Of a stretch of 64,000 bases of DNA, positions 1-64,000 are shown one piece after another. The stretch spans positions 3,144,501 to 3,208,500 of the forward strand of contig CP141143.1 of assembly GCA_035235625.1 (NCBI GenBank), read 5' to 3'. The notes beneath the pieces were generated by a model that saw only the letters and a list, made by a program, of their open reading frames with translations, was not told the DNA's origin and did no database searches. The DNA is from Saururus chinensis (Eukaryota > Streptophyta > Magnoliopsida > Piperales > Saururaceae). A program made the translations under genes and the position numbers. Position 1 is the stretch's first letter, and every line of letters starts with the position of its first letter.

Positions 1-1646
1 TGTCGTTGGTTGCCTATGTACGTATTGGATAACATCCGCGATGTTACTCTGATACAATCGGATCCGTACGTAGTTCTGCCTACAGGCCACTACATACATC
101 AAACCATATGAAAATACATATGTATACCCGAATATTTAATCGGGGTTATACGAAAACCAGTAAAACATCGGCAACACATATCTCGCTCTATCATAGAGAC
201 GAGCACCACACGACCACCACAACATGCCTCACTCTATCCTAGAGCAAATCCATCACATTCACATGTCTCGCTCCAACACTAAGCTGAGACCACATGCATC
301 ACATGTCTCGCACTATCACTTAGCTGAGACCGAACACACACACAACATGTTTCTCTCTAACCCAGAGCGAGACAAGACGCATCATGGCATATAAGCATAG
401 CATATCATAATATAAAGGATCATAGCATATCAAGGCATAGCATATACCCTATCTAGCACATGCATTCTATAATTAAAATAGGAGGTTAGAAATGCTTACT
501 CCCCTAATGTCTCGTGAGGTAGCGGTATTCGGGGTACTCATTTTTGGGCGTCCTCCCCTTCGGATCCGAAGATAGTGAATGGAGCCTCCTCTAACCTCCA
601 CACGTTCCTTGTCTTGCGCCAAAAGACGACTGACCAACTGTCCCCCTTTCTCGGAGACTTCTCATCTTCTGTGCCCGTAAGCGACGAACAGAACGTCCCT
701 TTCCCCGGGATATTTCTCACACTATGTGGCCCTTCGATGAAGGGCGGATCCTTCCCTACTTCAGGCGGCAACCTACGATGCAGCTCGTGACGGAGGACAA
801 AGTCCCCCTTTCTCTCCGGGCTACTGCTCTCTCTTCGGGGCAGGAAGGTGGCAGATAGAGTCTCCTCTTGCCCCAGCCGTTTTCCCTTCTAGGGATGCCA
901 ACTTGAGGGATGGACCCTGCCATTGCATAGATCACCCTCGAATTAGCTAGGAACACCTTAAGAATGACTCGAATCGGACTTAAAATAAGTGAGAAACGAA
1001 GAACAAAAGTTTCTGAATGTGGGAGAGAAATGAGAAAACGTGGGAGAGTCTCCCCCCTTTTAACTGGATGTTGTGGATGCTATTCATAAAACAACTAGAT
1101 AGATGTGAGGTTGGCACGTGTCAATCCAATCTGCTTCGTCAGCAATCTTATCCGCTTTGTCAGCAATCCTATTCGCTTTGTCAGCAACCTTATCTGCTTC
1201 GTCGTCAACCCTATCCACTTGCGTCATCAATCCTATCCGCTTCGTCAGCAATCCTATCTACTGCGTCGTCAATCCTATCCAGAATGATATTATTTTATTC
1301 AAATAATATCTTGAACTCAAAACACGATAACTTCTAACCTTGACGTTGGAATCACACGTTCTTGTTACCAATGGACTCGTGTTGATGAGCCCTTCGAAAT
1401 AAGACTACACATGGGTAGGTTATCCCGCACTTTTTATGTAGGTCCCGCCCATCTGGCATGCTTCCTGGGGCCGTAGCTTTTGTTCCCGACCCCTGTTTCG
1501 CGCGTTCTTTGATTTGTTACACTCATTACTCCGAGCTCTACCCGGATACGGGGATTTCACCTAATAAAACCCTTAACACTGATCTCAAATTATCAAATTA
1601 CCCTTAACCCCCAGGGTTAAGCATAACCAGAAAATGGGTCGTTACA
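1..1646 (-). mobile_element. Long LTR of a Ty3/gypsy-type retrotransposon (E), 5' part, runs off the window
   Basis: Read on the minus strand, the sequence starts at 1646 with TGTAACGACCC, a common start for plant gypsy LTRs, and runs left out of the window. It joins LTR F (from 1647) abruptly, so E is inserted in F. It contains a 21-24 bp minisatellite (1127-1282), a GC-richer stretch at 540-960, and degenerate repeats of about 60 bp with CTCGCTCTA-like cores at 180-375. I see no protein domain. The other end and the target duplication are outside the window. The LTR identity rests on the terminal motif and on homology of its first 80 or so bases with the start of LTR G near 3514. Confidence 0.6.
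1127..1282. repeat. 21-24 bp minisatellite
   Basis: About seven imperfect tandem copies of a unit like GTCAGCAATCCTATCCGCTTC. Because 21 and 24 are multiples of three, all frames stay open and give spurious repetitive ORFs of 60-106 residues, which are not genes. Confidence 0.9.
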
Positions 1647-3434
1647 ATACATATTCTACACAGGTCTTAAATCGAAAAAATGTCGTTTTAGACCAACCAA
1701 GTTCCGATTAATTCATCGAGCGATTAATCCGGTACGCAATCTCAATCATTGCATACAATCGATTAACTCCGATTAAACATCGGTAAAACTCATTCATGAA
1801 GTCCAATATATGATGCATGATATCATGATACATCCGTGAGCAAAAGTCTACGTGGGTTATAACACATGGAATGTGCTTCTAATTAGTCTCCACATGCATC
1901 ATCATAATCAAGACATAATTAACTACGATTTCATAGTAGATTCCCCATCCGTGTGTGTATTCATGTATAATCTATGCACATGACCAATGCTTGACATAAA
2001 CTCATAAGACCATATACGCCTACTTAAACACATTCAAAACAATAATTCCAAACTGAAATCAGAGCAAAATCCACCATAAACTTTAAATCCATCCATGTGA
2101 AATCGAGCATTCACTCCCACAAACATGATTTTTCCACACATTAAGCTACAACATGATCACATTCATTACCCATAAACGATCTTTATTATAAGAGAACACA
2201 TCTCACTATTTTTCATATAATATCCCTGCTGGAAACATATTCTAATTATAAGAATTCCAACATTCAAAAGTTCAAGGTACTTCAATATCAACATGCATAA
2301 ATCAACATAATATAATGCCACATGACTACACTTAAACACATTCTATAAACTTCCATCATTAATTCTACACCTCCAGTAGCCTAATTTCATCATAACACAC
2401 CTCCCATAACCATTAGAATCATTAGATAGAGTAAAATATTGAAATGAGCATAAATTTCAAAAATAGCAAAATTGTCGTGTAGCCGTTCAATTGCACTGCA
2501 AGGTTGTTAGATCAGCTAAACTAAAAATCTAACGAAAATGTAGTGTTGCCGATTGATCGGCCTAGTAGGCCATTCGATTGCCAACAAAGCAATTTTGACC
2601 TTCTTCTTTATTTCGAAAATCAAAACCGAAACACAATGAAAACAACTTAAAACTTCCATCTATGGCCTCAAACACTATTAAAAACTCATCAAACCCTCCA
2701 GAACACTAATCTAAACCATTCTAAAACAAAACTCTAAGAAATTGAAGTAAAAGATTAGCATTTATTAAACCCAAAATTAGAGGTCAAATCAAGTAAATCA
2801 TATTCAAATAAAATCATAAAAAATGAGATTTTTACCACCCAAAGCTGAGATTGAAGAACCTATTACCTTTCCTTGTTGCTTTGGGTCGGAATGAACATTC
2901 AATCTCCTCCAACACCTTGATCCCTTTCTCCTTCAGGCCTAATTGGGGAATTAGGCCTTAATCGCCCTCTCTTAGCCTTTTCCTCAAATGGGGAATGACA
3001 CAACCCTTTCTATTTATAGTAAGGCTTGGAGTCTAATGAACTAGTGGGGTATAAATAGAAATTCTAGCTAAAAATGGATATTTTGATGATTTGAGCACTA
3101 ATTAAATCCAAAAATTTTTGAAAATTTTTATATAAGTTTATTTTAATGCCTAGGTCAATTTAGTCTAAAAACCTCAATTTTGTTGGTGGGACCCACAGGA
3201 TGGTCCTGCCAAACCCTAATTATTAGAAAATTAGTGAAAAATCAAAAAATTTCCAAAAATTTAGATTTGACCCAAAACCACTTAAAACTCATAAATGTGA
3301 AGATAGTTTTTATTAAAACCTTTAGAAAATATTCAAATTTAGAAAATCATCCCGAACCGATTAGAATTAATATTAAACCACATAAAAGTCTTTAAACAAA
3401 ATGAATTCAAACCGGTTTACAATCAAGGATCTTA
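1647..3434 (-). mobile_element. Long gypsy LTR (F), truncated by LTR E
   Basis: On the minus strand it begins at 3434 with TGTAAGATCC followed by an AAACCGGTTT motif. It is colinear with solo LTR C (9878-13446): the same start, a TATA box in the same place (3010-3018, TATAAATAG on the minus strand), the AGGCCTAATT block near 2936, the GATCGGCC/CATTCGAT block near 2545-2580, and the CGATTAATCCGG block near 1715-1730. It stops at 1646 where LTR E begins, so its 3' part is displaced outside the window. Confidence 0.75.
3010..3018 (-). promoter_or_regulatory. TATA box of LTR F
   Basis: TATAAATAG on the minus strand about 420 bases inside the LTR start. It is at the same relative place as the TATAAAAGG of LTR C (13015-13023), which supports a U3 promoter. 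Confidence 0.55.
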
Positions 3435-3514
3435 CAGAAACCCCTTAAAACTTAACTAAAAACTATAATTACCCATAATTCCTCAATTTAAGCATAATCA
3501 AAATACGGGGTCTC
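3435..3514 (-). mobile_element. Start of a third gypsy LTR (G), interrupted by LTR F
   Basis: On the minus strand TGAGACCCCGTATTTTG is followed by a TTATGCTTAA...GGGTAATT block. The same block follows the start of LTR E (about 1645 down to 1590). It ends at 3434, where F begins, so the order of insertion reads G, then F, then E. Only about 80 bases are present here. Confidence 0.5.
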
Positions 3515-4409
3515 ACGCCAACTTTACGTGGTTATTTATTTTCGGACAAATAATATAGTTGTACTTAGAGGGTTAACCTACTATTTGTCAAATTTTGACA
3601 CATGTAATAATATCATATATTTTGATATTCGTATTTGTGAACCCCATTTATCATGACTTAAATATTTAATCAAAGGATTTGTTTTATATTTATGAAAGAA
3701 AAAAAATTCTTGTGATTTATTGCATGTCCTTTATTTAAAAGGGTATTGAAAATCTGGGCCTTGAAATTTCCTTTTGCTCAATGTGCAATTAAAAGAGAAC
3801 CATTTTCAATTGGTATATAATTTCAATGTGGTCTCTTACATGATCCAACCCTGGAGAGTTTGAAATGAGACATGCAGGCAGGAGCTTCCTTAATTATTGA
3901 CCAATATTGGCATCTTCAACACCCCTTCATTGTACATTGTTGGCGAGCTCAAGTACTAAACATACACTACCACCTTATTTATAAATGAGCTCATCTTCAT
4001 TGGATGGGATGAGGGTACGAGATGGGCAGACATCATCAAGCTTGAAGAGTTTTTCATGTCCCCTGTGACAATGTGCCAAGTATAAGGAACACATATGAGC
4101 TCTTAATTTTTGAGATAGATGGCGCACACGCTGGCATATGTTAGTGTCAGTATTACTGAGGCTAATGTCTGCTAGTATGTGCACCATTGATCGCATCGAT
4201 GGGCTTCTATGTGTTCTTTACATTGGGCTCATTGTCAAAGTGAGGCATTAGAAATTAGGGACACCTAGGAGTTTAAAGGCTTGTTGCATACGCTAAATGC
4301 AATCGTGATTGCCTACGAAAGTGACTTTTATTTATTTTTCTAGATTAGTTATTTTATTTTGTTTTTGTTTTGCTCAAGGACTAGCAAAATATAGGTTTGG
4401 GGGTATTTG
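3515..4409 (+). mobile_element. Retroelement internal tail and LTR-end remnants
   Basis: No coding region. Bases 3590-3770 are similar to 63060-63235, which looks like a gypsy LTR 3' end (ATATTTTGATATTC core; AAAATCT then a degenerate GGTCGTGACA). A foldback MITE lies at about 4084-4218. The stretch ends in a purine-rich tract (GGTTTGGGGG, about 4395-4405) directly before the LTR at 4410, as expected of the 3' end of an internal region. Confidence 0.5.
4084..4218. mobile_element. Foldback MITE, copy 1
   Basis: An imperfect palindrome: GGCGCACACGCTGGCATATG pairs with the segment ending in CTAGTATGTGCAC at about 4183, and the outer GAACACAT / ATGTGTTC arms extend it. The same hairpin occurs at about 47072-47205, so it is a dispersed element. 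Confidence 0.65.
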
Positions 4410-5810
4410 ATAAGCATGAAATATATATATCTATTTTATATACTTTTTTACCTTATTTGCTAGTATAGATTAGGTTAATTAAGAGTTAGTTATAGTTTAT
4501 TTAGATTAAGATAGAAATTAGTATTTTAGTTTAATTATTAATAATTTTATAGTTATTAGTATTTTAGATATGTATTTGAACAAAGTTGAGATTTTAATTA
4601 TATTGTACATGTCTAAAGGATGATATTTTATATTTTGTAGGTAAAGTGCGCTTATCGAGGTACTTGGACAATGTTTGAAATAATTAAAAATAGTCTTGAC
4701 ATGCTTTAAAGTGATTTGGACAACTTTTTGGAGTTATAAACAAGTTGGAAATTAATATGGACATGAAGAAAAGCTTAATGGACAGAATATGGACTGTCCA
4801 GAAAAATTGTCCAGATTGCAGAAACACTGTAGCCGTTTGAACGGGGTCACTTACCTTTCGATCGGGATAACGTGATTTTGAAGAAAATACAGTTCAAGCG
4901 TTCGAACGGCATAACGTGCAGTTTCCTAGTTTTAGTCAATTTCCAATCTTTTTCATATTGGACTTCTTCCTACGGATCTTATGCCTATAAAAAGACATAT
5001 TTGGCTTGAAACTAGAGGATTGGAGGAGATTTTATGAAGAGAAAAAGGAAGAAGAAGATGGAAGAGAACTCAAAGCTTTTAATGGAGATTTAAATGTTTT
5101 CTTTTACAATGGAAGGCTAGACTTTTCTTTTACTTAGGAGTTGATGAAGCTATAGATAAGTTTTAGTTTCTTTTCTTTTTAATTTAGATCTCAGTTGTGA
5201 ATGATGACAATTGTATGAAATGGATTTCCTTTTTTATGGAAGAGCTTTTAATGTTTATTCAAATCTATGTTGATTTATTGTCTTGTAGACGATAGATTGA
5301 TGTGGTTTTGATATTTTCATCGATTCTAATTTCTGTGATGTAGATGAGATGATCATACAATAGTTTTAATGTTCAGATAATTAATGACTTGGATGAGTTA
5401 TACTAAGATTAGACGGGTCATGCCTATAGCTAGTTTAGTGTAGATGATTTGTGTTATTGTCGAAGATAGTTCATGCCATGGAATTTAATTAATGATTCTT
5501 TCTAAAGTAATTCTAGCTTGTAGCTGAGAATACTTGTTCATATTTACACTAGATTTAGATTAAAAGTTAAGGAATTGTTATGGTTTTATAGTGGATTCAA
5601 TTTCCTAAATAATTTCCATCATATTAATCTCTTGTTTTTAAACTAGTTGATTCCTTTCTTTTGCTTAATTTAAGTTTAAATTCTTTCTAGTTTTTAATCA
5701 GCAAATTCCTCTTTAGATTTAGTAATAATTCATCTATCCCTGAGATTCGACAACCCTTAAATACTTATCCTAGTACAATTACCTTGTACACTTGCAAAGG
5801 GTTTAATTAT
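4410..5810 (+). mobile_element. LTR of a gypsy-type element (D), plus strand, probably a 3' LTR
   Basis: It begins TGATAAGCATGAAAT immediately after a polypurine tract (GGTTTGGGGGTATT), the arrangement seen at the 3' LTR of Athila/Tat-like elements. A TATA box (TATAAAAAG, 4986-4994) lies about 575 bases in, followed by a purine-rich leader. The 3' end is uncertain, close to a TTATAAACGATCA segment near 5809. No partner LTR is in the window, so the 5' part of the element is missing or displaced. Confidence 0.6.
4986..4994 (+). promoter_or_regulatory. TATA box of LTR D
   Basis: TATAAAAAG on the plus strand within LTR D. A leader rich in GAAGAAGAAG follows about 55 bases downstream. It agrees with the LTR orientation inferred from the polypurine tract. 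Confidence 0.5.
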
Positions 5811-5819
5811 AAACGATCA

Positions 5820-5915
5820 CCCACCATAATGGGTCTTATAGTGTCATAGAATTGCCCACCATAATGAGTCTTATAGTGTCATAGAATTGCCCACCATAAT
5901 GGGTCTTATAGTGCC
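5820..5915. repeat. 35-bp tandem repeat, three copies
   Basis: Units start at 5820, 5855 and 5890 with CCCACCATAATG. The third decays after about 25 bases. Confidence 0.9.
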
Positions 5916-5959
5916 AGTGCCACTCTTGGGTAGAATCATAAAATGCCACTCTTGGGCAA

Positions 5960-6160
5960 AGATCATATAATGCTCTTAACAGAGCATCAAACGTCTAGGC
6001 TTATACAATACACAAACCAAATCGAAAACATACATCCCTCTCAACATAGCATTAAACATCTAGGCTTCATACAACACACATACAAAGTCGGAAACATACA
6101 TCGCTCTCAACAGAGCATCAGACATTCGGTGCTCTATACAATACACAGACAACTTCCCGC
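5960..6160. repeat. 65-66 bp tandem repeat, about 2.5 copies
   Basis: The AGCAT(C/T)AAAC core recurs at 5983, 6048 and 6114, with ACATACAT(C/T) in between. Confidence 0.85.
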
Positions 6161-6501
6161 AGTATAAACACCATGGCAAGACATGAGACATGCTCAACCG
6201 ACTCATTATTGGCTAGCTCAAACACGGAACTTAACTTGTCGAACCCTCAGGTCTCAAACTCACAACGCTATCATTAGTTGTGATTATAATTCAATTTTGA
6301 ATTAAGTAATTTATGCGGTACAATTAACCCATCCATATTATGATCAAAACTCATCGTATATCAAATCCTTACCGCCTTACATACTCCGCCATCCATCTTA
6401 TAGCCAAAACATCTTACACAAACGTCATCAATCTAAGCTCCTCAGAGCCAAACCCAATTATCACCCTCTTACTTATACCTCACTTATTATGTTTACTTTT
6501 T

Positions 6502-6816
6502 TGTTGTGCCCGGTGTAGGCACAATTTGGTACGCAGGAGTTCTACGCAGGGAAAGGGAAAGAAGTTGGAAGAAAGGGAAAGGAGTTCTTGGATTACTTCA
6601 AAACATACGAACAAAGGAAGAAGATGACCCCTTTATGGGGAGTCGTGCCCCACATTGGGAGTTGTGCCACTAGTGGGCCCGGTTCACCCGTGGTCCACTA
6701 GTGCGCCAGTTTCTAATAATCAAAATTACAATAATCAACTGCTAACTAGCCTAATGACATAATAAAAGTACTAAAATAAAGGGAAATACTATCCACTAGT
6801 GCACCCGTGCACAACA
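6502..6816 (-). repeat. 3' LTR of chromovirus B
   Basis: 315 bp, TGTTGTGC...GCACAACA. By eye it differs from the other LTR at about nine positions, nearly all transitions, and lacks a 19-bp duplication present in that copy near 15205-15235. Confidence 0.93.
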
Positions 6817-6823
6817 CTCCACC
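6817..6823 (-). other. Likely polypurine tract of chromovirus B
   Basis: GGTGGAG on the minus strand directly before the TG of the 3' LTR, the position where plus-strand DNA synthesis starts. It is short and imperfect, so the call rests mainly on position. Confidence 0.5.
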
Positions 6824-6846
6824 ACGCTTCCACACACGCCTTGTCC

Positions 6847-9800
6847 TCAAGGCGACCACGAAGGAAACCGGAGCAAAAACTCATCCTCAGACAACCACGT
6901 AGCGTCCTCAAGTGGCTGACCCTGCCAAGAGACTAAAACCTCCATGGTAATCCGACCAGAACGGCGTACACGACGCTTGTCCAGTAGCACTGCGGGAACA
7001 GGCTCAGACGAAGCGACAGGTCCCATCAAGGGAAGAGGTGGAGCATCCAAAGCCAGGGTAGGGTCACCAATGCAACGAAACAACCGAGAAACATGAAAAA
7101 CTGGATGGACCAACGAACCTTCCGGCAAAGTGAGGCGATAAGCAACCGAACCCACTCTCTCTTCGACAACATAGGGCCCATGAAACCGTGGAGCAAGCTT
7201 AGAGTGTGCAGGCTGGAACAAGGAGGACTGATGCTGAGGAAGAATTGAAACATAAACCAAGTCCCCCACGGCAAACTCGCACTCAGTGTGATGGCTGTCA
7301 TAAATCTGCTTCATTCGGTATTGAGCTACAGATAGGTTCTATTTAAGCTAACGAAGGACCTCATCCCGAGTCTGGAGCATATAGTCGACCTTTGCCACGG
7401 AAGACCGATGAGGCACATAGGACAGCACAGTAGGAGGCGGCCTGCCATACAAAACCTGAAAAGGAGTGAACCCGGCACGAGTGTGGTAGGCGGTGTTATA
7501 AGACCACTCTGCCCAAGGAAGAAGCTAAAGCCAACGTCGGGGCTGAGCCATAGCGAAGCAACACAAATACTGCTCCAAACAATGGTTCACGACCTCTGTC
7601 TGACCATCCGTCTGCGGGTGGTATGCGGTGCTCATGTGGAGAGAAGTGCCCTGTAGAGTGAAAAATTCTTGCCAAAACTGAGAGATGAAAGCCCGGTCGC
7701 GATCGGAGACAATCGTGTGAGGCATACCATGTAACTTGGCCACTTCTCGAACATAAAGTTCCGCCATCAACTTAGCTGTGTAGGGATGACCCAGAGCACA
7801 AAAATGGGCATATTTAGATAGCCGATCCACGACCACCATAATCACCGACTTGCCTTGAACCAACGGTAAGGCCTCAACAAAGTCCATGGAAACATCGTCC
7901 CAAACCTAATCCGGAATGGGCAAAGGCTGAAGTAACCCGGCCGGTGAGGTAGTGGCGCACTTGGCACATTGACAGACATCACAAGTAGCCACAACATCAG
8001 TCACTGCGCGACGTACACCCTTCCACAAGAAGCTCTAACTGACCCGTTTATAAGTATGAAGAGCACCCTCATGACCCGCCAAAGGAGAGGCATGGAAGTG
8101 ATCGATGAGACGCTGGCGCAGGTCTGTAACCGCTGGCACCCAAAGATGGTCCTTCCAGAAGAGAAGGCCATCCTTCCATGCAAAACCAGGGTGCGCCGTT
8201 GGGTTGGCCTGAAAGGCCACGATCAGAGTGGAGGTCGGGCAATCATCCTTATAAGCCTGCTGTAATTCATCAAGAAAGGGATAAACTGGGCTGGAAATAG
8301 CCAAACATGAACCTGGGTTGGCGCGGCGAGACAGTGCATCAGCCATAGTGCTGTCCAAGCCCCGCTTGTACACTACCTCATAGTCATAACCCAAGAGCTT
8401 ACTAACCCACCGCTGCTGCGCGGGCGTGGACACCCTCTGTTCGAGAAAATACTTGAGCGGCTGATGGTCAGTGCGAATGAGAAACCGCCGGCCAAGCAAA
8501 TAAGGACGCCACTTCTCGACCGCAAGGACAATGGCGAGCATCTCTTTCTCGTAGACTGAGAGGGATAGGGAACGACCAGCCAAAGCCTTACTGAAGTAGG
8601 CAATGGGACGTTCCTCCTGAAGTAGTACCGCCCCTAGGCCGACATCTGAAGCATCGGTCTCGACCACAAATGGCCGGCTGAAATCAGGGAGACTCAAAAC
8701 AGGGGCGGTCACCATAGCCTGTTTTAACTCCTCAAAGGCGGCCTAGGCAGCGTCGGACCAACAAAAAGCACCTTTCTGTAACAGCTGAGTGAGGGACCGA
8801 GCAATCTCGCCATAGCGGTGAATAAAGCACCGATAATAGCCAGTAAGACCAAGGAAACCCTGCAGCGCCCAGGCACAAGTAGGGGCCGGCCAATATAGCA
8901 TGGCGGTCACCTTAGAAGGGTCCGTAGCCACACTGTCACGAGATATGACATGACCCAAGTATTCAACCTGTGAACTGCCAAACGAACACTTCGAGCGTTT
9001 AAGAAACAATGAGTTAGCTTGCAAGATATCAAAGACAGACCTGAGATGCTCCAAATGGTCGCCCCACGACTTGCTATAGACCAGAATATCGTCGAAGAAC
9101 ACCAAGATAAAGCGGCGGAGGAAGGGCCTGAAGAGGTCATTCATAAAGCTCTGAAAGGTAGAGGGCGCGTTCGTGAGGCCGAACGGCATAACCAAGAACT
9201 CAAAATGACCATCATGAGTACGGAAGGCAGTCTTATGCACATCGGTGGGTTGCATTCGGATTTGATGGTAACCTGAATGAAGGTCAAGCTTAATGAATAC
9301 GGTAGCACCAGCCAATTCGTCCAATAGGTCCTCCACCACCGGTATAGGATACTTGTCCTTCACTGTGATTGCATTCAGCGCCCGATAATCCACACAGAAG
9401 CGCCAAGTACCATCTTTCTTACAGACCAGCAACACGGGGGTAGAAAAGGAACTCGTGCTAGGCCAAATGATACCTGAAGAAAGCATGTCCGCTACCAGGC
9501 GCTCGATCTCAGCCTTTTGGATGTATGGATAACGATAGCGACGTACATTGGCGGGAGCAGCACCGAGCAGAATAGGAATAGAGTGGTCATGAGCCCTCTC
9601 CAGCGGAAGACCTGTTGGCTCAGCAAACACCGTGCCATACGCTATCAAAAGATCAAGAAGGTCCTGCGTCACATCATCCTGTACCACTTCCACTGACGCT
9701 CGCTGCTGGAGAAGGAGTCCTTGTACTGTGAACCTAAAGAAGGACCCTGTTGCCTGAGCCGAAAGAAGAGTGTCGAGCTGAGAGCCTTGGAGACGTACCC

Positions 9801-9872
9801 ACTGTCCATTCAATGCGAAATCCATCACCAGTTCCTTAAAGTTCCAAAGAACGTCCCCAAGCTCCTGGAGCC
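6847..9872 (-). pseudogene. Chromovirus pol: RT, RNase H, integrase, chromodomain; six internal stops
   Basis: One reading frame holds all domains in order. Reverse transcriptase (9828-8746) has FIKLDLHSGYHQIRM and the active-site VFFDDILVYS. RNase H (8715-8400) has VVETDASDVGLGAVLLQ. The integrase zinc region follows, with HASPLAGHEG near 8060-8090 and its two Cys in untracked sequence near 7960-7990. The catalytic core (about 7890-7525) has MDFVEALP, VSDRDRAFISQFW and DGQTEVVN. The C-terminal chromodomain (about 6990-6850) has VRRSGRITMEVLVSWQG and ATWLSEDEF. TAG stops interrupt at 8743-8745, 8035-8037, 7906-7908, 7525-7527, 7348-7350 and 7339-7341. No frameshift is seen between segments. 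Downstream of the terminal TGA a LEDK-like tail is readable in another frame up to the LTR. Confidence 0.95.
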
Positions 9873-10505
9873 ACTGCTGTCACGCCCTGGCGATGCCCGA
9901 CCCGAGCCGAACCCGGTCCAAGGGCCGGTCAAGCGCGCGGGGGCGACGAAGTGAAAATTGAGAAACGATCTAGCGGAAGACTTAACCCTAACCACGGGCG
10001 ATTAACAGAAATACGGAGTACGCACAATCCTTTGAGCAAGAGTAAATAAAAGGGGAAAAGAGTATTGCTTATCACGAAGTAAACAACAATCTCAAACCCA
10101 CAAGCTTAGTTAAGTAAAGCCCACACCGACTCAAAATAAGTCATAAGCATCACAACTGTAAAATGTGACATAAATCCAAAACAAAGAACCCTAAACAAAG
10201 GTTCTAATCATAAGCATGAAACAAAGAAGATAAGTCACACAACGATCTCCATCATCACCCCCAAGCCATCTCTGACCTTTCCTCAAAGAGGAGATCCTGT
10301 CCGTCTGCGTGTCGCACCACGCAACCCCAAATCAAAACACAAAAAGAGGGGTGAGTTTAACAACTCAGCAATGGTTTTAATATCACTATCAACGTCGGAA
10401 ATACGATAGCATAGTAATGAGATCGTTCAGATCAAAGATTTACATGATGCATCATTTTCTGATCACACATACATACCACCTAACACTGCATCATAGTGCA
10501 AAATC

Positions 10506-10945
10506 AACCTGCATGGATGTATCTCTAACATACATATTCCCACATGCATAACATCAACATCAACCTGCATGGATGTATCTCTAACATACATATTCCACAT
10601 GCATAACATCAACATCAACCTGCATGGATATATCTCTAACATACATATTCCACATGCATAACATCAACATCAACCTGCATGGATGTACCTCTAACATACA
10701 TATTCCACATGCATAACATCAACATCAACCTACATAGATGTATCTCTAACATACATATTCCACATGCATAACATCAACATCAACCTGCATGGATGTATCT
10801 CTAACATACATATTCCACATGCATAACATCAACATCAACCTGCATGGATGTACCTCTAACATACATATTCCACATGCATAACATCAACATCAACCTGCAT
10901 GGATGTACCTCTAACATACATATTCCCACATGCATTATATCATCA
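10506..10945. repeat. 55-bp tandem repeat, about eight copies, in LTR C
   Basis: Units start near 10508, 10564, 10619, 10674, 10729, 10784, 10839 and 10894 with CCTGCATGGATGTATCTC and include a CACATGCATAACATCAAC segment. Copies are highly alike, so the amplification is recent relative to the element. There are no spacers, so this is not a CRISPR array. Confidence 0.95.
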
Positions 10946-13014
10946 CAACCTCCATCAAGGAGTAATCACACATTAATGTCACACAGACGGGAGCATAGAT
11001 AAGGCCACGAAGGCGTGTCATAGTCCAAAATTCTACACAAGAATTAGAGAAAGATCGGGGTTGTCAATCCCTAATGCTGCTCGCCCTGGACGATCCTGGC
11101 CAAGGATGTCCCATTCTCACACAGATAATCTAGAGCAGGGGTGTTCGCCCAAGGACATCTCCTGCGGAGGGAAAAGCCTGAGTTCTCACACAGAGAACCC
11201 TAAAACACGTGGTAGCGGGGTGCACACGGCATACCACACTGGATTCTCAGGGTCCAGATGACACTCATAATAACATTCTCACAATCCGCAAGACAAGTAC
11301 ACAACTCGTCCCCACATCATTCCATTTAACAAGACTCAACCCGGGGAGTGCACTCGTTCCACACAGGAACTCAAATCAAAATATGTCCTTTCGGACCAAT
11401 CAACTTGCGATTAATCCACGACCGATCAATCCGGCACACAATTTTATCACATTGCATCCAATCGGTCAAATTCGATTAACCACGATGAAGCCCCAATTGG
11501 AAATCCATTTTCATGATGCATGCAGCATGGTACATACGTGGGCAAAGCATACATGAATCCTAATCCATGATAAGTGCTCTCATCAGCCCCTAATGCATCA
11601 TTCATAATCACAATATCAAGCTTCAACATCATCATTTAACCCCCACATGTGTGTGTAACTAGTAGAAGCATTTCACACAATGCATGTCAACATGCTTGAA
11701 AATAAACTCACTACCACACTACACATGTGAATTACCATCTAAACATGAATTTCAGCGGAAATCATAGAAGAAGAATCGTTGAAATCATATCTCAATTCAA
11801 AACTCAACCACAAAGGCTAAACACATATAACATCACTCATTTCATCATTGAGTCATGGCATTCACCAACATCCACACACCAACTAACCACACTCTATCAT
11901 GACAAATCAATCCAATAATAGGTTGTAGTCCTACTGAAAATATACTCAACCATAGGAAATCAACCATTCACAATTTCAAGATGACAATTCCAACATCATG
12001 CCATAAAACATAAGCCATTCTATAAATCTCTAAGCATATATCCCAACTTCACAACCTCAATAGCATGCATTTTCAGTAGCATAATATGGCTCAAAACACT
12101 CCACATTCATATAAAATTGGCAAGCTAAAGTGGAATCATCAAAATAGACATCATATGCACAACATACAATTTACTGTGTAGCCGATCGAACGCCCTTCAG
12201 GCCGTTCGATCGGTTAAACGCAAAATTTTGAATTTCACAGTTTTGTCGTTCGAACGCTGAGCAGACCGTTCAATCGGCTGAACTGGAAAAGTGTTGTTCC
12301 GACAGTGTTGCCGTTCGAACGCCCCGAAGGGCCGTTCGAACGCCAACAAGGCAGAACAGTTCATCTTCTTCCTTTCGCAAATTCAAACCGAAACACCATA
12401 GATAACACTTCAAATCCACATCTAACACGCTAATCATCATCAAAAGTCCTCCTTGACTTCCAGAACATCAAACCATACCATAATAATACAAAACCCTAAG
12501 AAATCGGGATTAAATAATTCTATTTTCTAATCTTACCATTAACACACCAAATCAAGCAACTCCATTTCGAAATAAGCCAAAAATAAAGAATTTTACCATG
12601 GATAAACAGAAATTTTGAAGACCCATTACCTCAGCACTTGATTAAGCTCGGATTGAAGAGTCACCCTTCTTGAAATCCTTGAAAACACAATGAGTTTGAA
12701 TTAAACTCTAATAGAAATCGATTTACCCAAGAAATCCCTAATTAAATCTTAGATCTAGGGCTTGTTGGTAGTAAAAATCAAATTTTGAATGTTAGGGTTT
12801 TTAGTAAAACATAAATTAGTAGCTTTTGATGCTAAAAAACGAATTGAATCAAGGGGAAAATGGTAGATTTGGAAGAAATTAAGAAGAAAGTCATGGATTA
12901 GTGCTTAATTAGAGTAAACTTACTTTAATCGGCTTCTAATTCGGGCCTAAGTGGGGATTAGGCCAGCCCTCTCTCCTTAGCCTATTCCCAAAAATGGAAA
13001 TGGCTCAGGTCTGC

Positions 13015-13023
13015 CCTTTTATA
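13015..13023 (-). promoter_or_regulatory. TATA box of LTR C
   Basis: TATAAAAGG on the minus strand, about 425 bases inside the LTR start and matching the position in LTR F. It fits a U3 promoter. Confidence 0.55.
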
Positions 13024-13441
13024 GTAAGGGTTGGGGTACGCATAGATAAGTTTTGGGGTGTAAATAGGAAAAGTAGGCTAAAAATAGATATTTTGCAAAT
13101 TTAAGCACTGATTAAGCCTAATAAAATTCTGAAAATTTTTGTATAACTTTAAGTATATGTCTAGGTTCATTTGACCTAAAAATAAAAGTTTTGACGGTGG
13201 GGCCCACAGGGGTCCCGCCAAAACCCTAATTTTTGGGAAAATAGTGAAAAATCCGAAAAAACCCAAAATTTCACATTTAGTTTAAAATCACTTAAAACCA
13301 CTAATACTGAAGTTGATTTTGGTTAAAACCATCACAAACACTATTTATTTATGAAATCACCGAATAAGATCAGAAAATACGTTAATCTCACGATAACCAA
13401 CAATTAAAGAAAACCAAAAACCGGTTTAGAGATGAGGGTCC

Positions 13442-15043
13442 TTACAATTGCACTCCCAACACCACATCCGCCCCCTTCATCAGCAGTAAAAAGAGGTCGG
13501 TCACGAAGGTGTGGCCCTGGATGGAGAGTGCAGCCTGTGCACAGATGCCTGAACTACGGAGGTGCTTGCCATCACCAATCAATACATCAAAGGGGGTCGA
13601 GTTAGACACAAAGCAACCTAGCCGCTGCGCCACCTTATCATTAATGAAGTTGTGAGTCGATCCACTGTCAATTAGAATGGCGACTTGTTGCCGCTTGAGA
13701 TAACCCTGTACCCTCATTGTGCGCAGAGTGAAGGCCCCTGAAAAAGCATGTACAGAGATCTCTAGCAATGTATTGGCAGGGTACGAAGAATCATGCTCAT
13801 CGGTTCCCCCGGACTCCTCATCGATCTCCTCCACTAAGAGACTCCCTTTGACGGAACAACGGTGCCCCGGAATGAACTTCTCATCGCAGCGAAAACAGAG
13901 TCCTTTTGTCTGGCGTTCCTCCATTTGGGCTGGCGTGAGACGACGAACAATCAGACCGGCTGGGGGAGGAGTTTGGCCAACTCAGCCAGTCACTTGGCTG
14001 CTGGCTGGAGCGGCAAGGGGAGAGACGGACACAGCAGCCCGAGGAAAAGGTCCGAGCCTGCCTCCGTGCCATTGTTGAGTCAACTTCTCCTCCTCAATAC
14101 ATGCGTGGCGCACTACCTCCCGCATGCTGGAACAGGGAAAATGGCGCATCTCCTCAGAAATCTTAGGCTTGAGTCCTCGCTTGAACGTACCCACCAGGGC
14201 TGCCACCAGCCAATCAGGGAGGCGATTAGCCACCTTCATGAACTCCGTGTAGTAGGCGCTCATGGTGGATGTCTGGCGCAGGGAGGACAGCATTTCATTG
14301 AAGTCTTGAAACTCATTGGGCCCGAACTGGATGCATAATTCATCGGAGAAGGTGGCCCAAGTTGGGTAGCGTACCTCCTTCTCAAAGCTCTGATACCACA
14401 CCGATGCATCCCCGTCAAGATGGAAGGCCGCTATGCGCAGCCGTTCAGCCTCCGACTGCGTCCCCTGGTAGGCGAAAAATTTCTCCGCCTTGTAGAGCCA
14501 CTCTACAGGATCGTCATCTCCGTTATAACGCGGAAACTGTAGGCGGGCCAAACGAGGTTCCGCCCCACCCCGAAGTGCCCCGCGGTGTCCTGGATACTCC
14601 TCCCAGTCATCCTCCATCTCCTGGTGCAGATTTCGGGGAGGCGGCTCCATTGGGGCATTTTTCCGAACACCTGGTGCGCCTCGGGAATCCCGGGCCTGGT
14701 GCTTCCCTTCCATGATATGATCGACAGTGCCAAAGCATACATCGTCCTAAGCAACGCGCATCTCGCGGTCTGCAGGCGCTGAGAAGTTAGAGAGGAGGAG
14801 TTCAGGAGCTTGGGACGGTCCCCCCTTCTCCATGGAGGCTGGCAGCCTGGCCACCAGAGGGGGTGCGCACTCAGCCTGAATCTGGGCTACAGCCAATCCC
14901 AGTGCCTCAATCTTGGCCATGAGTTGCGCCATTGTGATCTCGCTGCCGGTCTCCGGTGCTGATTTGGGGCTGTTCGCAGAGACGAGAGTCTCTTTCTCGG
15001 GCTGAGTCTCCAGGGCCGTGGCAGCTTGCTTGCCTCGAGCCAT
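13442..15043 (-). pseudogene. Chromovirus gag and protease, two internal stops
   Basis: The start is chosen at ATG 15043 (MARGKQAAT), 18 bases beyond the primer binding site. A coiled region (MAQLMAKIEALGLAVAQIQ) precedes the retrotransposon gag domain (about 14600-14200: FPRYNGDDDPVEWLYKAEKFF, VWYQSFEKEV, WATFSDELCIQFGP). Then come a zinc knuckle (CFRCDEKFIPGHRC, near 13895) and an aspartic protease (ILIDSGSTHNFI near 13660; ADVVLG near 13455). TAG at 14747-14749 and TGA at 13982-13984 interrupt the frame; the downstream segments continue in the same frame. The last residue and stop at 13442 are created by the solo LTR insertion, after which the frame resumes at 9877. Confidence 0.93.
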
Positions 15044-15060
15044 GGCCGAGGATCGTAAAA

Positions 15061-15072
15061 GCTCCGATACCA
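15061..15072 (-). other. Primer binding site, initiator tRNA-Met type
   Basis: The minus strand reads TGGTATCGGAGC one base after the 5' LTR. The usual plant tRNA-iMet primer site is TGGTATCAGAGC, so there is one mismatch (A to G at the eighth base). Confidence 0.88.
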
Positions 15073-15073
15073 A

Positions 15074-15407
15074 TGTTGTGCCCGGTGTAGGCACAATTTG
15101 GTACGCAGGAGTTCTACGCAGGGAAAGGGAAAGAAGTTGGAAGAAAGTGAAAGGAGTTCTTGGATTACTTCAAAATATACGAACAAAGGAAGAAGATGAC
15201 CCCTTTATGGGGAGTCGCGCCCCATGCTGGGAGTCATGCCCCACATTGGGAATCATGCCACTAGTGGGCCCGGTTCACCCGTGGTCCACTAGTGCGCCAG
15301 TTTCTAACAATCAAAATTATAATAATCAACTGCTAACTAGCCTAATGACATAATAAAAGTACTAAAATAAAGGGAAATACTATCCACTAGTGCACCTGTG
15401 CACAACA
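15074..15407 (-). repeat. 5' LTR of chromovirus B
   Basis: 334 bp, TGTTGTGC...GCACAACA. It is longer than the other LTR because a 19-bp segment with a GGGAGTCATGCCCCA core is duplicated near 15205-15235. Confidence 0.93.
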
Positions 15408-17994
15408 TTTTCACTTCATAATTTGTACATTATACTTGTACAATTATGCACACTCTTACTGTTTGACAATCCCCCAACATGCGCTCTGATCCAAAACAAT
15501 ACACTCAAATCCTCGCCCGTCATACTCATATCCTCTGTCATCCATTATACGCCTACACATCTAAATCCATACTAAACACTATCACTTCTTACTATCCATC
15601 ACCCATACCTCTGCCCATATACACATACATGTATCCATAGCATAGGCAAATAGTGATCATACATACATATATCTATCACACATATGTATCACACACATAC
15701 TTTCATACATACATAGCTTACTAACATGCTCACTAGTCATCACTAGCGTATACATATACATACGAAGCTTACCAAAAAAATACGCTAGCCATCACTAGCA
15801 CATACTCAATCAACATATGAAGCTTACCAACAAACACGCTAGCCATCACTAGCACATACTCAATCAACATAAGAAGCTTACCAACAAACATGCTAGCCAT
15901 CACTAGCACTTACTCAATCCACATACGAAGCTTATTAATAAACACGCTAGCCATCACTAGCACATACTCGATCAACATACGAAGCTTACCAACAAATACG
16001 CTAGCCATCACTAGCACGTACTCGATCAACATACGAAGCTTACCAACAAATACGCTAACCATCACTAGCACATACTCAATCAACATATGAAGCTTACCAA
16101 CAAACATGCTAGCCATCACTAGCATATACATACTTCAAACATACTTACAACCAACATGCATGTCATATGCATTTCAACATGGCATAATTCATCGTCTTAC
16201 ATCATGCAAACAAATCATAATCTAACATCCATAGCATTCAATCATATAGTCTTAGTATGCTACTACTCATTTAAAACATGCTATCATGAAATTACGAGTT
16301 CAAAGCTCCATTACCTCATAATCATGACGTTTGATGGCGAGCACACGATGGTGGCAGTGTTGGCGGCCAAAAGTATTGCCAATTTGAGATAGCTGTTGTC
16401 CCGAGGATTTTAGGAAGTGTCAGAAATAATCACGGCCAAATGAGGTGTCAAAAGTCAATGCGGCAAAATCCGCGATCCACAGTGGCACACTAGGGTGGCC
16501 GGGAGAAATGTCGTGCCAGCATAAGTGGTGGTGTGACCATAAGTCGAGGGTGTACTCATTGAAGGTCGGCCGATGGCTAAGACGTACTCGGCTGGCCGCA
16601 AGACGTCGAAATCGACCATGGACAGCACTGAACGATGACGATTTCACATCAACAAGGGTCCACATAAGGGCAGAGAGCATGGGGCAACGCTCGAGGATAG
16701 AGGAGAGGTAGAGGAGGCTCTAGTGGTCAACTCAAATGGTGATGGAGCTATCCGACGGTCAGGCGGCACAAATATGGCGCCTAAACCCAGAAATGCACGT
16801 GTGGCCACATGCACACGCTTGCCAAAAAGTGCCACTCTAGGGGGAGATGGGTCATACGGTGGCGGCCCAAGGCCCGCAAAGGGGAAACAAAGCTAGGGCC
16901 AGGAAGTGGCGGCCAATGGAAGCGGCAACATCGCCAATCGCCACCCACAACCAATATACGTGGTGTGGGCGGCTGTGCATCTCGCACGATATAGGGCAAA
17001 CGACCCATTCTGGGTGGAGCTGCAATTGGCTAAGTGGGGTTGGCCCTCACTGTCGCTGAGCCGGGGCAGGGCCCATGATGGCCAAATGGCCCACAGCACG
17101 TCGATGGCAACAACCCGAGATGCACCCAAAGCGTCTAATCAGGTAGAGCAAGACAATAGGGGTGAAGCGGGGTCAGAAATAGTAACCCTTAATCAACACC
17201 GGGTCGAGGTAGGCTGGACGGAGTCCTACAAATGGCTGGACGACGACCGGAAACACACCAACGTCTAAAAAATATCATGGATAGTGAAATGAAAATATAA
17301 CCAAAACCTGATCAAAGTGCCGGTAGCTCACGGTGGAGCGAAGAAAGCATGGCGATAGCTCTAGCCAGCGCCTATGGGTTCCTAGTGGCCAACCAAACAT
17401 AAGTCTAATTGAGGGCGGCAACAAACGACATCAAAATCGCACCCCCACGGCTCAAAAACGAGATTTGACTGAGAAAAAAACCGAAGAAATATTCGGTACC
17501 TCGTGGAGGAGCGAATAGACCATGGCGGCGGTCATAGCTAGTACCTATGGACTCATAGCTGGTACCTATGGACTCATAGCGGTGAGGCAAAGAGGATCCT
17601 GATAAGAATTAGTAAAATCTGATGACAGAGGAGGAAGAACAGAGCGACCAGAATCTTACTCGGGTTCTCACAAGTCACTGGACGTCAAAAAAAAGTTATT
17701 GGACTCGTATTCTGGAATCCGATCGATGAATTTACATACATATATATATATATATATAACTTTTTTTTATTTTTTCATCTATGTCCTCAACACGTGTTCA
17801 CCTCTTGGTTACGCGTTACACCTCTAAAATTTGTATCGTAAGCCCACAGAGGCCCATACCTGACTCTACGGTTATAAATATAAAGTAAATATATACATAC
17901 GAATATGCCAAAATATCATATTTTTTCACCAAAAATAACTAAAAAAATAATTATAAAAATTATAAAAAATTATAAAACAATCAGAGACATTACA
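15408..17994 (-). mobile_element. Right part of long LTR-like sequence A
   Basis: The continuation of 5811-6501. It ends at 17994 and on the minus strand begins TGTAATGTCTCTG, compatible with an LTR start. It contains a seven-copy 54-bp repeat (15764-16130), a GC-richer block of about 1.3 kb (16340-17640) with open but unrecognisable frames, and an A/T-rich tract with a short (TA)n near 17735-17757. No protein domain is seen. Confidence 0.5.
15764..16130. repeat. 54-bp tandem repeat, seven copies
   Basis: GAAGCTTACCAACAAA recurs at 15764, 15819, 15873, 15927, 15981, 16035 and 16089, with GCTAGCCATCACTAGCAC in each unit. GCTAG...CTAGC within the unit can form a small stem. Confidence 0.95.
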
Positions 17995-18032
17995 CAACCC
18001 ACTTATCTTGGACACTAACTTAGAATTTGAAG

Positions 18033-18232
18033 TAGCTGGGTGTGTATTCCCTACCTATTGTGGTGGGAGTGCCCAATCAATAGTAGTACCCGGCTACCAT
18101 TGGGCACTCCCCCCAATTGCAGCTAGATAGGAAAAACACGTCTAATTCTATGTCAAATTAGATATCCTTCCTACATGACTGCCATTAACTGGGCACTTCC
18201 ACTAAGTTATAACGAGAGTGCACACCCAGCTA
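18033..18232. mobile_element. 200-bp MITE with TAGCTGGGTGTG ends
   Basis: The left end TAGCTGGGTGTGTATTCCC and the right end GTGCACACCCAGCTA are inverted, and both arms share a further TGG(T/A)(G)GGAGTGCCCA(A/G)T block. The superfamily is not certain; the terminal TA could belong to a TA target duplication. Confidence 0.75.
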
Positions 18233-19043
18233 ATCGAAACCCACCAGCTTGCTAAAATAACTTCACATAGATCCAAAGTCGACAGGGCTCCGTATTTACC
18301 ATAAAGCATTTACACGTGAGTGTTTTCACAAAAGCCCCTCCTATTATGACAACTTGGGCGAGTCTTCATTCTCTTGTGAGAGTGCTCATTGTGAGTAGTT
18401 AACAGCGGATCAAAGCCGGTTGTACAAAGCAAATAACCCAAGTATCGTACCATAATTAATGTTGACATCCGCTTCATCCGTCGTCGTGCTGCCCCCTTAC
18501 TTCACAAACAAAAATTATTGCATGCTTGGGACCCAGCAAAATAAGCAAAAATTATTGCATGCTTGGTACCCTGCAAAATAAGTGTCCAAAGCATGGTTGC
18601 CCCTAAAAGAAACGAAGCCACCTTTTTAAAACTGGCCGTACAAATTATATATGTGTCATGATGGGTGACCTTCCGTATTTTTCGTATACATTTTTAACCA
18701 AGCTTTTGATTGCCTCATGCTCCAGCTCATCCCTCGAGACGCAACTGGACCCCATACATTGATCCCAGACATTATATGGAGAGCAGGAAGGTTGTTCACG
18801 GCAATTACTGCGTTGCGAGTGTCACTCGAATTCAACTCCTTCGCGAAGAAAGATACGTTTAAATGCTTAATGCGTGTGATATCCCGACGATAACCACTTA
18901 AGCCGCTCTTTTTGCCTCGATAATTTGTTTGGGTACATATCATGACAAAATAATTATAATTGACGATTTTCGGACAAGTTTAATATATGTCGCGTCTTCC
19001 GCTTTCCCTTGACCTTTTTAATACTCTTTTATAATATATTAAC
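18233..19043. other. Intergenic; short tandem duplication
   Basis: No gene recognised. A segment of about 37 bp with an ATTATTGCATGCTTGG core is duplicated in tandem at about 18509-18582. A 95-codon minus-strand ORF (18656-18943) resembles nothing I know. Confidence 0.5.
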
Positions 19044-19455
19044 AAATCAAAGGAGAAAATACGCCACATCGGTTATTTGGTCTAGAAAAATATCTTTTTC
19101 TCTTGAATGATTTTATTTCACGGTGGTTTTATCTCACATGTAGCTTCCTATTTTTGGGTAGGTTTATCTTCTTCATGGTTTCATTTGCTCGTTTACTCTT
19201 TCTCTACTTCTTTTTTTTGGTACATCACAACTTTTAGCCTTGAATATTCTCTTTTACCAAGTAGATTAATTTATGTTATTTAGAATGATGAAAAAGGTGT
19301 TACCCGATAAAAAATATTATTTTAGGTTGGTTATATATTAGGTATTAAGTAGTTTTTGTTAGTAAGGTTTTTTGGGTAACTAAAAAATTGGAAAACTAGA
19401 AGACTGGATCACTGAAAAATTAGAAAAGTAGAAAAGTAAATTACTCATATGATAT
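19044..19455 (+). repeat. Left terminal inverted repeat of the Mutator-like element
   Basis: Pairs with 21830-22270 in inverse orientation with many substitutions and small indels. The inner end is near GTAAATTACTCATATGATATG. Confidence 0.75.
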
Positions 19456-20512
19456 GAGAAGAAAAAATAATATTACTCATTAGAATATTAGTGTTAAAGT
19501 GTCAAAGTGACAGGAAGAGATGGGAAGAAAAAATGCAAAGTAAGAGGAGAAAATAGGAAGAACGTGGGTAATATAGGAGAATGACACATTTTTTAGTGTT
19601 TCATATAACATAATTGTCAATTTCAATTGTGACGAAGATAAAACTCCAATTATATGAGTTATTTCATTTAGAGGAGAAGAGTAGGATGAAGAATACGCAT
19701 ACATCCCGCATTGACATTGATTCAAAAGTAACACATGATGACCTAGCAAGTGTAAAGTAAAAGTGTGATATAGATTAAAGCATTAATGAATACATCTCAA
19801 ACACGATTATAGATAACTTTAAATTTGGGTAAGATCCCTATTATGCATCATCATGAGTAAATGAAGATGATCTTATAGGAAAAGTAAATCATGGTGTATA
19901 ATAACATATTATGAGTTTTTCAAAGCCCCAATACCAACTTTTTCCTAAATGATGAAAGGTATAGTAAATATTATAAAAATAGTTTGTAATTGTGTATTAT
20001 GTATGTAGATATATGAGACCATTAATACAAAATATATTATGTTAGATTATGTAGATCAAATAGAAGCAATTGTAGTCAACTAACTCCTTTTGATGAAAAA
20101 GTTGAAACCATGGATAGTCCACAAATATCAATTCCATATACATTAGTTAAAATGATATAAGTAATTTTACTTTTTAGTTTGACAGTTTTTCAATTTGGCA
20201 GGGTTATAGTTTGGCAGTTTTTAGTCCAATAATTAACCCTTATAATTTTCAGGAAAAAATGAAGGTGGTGGTAAGAAAAAAATATTTAGATATGATGAAG
20301 AACCCCCAAGTTCGACCTACAAAATAGATATTATTGGGGAGGATCCCTATATAAATAATGATTTTGGGGTGTAATTAGGGAATGTTTATGATCAATTAGC
20401 GATAGAAATTTCTCAACAGTTCAAGGACAAAGTCATGCCTCAACTTCACCTTCACAATATGGCCATGTACACCAAGTTTCAGTTCAAAGTTATATATTTA
20501 AATAAACCATGA

Positions 20513-20569
20513 TATACACTCAGATGTGTTATTGAGAACTGCCCATGGAGACTACATGTAGATTGGTCT
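20513..20569 (+). pseudogene. MURA transposase zinc-finger remnant
   Basis: This frame reads YTLRCVIENCPWRLHVDW, the C-x5-C-P-W-R signature of the N-terminal DNA-binding domain of Mutator transposases (DBD_Tnp_Mut). Stops lie just upstream (TGA at about 20510) and about nine codons downstream. The rest of the transposase is not found. Confidence 0.7.
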
Positions 20570-20769
20570 ATGACAATTCTTTTCAATTTGTACTGAAAGA
20601 TCCCCAGTTGAGATGTGATCCACCTACTGTAAGGGTTGATTGCATGATAGCTAAGCTTAAGTTTAGGCTTCCTGGTGCTCTCAAGTTTATTTTGTGTGTT
20701 CTTCTTGAAAGGAAGAATTATGATATTTATTTTGGGAATAAATGCTTCCTTCTTTGTAATAGAACTTAG
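20563..20769 (+). pseudogene. Argonaute-like fragment (AGO4 clade type) inside the Mutator-like element
   Basis: In the frame opening at ATG 20545, residues from about 9 to 60 resemble the end of the Argonaute linker 2/MID start: a DPQL-R-PPTVRVD stretch, then KLKFRLPGALKFILCVLLERK and N-DIY. In plant AGO4/6/9 proteins the match is a VRV(D/E)KMFE-KSKLPGAP-FLLCLLPERKNSDIYGPWK region. The resemblance stops after DIY, the frame ends at 20767-20769, and no catalytic PIWI residues are present. It lies directly beside the MURA remnant. It could be a captured exon of a host gene; expression cannot be judged. Confidence 0.62.
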
Positions 20770-21829
20770 TGCAATGTTTTGAACTTTTGCTCTGCAGACC
20801 CGACTCTGGGTAGATATGTGGATTCAAAATGTTCTTTTTTGTTCTACTCAAAATTAAAATACAGATTTATTTCTTGTTCTATTTTTTTCCTATCACACAA
20901 ATGAGCAATTTTGGAAAGTACATATGAACAAAATGGGTTGCACCCTATATATATATGCCTACATCGGTAATGGAAATTGGATAACTGGAAACAGGGAAAC
21001 TAGAAACTAGAAACAGGGAAACTAGAAACTCAAAACTCGAAAATGGGAAAACTAAAAAACCTGAAAAACTGTCAAACATGATAAACTAATATTTATACGG
21101 TAACAAAAACTCATGCAACTTGCAAATATAAATATCATTGATAGAGAACTAGGGATTTGTATACAATTGAGGTCTGAAAAACCCTTTGTGTATGTGAGAT
21201 GCAAAAAGAAGAAACTATGAATCACTGTATACAAGTAATATCAATATAAAATTGCTTAGTGTATGTGAGATACAGAAAGAAGGAACTATGAATCACTGTA
21301 TACAAGTTATATCAATATAAAATTGCTTATGTATATCTTTTATATCCACAAAATTACATTTATCTCTAAACATGTATTATATTTCAAACTCTGAATATTA
21401 GAAACTGTCACCTCCAACATCTATGTTTGAAGGTTGTCACACATCTTCTCCACTATGACTGCCTGAGTTCATCAACTTCACTTGTTTAGGTGTAGGCCTG
21501 GACTTTCTAGGTGTACTAGTCATTTTTTTATTTGCCACTTGTATCTTTTCTTTATGATTTCTGACTGCTGGAGGTTCTCCTATATGTATTCTACTCTTAT
21601 CTTCATTATCATTGCCATCATGATGCCCAACCAAGAACTTTATGTTCATACCCCTTACATTTACTGCACTTGATCGTTCTCTTTTCTTCACCATACGAGA
21701 GTACTCACTTCTTCTTTGGTCGTTATGTGGGAACCCTTGAATGTAGAGGCTTCAATTGAATTACCCTTATAAAATTCGATGTATCCCATTGACTTTTATG
21801 TAGAACAGGGTATATGCTGCATTTGTAAA

Positions 21830-22270
21830 CCTATCATATCAGTAATTCAGTTTTTTATTTTCTAATTTTTTAGTAATCCAATTTTTCAGTTTCTAGTTTT
21901 TCAATGACCCAATTTTCTAGTTTTCAGTTTTCCAATTACCCAAAAAATCTTATTAGCAGAAACTACGTAATACCCAAAATATAACCAACCCAAAATAACA
22001 TTTTTCATCAGGTAACACTTTTCTTATCATCCCAAATAACATGAACCAATCTACTTAATAGAAGGGAATATTCGGAGTTGGAAGTTGTGACATATTAGAG
22101 AAAAAAAGCAGAGAAGATGGACTTGGCAAACAAAAATATGAAGAAGATGAACCTACCCAGGAGTAAAAAGCCTTACGAGAGATAAAACCACTATGAGATG
22201 AAGTCATACGAGAGAAGAAGAAATCTTCCTGGACTGAGCGACCGATGTAGCATATTTTTCCCATTGAGTT
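21830..22270 (-). repeat. Right terminal inverted repeat of the Mutator-like element
   Basis: Inverted copy of 19044-19455. It ends near TATTTTTCCCATTGAGTTG. Similarity to the left arm still flickers beyond this point, so the true terminus may lie further out. Confidence 0.75.
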
Positions 22271-23540
22271 GTCATCTGATGAAGAAGAAGGTATTTTAGT
22301 AAAAAACTCTCCCATGTTTGAAAATTCTCGCGTGAGCAAGTCTACTTTGGTAAATAGTAGATACTTGCTCACACTTTGGTTATTTGACCAAAGTAGGAGT
22401 CTAATTTGGCCAATTCATCTATTAATAATTATATTTAAAATAATATTTTTTATTCAAAAAACTTATAAAAATTTGTTCAAATACTTAGGGGCTATTTGTG
22501 TGTATAATTTATAAAAAATTATATTGATTTCTCCCAATTTCAGTTCGAATTATCGAAATTATGTTTATGTATAGAAGGTGGCCCGGAAGTTGATTTTAGA
22601 TCGTTTTGAGCCTGAATAGGCCGGAATTACTGAATCACCTCATAAGGTGATTTCATCCATTCCGGCTCCTAGTCCCCATTTAAAAAATTACAGATTTCAC
22701 TATTTTTTAACAGTTATCTTTCATATCGATTTGAGCTTCGAAAAATATGTCATAATAAGTAGGGCTCATTTTAAAAATTTAAAATTACTTACTTTTGTGA
22801 GATCTTATTTGATAGAGCTTGAATTTAGAGTTTAGGAGCATAATAGTATAAAGAACGTACATTCAAGTTTGAGAAATAGAGTTATATTAATTTAAAATTT
22901 TTAAATTAGGTTTGACGCGACATCTAAATTTATTATAACAAATTTCATTACTAACTATAATTCATATTTCACAATAAGTTTTTAGAATAAATTCAAAAAA
23001 ATTTACTTCTATTTCTAAAAAATTTATTACCCAAATAACCCTTTAAATTGAATAAAATAAAATATTGATACAAAATAACTTTTTTTTATCAAAAAGAAAG
23101 AACTATCAATTTAAAGCGAAAAAAATATTAAATTAAAATGACGGGACAAATGTTTTCGAGATGGTGCAAGGCAGGGGCTTTTCTCTTCAATTCGTTGCAC
23201 AATATCTCGGACAGTCGAACTTCAATTTAAACTCCTTTTTCTCGTCCGTGTCTCGCTAAAGCATCGGCCTACTTTTTCCTTCTTTGATGCCCCGATATAT
23301 CACGTGGCCAAGCCCATAAGGGTAAATGAACACTGCTTCTAGTTTTGTCGTTTTCTTGGTCTTTCCTATAGAAGGGACAGCTGTCCGCTCGAGATTCCGC
23401 GGCGGTCATGTAGATAGAAATGGTGGCCGGCTTCTGTGGGGCCCTCTCGAGCCTTACAACGTACCGGACCATGCCCTCCTATGGATAAGCTATCCAACTT
23501 ATCAGCTGATAAGTACTGGGACTTACCATCTGCTGCCATG
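22271..23540. other. AT-rich spacer with decayed MITE
   Basis: No gene. Bases 22960-23130 resemble the core of the Stowaway-like family found at 34817-35236 (AATTGAATAAAATAAA, AACTTTTTTTTATCAAA) but lack clear ends. The last 300 bases become GC-richer, approaching the TOPLESS promoter. Confidence 0.45.
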
Positions 23541-23551
23541 GGGCCTGTCCT

Positions 23552-23558
23552 TATAAAT
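23552..23558 (+). promoter_or_regulatory. Probable TATA box of the TOPLESS-related gene
   Basis: TATAAAT about 530 bases before the start codon. A 5' UTR of this size would contain an intron: a good donor (CAGT/GTAAGC) lies at 23728, and TPL genes commonly have a leader intron. The acceptor is unresolved. Confidence 0.5.
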
Positions 23559-24083
23559 GCACTTCCTTTCTTCGTCTCCGCCTCTCTCATGGGGAAAGTG
23601 GTAGTGAGAGGGTGTGGTGCCGAGGTGGTGGGAGACCGAATTTCCTATTCTTCTCTGCAATCTCTGTCCGACCGGCGATTGGATAATTCCTTCGTTGATT
23701 TCGCTCGTCTCCGCCCTTGAACCCAGTGTAAGCTCCTTTCCCAAGTCCGATCTGTAATTCTCTTCGGATCTTCGCTTTCATGGTCTCGTGTCTTTTTTTG
23801 AAAAAATTTTCCGATTGGACTTCGGCTTTTCAGAAAGCCTTTTCCTTGCGCCCGCGCCTCTGTAACGTATAAGACCTGCGTTGATAGATTAAATTTTTTT
23901 TGTTTGGCTGAACATTTTTTTAAAAATAGTTGAATTATATTTAAGCATGATGCCACGATCCTCGATTTTTTTTACTTTTTGGTCTTTTTGGGGAAATTTG
24001 GCTGTGAAAGTTACGAATTTGGTCTTTGTAGCAAAACTTGGAGATTCGATTACTAGTGAGAGGTGGCTGACTGAGCTCTGAAG

Positions 24084-27000
24084 ATGTCTTCCCTCAGCAG
24101 AGAGCTTGTGTTCTTAATATTGCAGTTCCTTGATGAGGAAAAGTTCAAAGAGACTGTTCATAAGTAAAGCCCTTTGTTTTTTCCCCCTCTTCCTAATTTG
24201 CATTTAAAGTTGCTTGTTGTTTGTGCATTTCATGTTGATAACTATTCTTTAATCTTTGACTAGGTTGGAGCAGGAATCTGGATTTTTTTTCAATATGAAG
24301 TATTTTGAGGATGAAGTTCACAACGGGAATTGGGATGAAGTAGAAAGGTACCTGTCTGGTTTCACCAAGGTCGATGACAATCGTTACTCCATGAAGATCT
24401 TTTTCGAAATTAGGAAGCAGAAGTACCTCGAGGCTCTTGATAGGTACGTTTTTGTTCTTGTTTCTGTTATATTTTCTAACGAAGCTGTTATCTATCAATA
24501 CATTTGTAGTGTGTTCATTTTTTGGCATTTTTTACCTATGATTTAAGTTTTGCAGGCATGACCGGTCCAAAGCGGTAGACATCCTTGTGAAGGATTTGAA
24601 GGTGTTTGCCTCATTCAATGAAGAATTATTTAAGGAAATTACACAACTCTTGACCTTGGAAAATTTCAGGTACTACTTTAATGTCTATGTGGAGATAATT
24701 TTTGGGTGTGCATCGCACACTGTGTTGGCTGTGTATTTCACCACTCACTAAATGACCCATCAGCATAGTGTGTAAAACGCAAGGCACTGATGGCTATACC
24801 ATGCTGATGGGTCGTGTCTTGAGTGGTGGAATACTCTGCCAACACGGTATGCGACCCACACCCTTAATTTGGACTAAGTGAAGCCATTAATTATCTTTTG
24901 GGATTTAGATTGTTATATAAATGTATTCTTTAGGGAAAATGAACAACTTTCCAAGTATGGTGATACAAAATCTGCACGAACAATTATGCTGGTTGAGCTA
25001 AAAAAACTCATTGAGGCCAATCCGCTGTTCAGAGACAAACTGCAGTTTCCTAACCTCAAGAGTTCAAGGTTGCGTACTCTCATAAATCAAAGGTAATTGA
25101 ACATCTGAAACGAAAAATAGGGAATTTCTAACTGATTTGTCCTCAGCTTTATCTGGCATTTTATGCAACTATATCTCTCGTTTATGAAGGAACATTATGG
25201 AGTATTTGTTTTGCATCATGTGCTTCATGACACCTGCGTACTATGATGACTATATTAAAGTGACTGGTATTTAATTTTTTTAATAAGCATGCATTTATTT
25301 TCTGTTTGTATATACTAGTTATTATTGATATCTAATGAAAATTTAGAAATATTTTTTTTTCTCTCGTTAATACTTACTTGTATTGTCTGATGGATGCTAT
25401 TGAGTTCTTGGTAGAGATTATGTTTCCAACCCTTTTGTTGCTTTGGTGAACTAGACAGTTTGAATCTGATACTTTTTGGTGTTTTCTATGATAATTTTTT
25501 GTAATACTTTCCTGTTAGAATTTGTTATAGTATTCTGAAGCTGCGTCGTGGTTGTGCAGCTTGAACTGGCAGCATCAACTTTGCAAAAATCCAAGACCAA
25601 ATCCTGATATTAAAACCCTGTTTGTGGATCATACTTGTGGACAACCTAATGGTGCACGGGCTCCATCCCCTGCAAACAATCCAATTATTGGTTCTTTACC
25701 AAAATCTGGGGGTTTCCCTCCTCTAGCAGCACATACAGTGAGCAATTAAACTTAACTGGATGATTTTTTTATTGATTCTTGTCTGAAATTTCTCTGTAAC
25801 TTTTGTAACTATAATTTACAGCCGTTTCAACCTGCTCCTGCATCTATTCCAACTCCTCTTGCTGGTTGGATGTCAAACCCATCAACTGTAACTCATCCTG
25901 CAGTTTCTGGCGCTGCTATTGGACTTGGTGCTTCTACAAACACAGGTATTACATAAGTTTGGTAAATTACTTATCACCTTTGTAGCAAGTCCTTACCCCA
26001 TACAATTACTGAAGAACATGGATGTTCTGCCCATAGGGCGTGGTTACTTTGTTAACATTTCCACTGTTTCACAATCTCTATGTTAGCTTCAATTTTGAAG
26101 CACCCTAGGACTCCACCAACTAATAATCCTGCTGTTGACTACCCATCAGCGGATTCTGATCACGTATCCAAAAGGACAAGGCCCATTGGGATTTCTGATG
26201 AGGTGCATTTTATTTTTCAAGCTTTTCACTATGAAAATTCTCTTATAACAGGAAGTTTTGTTGTTGCTGCTGATGTAAACCGTTTCTTCTCTTTGTATCA
26301 TATAATTTCTGTTTTAGGTAAATCTTCCTGTGAATATATTGCCCGTGTCCTACCCCAGTCAGAGCCATGGTCAAGGCTTGTACTCATTGGAAGATCTTCC
26401 CAAGACTGTTGCACGCACACTGAATCAAGGATCAGTTCCGATGAGCATGGATTTTCACCCTATTCAGCAGACTGTACTTTTGGGTCAGTTTGTTTATAAA
26501 GTTTGGCTTCTTTTCTATCTGGATTGTTTGCTCCTTTATACACCTGAGCTAATGGTCAGCATATCTTAATGGTGCAATTCTTTAGTTGGGACAAACGTAG
26601 GTGAAATTGGGCTCTGGGAAGTTGGCTCGAGGGATAGATTGATTTTGAGAAATTTCAAGGTTTGGGACTTGGGTGTATGCTCAATGACTCTTCAGGTATT
26701 TTAACAATCTGAGTAGTGATTACACTCTGTGGTACTGTTGGTAGAACTAAACTGTTTTGGGAAACATTGTTTGACTTCTCATTTTGTGGAAATAGGCTGC
26801 GCTGGTGAAAGGTCCTGCTGTATCAGTTAACCGCATAATATGGAGTCCTGATGGTTCTTTCTTTGGTGAGCTTGTATAATGTGTACATACAAGGCTTAAA
26901 CTTCAAGCTTGATCACTTATTAAAAGAACATGACTTGTTGCATGTGTTGCAATTTTTTGGCATCTGCTTACGAGGATTAGTGAATTAAGTCTTTCCACTT

Positions 27001-30000
27001 CGCCAGTGCTTATAGCTTTTCCTGGAAAGAAACACTTAACTGTAGAACAATAAAAATGGTTTCATTTATACAGCTGGTTGTTATTTACTCTTCTATAGTT
27101 TGGGGATGCAACTTACTTTTCCCTTTGCATTTTCAAATAGTTGGGTGCCTCTGCCTTTGAATGTAGATTTTTTATCTGCTGTCGCAAGAGAAGGAAACAA
27201 CTTTTCTTGAGTTTTTATGACAGTGTGACCATTAAAAGGTAATGATGATTACCTGTTCTTGCAGGAGTGGCATTTTCAAAGCACATTGTTCAGATATACT
27301 CCTATCATAGTGGTGATGACATTAGACAACATTTAGAGGTATTACTTATTGCTCATCATCTAATCACAATTTTTAGAAATTTTTAATGATGCTTTAATGC
27401 TCTCTTTGGATGCTTAGATTGATGCGCATACTGGTGGTGTCAATGATCTTGCTTTCTCTAATCCCAGTAAACAACTTTGTGTGGTGACATGTGGAGATGA
27501 TAAAACCATCAAGGTTGGGTTGCTATCTGTGGCAGTTTAACCAAGGTTTCACATGAAGTTCATTTTTTTTTTAATTTCCATGTTGTATCGGTAATGATAG
27601 GTATGGGATGCAGTTAGTGGTCAAAAATTGCATACTTTTGAAGGCCATGAAGCCCCAGTTTATTCTGTATGTCCCCATCACAAAGAAAATATACAGGTAC
27701 ATATTATTAGATGCTGAAAACTTTCACACTCTCTATTGTGAGAGGTTGTGGCTGCTCTGCAATGCTCACATCTATGCTTCTTTACTGCAGTTTATTTTTT
27801 CAACAGCATTGGATGGAAAGATAAAAGCATGGTTGTATGATAATATGGGATCTAGAGTTGATTATGATGCTCCAGGTGGTTGGTGCACTACAATGGCTTA
27901 CAGTGCTGATGGTTCAAGGTAGATTTGGCCAATACTTTTTGGTTGTAATCAGATTCTCTGGTCTTCTAATACGTCTACATTCTCAATATTTTGTTTTCGG
28001 ACTCTTTGCAGGCTCTTTTCTTGCGGAACCAGCAAAGAAGGAGAGTCATACATTGTTGAATGGAATGAAAGTGAAGGGGCTGTTAAAAGGACTTATGTAG
28101 GATTTCGAAAACGTTCAATGGGTGTTGTGCAATTTGATACCACAAGGAATAGGTTTTTGGCTGCTGGTGATGAGTTTTTGATTAAGTTTTGGGATATGGA
28201 TAATACTAATCTTTTGACTACTGTTGATGCGGATGGAGGCCTACCTGTAAGTTTATTGGGTTGTAATTTTTTTTCACTTGAAATTGACCAGCATGCTACT
28301 GCTGACTTTTTGGAATCCCAAAGTGATCAGTTCACCCTCTGTTTCATTATTAGGCAAGCCCCCGTGTTCGGTTCAATAAAGAGGGTACCTTATTGGCTGT
28401 TTCTGCTAACGAGAATGGAATCAAGATCTTGGCAAATACTGATGGTCTGAGGTTGCTGCGCACATTTGAGACTCGTTCATTTGATGCTTCTCGGAGTATT
28501 GCAGAGACTGTTGCCAAGGTATTCATTCAACAGGTTTTTATCTGGAGTACAGTGGTTTACATTAGTGATTGAATTTGAACTCTGATCCATCCCATTACAC
28601 ATTTTGTGATGCAGACTACAATAAATGCAATGACCAGTGCAAATACTGCAGCAGCAGTTACTATACCTGGAGCAGTGAATGTGAGAATTCCCTTTTTTTT
28701 TTCCTGATCTCAGATTAGTAAAGCAACAGCTAATTGAAATGTTTAGCAATGATGACTTCAAGGAGAATGTATTACCTGTCCCACTTTTATTAAAAAGTAC
28801 AAGAAGAATTAAGCTCATTTGCACTAAATTATATTCTGATTGTCCCCAGAATGGTGATACGAGAAGCCTGGGCGAGTCAAAACCAAGATTTACTGACGAA
28901 TCAATTGAAAAATCTAAAATATGGAAACTCACTGAGATCAATGACCCAGCTCAATGTCAGTCCTTGAGGCTGCCTGACACCTTGAGAACAAGCAAGGTGA
29001 TGTATCTTGTGCTATGTGCTCATTTTGCATGGATCAGCTACATCTTAATTGGTTTCATATTACATGTGTATTTATACCACTGTCCAGCACTTGTTGCTAT
29101 TAGCGGCTTGCAGGTGCATCTAATTTTTAAAATAATATATTTTATGAGTTTCTGTATGCAATTTCCTGTTTATAGGAATTTCATGCTAGAAAGTAATCCA
29201 TTTGGCGCTAACTTTGTTTAAAGGATTTTATGAGTTTCTAAAAATATGCACTTTTGTTGCAGATATCTAGACTGATTTACACTAACTCTGGTGTCGCGAT
29301 TTTGGCATTAGCATCCAATGCCATTCACCTCCTTTGGAAATGGCAAAGAAATGACCGAAATACAACTGGCAAGGTAAAGAATTTTTCTGCTTGTTTCTTA
29401 TGTTGCACCTGTCTTAAACAGAATATTAATTGTTGTTTTCTTTCTTTCAAAAAAAGGCTACAGCCAGTGTTCCTCCTCAATTATGGCAACCACCTAGTGG
29501 AATACTTATGACCAATGACATAACAGACACAAATCCTGAAGAAGCTGTCCCTTGCTTTGCCTTGTCTAAGAATGACTCATATGTCATGTCAGCTTCTGGA
29601 GGAAAAATATCTCTTTTTAATATGATGACATTTAAGGTAATTATATATGCATGATATTAGATTTAATGTGAATGTATAGCGCAATGATTAGAAACTGTAA
29701 CCACTTTTTATTTTATGCAGACAATGACAACATTCATGCCTCCGCCACCAGCTGCAACATTTCTTGCATTCCATCCTCAAGACAATAATATCATAGCTAT
29801 AGGCATGGATGATTCTACCATTCAAATATACAATGTCCGTGTTGATGAGGTAAGCCCTGAACTTTTTAAAAGTTAACTGCCTCTAATAGTTCATTTTAAC
29901 ATCACTTAAAATCAGCAGTTATTAGAGTTTACTTCTCTACATGTTTCCAGGTTAAAAGCAAGCTTAAAGGCCACTCAAAGAGGATCACTGGTCTTGCCTT

Positions 30001-31411
30001 TTCTCATGTACTTAACGTTTTGGTTTCCTCTGGAGCCGATGCACAGGTAGTCCATTTGTTTCTCACTTCATATCAAATGTTTGATTGCTATTTTCCAGAA
30101 ATACTTTGTGATATGTTTCCTCAACACACTAAGTCAGTTTCTTACATTGACATCCGCACATGCTGCTCTCCACTTTGCCTCCTACTCTTTTTTTTTTTAA
30201 GCTGTACAGGTGTATGATGGATCTTGGAATAGGAAATTATTGTCGTATTCATGGTCATTATGGTTCTCTTAGTCTACGGAATTCAGCATACAGCTGAAAA
30301 ACATGATCACATTGCTGATTTTGATTGTGTTTACTCACTGCCATGGACAGCTTTATCCTAATATATCTATGTTTTCCCAATAGAGAGATCCCCTCATTTT
30401 TTGACTCCAAGGTATAATTTTATCCTGTGGTGGTGGCTAGATCTCATAAAGAAAAATGATGTGGGTTTAAACTTGATGTTTGTGAGAGTAACCAGTTTGA
30501 AAAACTGCAGCTGATGGGTGGGTCATGTTCTTTGCTGCAGATATGCGTCTGGGGAACGGATGGATGGGAGAAACAGAAAAGCCGATTTTTGCAGGTTCCT
30601 GCTGGCCGGACTCCAAGTGCACTTTCAGAAACACGTGTACAGTTCCACCAAGATCAGATGCAGCTTTTGGTTGTACATGAGACCCAGATTGCCATTTACG
30701 AAGCCATGAAACTTGACTGCACAAAGCAGGTATTTGTTTTGGGAAATCATTATATTCAACTGATCCTCCCTTCAGCTACTTGATTGTTACTGTGATGTCA
30801 TTTCAGTGGGTTCCCCGTGAGTCTTCTGCACCTATATCCCATGCTACATTTTCATGCGACAGCCAACTAGTGTATGCTAGCTTTCTGGATGCAACCATAC
30901 GTGTTTTTACTGCAGCTCACCTTAAACTACGGTGTCGTATCAATCCTGCTGCTTATCTCCCTGCTAACGTCAGGTAACCCATTGTTCCGTGATGTTTTCA
31001 AGTCATGGTTGAAAAGTTTGTTTTATAGTTCTTTCATTAAAAGGTGATAAAATTTAGAATTATCTCATGTTGAAAAAATAAAAAGTATGAATGAAATAAA
31101 CAGAGAAAAGAGTGAGAACTTGATTTATTTTATCATCTCAAATAGGAATGAGGTTACAGGCTTGTACTAATTGAGTAAATTTTCCATATTTTCTTTTCAG
31201 CTCTACTGTATATCCGCTTGTGATTGCTGCACATCCGACTGAGCCAAATCAATTTGCTATTGGGCTAACTGATGGTGGGGTTCATGTGCTGGAACCTTTG
31301 GAGTCTGAAGGAAAGTGGGGGGTGGCTCCACCGGCTGAGAATGGATCAGCAAGCAGCATGTCCACAGCTCTTGCAGGTGGAGGCTCAGGTTCAGACCAGC
31401 AGCCAAGGTAA
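24084..31411 (+). CDS. TPL/TPR: TOPLESS/TOPLESS-related transcriptional co-repressor
   Basis: A Groucho/Tup1-type nuclear co-repressor that binds EAR motifs of Aux/IAA, JAZ-NINJA and other repressors and recruits histone deacetylases. Coding exons: 24084-24163, 24264-24443, 24556-24669, 24934-25092, 25560-25737, 25822-25945, 26087-26202, 26318-26483, 26586-26695, 26796-26865, 27265-27338, 27418-27513, 27601-27696, 27791-27918, 28012-28246, 28354-28518, 28615-28680, 28850-28996, 29263-29373, 29457-29636, 29721-29849, 29951-30046, 30541-30729, 30807-30973, 31201-31411. All introns are GT-AG; the total is 3387 nt (1128 aa; Arabidopsis TPL has 1131). LisH (about 4-36; SRELVFLILQFLDEEKF), CTLH (34-92) and the CRA region form the EAR-binding domain. 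Asn176 (LRTLINQS), the residue changed in tpl-1, is intact. A proline-rich linker carries ILKHPRTPP and SKRTRPIG, then two WD40 sets follow (GDDKTIKVWDAVSG, GHEAPVYSV, ADAQICVWGTDGW). No internal damage is seen. Confidence 0.97.
24704..24863. mobile_element. 160-bp foldback MITE in TOPLESS intron 3
   Basis: It is nearly one long hairpin. GGGTGTGCATCGCACACTG at the left pairs with the right end, which reads GGGTGTGGGTCGCATACCG on the other strand. Inner arms GTGTTGGC, CACCACTCA and GACCCATCAGCAT also pair. The flanking bases (AATTTTT / TTAATTT) do not give a clear target duplication. Confidence 0.85.
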
Positions 31412-32519
31412 CCATTCGAAGTAGAAGCAGGTCTTTAGAAAAAGAGTATGGTGGTTTAATCCACCCTTTGTAACAAAGATCGGCCTATTCTACAAATTTG
31501 CTTAGGTTTGGTCTGTGGATCTTTATACATATACGCATAAAGATGTTCTGGGTCTTCCAGTGCACAAATTTGTGAAGGTAGGTGTTATGGAGCGTGATGT
31601 AGGTTATGCTAGGAAGTTAAATAGGGAGGTGTAAGTTGGCAATTATAATTTATGAAGGAAATTGGAATATCATCCTTTTGTGATGGCCACGACCTTCATT
31701 GTTGTCCTAATTTCTATTTAAGCGATGGCCTCGTGTCATCCACTCTAGAGATCAACTTTTGAAGGCCTGGGCAAATTTTTCGAAGCCATCCTGATGCAGG
31801 GAGGAGAAGGACGATGTTGCCGAGGGCCTGAGACTGTATTCTAAAGAATAGTGAATGTACTGGGATAAATTTAAAGAAATTTATTCAATTCCTTCACTAA
31901 CTCAAAATAAACAAAAACAAAGCTAATGTGGCTGCATTTGTGGACCAATAGACTATACTAACGAGAGCCTAAGAGAACCCTCTTAAATTTGGTAGTTAAA
32001 AGTGCGCTTTTTGAAAGGTGTTCAGGGCCCGTCTCGCAAGCACATTTAGCTGTTTACAAGAATCGTATGTTTGGCTGCATATTCTAGATTCTTTCATGTC
32101 CATAAACACTTTGGACGTCCCTTAATAGAAGGAGCAAATGGGTTTTAACTAGGGGTGTTAACGAACTATTTAGCTTGAGTTTGCAATTTTAATTTTGAGT
32201 TTGAGATGTTTTAGTTTGTGATCATTACTTGATTTTGTAATTAGTGAACTAAAAGTATTTAGAAAAAATATCATCAATACTAACATAGTTAGAGAAAATA
32301 TCATTAAAACTTAAAAAATAGTCCAATGTGTAATGATTAGGAGAGCAAATAAACTAATTTTACTTGATTTGATTTCTTAATATAGACTATTAATACATAA
32401 TGGAGGGAGTAAAATTCTATAAAAAAATATTTTAAAATTTCATAAGGTATTATTTATTTTAGCTATAAAAAACTTAAGGTAGTTATTCCTAAAAAAGTAA
32501 AAATGGGAAGAAAAAAAAT
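31412..32519. other. TOPLESS 3' UTR and AT-rich spacer
   Basis: The first 300 or so bases are probably 3' UTR. A TAATGGAGGGAGTAAAA motif near 32397 resembles one end of a Stowaway-type MITE, without a clear partner. No gene recognised. Confidence 0.5.
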
Positions 32520-33480
32520 TATATAACAAAATCAGAACTTTTGAGTTGTTTTAATTCCCCTAATTTTAACAAAAAATCACCACTTTTGGTAGGAGAGTTT
32601 GGTTGCTTTCTTGCAGGAAAAAAACGAAGTTAAACACACCCAAGTGGGGTTATTAAAACTCTTAGATAATCTTAGTTTTTTGGGTAACACAAACTCTTGG
32701 GGTATCAAAAGTAGAAAAAATTTTAGGCTACTCGCGTCTTATAAAACGTAGGTTCAGGTATATATATAATAGAGTCAAATATTTTGAGTTGTTTTAAAGC
32801 CCTTAATTTTAACAAAAAATCACTGCGGCTTATGGTAGGAGAGTTTGGCTGCTTTCTTGCTGGGGAAAAAAAAACGAAATCAAACACGCCCAAGTGGGGT
32901 TATTAAAACTCTTGGATAATTTTGGATTTTTTGGGTAATAATAAGTAGATAAAATTTTAGGCTACTCGCGTCTTATAAAACATAGGTTCGGGAATATATA
33001 TATGAGAGTCAAAACTTTCGAGTTGTTTTAAAGCTCTTAATTTTAATAAAAAATCACCGCTTATAATAAGAGAGTTTGGTTGCTTTCTTGCAGGGGCAAA
33101 AAAAAAACGAAGTTAAACACACCAAAGTGAGGTTATTAAAACTCTTGGATAATTTTGATATTTGTTGGTAACACAAACTCTTGGGGTATCAAAAAGTAGA
33201 TAAAATTTTAGGCTACTCGCGTCTTATAAAATATAGGTTCGGGGGTATGTATAACAGTCAAAAATTTTGAGTTGTTTTAAGCCCTTAATTTTAACAAAAA
33301 ATTACCGCTTATGGTAGGAGAGTTTGGTTGCTTTCGTGCAGGGAAAAAAAAAAACTAAGTTAAACACGCTTAAGTGGGGTTATTAAAACTCTTGGATAAT
33401 CTTGGTTTTTTTCGTAACAAATTCGTGTGGTATCAAAAGTAGATAAAATTTTAGGCTACTCGCGTCTATTAAACTCGTGC
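32520..33480. repeat. Tandem repeat, four units of about 234-249 bp, upstream of MICU
   Basis: GAGTTGTTTTA recurs at 32543, 32786, 33020 and 33269, GAGAGTTTGG(T/C)TGCTTTC at about 32594, 32840, 33070 and 33318, and GGCTACTCGCGTCTTATAAA follows in each unit (the last one truncated). Units differ by small indels in poly-A runs. It ends about 480 bases before the MICU start codon. No coding potential. Confidence 0.93.
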
Positions 33481-33961
33481 AGTAGTAATACGGGTTCGAC
33501 TTCTGTGCCCCTTACCACGTACCGTACGGTAGCATCCGTACAACAACAGGAAACCCCGTGGTCGTCGAGGCGCCGGAGAAATTTTTCTGTGTGCTCGTAG
33601 AGCCGTAAAAACCAGTCTCCAACAACCGCCACAAGGCGAGCGAAAACGAGGGATGGTAGTTGCGGTCTTGCGGGGCCGGGGGGTGCGGGCCGACAAAGGG
33701 GTGGGCCGGGGGTGTAAGTAAAGTCACAGTTGAAGGCAACGACGAAGCGGGGATCGAGCGGTTAGAGGTACGTCCGCGGTGAGGTGGGCACTGGTATCGT
33801 CCCCGCGGAATCATTCCATCAGCTGAATTTAACTACCAAACAACCCCCTCTTCCCTTCAGACCCCAGATTCGGTCGTCTAGTACTGAATCGTCTCCCCGC
33901 CCCCAGTTCCCTACCCTACCCTAGCTCGTCTCAGCCTCTTCCCTCTTCCATCGATCGGCCC
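33481..33961 (+). promoter_or_regulatory. GC-rich promoter and leader of MICU
   Basis: GC content rises sharply and CCCTCT/CCCTACC pyrimidine tracts occur at 33840-33955 directly before the start codon, typical of a plant leader. No convincing TATA box. Antisense ORFs here follow from base composition. Confidence 0.5.
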
Positions 33962-36900
33962 ATGTCTTTCTTATCGACCTCCCTGCGGCGGTCGTCCCCG
34001 TTTATTTCTCGGGGCTGCGGATCCCCGCGACTGTATGCTGTCCGCTGTTTGTCCACCATCGCCGGGACCAATTTCCCGGACTCGGAACAAAAGGGCCCCG
34101 CGATCAGGGTGTATTTGAGGTCGGTTTCTGGACTGGTCCTGGCTTCGGGCCTCGGGCTTTGGTTTTGGTGCTCGTCGTCTCCTGGTTCTTCCCACGTCTC
34201 ATTTGCCGACTTCTCTTCTCCTGCGGGAGAGATTGCGGTAGAGGACCAGGCTGACCAGCGGCGTTTGGAGCGGAAAACTCGCTACCTTTTCGGAGGTAAA
34301 TGATATAGCATCTTTATTTGGTTTTTACATCTTCTTAATTTCTATTATTCTGTTCTAGTGTTAGTGTTTGGTCGGCGAAAGACAAGCTGTGGACTCGACT
34401 CTATGATAGTACGATCCTTCATGGCACAAACCGGTCCTTTTCTCAATTGTCTTATTTTCGAACAGGCTTGGGGATCGTAGGCCACGTTGGCCCTTATATG
34501 GTCGCCAAATTTTGTGTGCGTTAAGACACAGAAATCGGTTAGTTGAGATCAGTTGTTCTTTTTTTTTATGAGCTTGAAATGATGATGTATAAGTAGCTCG
34601 GTCAGTGGGTTTCCTTTCGTAACTACTTGGTTTCCTTTCGTAACTGCTTGGTTTCCTTTCGTAACTACTTGAGGGCTCTTCTTTTTTTCTTCCTTCGCTT
34701 GTTTGAATGTCCGGCATCCTCTATCCTCTAATTCCGGTGAAGTGCACACTATTTAAAAAAAGAAGTGATGAACACTAATTTTTATATTTTCTCTTAAAAG
34801 AGGGAAAATATTTAAATACTCCTTCCTTCCAACAATAACAGCTACATTTGAAAAAATAGTGGTTTTTATTAAATGGTGAAACCCACGTCCAAGAGAAAGG
34901 AAAATAAGCTTATGATCCTCGTTTTTAAGTACCCAACCACTTAAATTGAACAAAATGAAGCTATTAATATGGAACAAACTTTTTTATCAAATGGAGCTAT
35001 TAATGTAGGATGGAAGAAGTACTATTATCTAAATACTCCCTCCGTCCTATATTAATAGCTCCATTTGGAAAAATAGTGGTTTTTATTGAAGGGTGAAATT
35101 CACATCTAAGAGAAGGGAAAATAAGCTTATGTTACTCTTTTTTAAGTACGCAATCACTTAAATTGAACAAAATGGAGTTATTGATAGAACAAACTTTTTT
35201 TGCCAAATGGAGCTATTAATTTAGGACGGAGGGAATAAATTTTTTTCATTTTGAATGAGAGAAAAATATTTACTAAATAGGTCTTTTGACACTTTGACAT
35301 CCTGGTATGTAGGCACCAACATGGAAACTGGCGCCTGCATGGTTTCTTTTAAAAAATTTATGTGAAGTCATCATTCCCAGTGACAAAATCAGTACATAAA
35401 TGAAAGGTAGACGCACAAACTTAAACAAGTGGGATTATTTTGTCACTTATTGTTGTAAACCCTTAGGCTTAAACAATTCTTTAGTGAGGAGAAAAGATGA
35501 AAAGAGGGGAAGAATCACTCTTGTTGGCTACCTTAAGCAGAGACAAGAGAAGAGAAAGAGAAAAGAGATGACAGAGAGGAGGGGAGATGATGAAAGGCCA
35601 AGTTTTTCATTGAACTCAAAAGGAGGGCAGTAGAAATTACTCCTAATTGAATGCATAAATCAAGGCCTAAGCTTATAAATGGAAACCGCCTAATGAAACA
35701 TGAAAATTGCCTATCATAGAACTGCCTAATGTAGATCCATAACACTTATTAATGTATATTGGGTTCCATTATGGTACATAGGGGTCCCATCATAGGACAT
35801 AGGGGTGTAGTACATAGGAATCCTAGCATCGTACATAGAGATTGATGAATCACATTGACGACTTCAACCTTTAACTTTTAATTGAAGTCATTACTCTTAA
35901 GTGAAGCCTTCAACTAATTTCATTGCTTAAAGTATGACGTTACCATTTTAACTAATTTCGTCACTTAGTGTGACGAGTTTATTCTTTGAAAGAAAAAAAA
36001 TACACGGGCACCCACTCCTGCATTGTTGCCTGCATGGCAGGATGTGAGGTGTCAGAACATCTGTTTGGTAAATATTTTCTTTCTTCTAAAATAATAAATA
36101 TTCCTTTAAATAATAATATTTAGATAATTTCCCCCTTTTGAAATGAGTCTGCTATATGTGTGTAATGATATGAAAGTACTTGCAAAAAACCTATGATCCC
36201 AAGTTGTGTGTCTGTTAAAGCATCATGGAGGGTTATATATTTAAAAGTTAGTCCTTCCATCCGGGAAAGAGTGTCTTGATTGTAAAGTAAGTAAAATCTA
36301 AGACTATGGTCCACAATTTTACTTTCCAAAGCCTGCCATTAAGAACTATCCATTGTATAAAGTGGGCAAATCATACACTCTTTACAGGACATAAGTTTTT
36401 CCAAATCCAGACACTCTTTATGGGCCAAGAGGGATTATTCGTTTAAAAAAAAATTGAAAGAAAAAATAAAATGCACTTTGAGTTTCGAATGCTTGGATAG
36501 CTTATGCGTATAAAATGGGGTAAAGCGAGTAAATAAATTTTACTGTTGCTGATATGCATATTGAATGATGATGTGATCACATGTGTGATTTTCACAAGAA
36601 GTTCAATTAAAAAAAAGGGACATGTGCCATCCTACCATCTACCATGCATCTGATGTGCATAAAGGGTTTTTGGATATTCTAGCAGACAAGCCTCATCATG
36701 TTAATGTGTATATACCCGAGAATACTCTAGTCCTTAACTTCTTTTGCCACTGATCGGACTGCTTGGACTATACATTGGTGTGATTTTTGTTCGATGTTTC
36801 ATGTATTGATTGGGTTTTGTGTAGATATTCTCTTCTGAGCAACAGAAGTAATAAAAAAATCATATGAATTTACAAAGTTGCAGCCAGAACGTCCTTTTGA

Positions 36901-39900
36901 TACATATTGACAAGCGCTCTCTTTTGTGCAGATTCTTATAGGAGAAGGGTTTTCTTTAAGTATGAGAAACGGATTAGGACACAGAGCCCTCCTGAAAAGG
37001 TATTGATTGAACCATTTAATAATACTAATAGATTATTAAGCCAACAAGTTTACACAATTAAATTTAAAATTTAGATCCTATAATTTTAATATTTTAAAGA
37101 TTGTTTATGGTATGAAGCAAGCAAATTGCTTCATCCTTGGCTGTTGCAGTAGTCTTGTGGAGAGAATAATATTTCTTTTGTGGTTGAGATAGCAGCTTCT
37201 AAGGTACTTCATTTTCTTTTGTTTTCCCTGTCAATGAAGAAAAGAGATCTAGAGGTTTTGTGTGACCTAGGCTAATGGAGAAAAGAGATATGTTTTATGA
37301 ATATCTCTTCTGTCGGATTCCCATTTCCATGGTTTTCTTATTAATAACTAATGCATGCCAAGAAATATACTGGTGTGATTTGTCTTTTTTTGCTAATTTA
37401 TACAGGATGATGTAGTTTTGGTCAATTTTGAGTTTGCATTGCTGTTTATCATCTTAAAATACATATGCATCAAATTTGTGGCAAACTGACATCATCTGTG
37501 ATTGATGAAGAAAAGCACCTTAGTTTGCTTCCTGTTCTTCACGGTATTTTTGTTTTTCATTTGGTTTTGCTATATGTGATATTGAAGGACTAGATCATCC
37601 CTAAATTTCTGGCACTTGGTATACTCATTTTTTATTTTAACTGGTTGCCATAAAATAATTCTGTGGATGGTGACAGCTTAATCTGCAATAACTTACTCAG
37701 TATCTTCAGGGTCGTAAGGATGTAGCTTTTGGTGTTTTTTGTTTTTTAAATATGCTGTTTGAAGTTTATACATTCACCTATGTGGCTGTAGTGGGAGAAA
37801 CTTGAAGTTAGGGTAATCATACATTGTTATTGGTTACTTCTGATAAAACTTCAACCAATCTATACCATGTTTTCCCTCTTACACTTATCATATAAACTGA
37901 ATGGGGATCCATTATTGTTCCCTTTGTTGCAAATTTTTCTTTTGGGTGGACTGGTTATAAAGCCCGCCTATCCAATGTGGACATTGCAATCAGGTTGGAA
38001 ATCCTTGATTGGTTGTATCGTTATTGCTATGCTCTGCTTAATTAGCCCCTTCTTTCCTAATCATTGTCTCAATCTCTCGTTGTATTTGTTTATCAGGCCT
38101 CTAAGATCATATTAAAGTTCATATTGTTAGCATTTTCATATAAACAATGGTATACTATTTACGCAGAATCTTGTTCTGACAAGCTGTTCTTCCAGGTTTT
38201 TGAGTACTTTGCATCATACGTGTCTCCGAATGGAGAGATTTTAATGACTCCTGCGGACTTTATGCGTGCGGTTGTTCCTGTGTTCCCTCCGTCTGAATCA
38301 AATATTGTCAGAGAAGGCTATTTGAGAGGTGAATGGTGTCCTGGAGATTTACGATGTGCTACCTCAAGCTTTTTTATGCTTTTTGACACCAACAATGATG
38401 GGCTTATATCTTTCTCAGAGTAAGTATGACTTAATTGTTATATAAAATGTGGAGTTTTGACTTTTCCTAAGAGCATTGTCCCGTGAAGCCAATACCAGGC
38501 ATAGACCAGCTTGAAATATGTAGCTATTTCGTGTCTACACCAGTTGTTTAAAACTTTTTTAGATTCATCCTAATCTGAGAATTGCTGGCTAGAATTTTGA
38601 ATATCAAAGCTTGTTGAAACTGAACCTTTTAATTTGTACTATTTATATAGTGTTTTTTACTTCGAATTCATTCTTGTTGATTTGTGATCTGGGTAAAGAT
38701 CACCTGATGTTCGTTGCAATTTGTGTCAGGTATATTTTTTTTGTTACTCTGCTTAGCATTCCTGAAACAAGCTTCTCGGTGGCATTTAAGATGTTTGACC
38801 TCGACCATAATGGGTTGGTATCCTCTACTTCTTCAGACATGCTAAAGATTGTTTAATTTCATTGGTAGTCCAGGGTTACTTTAATACCTAATTGGTCGTC
38901 GAAAGTTACTTCAATACCACAGAATGGAGGTGTTTCGTTGATTAGAAATTAGATACGAACAGGTTACTCTCTAATATTTTTTGTATAATATGGAAACTTC
39001 ATGGAAAACGTGTTTTTCCTATTTGCAAAAAGAGACATCAGTGGGGCTTTGAACTTGTGGTCTTAATTCAGGAATTTCCATTATGAAATAAAGTAGGATC
39101 TTCCTATATAATGTCAAGATTCATTGTCTCTGATGAACTGCACAGGGATTTCTTACCTGAACTGACCATTCATGATGGATTTTTCTGCCTCAAATGTCTT
39201 TTGTCAATAACTGGCAATGATCTAATTCACTTTTTCCTCACACAAGAAGATGAGTTCAAGAAATTGACGGCGGCTTTAATGAGGTCATACAATAGGCATA
39301 GTGTCGAGGATTCTTCTTCTCTGATGAACTGGATATGAATTGTTTACCTGAGTTGACCATTCATAATAGTTCTTAATAGTTTGTTCTGCTTCACTTGCCT
39401 TTTGTCAATAATTGGCAATCAACTGATTTGCTTTTTCCTCAGAGAGATACAAAAAGATGAGTTCAAGAAAGTGATGGCTTTAATGAGGTCATACAATAGG
39501 CAAGGAGCTTGTCATAGTGATGGCTGGCGTAATCGCTTGAAAATTGGGGCGTCTGTGGAAAATGGAGGCCTTTTGGAGCATTTCTTTGGCAAGGACGGAA
39601 ATCAAAACCTTCAGCATGAAAAGTTTGTGGAGTTTTTGAAAGATTTGCATAATGAAGTATGTGTCTTTTACCTTTGTATTTGATAGCTTTGTGTTTGTCT
39701 TGTTTTGATTTTTTTCCTGATTGTTGGGTTAATTATAACTAGCAAAAATGCACACGCATTATGCGTGTAAATACAAATTAAATAAGATAAAGTAAAATAA
39801 ATTAGAAATAAAATATATATTGAACAATGGTCTCCCTTGTATGCTATAGTTATAGTTCATTGCTTTGAGGATCATAATGACCATTACACACAAAATCAAT

Positions 39901-40033
39901 ATTAACCCATATATACTCATAGTAGGCAATTGTAAATCTAAATCTCATAGGTTCAATATTATGTCATAGGTCTGCAAAGACAATAGTGTCGAAGGACTTC
40001 GTGCCGTGGAGCACATTATTCATATGCAAATCC

Positions 40034-40100
<67 letters not shown>

Positions 40101-42557
40101 GTAAAAATATACAAAAATATTATTAAGAAGTATGTTATATAGATGGGTCTACAAAAAATTTTGAAAAGTGTGGGACCTCATTTGAGCTTGTCAAAAGCTT
40201 TCTAACGATATTAAGAATGTGAGAATCCGAGTTTGAGAGTGTTAGAAATAATACTATAAAGTTAAACTTATTATTACCTAAAAAATAGGGATTATGATTT
40301 TAATATCTTTGACTTTTTAGAGATTAAGATGGGTCAAATAGGGGTAAAATAGGGATTAGTGGTATAAAATATGGGTAAAATAGTCTTAATTTGAAAGTTC
40401 TATAGTACACCAATTTGCTTTATAATATAGTTTGATATAATTACTAAACCACCCTTCAAACGAGGCAATGATTAGTATGAACTTATAATATTGAAGTGCA
40501 TCAATATTCGAGCTATTGTTCTTCTAGCCTCTAGTTACAAGAATGCTAATATGTTCTGTATCAAATTCTGATATATTGTTTTATTTAGCCTAATATGCAT
40601 TGAGTAGCTTGGGTTGATGAGCTAGGGTATGCTTTCTGCATTAATTAGATAATTGGGGAACTTACGAGGACATAGTGTTGTCCATATTTTATGCACTAAG
40701 AATTTGGAATGAGGATATGATGATGTTGTTGCCTAAAAGCTTTCTGTTGAGTAGCATCATAAATGTTTGATTAGAATTGTTCAAATATTGAGACTGATCT
40801 TTACACCTTTCTTCTCGATTTGTTTTTCATGTTTATTTATGATCTAGTTTGTTTAATGTTGTTATTATTTGGATTATACTAGATTGTACGCCTGGAGTTT
40901 GCGCATTATGACTACAAGTCTCGGGGTACAATATCCGCCAAGGATTTTGCCTTGTCAATGGTTGCTTCTGCAGACATTAGTCACATAAATAGATTTCTTG
41001 ATCTAGTTGAAAAAATGAATGATGATCACCATTTTGCAGACATGCAAATTACATTTGAGGTCAGATGGCTTAAATGTCTTTTCCTACATATCTCTTCCTT
41101 GTAGATTCGCCCTTAGACTGGCCATATTTGTAATTTAGTTCTCAACTTTTGCACATTGCTTCGAATTGAAATGGGCTGGCAGAAAAGACTCAGGCAGTAA
41201 ATTCGTTAGGATAAAATTAATGACTTTATAAGTTCATTCTATTTCAAGTAGTGTAATGATTACAACCTTTAGCTAGGAAATTTGACAATTTTTGTTTAGG
41301 AAAAAGTGAGGTGAGCCTGGGCTCACGCGCAGCACGTAAGCCACTCACATTACTCAGGGCTTAAATGCCCCCAAGTAACAGGGCCATCGGATCTAAATCT
41401 GACGGCCCACAGAGCTGCATGAGCCCAGGCTTACCTCAACAGGCCTCTATAGTGTTATATATGAGGGATTAAATTGCAATTTAAGTAGTGAAGCTAATAT
41501 AATGCTTAGTCAGAGAGGGGAGGGAGGAAGCTAATTTAATGCTTAGTTATAGGAGGGAAGGCGAATTTTTATTTCAATAGCTTTTGGATTATCTCTTTGA
41601 TTTATAATTCATCTGTATGACAATTTCAGGAATTTAAGGCCTTTGCCGAGTTGCGCAAAAAATTAAAGCCTTTAGCACTAGCAATATTTGGTTTTGGAAA
41701 AGTAAATGGCCTGTTGACAAAGAAGGATTTTCAACGAGCTGCTTCCCATGTACGTGACTTTTTCTCTCTCCATCTCTCTAAGGCTGGAAGAAAGATTCGT
41801 AATTTTATTCTTCTATCTGCATTTAATCTGGGATAGTTGAGAGTATTAAGGTAATCAGTTTGGTATATTTGAATGTATTCTAATTACTCCCTTTGTCCTA
41901 TATTAATTGTCCTCGTTTGAAAAAATGTGGTATTGAAGGAAACCAATTTATTAACATTATTGCTACATCTACTAATTACTGTGAGAAGGATAACATGGGA
42001 TAGGACAATTTGTATGGGACGAGTTTTTTTTTTTCTCCAGACAATTAATATGAGATGGAGAAAGTTGATTTTAGTTGTGGGGAACATCTTAGTGTTCTTC
42101 TAATAATGTTTTTAGTTATAACTATTCACTAGGTGGATTGGATCCTATATATTATCTAATTGCCCTGTTACCACTTTCATCTCAGTGATTGATAATTTGT
42201 CATGCCTATATCTCAAGTCTTATCTCTAAAGTCTGACAAATGTAGTTTGAGAGATTTGGAGTTACATGCTTGTAGAAATACACCTTTTTCTTTCTTAACT
42301 CTATATTGAAATAGGAAATACCAAAATGTAAACTTTGCTTGCAGGTATGCGGTATTTCTCTTACTGACAACATGGTGGATGTTATATTCCATGTTTTTGA
42401 TGCAAGCTCTGATGGAAACTTGAGCTCGGAAGAGTTTCTCCGTGTTTTACAGAAACGGGAAAGAGACATGGCCCACCCATCAGGAACTTCTCTTTCATGG
42501 CTTATTTCGTGCTGCTTGAATTGTGCAAAGACTAGTTCCTCATATATGTTTCAGTAG
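33962..42557 (+). CDS. MICU: Mitochondrial calcium uptake protein (MICU family, EF-hand)
   Basis: The EF-hand gatekeeper of the mitochondrial calcium uniporter. Exons: 33962-34295, 36932-36999, 38196-38419, 38730-38813, 39443-39656, 40883-41059, 41630-41749, 42345-42557; all GT-AG, 1434 nt, 477 aa (Arabidopsis MICU is about 500). The N-terminus is Ser/Arg-rich without acids for about 35 residues (a presequence), then a hydrophobic segment VSGLVLASGLGLWFW. KTRYLFGG...YRRRVFFKYEKRIR is the conserved MICU block and basic patch. Three EF loops can be read: DTNNDGLISFSE, DLDHNGEIQKDE (split by intron 4) and DASSDGNLSSEE. Three rather than two agrees with plant MICU. The start is the first ATG after a pyrimidine-rich leader and opens the targeting sequence. 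Intron 1 (2.6 kb) holds twin MITEs and intron 4 a failed exon duplication. The C-terminal tail after SWLISCCLNCAK is less conserved. Confidence 0.95.
34817..35022. mobile_element. Stowaway-like MITE in MICU intron 1, copy 1 (degraded)
   Basis: Ends TACTCCTTCCTTCC and GGATGGAAGAAGTA are imperfect inverted repeats, with TA at both edges. The core matches the next element (AAAATAGTGGTTTTTATT, AATAAGCTTATG, CAAATGGAGCTATTAAT). Confidence 0.85.
35034..35236. mobile_element. Stowaway-like MITE in MICU intron 1, copy 2
   Basis: Ends TACTCCCTCCGTCC and GGACGGAGGGAATA are the classic Stowaway (Tc1/mariner) termini with a TA target. It lies 11 bases from copy 1, in the same orientation. Confidence 0.92.
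36250..36437. mobile_element. Stowaway-like MITE, second family, in MICU intron 1
   Basis: AGTCCTTCCATCCGGGAAAG and the end of the element (CTTTATGGGCCAAGAGGGATTA) are inverted, with GAGTGTCT / AGACACTC just inside. The core differs from the 34.8-35.2 kb pair. Confidence 0.75.
39125..39315 (+). pseudogene. Degenerate duplicate of MICU exon 5 and its upstream intron
   Basis: This segment is repeated in tandem at about 39316-39515, offset 191-209 bp. It shares TGATGAACTG, TGACCATTCAT, CTTTTGTCAATAA and GATGAGTTCAAGAAA. In this copy the acceptor is destroyed (CTCACACAAGAAG against CTCAGAGAGATAC), the EF-loop start is gone, and the reading after MRSYNRH diverges. The downstream copy has a good acceptor and keeps frame, so it is the one used. 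Confidence 0.85.
40029..40097. repeat. (TA)n microsatellite in MICU intron 5
   Basis: About 33 TA units. The surrounding 39740-40520 is AT-rich and reads like decayed transposon sequence (it begins AGCAAAAATGCACACGC). Confidence 0.95.
41308..41438. mobile_element. 131-bp foldback MITE in MICU intron 6
   Basis: GAGGTGAGCCTGGGCTCA at the left and TGAGCCCAGGCTTACCTC at the right are inverted with one mismatch in 18. The inner motif GGATC...GACGGCCCA is shared with an element near 51273-51420. Confidence 0.85.
41885..42066. mobile_element. Stowaway-like MITE in MICU intron 7
   Basis: TACTCCCTTTGTCC and ATGAGATGGAGAAAGT form weak inverted ends, with inner ATTAATTGTC / GACAATTAAT arms. Confidence 0.7.
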
Positions 42558-44885
42558 TCCGATGGTTTTAACATACCTTTCTACCTTGGGACTGGGAAAT
42601 TTCTGACTTGAGCCCAGGTGCTGAAGATCATAGAGGATGAGTTTTCACTTAATTGTTGGATGTTGAGGAGCTCATGAGCATAAAAAATGTAGTAAGTTCT
42701 CCATTCTTCATCATTTCATTTGTTTCATTCTTTGAGGAATCTTTGATAATATAAAGGTAATTTCTTTCTTTCCTTTTAATTTTTACAGTTTTTTTAGTGG
42801 AGAGCATTGCAGAAACCTCAAGGTGAATTTTGTTGTATAGATGTTGTCATCTTCTTATGTACATAATTCAGGTTCCCTTCTAAATTTTTTAGAAGGATGT
42901 TATATGTATGCACAGAACAGCTGGATATAGGGAATTTGTGAATTGTGCAGATACTTGCTAGATGTTTCATCTTTGCATGCAACGTGCTAATCATAGGCTT
43001 CATACGTCCATGATGCTAGAAAAGAAGCGCCTACCTGGGTGTTAGTTCTTTTTTGCTAGAATCCTGGGTATTCGTTGTTGTCTTTTTCTATGTTTATCTG
43101 TTGGTTGCCACGTAATGTGTGAAGGTAATATGCCCTTGTTATAATGAAATATTGGGGGCTTCTTGATGCTATTCTACTTTGCACCTGATTGCTATTTTAT
43201 TCAAGTCTAGTCTCCTTTTTTTCATGATTCCGAACAACTGAAAATAACGTTGGTGAACATTGCCAGCCTGACAGCTTTCTTAAAATATAAAGGAAATTGA
43301 GCAACATCTAAGGTATGATTCTGCAAGGATTATCTCGTTATTAACTGGTATGGCGCGAGGCTGTGGAAGATTGGCACCATCGTGGTCTTTCAGGTGGATT
43401 TGAAGACGAAAGGTGAAGCAAACCTAAACGAGTGCAAACAGATAATAGGATAACTTGAAAAATACCGCCTTTGTATCGATTCCACCTGAGAAATAGATGG
43501 CTAGCGTATTGATAAATTAAGGTTGACCAATGCTAGGTACTCAAGCCAGCGCGCCTCGATGTCTGGAGCCCATATGCGGGGCTGAGCACATGCAGGCCTC
43601 ATGCAGCTATCGTAGCCCGTAGGCGAGCCGATGGGAACGCAACTGTTCCAGCATAAGCGTTTTCAATTGAGGTCTCCTTCTACCAGTATGCTATGTGACA
43701 TACTCCCTTTGCCCCATAATATCTGTTTTGAAAAATTAAATTGCGGATAAAGGGTGTATTTCATACGAAAAGAACTCATAGTAAGATACTCACAAAAAAT
43801 AAGTGATATGTAGACAAGTGTGCTAAAAATAATAATAAAAAGGGCAAAAATTAACTGTGTTAATTTGTCTACAGTACACGAGGTATTTTCTCGCGAGAGA
43901 ATAAATTGTTCGAACTGCCGGCCAAAAAGGTAAAAAAATGGAAGAGTGTGGGTCCACTGGATTGAATATTGTGCGGCTTTTGCCAAAGAGGTGGTTGGTG
44001 TGTGTATAACTTCGTCCACACTCGGGTAAGCAGTCGTGTGGCGACATTGTCGACCCTAAACTTGTGTGAAATTTGGTTTAAATTAAAAGACGGTTACTTT
44101 TTCCATATCAAATGAGACATTACCGAATGTGTTGTCAGCGTGATTGATGGCCGCCCTACCCCCGCGTTACACGGCCCAGGCCCGTGAATTGAGCTTTTCT
44201 TCCAGTCCAGGCTACCCCCCTATCGTGAAACTACCCTTTCCCCCGGCTTCCACGATTACAACTTAGAAGATTAGATGGATTTTACTCACTGAGGAATGAA
44301 TTCTAAACAGACCAAACATGGGCCTGTGCGGGTGAGCTATTGGGAACTTTAATTTATTTCTCTTCCTGTGCTCTAGATTGTTAGGTTGGATAACCAAATC
44401 ATATGACAGAAATTTTATTGCTACAAAGCATTTGACGGGTTCGACCCCAACTAAAGGGTAGTTTAACTGAACCGGTATAAGTCAGGCTCATTGTCAGAGC
44501 ATGAAAAATTCTTCTCTTAATTTAATGCGAATTAGATGCCATCCATAAGTAGGGCCTCCAACGTGGAATCTCATCACCTTGGTCCTCATAATGACTCTCA
44601 TTCACGGACTTACATTACACGACATATAATATTGCAGTACAAATTACTTTGGTTGCTTTTGTCCATTGAATTCTAAATGCACCGTGGGCCCGGCCGGCCT
44701 CTCACTTTATTCTGGCTCCCCAACTGCCAAAAGGCAATAGCAATCAAAGTCTCCAACGACTTCCAACTCCCCCTCCCCTTCTTCCTTTCCTTTCCTTTCC
44801 TTTCCGCTTCCTCTTCTCCTTTCATTTTGTGGTGTCTCAATTCGCAGTTCTGAATTGAAGGCCGTATTCGATTTGATAGGAAGCC
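42558..44885. other. MICU 3' UTR, spacer and SAM-gene leader
   Basis: No further gene recognised. A lone Stowaway-type end (ACTCCCTTTGCCCC) lies at about 43700. The last 130 bases carry a pyrimidine tract with (CCTTT)n at about 44783-44806, probably leader of the next gene. Confidence 0.5.
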
Positions 44886-45461
44886 ATGGACTGGTTTTCA
44901 TGGCTTTCCAAGACCAGTCTCGAGCCCACCCTCGTGTACGAATATGGCCTGGCTTTCTCCCACAACGAGCTTCAGGAAGAAGACATTGCTTACTTCAACC
45001 ACGAGTTCCTCCAGAGCATGGGCATTTCCATTGCCAAGCACAGGCTGGAAATCCTCAAGCTTTCCAGGAAGGAGGCAGGCGTCAACCCCCCTCCCATAAC
45101 CCGGTTCTTCGCCATGATCAAGAAGACGAAGCGGTGTCTTACCAGGTACATTCACTCATGGATGCACAGGGAGGAGTCTGCCCTGGTTGTGGTGCACAAA
45201 AAGGGATCTGGCCGCCGCCGGTGGAAGAACTCGCTGGCCAAGAGGAGTAAGAGGTTTGTGTTACCTGAGCCGCGGAGGTTGGCCATCACTGATGGGAGCA
45301 GCTCTGTGACGACTGCTGCCATTAATGGCCCCACTGCGAGCCCCGTGGTTTATCATCTCCATGGGAATGAGAAGATGAGTCACGATCATATGTGCTCCCC
45401 ACAAAGCAGGGCGGAGGAAGTTGGATGGGCTTCTCTGTTTCAAGATTTGAAACCCACCTGA
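44886..45461 (+). CDS. SAM (sterile alpha motif) domain protein, plant type
   Basis: An uninterrupted 191-residue frame. An N-terminal SAM domain (about 13-66) starts WLSKTSLEPTLVYEYGLAFS and continues through NELQEEDIAYFNHEFLQSMG to ISIAKHRLEILKLSRKE, the helix pattern that ends SAM domains. SAM domains mediate protein or RNA contacts, often by polymerising. The remainder is basic (GRRRWKNSLAKRSKRF) and low in order, with a conserved-looking PITRFFAMIKKTKR segment at about 73-86. Plants have a small family of such single-exon SAM proteins; no molecular role is assigned from the sequence. The start is the ATG that begins MDWFSWLS, directly before the domain. An overlapping plus-strand frame at 44855-45250 is a shadow. 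Confidence 0.9.
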   Translation: MDWFSWLSKTSLEPTLVYEYGLAFSHNELQEEDIAYFNHEFLQSMGISIAKHRLEILKLSRKEAGVNPPPITRFFAMIKKTKRCLTRYIHSWMHREESALVVVHKKGSGRRRWKNSLAKRSKRFVLPEPRRLAITDGSSSVTTAAINGPTASPVVYHLHGNEKMSHDHMCSPQSRAEEVGWASLFQDLKPT

Positions 45462-47071
45462 ATCTTTGTTTTTTAACCCTTTATGAGTGCTTAATTAGTA
45501 CAGTTGAGCTACAATCCCCCTTTTTCCTCTTCCCTTCCGCCGTGCCTTACTTGATGCGTGCCAAGGTCTTTTATTTTGCTTTAGTTATGTTCTAAGTTGC
45601 ACAAGTTTGTAAGAAAATAGCGTAGTAGTGATTGTAAGCTTAGTGTATACGCATATTGCAGGGATAAGACTCAGCAAATATCATTGGCAAGTTCCGGACA
45701 ATATGTTTGCTCTTGATCTGGAAGTGGAAGATACTGATTAATTGTTGAAGATATGTCAATGACTACGTTCTCACTGGTCCGTTATTTTTTGGGAAGAGGA
45801 AAAACTTCACTGACAAATGGAAATAAAAGTTATAAAAACTTTGATATTTTTTGCATTGGAAATAAAAATGTGACTTGGCCTGACCGACAATTACGACGAA
45901 TTTGCACTCTTGTCAAATTTTTTTTAAAAAAAAACTGCCAATTTGCACAATCATCAGGGGAAAAAAATAGTGCAAGTCAAATTTAAAAGTGGTGGTTCAC
46001 ATGAGTCATAGTTTTTAATTATTTTGTTTGATTACCATCTGATTCATAGTTGCTCCATCATGACAAGCTCTGGCCATCGGATTTTTACTAAAGATAGACT
46101 GGACAGTGATGTGCACTCATAGTTAATAGGGTTTTAGTTGGAGAAAACATGTGGGCTTCACACAAAGGTCCCTTAACGCGCAGATTATGTCCAACATAAA
46201 CCCAGTTAAGAAAGTTCGTTAGGTACATTCGTTAAGTGATTATAATTTTCTGTTCAATAAGCCCTTACGCAAATGGATGTTTTGAATAATTACAAAGTAA
46301 AAACACCCTTTTTTTCAAGAGAGGGAAAAAGGAAGCACTTAAAGCATTGATGCCTAGGGTGTCATGATCAGCAGCTCCCAACTAACGAGGAGTCGAACTC
46401 TTATTTTTTCCCCTACAAAACGAACGAGAAGGTGCCAATCCTATAACAGGTTTCACATTTTCCTAATTTCAGACGCTCCTCTCCTCGTTTACTATCTAGC
46501 TTTCTTACTCGACTATTTCACCTTACCCCACTTTTCCCTCCGATCATCCCCCCTTGTTTGTTCTTTATCCCCTCTTTCCTCCCCAAGTCGCCCTTTTTTT
46601 TCTTATTCCTTCTCTCTATTTGGTGTTGCACGTCCTACTCATAACATCTGTTTTGGGCGATTGCATATTGAAAATGTTTTCCAAGCCATGTTGTAACCGA
46701 AGCCCTGTGAGTCTGTGACCATGTTACCAAAGACTTTCACATGGTACATGGAAGCCATACAACAACTCTGTATTGTGTTAGATCTAACATATTACATAGC
46801 TATTGTGACGACTTCTGCGTACTATGTTAGACCAATGTAGAACGGTCATAGGTCTACCTGGTCATGGAGCCCGATTGAACTAGTCACATTCATTGCATAT
46901 GATGAAGTTAAATGACTTTCGTCCACTTGTTGTCCATTTCTAGCTTATGCATGCCTCATGTCCCTCATGGTTTCTTAGAAGAGATTTTAGCATTATGTCT
47001 GTCGATATATCCCCTCCTTTCTCGATAAGGGAAGTGTTTTTCATGTTATGTGGCTATCGTGAACCGAATGT
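45462..47071. other. Spacer without recognised genes
   Basis: 3' UTR of the SAM gene, then AT-rich sequence. A 110-codon frame at 46364-46696 is pyrimidine-rich and matches nothing known to me. Confidence 0.5.
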
Positions 47072-47205
47072 AAAGAACACATAAGGAGTGTTCATTTTCA
47101 AGATGGATGGCGCATATGCTAGCATATGTTAGTGTAAGTAATACTTATACTAATGTCCGCTAGCGTGTGCACTATTTATCTTGAAAATGGATGCTCCTTA
47201 TGCTT
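47072..47205. mobile_element. Foldback MITE, copy 2
   Basis: CATAAGGAGTGTTCATTTTC on the left pairs with the right arm ending in GGATGCTCCTTATG; the centre is GCTAGCATATGTTAGTG...CACTAATGTCCGCTAGC-like. Same family as 4084-4218. Confidence 0.75.
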
Positions 47206-47401
47206 CCCTCAACAAGCTAGGTGGAGATCCATGGCATCAGTGGGCTCCCATCTTCTGAGGCGACGATCATTAATTATTTATCAAAATCCGACACTTTCTA
47301 GATATTCTTTAAAAATTGCACTAGCACTTTTGTTGCGGCTGCGGCGGTTTGCGCAGCCATCTTTTAACTTTTTTCCTTTGTAGTCTGTTTTTTTTGGTTA
47401 A

Positions 47402-48155
47402 GAATGCGGCTATTTCCCTCCTAAAATTTACTCAACCCCCCCAATTTTACACACCCTAATAAAATTTAATAAATTACTAAATACCCTGCCTCCCACTATT
47501 CTTTTTAACTCTATTTTTGTTCTTTCATGGCCCTATTCACTGTCTTATTCCTTCGGCGTAAGCTATTCTATTTTCCTCGTCACTTGTGGCTCATCTTCCC
47601 CGACTATTTTCCTTCTTCCCCTTCACTTGTGACTCCTCTTTCACAATCTTTTTCCCTCTTCCGCTCACCTTGTTGCTCTTCTAAAAAACTTCTAGATGGT
47701 TTTTAGCGAGGGGTGGGCACTACCAAAATATGCAAAATTTGACATAGAACTAAGGATTCTATCCAAATAAGGTTATTTGGCAGATAATATTTCGCACCAA
47801 GAAGCCTCCAATGGTTTCTAGCAAGGAGAGATCACTGCTACAATATGTAGACATTAACGGAGACCTTTGTTTCCTGTATAATACAGTTTTATTTGTCAGG
47901 GGGTACCCCTTGCCATGAAACCTCCAAACCACCACAATATGTAAAATTTGAAAGGGGCTTAAAGGCTCCGTCCAAATTAATTTTATTTGGTAGGGGGTAC
48001 CACCCACCAAAAAACCTCCAAAAGTTTTAAAGTTTTGGGGTGGCATGAGTAAAATTATAAGGAGGTGTGGGGGGTACTGAGTTGTTAAAACATGTTAGTT
48101 ATTTTTCGGTGGTGGGGGCCTCTAAGCATTTTTTGGGGGGGAAATAGCAGCATTC
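47402..48155. mobile_element. Mutator-type MITE, 754 bp, perfect 9-bp target duplication
   Basis: The left end is GAATGCGGCTATTTCCC; the right end read on the other strand is GAATGCTGCTATTTCCC. TTTGGTTAA stands on both sides (47393-47401 and 48156-48164), the 9-bp duplication typical of the Mutator superfamily. No ORF of interest inside. The right two thirds are related, inverted, to 58736-59290. Confidence 0.92.
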
Positions 48156-48164
48156 TTTGGTTAA

Positions 48165-50635
48165 TTATGGACTTTCTTATATGTGTTTTTCTAGTTTTTA
48201 TACTTAGCTTTCCATTTCTACTCTTCTTGTAAACAAGTTCCTCATGTACTTTAGTTATGGTTAGTGCTTTAGTAGTCTACATTTTCAATTCACAAATGTA
48301 ATGCCTAAATAAAGGAACTCTCTTCTAACTACAAAAGCGATTACTATTTGTCTCAAGATGACAAAGGTTGTTGTCCCTTTGATTTTTAAGCACGGAGAGT
48401 TATAAAAGGAAAAAAATAAGTCATGGTAATTGTACTATACTCTCGTAAACCCTATTTTACAAAAAGGGAAAATTAAATAAATAATATTAAAAAATAATTT
48501 CTAAAATAATGAAGAGAGAAATATAATTCGTAAAATGGTGTTTGCCCATGTCAAGCCAATATGGCAACTCATGCCTTGTCTTTTTTTTTTTTACATTTCC
48601 TTTCAAATATCATTTAAATGGATGAAACTGATGTTTTATCATTTAAATTGAGAGATTTAAGTTTTGTTAATTAAACTGACAAAACAATGTTCATAGTTTA
48701 TACTAAGAAAGGTGCTCGGTATGCACCCCATGCAGTACGCCTGATCCACCTAATGGAAGTGGAGTGACTCAGAGAGCTCAAAGCAGAAGAGGTCTGAGGT
48801 AGGGATGTCACTCGGGTCAGATATATGGTAAAACCCGACCCGACCCTAATGAGTTAGGTTTAGTTTTTGAAATTTGACCCGAATAGTTATTCGTGTCAGG
48901 TTCAAGTTTTAGGTGATCCAACCCAACCCGAAAATGATTATAAATATAAAATTTAAAATTTTATATATCTTTTAATATTATTTTTTAAAAAAAATATTTT
49001 TTATTCTATTTGGGTCAAACAGTTCAGGTTTGGGTTGGGTTTATTCGGGTAAAGTCTTGTTCCGGTTACAATCTTTTTTAAGTGGTATCGATTTCTACGT
49101 TTAATAAAACTAGACCTGAAACTGACCTGGCAATACTAGTATGAGGAAGAGATAACAGAAATATGATCAACATAGATCCACATTAGAAATTTGCAAAGGA
49201 TTAATTCATGGGCCTAAGGTCAAGGCGTGGGACAGCTTGGAAACGTGGCCCCACATGCTCGATCAAGAGCCTCACAATCTTGGGGAAGGCGTCCATTTCA
49301 AAAATCATACCCGCAACAAGCACACTATGGGAATAACCTTTCTTATTGGCCAATTGGGTTAAGAAATTGCTAGGAAGATTTCATTGAATGGAGGAAGGTG
49401 CTGATTTAAGAATCCCTTATTGGTAAAGAAAAATAAAGAGCAAAAGGCAGATTTGTGATGACAGATTTGAAATGACCAATTTGTGATTGGATTCAAATAG
49501 AAAGAAGAAGGGCAAGATGTGATTGAGTGGTCTGAAAGATATGACAAAATTGATAAGAATCCAGCTGCAATTCACAGAGTTGGGCCAGTTTGCTCGTTTA
49601 AGAAGAAATAGGGAATAAAGGTACTGGACATATTCCTCAAAGGGGAAAGGAATACCATTCAACTGATTCCTGCAAATATGGCTCCTCAAATGAAAAGCAC
49701 TATTCATCAAAACATGCCAAGAAAGAAAGAAGAATCAAACTGTTCGGAGAATCATCAGCTCCATCACCAAGCCTTCTCTTCTATGCTCAACTCTCATTTT
49801 ACTTCCTATAAGTTTTTTTCTTTTATTTATGTTTTATAGTACATTTTTTTATTTTCTTTATTGTAGTAACTTATTACGTTTCTAGCTATGGCTAAAGGGA
49901 ATTTTATAACATTTTTAAAATATTTTTTCATATTATATAGTAGTTTTTTAATTCAAATATTAGATATCAGAAGTGATCTAAATTTAGTTTAACTTTTTTT
50001 TTGTCAATTTAATACATAGAATGTTTAGAAGTTCTCTCCTTAGTTATTTGTACATAGAGTTTTTGAGTTTGAAGTAGTAGTATTACCTTCTCTTCAATTC
50101 TTACGTAATTCAATTTTTTTCTAAATTTAAAACCATCTAATCAGAGAGAATTATCAGATGATACGTAAAAAATATCCTTAGATGTTACAAATAACTTAGA
50201 TGTCTTAGTGTTCTCTCTCATCTTATTTTCTTCGTTATAACCATGTTTTTACTCTTATTCTTTTTATTTTGTAATTGCTTTTAATTAGACAAAGGTAATC
50301 CTGGGCTCGACCTTGTAGTATTACAATAACATGTATGCTTGCAAATTAAAATAATCCTAAAAGAACAAGTGACATTAATATTGATGGCAAATTGGTAAAT
50401 AATAAATATTTCAAAATTTTGATATTTGGGAAATGAGTTTATTTGGCTTCCAATTTGTTATATGGGCTTGGAAAGAAATAGACTTGTCAAAATAGATTTA
50501 GTGGGTAAATTTGTCTTTATAGGCCATACCAGCTAGCCCAACCCGAGAACAAGACATAACTAACACGCAAATAGATGGGCTTAGCTTGTCATTGTTGTCC
50601 ATCGACAACAACATACAAAGTAAAAGAAGCTTCAC
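48165..50635. other. AT-rich spacer
   Basis: No gene recognised. Bases 48800-49130 hold CCCGACCCGA-like purine/pyrimidine motifs of a kind common in plant repeats. Minus-strand frames at 49359-49710 match nothing known. Confidence 0.45.
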
Positions 50636-50637
50636 TT

Positions 50638-50745
50638 CTTCCTCCCTATTCTATATTAAGAGATGCATTTGGTTTTTCAAAATAACTAACTTTAGATTAT
50701 TTAGAAAAATTAAATGGAGCTATTAATTTTTGGCAGAGGGGTATA
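50638..50745. mobile_element. Short Stowaway-like MITE remnant
   Basis: CCTCCCTATTCTATATTAA at the left and ATTAATTTTTGGCAGAGGGG at the right; the internal AAATGGAGCTATTAAT is shared with the 35-kb pair. The middle is deleted. Confidence 0.6.
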
Positions 50746-51264
50746 ATTTTTTACTGCTGAAAAACCTTAGAAACCCGATTTCTTTAATTAGTTCGTATTT
50801 ATTTTAGTTTTATATTCGTTGTGTCATCCAGACTTGTAAAAAATGCTCTTTTTTTGTTTTTTCTCCGTTTTCAAGGAAGGAGATAATTATTCAGCTGTTA
50901 AAATTGCACGTAATGTAAATTTCGTAATGCTGCTTGACATTTTTAACTAGATTACGAGTCGCCCCAATCGCCTGTTTCATATGGATAGAAAGTTCCGTCA
51001 AAGTCTAGTCCTCGGTCATCTGAATTCTGGACCATCGCTTTTAACTGGGCCGGCTGAAAATATGGGCCCCAAGCTTTTGGATTCAAGAGAAAACGTCGTA
51101 TTTGACCCTTCGTCAAAATTGGTCCACCATGCTATTAATCAGGAAGGCAGCGTAGTCCATTCCTCCCAGTTGTTAGATATACTTGATTCCTCCGCCCGTG
51201 TATAAATGTCGGCCCTGTGGCTATAGATTTAAAATAAATGTTTTCTTTATATATAAAAAAAAAA

Positions 51265-51422
51265 ATTATATAAGCCCGAGAGGCCCATAATATTCATAGG
51301 TTTAACTAATAAGTATAACTTATAAGTATTATGAGCCGTCGGATATAAATTCGACGGCCCATAGAGCCCGGGCTCACGAGATTTATATGAGCCTAGGCTC
51401 ATATAAACGGGTCTCATAAAAA
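51265..51422. mobile_element. Foldback element with GACGGCCCA core
   Basis: Several nested inverted segments: CCGTCGGAT / ATTCGACGG, CCCGGGCTC, and TATGAGCCTAGGCTCATA. It shares AGCCGTCGGAT...GACGGCCCATAGAGC with the MITE at 41308-41438 and a single AGCCGTCAGATC at 51471. Confidence 0.55.
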
Positions 51423-51496
51423 AAAGTTGATATAAGTCCCAATTCATGTATGTTTGTGTGCGCCATTATAAGCCGTCAGATCTTGCTTTGATAGAA

Positions 51497-51499
<3 letters not shown>

Positions 51500-51534
<35 letters not shown>
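51500..51534. repeat. (TA)n microsatellite
   Basis: About 17 TA units. Confidence 0.95.
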
Positions 51535-51536
<2 letters not shown>

Positions 51537-51673
51537 TGACTCATGAGTGGGCGTACATATTAATTAAACCCTTTTTTATATATTTTTGAGGAAAGAAACC
51601 AATAAAACTTAAAATGCCAAAATAAATTTCATGTAACTTGGCCAAATGTTTGGGATAAGGTGTTTATAATATG

Positions 51674-51874
51674 TTCTTACTGTCTTATATTAATAATTAT
51701 ATTTTAAAAATAATAATTTTTATTTAATAGTAAAATTCAAATGTAAGAGAAAAAAAGATAAATTTATGATACTCTTTTTTAAGTTTAAATTATTTAAATG
51801 TAATAAAATAAATTATTAATATAAAATAATTTTTTTTAAAATAAAACTATTAATTTAGGAGGGATAAAGTATTA
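51674..51874. mobile_element. Stowaway-like MITE, AT-enriched copy
   Basis: TACTGTCTTATATTAATAAT and TATTAATTTAGGAGGGATAAAGTA form the ends; the core follows the 35-kb pair (AATAATTTTTATT, ATTTATGATACTC, AACTATTAATTTAGG). Confidence 0.7.
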
Positions 51875-54289
51875 ACGATGATGTTCGCTAAGTAGTAACT
51901 TCCAAACTAAGGAAGCACGGGAATCACTTTTGATACAGTTGAACAGTGACTGCAAGGGGTGCTTTGTATCCGTGTTCTGGACCTACAGCTTCAGATTCCG
52001 CAATTTAAATTTGCAATTTGATCGAGTCACAAAAGCTTCCGGCATGTCACATGTGGTTGTTCGGTGTTGGATGGAACAACCGTCGCTCCCCGCTATTACT
52101 AGTGGATTTTGACAGCCCCTGCGGCTCCACCACCTTTCGTTTTCTCCGGTCCCCTCCCCACCTAATTCCTCCCGATTGCACTCATCTTTCAGCTTTCAGT
52201 CGTCTTCTATCTCTTCAGTATCTCTGCCATTCTCTACAATCGACAGCCATCACTTGTCTACTTTCCGACATGCCATGCCGTCATGGGCCCTTGCCGCTCC
52301 CATTTGGATATAGAAAGTTAGAAACCGTCCCTCACGCTGCAGCCTTTTTTGTCATCATGCCTCCATCCGTGAGTAGAGTAGCTCACTTCAACCCCCTCCT
52401 AGTTTTGGCGAGCTCGTGGAATACAGAGAGAGTCATTCCTATGGATAAGGTTGATGACATTGGAAGCTTGTGCAAGGTGAATTGCTCCCAGTTCTCCCTT
52501 GATTCTTCATATTGGATAAGGATTTCTCGAAGAGAATAAAGCTGGAATAGAAAGCCTTATCTGATGTTATGCTCAACCGCCGCTCATTTGTTCAATTACA
52601 TAATATCCTTCATGAGATAGGCAGAAAGATTCCGGTATAAGAGCTACCCCCTTCACTTAGGCGGCTATGCTACTGGATGATTTGCCCCTTGTTTTGCATT
52701 AGTCACTTACGGTTCATTTCGTCCACCTCGCTCAGTATTTTTTTTATTATTTGAAAATTTTCATAAATATCACATAAACTTACTACGTATTTCTCACGGC
52801 AAAATGAAGATTGCGAGAAGCCATATGCTTGATCCACTATGTCAAGCTCATAGCAAAGAATGACAAGCCCGATTGCACCATATACTACCACTGTTGTAGA
52901 GAAGCTCAAGCTCCTCCACCGTAGATAGCCTCCAAAGAGTCAGCCAATTCTGCACCAGAGCACCGTAACCGATCTACCTACTAGACAAAACACCGTGCTT
53001 AAAGGACAGATATCCAGCAAGGCAGTCTTCTCCCAGGGCGGTGCAAATAGGCCCACTATCCCTTTCTTCATGGGGCGGCTTGTACCTTCCTCATCTTTTG
53101 TTCCCAGCTTGTTCAATCCCAGAAATATTTCACCAAATGGTCCAAATCTGATCATTTTGCCTTTCATGTATTCATCTATCCTCTGGTAAAGCAGCTAGTA
53201 GCAGCTGAATTACTACTCCACATTTTGGCTTTTCCATTTGTTATCTCATTGTTTTTTGTTGCTCTTAGGAGCTCTTTATCTCTGTTATTCATCTTTCTGG
53301 CCTCGCATTGTGATTTTTCATCCGAAAATGATCCTTCTCCTGTCCAACTCAACAGTTGTCATTGCATCACCTCCGTGCTTTGAAATTTATATCCAACTCA
53401 AAGTAGTCATAATGGAGCAATTCAGTTTTTAAGGCAAGCAGTCGCCAGTTGCGACCACCTCGTCTCCAAATATTCAGTGGCTCAAATCTTTTCCTTTCCA
53501 ATTATGGTTATTAATAAAATCATCTTGACATTAAATTAATTTTATTATTAATTTAATCTTTTAGATTCAAAGATCAATTCTCCCTGCGTCATTCCGTTCG
53601 ACGGTTCTCGCATATTCCAGTTACCTGCAACAAAAATTTTAAAGAAAATATTCAGCAACTCTAGTAATAAAAAAATATTCATTTAAAAGCAGAGGGGGAC
53701 GAAAGAAATAATAATTTTACACAGATCAATTACCAATAATTTGTGTAGACGATACACACATGGGCTACATGAGACGAAAATCATCGCTTCATCAATAGAA
53801 ATGGACGAACTACCGGGACTGGACTGGGCGACTTTGTATAATTTCATATGTGCTTACTGCTGAAATTAGAGTCACAAAGTTGCCATGCTCTTGTTCATTC
53901 AATACGCTGTAAATTTTGAAGATGAGTAGGATTTTTCCTTGGTTTTTAGATTGAAAACATTGAATTGAATCCCATATTCATCATTAATGACCGTCACTGG
54001 CACTCTGTACATAAAAAGGGTAGAGCGTTTCCCGCTCTTCCCCGTCTGAGTCCCGCCTCCTTGATGTTCGTTCCCCGAAGAGGGAAAAGGGGGAGCTTTC
54101 ACCTCAAGCTTATCATATTCCAATCTGCCCGTATAACGAGACGAAGCGCCGGCGCCAAAAGGACAGCCATTGGTGGGTGGTCATCGTCATCATCACCACC
54201 ACCAATATAGTATCATATACATAGGTCCAGATATGTAAGTAACGAACCTGCGATCGAAGCTTTTCTTTCTATGTGTTTTTATTACCCCT
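51875..54289. other. Spacer with unassigned open frames
   Basis: GC-richer at 52080-52560, where a 173-codon plus-strand frame (52018-52539) has no recognisable domain and no splice-supported extension that I can see. It may be a decayed gene fragment. Nothing else recognised. Confidence 0.4.
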
Positions 54290-54892
54290 TTAACCTGCCT
54301 TGGACATCACGGAGAGACGGCTTGGTCGCGGCTGAAAAGCTGCCCTCCGCTTCTGCTGATGAGACGAGGGGCGAATCAAGGCCGCCAGGGCCCTCTTCAC
54401 CCAATCTCCCTCAACCGTCCCGATTCGGACGAGGGAGTTGGTCATGGCCGAACGGCGGGCGTTGAGCCGGCTGGAGACCGCGTGATGGGTACCGCTACCG
54501 CCACTGAAACCCTTGTGTAGGCTGCAACGGAAAGAGCCCGGATGATTGGTGGGAGAGCACATGCAGGTCTTCTTCGGCGGGGCCGAAAGGGGATTGCTCG
54601 ACGGCTTCCGCAGGACCTGGCCGCGGCGGGACACGGAGGCGATGGACCTGCCAGGGGAGGTCGGACGGTGGTCGATGGAGACGCGGACGGATCGGGATGA
54701 GGGAGGGGAGGGAAAAAGGTTGACGCGGGTGGGGGAGGCAGAGCGGTGGAAGAAGGCGGTGTACTGGGAAGAGAAGGCGGCGGAGGAAGAAGCAAAGGCG
54801 GAAGAGGAGCGGGAGCCGGAGCAAAACCTTCCGGATGGTGAGAGGGACCTGACAACGGGCCCGCTGGTGGATCTTCTGGAATAGGTTGCCAT
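54290..54892 (-). CDS. Serine-rich protein family member (plant, unknown function)
   Basis: A 200-residue single-exon protein of a conserved plant family usually named serine-rich protein-related. The N-terminal half is Ser/Arg/Pro-rich with SGPVVRSLSPSGRF, HRSASPTRVNLF and GRSIASVSRRGQVLRK. Next comes the family hallmark APPKKTCMCSPTNHPGSFRC and SLHKGF, then SSRLNARRSAMTNSLVRIG, VEGDWVKRALAALIRPSSHQ and QKRRAAFQPRPSRLSVMSKA at the C-terminus. The start MATYSRRS (54892) is preferred over an in-frame ATG at 54958: family members begin there, and the TATA box at 54981-54988 would put transcription start close to 54955. The family has no established biochemical role. A plus-strand frame at 54546-54884 is its shadow. 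Confidence 0.92.
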   Translation of the reverse strand: MATYSRRSTSGPVVRSLSPSGRFCSGSRSSSAFASSSAAFSSQYTAFFHRSASPTRVNLFPSPPSSRSVRVSIDHRPTSPGRSIASVSRRGQVLRKPSSNPLSAPPKKTCMCSPTNHPGSFRCSLHKGFSGGSGTHHAVSSRLNARRSAMTNSLVRIGTVEGDWVKRALAALIRPSSHQQKRRAAFQPRPSRLSVMSKAG

Positions 54893-54980
54893 GAGAGAGC
54901 AGACGGCGGAGACTTCCCGGAGGAGAGTAGGTCGGTGGCTGGCTGTCCAAACTGCCAAACCTAGCTCGCCTCTAGATATC

Positions 54981-54988
54981 TATTTATA
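54981..54988 (-). promoter_or_regulatory. TATA box of the serine-rich gene
   Basis: TATAAATA on the minus strand, 89 bases before the chosen start codon. The promoter upstream is cut by the assembly gap 61 bases further on. Confidence 0.75.
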
Positions 54989-55049
54989 GGAAGACGTGGG
55001 GATACAATGGTAAATTCGAATTTCCGATTGCCAGATTAATTAACCTAAC

Positions 55050-56049
55050 NNNNNNNNNNNNNNNNNNNNNNNNNNNNNNNNNNNNNNNNNNNNNNNNNNN
55101 NNNNNNNNNNNNNNNNNNNNNNNNNNNNNNNNNNNNNNNNNNNNNNNNNNNNNNNNNNNNNNNNNNNNNNNNNNNNNNNNNNNNNNNNNNNNNNNNNNNN
55201 NNNNNNNNNNNNNNNNNNNNNNNNNNNNNNNNNNNNNNNNNNNNNNNNNNNNNNNNNNNNNNNNNNNNNNNNNNNNNNNNNNNNNNNNNNNNNNNNNNNN
55301 NNNNNNNNNNNNNNNNNNNNNNNNNNNNNNNNNNNNNNNNNNNNNNNNNNNNNNNNNNNNNNNNNNNNNNNNNNNNNNNNNNNNNNNNNNNNNNNNNNNN
55401 NNNNNNNNNNNNNNNNNNNNNNNNNNNNNNNNNNNNNNNNNNNNNNNNNNNNNNNNNNNNNNNNNNNNNNNNNNNNNNNNNNNNNNNNNNNNNNNNNNNN
55501 NNNNNNNNNNNNNNNNNNNNNNNNNNNNNNNNNNNNNNNNNNNNNNNNNNNNNNNNNNNNNNNNNNNNNNNNNNNNNNNNNNNNNNNNNNNNNNNNNNNN
55601 NNNNNNNNNNNNNNNNNNNNNNNNNNNNNNNNNNNNNNNNNNNNNNNNNNNNNNNNNNNNNNNNNNNNNNNNNNNNNNNNNNNNNNNNNNNNNNNNNNNN
55701 NNNNNNNNNNNNNNNNNNNNNNNNNNNNNNNNNNNNNNNNNNNNNNNNNNNNNNNNNNNNNNNNNNNNNNNNNNNNNNNNNNNNNNNNNNNNNNNNNNNN
55801 NNNNNNNNNNNNNNNNNNNNNNNNNNNNNNNNNNNNNNNNNNNNNNNNNNNNNNNNNNNNNNNNNNNNNNNNNNNNNNNNNNNNNNNNNNNNNNNNNNNN
55901 NNNNNNNNNNNNNNNNNNNNNNNNNNNNNNNNNNNNNNNNNNNNNNNNNNNNNNNNNNNNNNNNNNNNNNNNNNNNNNNNNNNNNNNNNNNNNNNNNNNN
56001 NNNNNNNNNNNNNNNNNNNNNNNNNNNNNNNNNNNNNNNNNNNNNNNNN
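55050..56049. other. Assembly gap, exactly 1000 N
   Basis: A round number points to a placeholder rather than a measured gap. The bases on both sides are near-identical (see findings). Confidence 0.99.
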
Positions 56050-56116
56050 TTATCGGAAGATGTGGGGATACATTCGTAATTTCAAATTTCCGATTGCCAG
56101 ATTAATTAACCTAACC
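56050..56116. repeat. Duplicate of the sequence left of the gap
   Basis: GGAAGATGTGGGGATACA...ATTTCCGATTGCCAGATTAA...TTAACCTAAC repeats 54989-55049 with a few substitutions. Confidence 0.9.
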
Positions 56117-57440
56117 AGAGTCGGGGGTTTGAGTAGAGTGCAGGACTGCCGTTTTGCATGAGACAGAAAGTGAGGCCTAAACCCTTTGGCGCCGAAAGTC
56201 CGTGGAAAGCCGTGGGCTGAAACCTGGAAGCCAGGCCGACGTTTTTTGGGAATTGGGTCCCCCTCTCTTTCACAGACTGGGAAAACTGCTCAGTTTCCTC
56301 CTCCGGGCTTGCTCCAACTGATTTTTTACCCCATTGCTCCGTCCGACTTTCATACAGTCATACTCCCTCCCTTTTATATTAATAACTTTATTAAAAATTA
56401 ATTTTTTAATAAAAAAAATAACTAAATTTATCAATATAAATAGAAAAAAGTTTTATTTTTAAAATTTAAAATGATACAAAAAAATAGATAATTATATTGT
56501 TTTCACACCTGTTCTATTTTTCGTCGAAAGCAATTGATGTTCCAAGTTAATTTGACTGCAGACTGACAGCAGCAGAGAGAGGAATCATCCCGATTCCTCG
56601 TGACTTCTCTCTCTGTCTAAACCCCAAAAAGACCCAGCTCGAGGATGGGTTTATCTTAACTTTTTATTTTTGGGGAAACAGAGGTTTATCTCATCTCTTG
56701 TGACGTTCAAATCATTGATAGCAGACTGTTTGACTATAGCGAATGCCGCTGCTGAAGAAGATGGAGGCTGGTCTGGACTTCAAGAGGAACCCACTCTCTC
56801 CCTCGTCTTCGCGACTGGGACCACTTTTCGTGGATCCACGAAGAAGTTAGAACATGGCGAGTGACAACTGGTACAAAACAAAAGGAAAGTGCGACTCTCT
56901 CTTGGCAAGTGGCAACAAGCCCTCCCTAGTCACTAAGCCGAGTCACAATGTTAAAAAAAACAACAACAACATAGTCGGAAGTGAAGGCGCTTCTTAGCCG
57001 ATCCTGTGGCCGACATACACCGGGTATATAATAAGATCTCCCTGCAAAAAATTAAATATATTTATTTTTTAAAAAATTAATAATTTTATTTAATAAAAAA
57101 TATTTTATATTAATAAATTAATTGGATTAAATTAAGTGATTTGACACTTAAAAATTAATCATAAGTTTATTTTTTTTCTTTTATATATAAGTTTTGTTAT
57201 TTAATAAATATTATATTTTTTTAAATATAACTATTAGTATAAGACAGGGAAGTACCACCTTTTTACCTTTTATCCAAGTTATCATTAAAAAATAGATTTT
57301 TATTTTTATTTTTACGATAACTTTTTCAAGGTTTATCTCCAATTCTTAAAATTGAATTTATGTATTCTGAGTAACATTAAGTTTGTCTCAAGATTAAATT
57401 AATGGTGACATTGGGATTTTATTTGTACTTTTTCCTAACC
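56117..57440. other. Spacer; probable far promoter of the serine-rich gene plus MITE remnants
   Basis: No gene recognised. A Stowaway-type left end (ACTCCCTCCCTTTTATATT) lies at about 56361, and 57060-57250 looks like another AT-enriched copy. A 64-codon frame at 56670-56864 is not recognisable. Confidence 0.45.
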
Positions 57441-58078
57441 ATTGTAATCAATCATCATATTTTATACTTTTATCATAAGTTCAACTTTAACACTATATAC
57501 TATCTCAATTTTAACATTATACATTATTACAATTTTTACTTAGAGTAATTAGACCCCGTCGTATATTAAAAACCTATATTATTTGAGACACCTTATATCA
57601 TCATAATTTAAGTATTATATGCAATTGTAATATCTACCATCGCACTTTAAACACCTAATGCTATTAAAATATCTATCATCGTAGTTTAGATGTCATATAC
57701 CATTACAATCTTAGCACCATATACTATTACAATCTACCTATTCTAGTGTAGACCCTATCACATATAATAGACCTATACCATTACATTTTCTACACTATAC
57801 AACACTACAATTTAGACACCATACGTCATTGTAATATGTGCGTACACAATTCAAACACCTATATTGTTGCAATTTAGACATTATGTATTATTTTAATTTT
57901 AGCAATATATAATGTTGCAATCTACCCCTCTCAAAATCTACCCAACACTTGATAGAGGCCTTTAACATCACAATTTAGCAATTTAAGCATTATATGCTAG
58001 TATAATATTAATTACCGCAAGTTAGACATTATGTATTATTACAAATTTGCCATCTTGCAATCTATAAATTTTAATATT
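57441..58078. repeat. Degenerate AT-rich minisatellite
   Basis: Loose repetition of a phrase like CAATTT(T)A(G/A)CA(C/T)(C/T)ATATACTATTA for about 600 bases. Periods vary around 25-40 bp, with many indels. Confidence 0.7.
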
Positions 58079-58184
58079 CCCCTCTGTTCCACATTAATAA
58101 CTACATTTAGTTTTATAAGATGAACTAAAACTAATTCATTTTGAAAAACTAATTTGAGATATTAAGATGGGACAAATAAAGTAT
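58078..58184. mobile_element. Short Stowaway-like remnant
   Basis: CCCCTCTGTTCCACATTAATA at the left and ATTAAGATGGGACAAATAAAG at the right are inverted; the middle is shortened. Confidence 0.6.
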
Positions 58185-58316
58185 ATATTAATTATAAATT
58201 AGTCCTCATCATACTTTAGACTGTAACACACAAATGGAGAAGGTAGCGAGGGAGCATACGAAGGAGAAAGTGGTAACGAGGGTGGAGAAGGCAGCAAAGG
58301 GGCATATGCAAAAGAG

Positions 58317-58321
58317 GAGAG

Positions 58322-58367
<46 letters not shown>
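58317..58367. repeat. (GA)n microsatellite
   Basis: AGAG repeats interrupted once by GAAG. Minus-strand Ser/Leu-rich frames here are artefacts of the repeat. Confidence 0.95.
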
Positions 58368-58369
<2 letters not shown>

Positions 58370-58384
58370 GGCATGGAGGAGGCA

Positions 58385-58665
58385 ACAACTTGCAGAGGAG
58401 GATGTGGCAATAGGTGGAGAGTAGATAAGAAGGCAAAGGGGAGGAATGAGCCAAAGTTGGTGGCATAGAGAGAATACAACAATAATGTTGAGAGTAGAAT
58501 GGGGGGAAATACATTTTAGTTAATATATATTCACTTTCTTTTGGCATAGAGGATGTAACAACTTACAGAGGATTGGCAATATGTAGAGAGAAGATAACAA
58601 GGTAAAAGGAGGAAGTGGACTAAAGTTGGTGGCATAGAGAGAATACAAAGTGTCTAAGAGTAGAA
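58385..58665. repeat. Imperfect tandem duplication of about 150 bp
   Basis: GCAACAACTTGCAGAGGA...GTTGGTGGCATAGAGAGAAT at 58385-58478 recurs as GTAACAACTTACAGAGGA...GTTGGTGGCATAGAGAGAAT at 58555-58645. Confidence 0.85.
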
Positions 58666-58735
58666 AGGGGAAATAAGAAGAAGAGAGAAGGGTATTTTAA
58701 TAAAAATATATTTACTTTATTTGCTTTCTCTTACC

Positions 58736-59290
58736 ATAAAATTCCCCCCCCCTCCCCCCCCAACCACAAAATGCTTAGAGCCCCCCACTACAGAAAATAA
58801 CTCACATTTTTTAATAAATTGGTACCCCACACACCTCCCTATAATATTACTCATGCCACTCCAACACCCCAAAACTTATGAAGGTTTTTTGTTGAGTGTT
58901 AACATTTGCCACAAAAAAATAATATGAATGGAGGTCTTAAGTCCCTATGAAATTATACATATTGTGGCGGTAACCACCCCCTACCAGAAGTTTTCTAAAA
59001 GTTTAAAAAACTTCTGAAAGTTTCGTGGCATGGGGTACTACCCCCCTCCCCGACAAATAAAACTGTATTATACAGGTAACAAAGGTCTCCGATAATATTT
59101 GCATATTGTAGCTTGACCTCTCCCTACCATAAACCATTCAGAAAGTATTAAAATACTTCTAGATGTTATTCTTAGTGTAGGATATCATTCACTAAATAAA
59201 ATTTATTTGGATAAAAACTTTAATTTTATGTCAAATTTTACATATTTTGGCGATAACTACCCCCCACGAAAAACTATCCGTATATTCTAG
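58736..59290 (-). mobile_element. Truncated relative of the 47.4-48.2 kb Mutator-type MITE, inverted
   Basis: Read on the minus strand, it follows 47690-48150: GGCATGAGTAATATTATAGG, AAACTGTATTATACAGG (both strands), GACCTTTGTTACCTGTATAA and GGGGGGAGGGGGGGG-like ends. The far terminus with GAATGC is absent, so one end is lost. Confidence 0.75.
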
Positions 59291-62180
59291 AGAAACCTTA
59301 GTAAATACATATTCACTTTATTTACGTTCATTTGAATAATTTATTATCCTCAAGCTTATTTTTTAACCCTAAACCCTAGAATAAAAAAAAGACGGAGACT
59401 TAAGCCCTTTTGAAGACATTTTGGAGGGAAATATACTTTCTTTTGAGTGTAAAAAGTCACATCAAGTGGAGAAATTCATTTTTCCCTCGAACTCTCCTCT
59501 TCCGGAGACTCTCCTCCTCATAAGAGTTGATAAAAAAATGAGATGCGTCCTCCCAAACGGGCCTTAAAAAAAATTAAGAAAAGAGGCGTGGGATCATAGA
59601 CATCCTCAGTTTGATCGACATAAAATGTCAAGCCTCTGGTGGGTCCTCTAATATCCCGCATCCTTATCCATTGCACTTACAAATATCTTTTGATTATCTA
59701 AATCTGGTCGATAAGGAACTTCATCTTTAATGAATTTTTTTATTCAAACTCTTGCTGGCTATACACTTTATGAATCCACCAAAAAGCAGGATTCAGGTGG
59801 CTAAAGCAGATAAAGAGAAGAACAGTGTAGTGTCTCCACGTCAAGGACGTGTATCATTCAAAAACCCAGAACGCCGGCACAAGATTCTTACGCCTCAATG
59901 ACCGTTCAATTGCGTTGATCAGATTATGATAGTATCTAATACATATGCTCCTTTATAAGAACAAAAAAACACCTAATTCATGTGACGTGTCCATGTGGTC
60001 AAAGTGTGAGTAAACTATTATATCATGATAAGCTTCCTAGTTTGTGGAGATTGTGGAATGGATAAAAATACTGCGAACTAAGAGCAAATTTTTTCACGTA
60101 TAGTCCTCAGTGGAATAAATTGGACGATTGACAAAGCTTCGAATTACTATGTCGTTGATGTGCTGGAGCCTAATAGATCGAAGTATCCCCCATGACGAAG
60201 CAGGGCATTCTGTCTCTTAGCGTTAATTCAATTCGGCAAATTGAACATAATATTGCTCGAATATGCTATTTCTCAAATGCTATTTTTATTGGAGTTCGTG
60301 AAATTCCCCACTCTTAGCTACGCCAATCTTTTATGTAAAAGGCGAATAATGGAAAATTATCTCTTTTTTATTCTTCCTTTTTAAAATGAACGGTCACACC
60401 CAATTACTGGCCTTCACTCTCAATGATTACTGGCTTCCTACAAATCTTGTATCCATTATACTTACATTGACAAAAAATAAAGAAAAGTTGTATCTTCACG
60501 CGGATGCTGCTGCTGCCATCCTCTTTTACGTGTCCTCTTCTTTATTCTTTATAATGAAGTATAATGAAGAGCTAGGCGATGCATCCTCTGCGGGCAGCGT
60601 GGAGGTTTGCCCGCCGCTGGCCGAACTGTACGAAGAGATAAAGTGAAAAAGGTAGCAAAAAGCGGCTGTGAAAAAAAAAAACACCAACACAGCCGGCACA
60701 AAGCCACTACTAGCAATTTACTAGAGGGTAGAGGAAGTTTTAACTGATTGCAAATTTGGATGCCCATTTCACTAGTGCACGTGCGGTGCGATGCCTAATA
60801 CTCGTACAAGTACCACTCACGTGGCTGTTGCTTGGCTCGAATTGGGCAACTCATCAAGACGATGTTTTTAAGACATGACATAGCAAAGGACATGTGGCTG
60901 TATGGACTCCAAATAAACTTATGGACCTTAATAAACTGTTCAGTATATTTCTCAATTTACTCTTTTTGAACTATGTATGGACCCCAATAAACTTATGGAC
61001 CTCAATTAAATTTTCAGTACCCTATTTCTCATTTACTCTCTCAGAACTATTTTTTGGGACACTATTAACTGCCTGCTCTTGAGCAGCTCATCAAGACATT
61101 TTTCATTTTCTCTTCAGAACCATTTTCTTACTGCCCACTGGCTACCAAATTCACTGGTTGAAAAAAAAAAGTATCGAAGCTCGGGCCAAATGGAAAGCAG
61201 CCACTCCATTTTCCTTTAACGTGTCAGATGCTTCCTTCCATTTAATGTGGCCATCTTAATAAGATTTTTTTTCGCTACAGTTTCTCTCTAAGAAGGTCCA
61301 GCTCCGTGGGTTGCCCACTACTGGCGGGACCATCCGAAGGGATAAGGTGGAAATGCTTTCTTTTATAGCGAAAGCTATAGGGAATCCAACTCCGCGGACC
61401 TTGTTAAAGATGGTCACCCATTAGAGACACCGTTTCCAGCTTTCAACGGTCGCCGCCCTTTGTGTTATACTGTGTCCAGCCATGAACTCATGAGGCCGTC
61501 TGAACTACGAGCGGAACCTTGCCAGGTCAAAAACGTTGATTAGATAAGCGTCACTGTCTAACTGACCATGCAGCTCAATTTTCTTGGAGATGTCATATAC
61601 GACTACCTGTTCCTTCGCTCGCTTAAATATTCCTTTCTTTCCTATCTATAAAACTGAGATATTCCTTTCCTTCATTTATTTTCTGAACTGGATTTAATTT
61701 AAGTATTCGTTACATGGCTGCCATATTGTGGGGCAGGTAATTAGAAGCTTTTATTTACATTTAATAATACGTTTCAAGATGCTGTTAATTGGGCCAAGCG
61801 GAAAGTAGACCAACTTATGGGACTTGTCTTTCGTTCAAATTTTGACAAAGTTGACGCTTACAATGCAGTGTATCTGACCAACCTGTTTGCCCAACTCGGT
61901 GGCCAACGACAAATCATACCAAACGAGTGAGTGATCTGTTGGTAGATGATGGCGGATATCATCAACTTTCTTTTTCATAACGCGCTCCATTTAGTGCTCA
62001 TTTTTAGAGACTAGCTGACTCATAAACACTAGACTGTTGAACCTTACAACACAAGACTGCTCCTCTCAATTGTCTCGAGACGAAAGTCAAGCTCACATCG
62101 TAGGACCCCTGCATCTATATCTACCATCATTGTGAGGCCAGATCCCACCGATATCAACCATTTTAATTTGATGAGGAGTT
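59291..62180. other. Spacer without recognised genes
   Basis: An imperfect 80-bp tandem duplication lies at 60898-61055 (ATGGAC(T/C)CCAATAAACTTATGG in each copy). An 86-codon frame at 60386-60646 is unassigned. Confidence 0.45.
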
Positions 62181-63233
62181 GATGTTAAGTGGTTGAGTAT
62201 GCAACATTTGAAATTTTTTAAAATTTTAAAAATTAGCCACTTAGAAAATAGGATATTTAACCATTTGACCTTTTTGTAGAAATAATTTTCTCAATAGATA
62301 AAATTGATGGTTAATTATGTAGATAGAAAGTAGACATAAGGCTTCAAAAAGCTATTAAAAACGTGTAAATAGGAGTTCAAATGAGGGAGTTATGACCGTT
62401 CAAATTTAAATATGTTGTGTAAGCCCTATTTACCTGAATTAGATATGTAATTGGGTTGTTTAATGCGTCTTGCATGCCTAGTTAATTAAAGAGACAAAAT
62501 GAGTTTAAAAGGCTCAATTGGGTTGCCTAAAGAAGGTTTAGTATGTCAAAACCTCTTAGGAGATTAGGAACCACAATATGTATTATTATAAAAATGCTAA
62601 TTAGGGCTTCTTTTGGGGAGCTTGCAGAGGAGGGGGGGTAAAACATAGATTGGTTGAAAATATTTAAGTATTGCATATATGATAGTTCTTGTAGTAATAT
62701 AGTTTTTGGGCATAATTATGACTAGATTCGATCTTGTTAGAACTAACATTGAAGATGTTATTTGATGAGTACGTAGTTAACTAATATCTTAATGATGTTG
62801 GCCTAATCCGAAAAATATTAATTAATTATTTTAATATTTTATAAACTTTTTTCTTGAGGATGGAGAGGTTTTGTAGTTATTTGGTTTAGTTGGTTGTAAG
62901 TTCATTAGGCGATGACTAATGAAACTAGGGCTGACGAGCGATTGATGTAGTTCATCGTTTCTACAATTCTTGTAAATAGTTATATCTTTGGCACGATAGT
63001 TAACTTATTCATTTTTAGATTGATTACAGACTTGCACTTAGATGAATAATCTCTTGTTATATATTTTAAGACGTGTAATAATATTATATATTTTGATATC
63101 CATATTTATAAATCCAAGTTATCACAACTTGGATATTTAATTGAATGATTTGTTTTTCATTAAGAAAGAAAAAAATTTATTTATTTGTGATATTTAAAAG
63201 AGGTTTTAAAAATCTAAGTCGTGACAAGGTACT
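62181..63233 (+). mobile_element. Probable decayed gypsy LTR, plus strand
   Basis: It ends AAAATCTAAGTCGTGACA at about 63233, like a plant gypsy LTR end. Bases 63060-63233 are related to 3590-3770. GAGGGAGTTATGACCG near 62380 fits such LTRs. The left boundary is a guess. Confidence 0.4.
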
Positions 63234-63763
63234 TAAAATAAGTATCATAAGTTTATTTTCCCATGTGAATTCCACTATTCAATAAAAATAAATATTTTTT
63301 TCAAATGTAACTATTCGTATGGGACAAAGTGAGTAAATACATAGATGACCTAGTGATGATATTTTTTTTGGCAACATCAAATATAATTTATCATTAGGAA
63401 AATTAAAAGTAATAAATTTGTTGTATCACAACGCCATCTTAGTGATAAGAAATGTATAATATTATTCATATTTGAGTTCAGAGGACATGCACACCTGATT
63501 CATCATCCCATGTGTTTGATCTCAAAACTGGCTAATTCAAAGAACTACCCAAAAAAACGAAGGCATCAAATTTAGAATCAATAATACTAATACTAATAAT
63601 AATATAGTAATACTGTCTGTAAAGTTAGGAATGATTCTTATTTATTTATATTATATTATAATACAAAAGAGTTACCGCCATCTTTTGGAAAGTCTTTACT
63701 TAACTTTTGAGAAATAAATATTTTTAGGGGGTAAGTACTAAGGTCGTAAGTTGTAATTAGGTT

Positions 63764-64000
63764 GTAACACCAAGGTTTTGATCAGTTAATAGACCTTTGA
63801 CCTTAAGTGGTAGTTTGGTCATTTTAAAATTATGACTGAGCCTTAAAAATATTGAATAAATGGAAGTATAATATTTTGTAAAATTTTAGACATTCTTTTA
63901 GGATTTGTTGCCTAAAATAATGAATAAATAGTATATTTTCTTAGGATTTTTATTGCCTAGGTGGGGACAACATGGAAATCGAGAGGTCCATCACCAATTT
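63764..64000 (+). mobile_element. Probable start of another gypsy LTR, plus strand, runs off the window
   Basis: TGTAACACCAAGG begins here after AATTAGGT. The TGTAACACC start is typical of plant gypsy LTRs, but no partner end is visible. Confidence 0.45.

Follow-up and report, generated by a model that had tools for sequence, protein, structure and literature searches.

An AGO4-clade Argonaute fragment beside a transposase remnant in a decayed Mutator-like element of Saururus chinensis

A short, decayed piece of an AGO4-clade Argonaute gene lies immediately behind the remnant of a MURA transposase domain in Saururus chinensis, and both are enclosed by long inverted repeats. The best explanation, to which we assign a probability of about 0.8, is that a Mutator-like element (MULE) of the MuDR type captured a piece of an AGO4/6-type gene, lost its transposase, stopped moving and decayed to a fossil. 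All coordinates refer to the window, that is, the whole 64,000-nt (64-kb) stretch of DNA that was analysed.

Two sets of plant proteins were compared with the window by tblastn under BLAST defaults: an AGO4-type set (the best 120 of 2227 listed) and an AGO6/16-type set (the best 120 of 1534 listed), which have P0001 and P0002 in common and together make 238 AGO4-clade proteins. As many as 234 of these 238 match one single place at E≤0.01, with a top E of 1.2e-11 and an identity of 48–56% across 50–56 aa in the top five rows. In the rows printed the matches lie on the + strand and share the end point 20730, with three start points (20563, 20572 and 20581); we place the fragment at 20572–20730 (~53 aa, ~159 nt), with the longest matches running from 20563. 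Similarity by chance, for which it might be said that the fragment alone (taken as the 77-aa open frame 20536–20769) finds no match in either Pfam or the PDB, is refuted by an E of this size in a 64-kb search, by the share of proteins that match, and by a shuffle control in which the real fragment scored 58.5 bits against a maximum of 28.9 bits in 1000 residue shuffles of its 53-aa core; we regard it as practically negligible. A close AGO4 structure may be absent from the PDB set, judging from an AGO4 MID query, which finds there mainly AGO1, 2, 5 and 10 along with other Argonaute/PIWI chains. A protein database search with the fragment set in a 900-residue frame, so as to admit full-length proteins, returned no candidates sharing three words. 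The preliminary description had pointed to an Argonaute-like fragment of the AGO4 clade at 20513–20769. The fragment is real and its assignment to this clade, in the sense of an AGO4/6 type, goes well beyond chance, with coordinates slightly shifted: the interval first named comprises the last 48 nt of the transposase domain match, the Argonaute piece, and 39 nt with no recognised homology.

The fragment corresponds approximately to residues 520–590 of full-length AGO4, the N-terminal half of the MID domain. Homology as seen by BLAST ends at the tyrosine of the DIY motif (20730), ahead of GPWKKK, with P0165 as the exception among the rows inspected. We do not claim a continuation of the Argonaute sequence past 20730, as MAFFT forces FGNKC onto FG..TQC there and the BLAST backing consists of one ungapped run-on in P0165 only. 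No other Argonaute parts were found in the 64-kb window at E≤0.01 with the 238 proteins (tblastn, BLAST defaults). When the scan was loosened to E≤10, with neither low-complexity filtering nor composition correction applied, 599 rows came up. Of these, 120 fall at the fragment locus, among them the 25 best; the remainder lie elsewhere and were taken as noise.

Motifs common to the fragment and to plant AGO4 and AGO6/16 Argonautes are PPTVRV, LPG, FILC, ERKN and DIY. With P0001 and P0002 left out, all 118 proteins of the AGO4-type set (best of 2227) match with a median of 52.0 bits (range 43.1–58.5), and all 118 of the AGO6/16-type set (best of 1534) with a median of 46.2 bits (range 32.7–53.9). 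Some residues of the fragment look nearer to AGO6/16, namely FILCVL, and FILCVLLERKN in P0165. The comparison favours AGO4 over AGO6/16 but falls short of proof, given ~50 decayed residues and score ranges that overlap.

Unlike plant AGO4 and AGO6/16 proteins, the fragment stops before GPWKKK and has neither the rest of the MID domain nor a PIWI domain, so that it lacks both the complete MID 5'-phosphate pocket and the PIWI domain of a functional Argonaute. It also departs from the AGO4-type set (best 120 of 2227) by P->L, P->S, R->C and E->K changes at columns that are 99–100% conserved. The 5'-phosphate pocket of an Argonaute requires residues past the point where a fragment ending at DIY stops. 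The fragment, ending short of them, could therefore hardly bind a guide RNA.

Directly upstream, the truncated DNA-binding domain of a MURA transposase occupies 20411–20560 on the + strand (PF03108, DBD_Tnp_Mut, profile positions 7–56 of 67). The match (E 3.2e-7; 30.3 bits against a cut-off of 25) was obtained on the frame from 20246, in which stops were replaced by X. An in-frame TGA at 20510–20512 lies within it, and the frame from this stop onward scores 18.6 bits, under the cut-off. The preceding stretch, 20246–20410 on the + strand, is a probable N-terminal leader of the MURA frame, judged by frame continuity only: it is broken by a TAA at 20372–20374, its open frame (20246–20374) shares the frame of the PF03108 match, and on its own it matches no Pfam family. 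No other Pfam family, the catalytic MULE domain included, was found at E≤1 in the six frames of 19430–21850.

The junction between transposase remnant and Argonaute piece can be placed at 20561–20580, from the end of the PF03108 match and the starts of the Argonaute matches, which lie 2–20 nt past that end and in a different reading frame. A MURA-Argonaute fusion protein was considered and rejected, since the frames differ (20411 for the DNA-binding domain, 20572 for the Argonaute piece) and the MURA frame carries the TGA.

The left terminal inverted repeat arm spans 19042–19430 (+ strand, ~389 bp) and the right arm 21887–22272 (- strand, ~386 bp), as delimited by blastn self-match and MAFFT. 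In the self-match, 19042–19426 pairs with 22272–21890 at 75.8% identity over 385 positions (E 4e-73); in the MAFFT alignment 292 of 386 columns are identical (75.6%), and the differences comprise 81 transitions and 13 transversions. A search beside the arms for target-site duplications of 9–11 bp with up to one mismatch, or of 8 bp without any, found none. Under a relaxed rule, which tolerated 2 mismatches (1 in the case of 8 bp) with a swing of 10 bp, two choices of ends gave no candidates, while 765 of 1944 random end pairs gave at least one. Because no duplication turned up, the exact ends of the element are unproven, and it is the arms and the transposase remnant that place it in the Mutator superfamily. 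Set against the features of a MuDR-type MULE, then, the element has MURA-type sequence (as a remnant only) and long inverted repeats (~390 bp, 75.6%), and shows no target-site duplication of ~8–11 bp, which may have been lost with age.

Within the element, quasi-repetitive GAAACTAG/GGATAACTG stretches occur at 19372–19438, 20983–21089 and 21839–21943, with one at the inner end of each arm and one in the interior. The interior one, a GAAACTA-type stretch detected as tandem repeats, resembles the inner arm ends (21067–20977 matches 21858–21943 at 69%). These stretches are perhaps a subterminal repeat or the remnant of a nested relative. A 71-bp unit is tandemly duplicated at 21184–21334 (2.1 copies, 92% matches), probably more recently than the divergence of the arms. 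To the left of the element, at 18509–18582, there are two 37-bp tandem copies with 94% matches.

The closeness of the junction bears on a different account, in which the Argonaute piece entered an already dead element, either as filler during break repair or in a nested insertion, and the MULE never moved it. The lack of a target-site duplication would suit it, as would the further rearrangements in the element (the 71-bp duplication and the internal arm-like repeats), whereas a junction only 2–20 nt from the end of the MURA match speaks against it, and no nested ends around 20563–20730 were recognised among the inverted repeats of at least 20 nt listed. A weak inverted pair (I18) joins 20171–20196 with 21033–21058 (26 nt, 73%). 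On balance we hold this account to be unlikely.

Under the capture that we prefer, a MuDR-type element would have acquired a short stretch of coding sequence from an AGO4/6-type Argonaute gene. The likeliest route is gap repair in the element with the ectopic gene as template; gap repair has been proposed in models for the uptake of gene pieces by MULEs (PMC4858842). The piece would have been inserted just inside the element's own DNA-binding exon, and the remaining transposase would have been lost. The element would then have ceased moving, and its decay would have consisted chiefly of transitions, the pattern to be expected where silenced DNA is methylated. What is left today appears to be a fossil, with a broken transposase and half a MID domain out of the MURA frame, and neither a product nor a regulatory effect would be expected of it.

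How the element should be classed depends on the definition applied. The preliminary description had called it a Pack-MULE and had set the fragment beside a MURA DNA-binding remnant inside long inverted repeats. The setting is borne out: arms of ~390 bp enclose both, and the PF03108 match (30.3 bits) ends at 20560 with the Argonaute matches starting at 20563–20581. The name holds in part, in that a host gene fragment does lie between terminal inverted repeats, as in Pack-MULEs, in an element that is non-autonomous today; strict membership is unsupported, since no target-site duplication was found, the arms are only 75.6% alike and the transposase is broken. One published rice screen demands such duplications and discards elements matching transposases at tblastn E<1e-9 (PMC4858842). 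Here, in contrast, no duplication was found and a MURA DNA-binding remnant is retained (E 3.2e-7 by Pfam, a measure other than the tblastn test of that study). Capture by a once-autonomous element, the last part of that description, is probable in view of the AGO4-clade identity, the enclosure by inverted repeats and the contact with the MURA remnant taken together.

Comparable captures are well known. Rice holds >3000 Pack-MULEs (PMC4858842), a grapevine MULE family bears exons and introns of cellulose synthase as a case of host gene capture (PMC2528002), MULEs bearing Ulp1 are known, and captured gene pieces mostly turn into pseudogenes (PMC13317346). The present element is like these cases of transduplication in being of Mutator type and enclosing a piece of a host gene, and differs from them in its passenger, which is a decayed AGO4-clade Argonaute piece of ~159 nt. 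Among the open-licence PMC titles and beginnings of abstracts that were listed we found no report of an Argonaute fragment in a MULE, which is a statement about those texts and not about all that is in print.

The fragment carries many changes at conserved positions. At columns at least 95% conserved in the AGO4-type set (best 120 of 2227; fragment residues 16–65), 18 of 29 are kept and 11 changed; with the cut at 85%, 23 of 40 are kept and 17 changed. Among changes that can be explained by a single step, C>T or G>A account for 5 of 8 at the stricter cut and 5 of 12 at the looser one, as raw counts. The excess of transitions between the arms would fit a long decay of methylated DNA.

Despite these changes the Argonaute piece has no stops in 53 codons. 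Decay was simulated on random codons, with the transition share taken from the arms and a rate of 0.16 per site set by the arms; 61% of runs remained stop-free over 53 codons, with 64–83% identity to the parent (5–95% range). At rates of 0.08–0.32 per site, 42–77% of runs were stop-free and parent identity was 45–92%. Purifying selection on the Argonaute frame is therefore not supported, as a stop-free stretch of this length arises in 42–77% of neutral runs. Compared with the AGO4-type set (best 120 of 2227), the fragment shows a median identity of 45% and a maximum of 56%, below the 64–83% simulated for the parent. The capture may therefore precede the element's last move, or the parent may have been a divergent or untypical AGO4 paralogue, or the arms may understate the age.

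Age also bears on whether the passenger could do anything through RNA. In one reading, put forward in the preliminary description, the repeats would drive transcription of the element and putative 21–24 nt RNAs would act on the parental AGO4-type gene. Published work offers parallels: transposons with captured fragments in maize are described as reservoirs of siRNAs affecting donor genes (PMC13317346), of the 475 Pack-MULEs annotated on two rice chromosomes, 248 match transcribed regions, both strands alike (PMC1808428), and 24-nt RNAs on the internal sequence of rice genic MULEs increase with age (PMC4858842), so that small RNAs on the passenger would be compatible with its age. In the same study, however, older and more divergent rice inverted repeats bear fewer 24-nt RNAs. 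RNAs of the two arms are predicted to pair, G-U pairs included, at 335 of 386 positions in runs of up to 31 nt for the + strand, and at 330 of 386 in runs of up to 40 nt for the - strand. Watson-Crick runs between the arms reach at most 13 nt, however, and the fragment itself is old, with low protein identity to the AGO4-type set (median 45%, maximum 56%). We judge this reading very improbable. More speculative still, and hard to credit at present, is the idea that the MULE took a piece of the very Argonaute type that guides its silencing, so that RNAs from the element would dampen the AGO4/6 gene and let the family escape; sister copies in this genome would then share the junction.

Two other features of the window lie at a distance from the element. 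The - strand of 6847–14713 holds remains of a Ty3-type LTR retrotransposon, with gag, protease, reverse transcriptase, RNase H, an SH3 domain like that of Tf2-1 and, under the cut-off, a chromodomain match; it was probably interrupted, because the protease and reverse transcriptase frames are ~3.6 kb apart. At 44886–45461 a 191-aa open frame encodes a SAM domain (PF07647, 23.1 bits, cut-off 20.5) and is perhaps a host gene.

Host gene capture by transposons is common in plants, and in this respect the element described here is an ordinary case. What sets the passenger apart is its origin, since a transposon with a piece of an RNA-silencing gene is a parasite that has taken on board part of the defence meant to keep it silent. 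The capture would gain importance only through evidence, from further copies and from small RNAs, that it was retained and put to use. As an old and broken copy, the element is useful as an example of capture beside a transposase exon followed by transition-rich decay.
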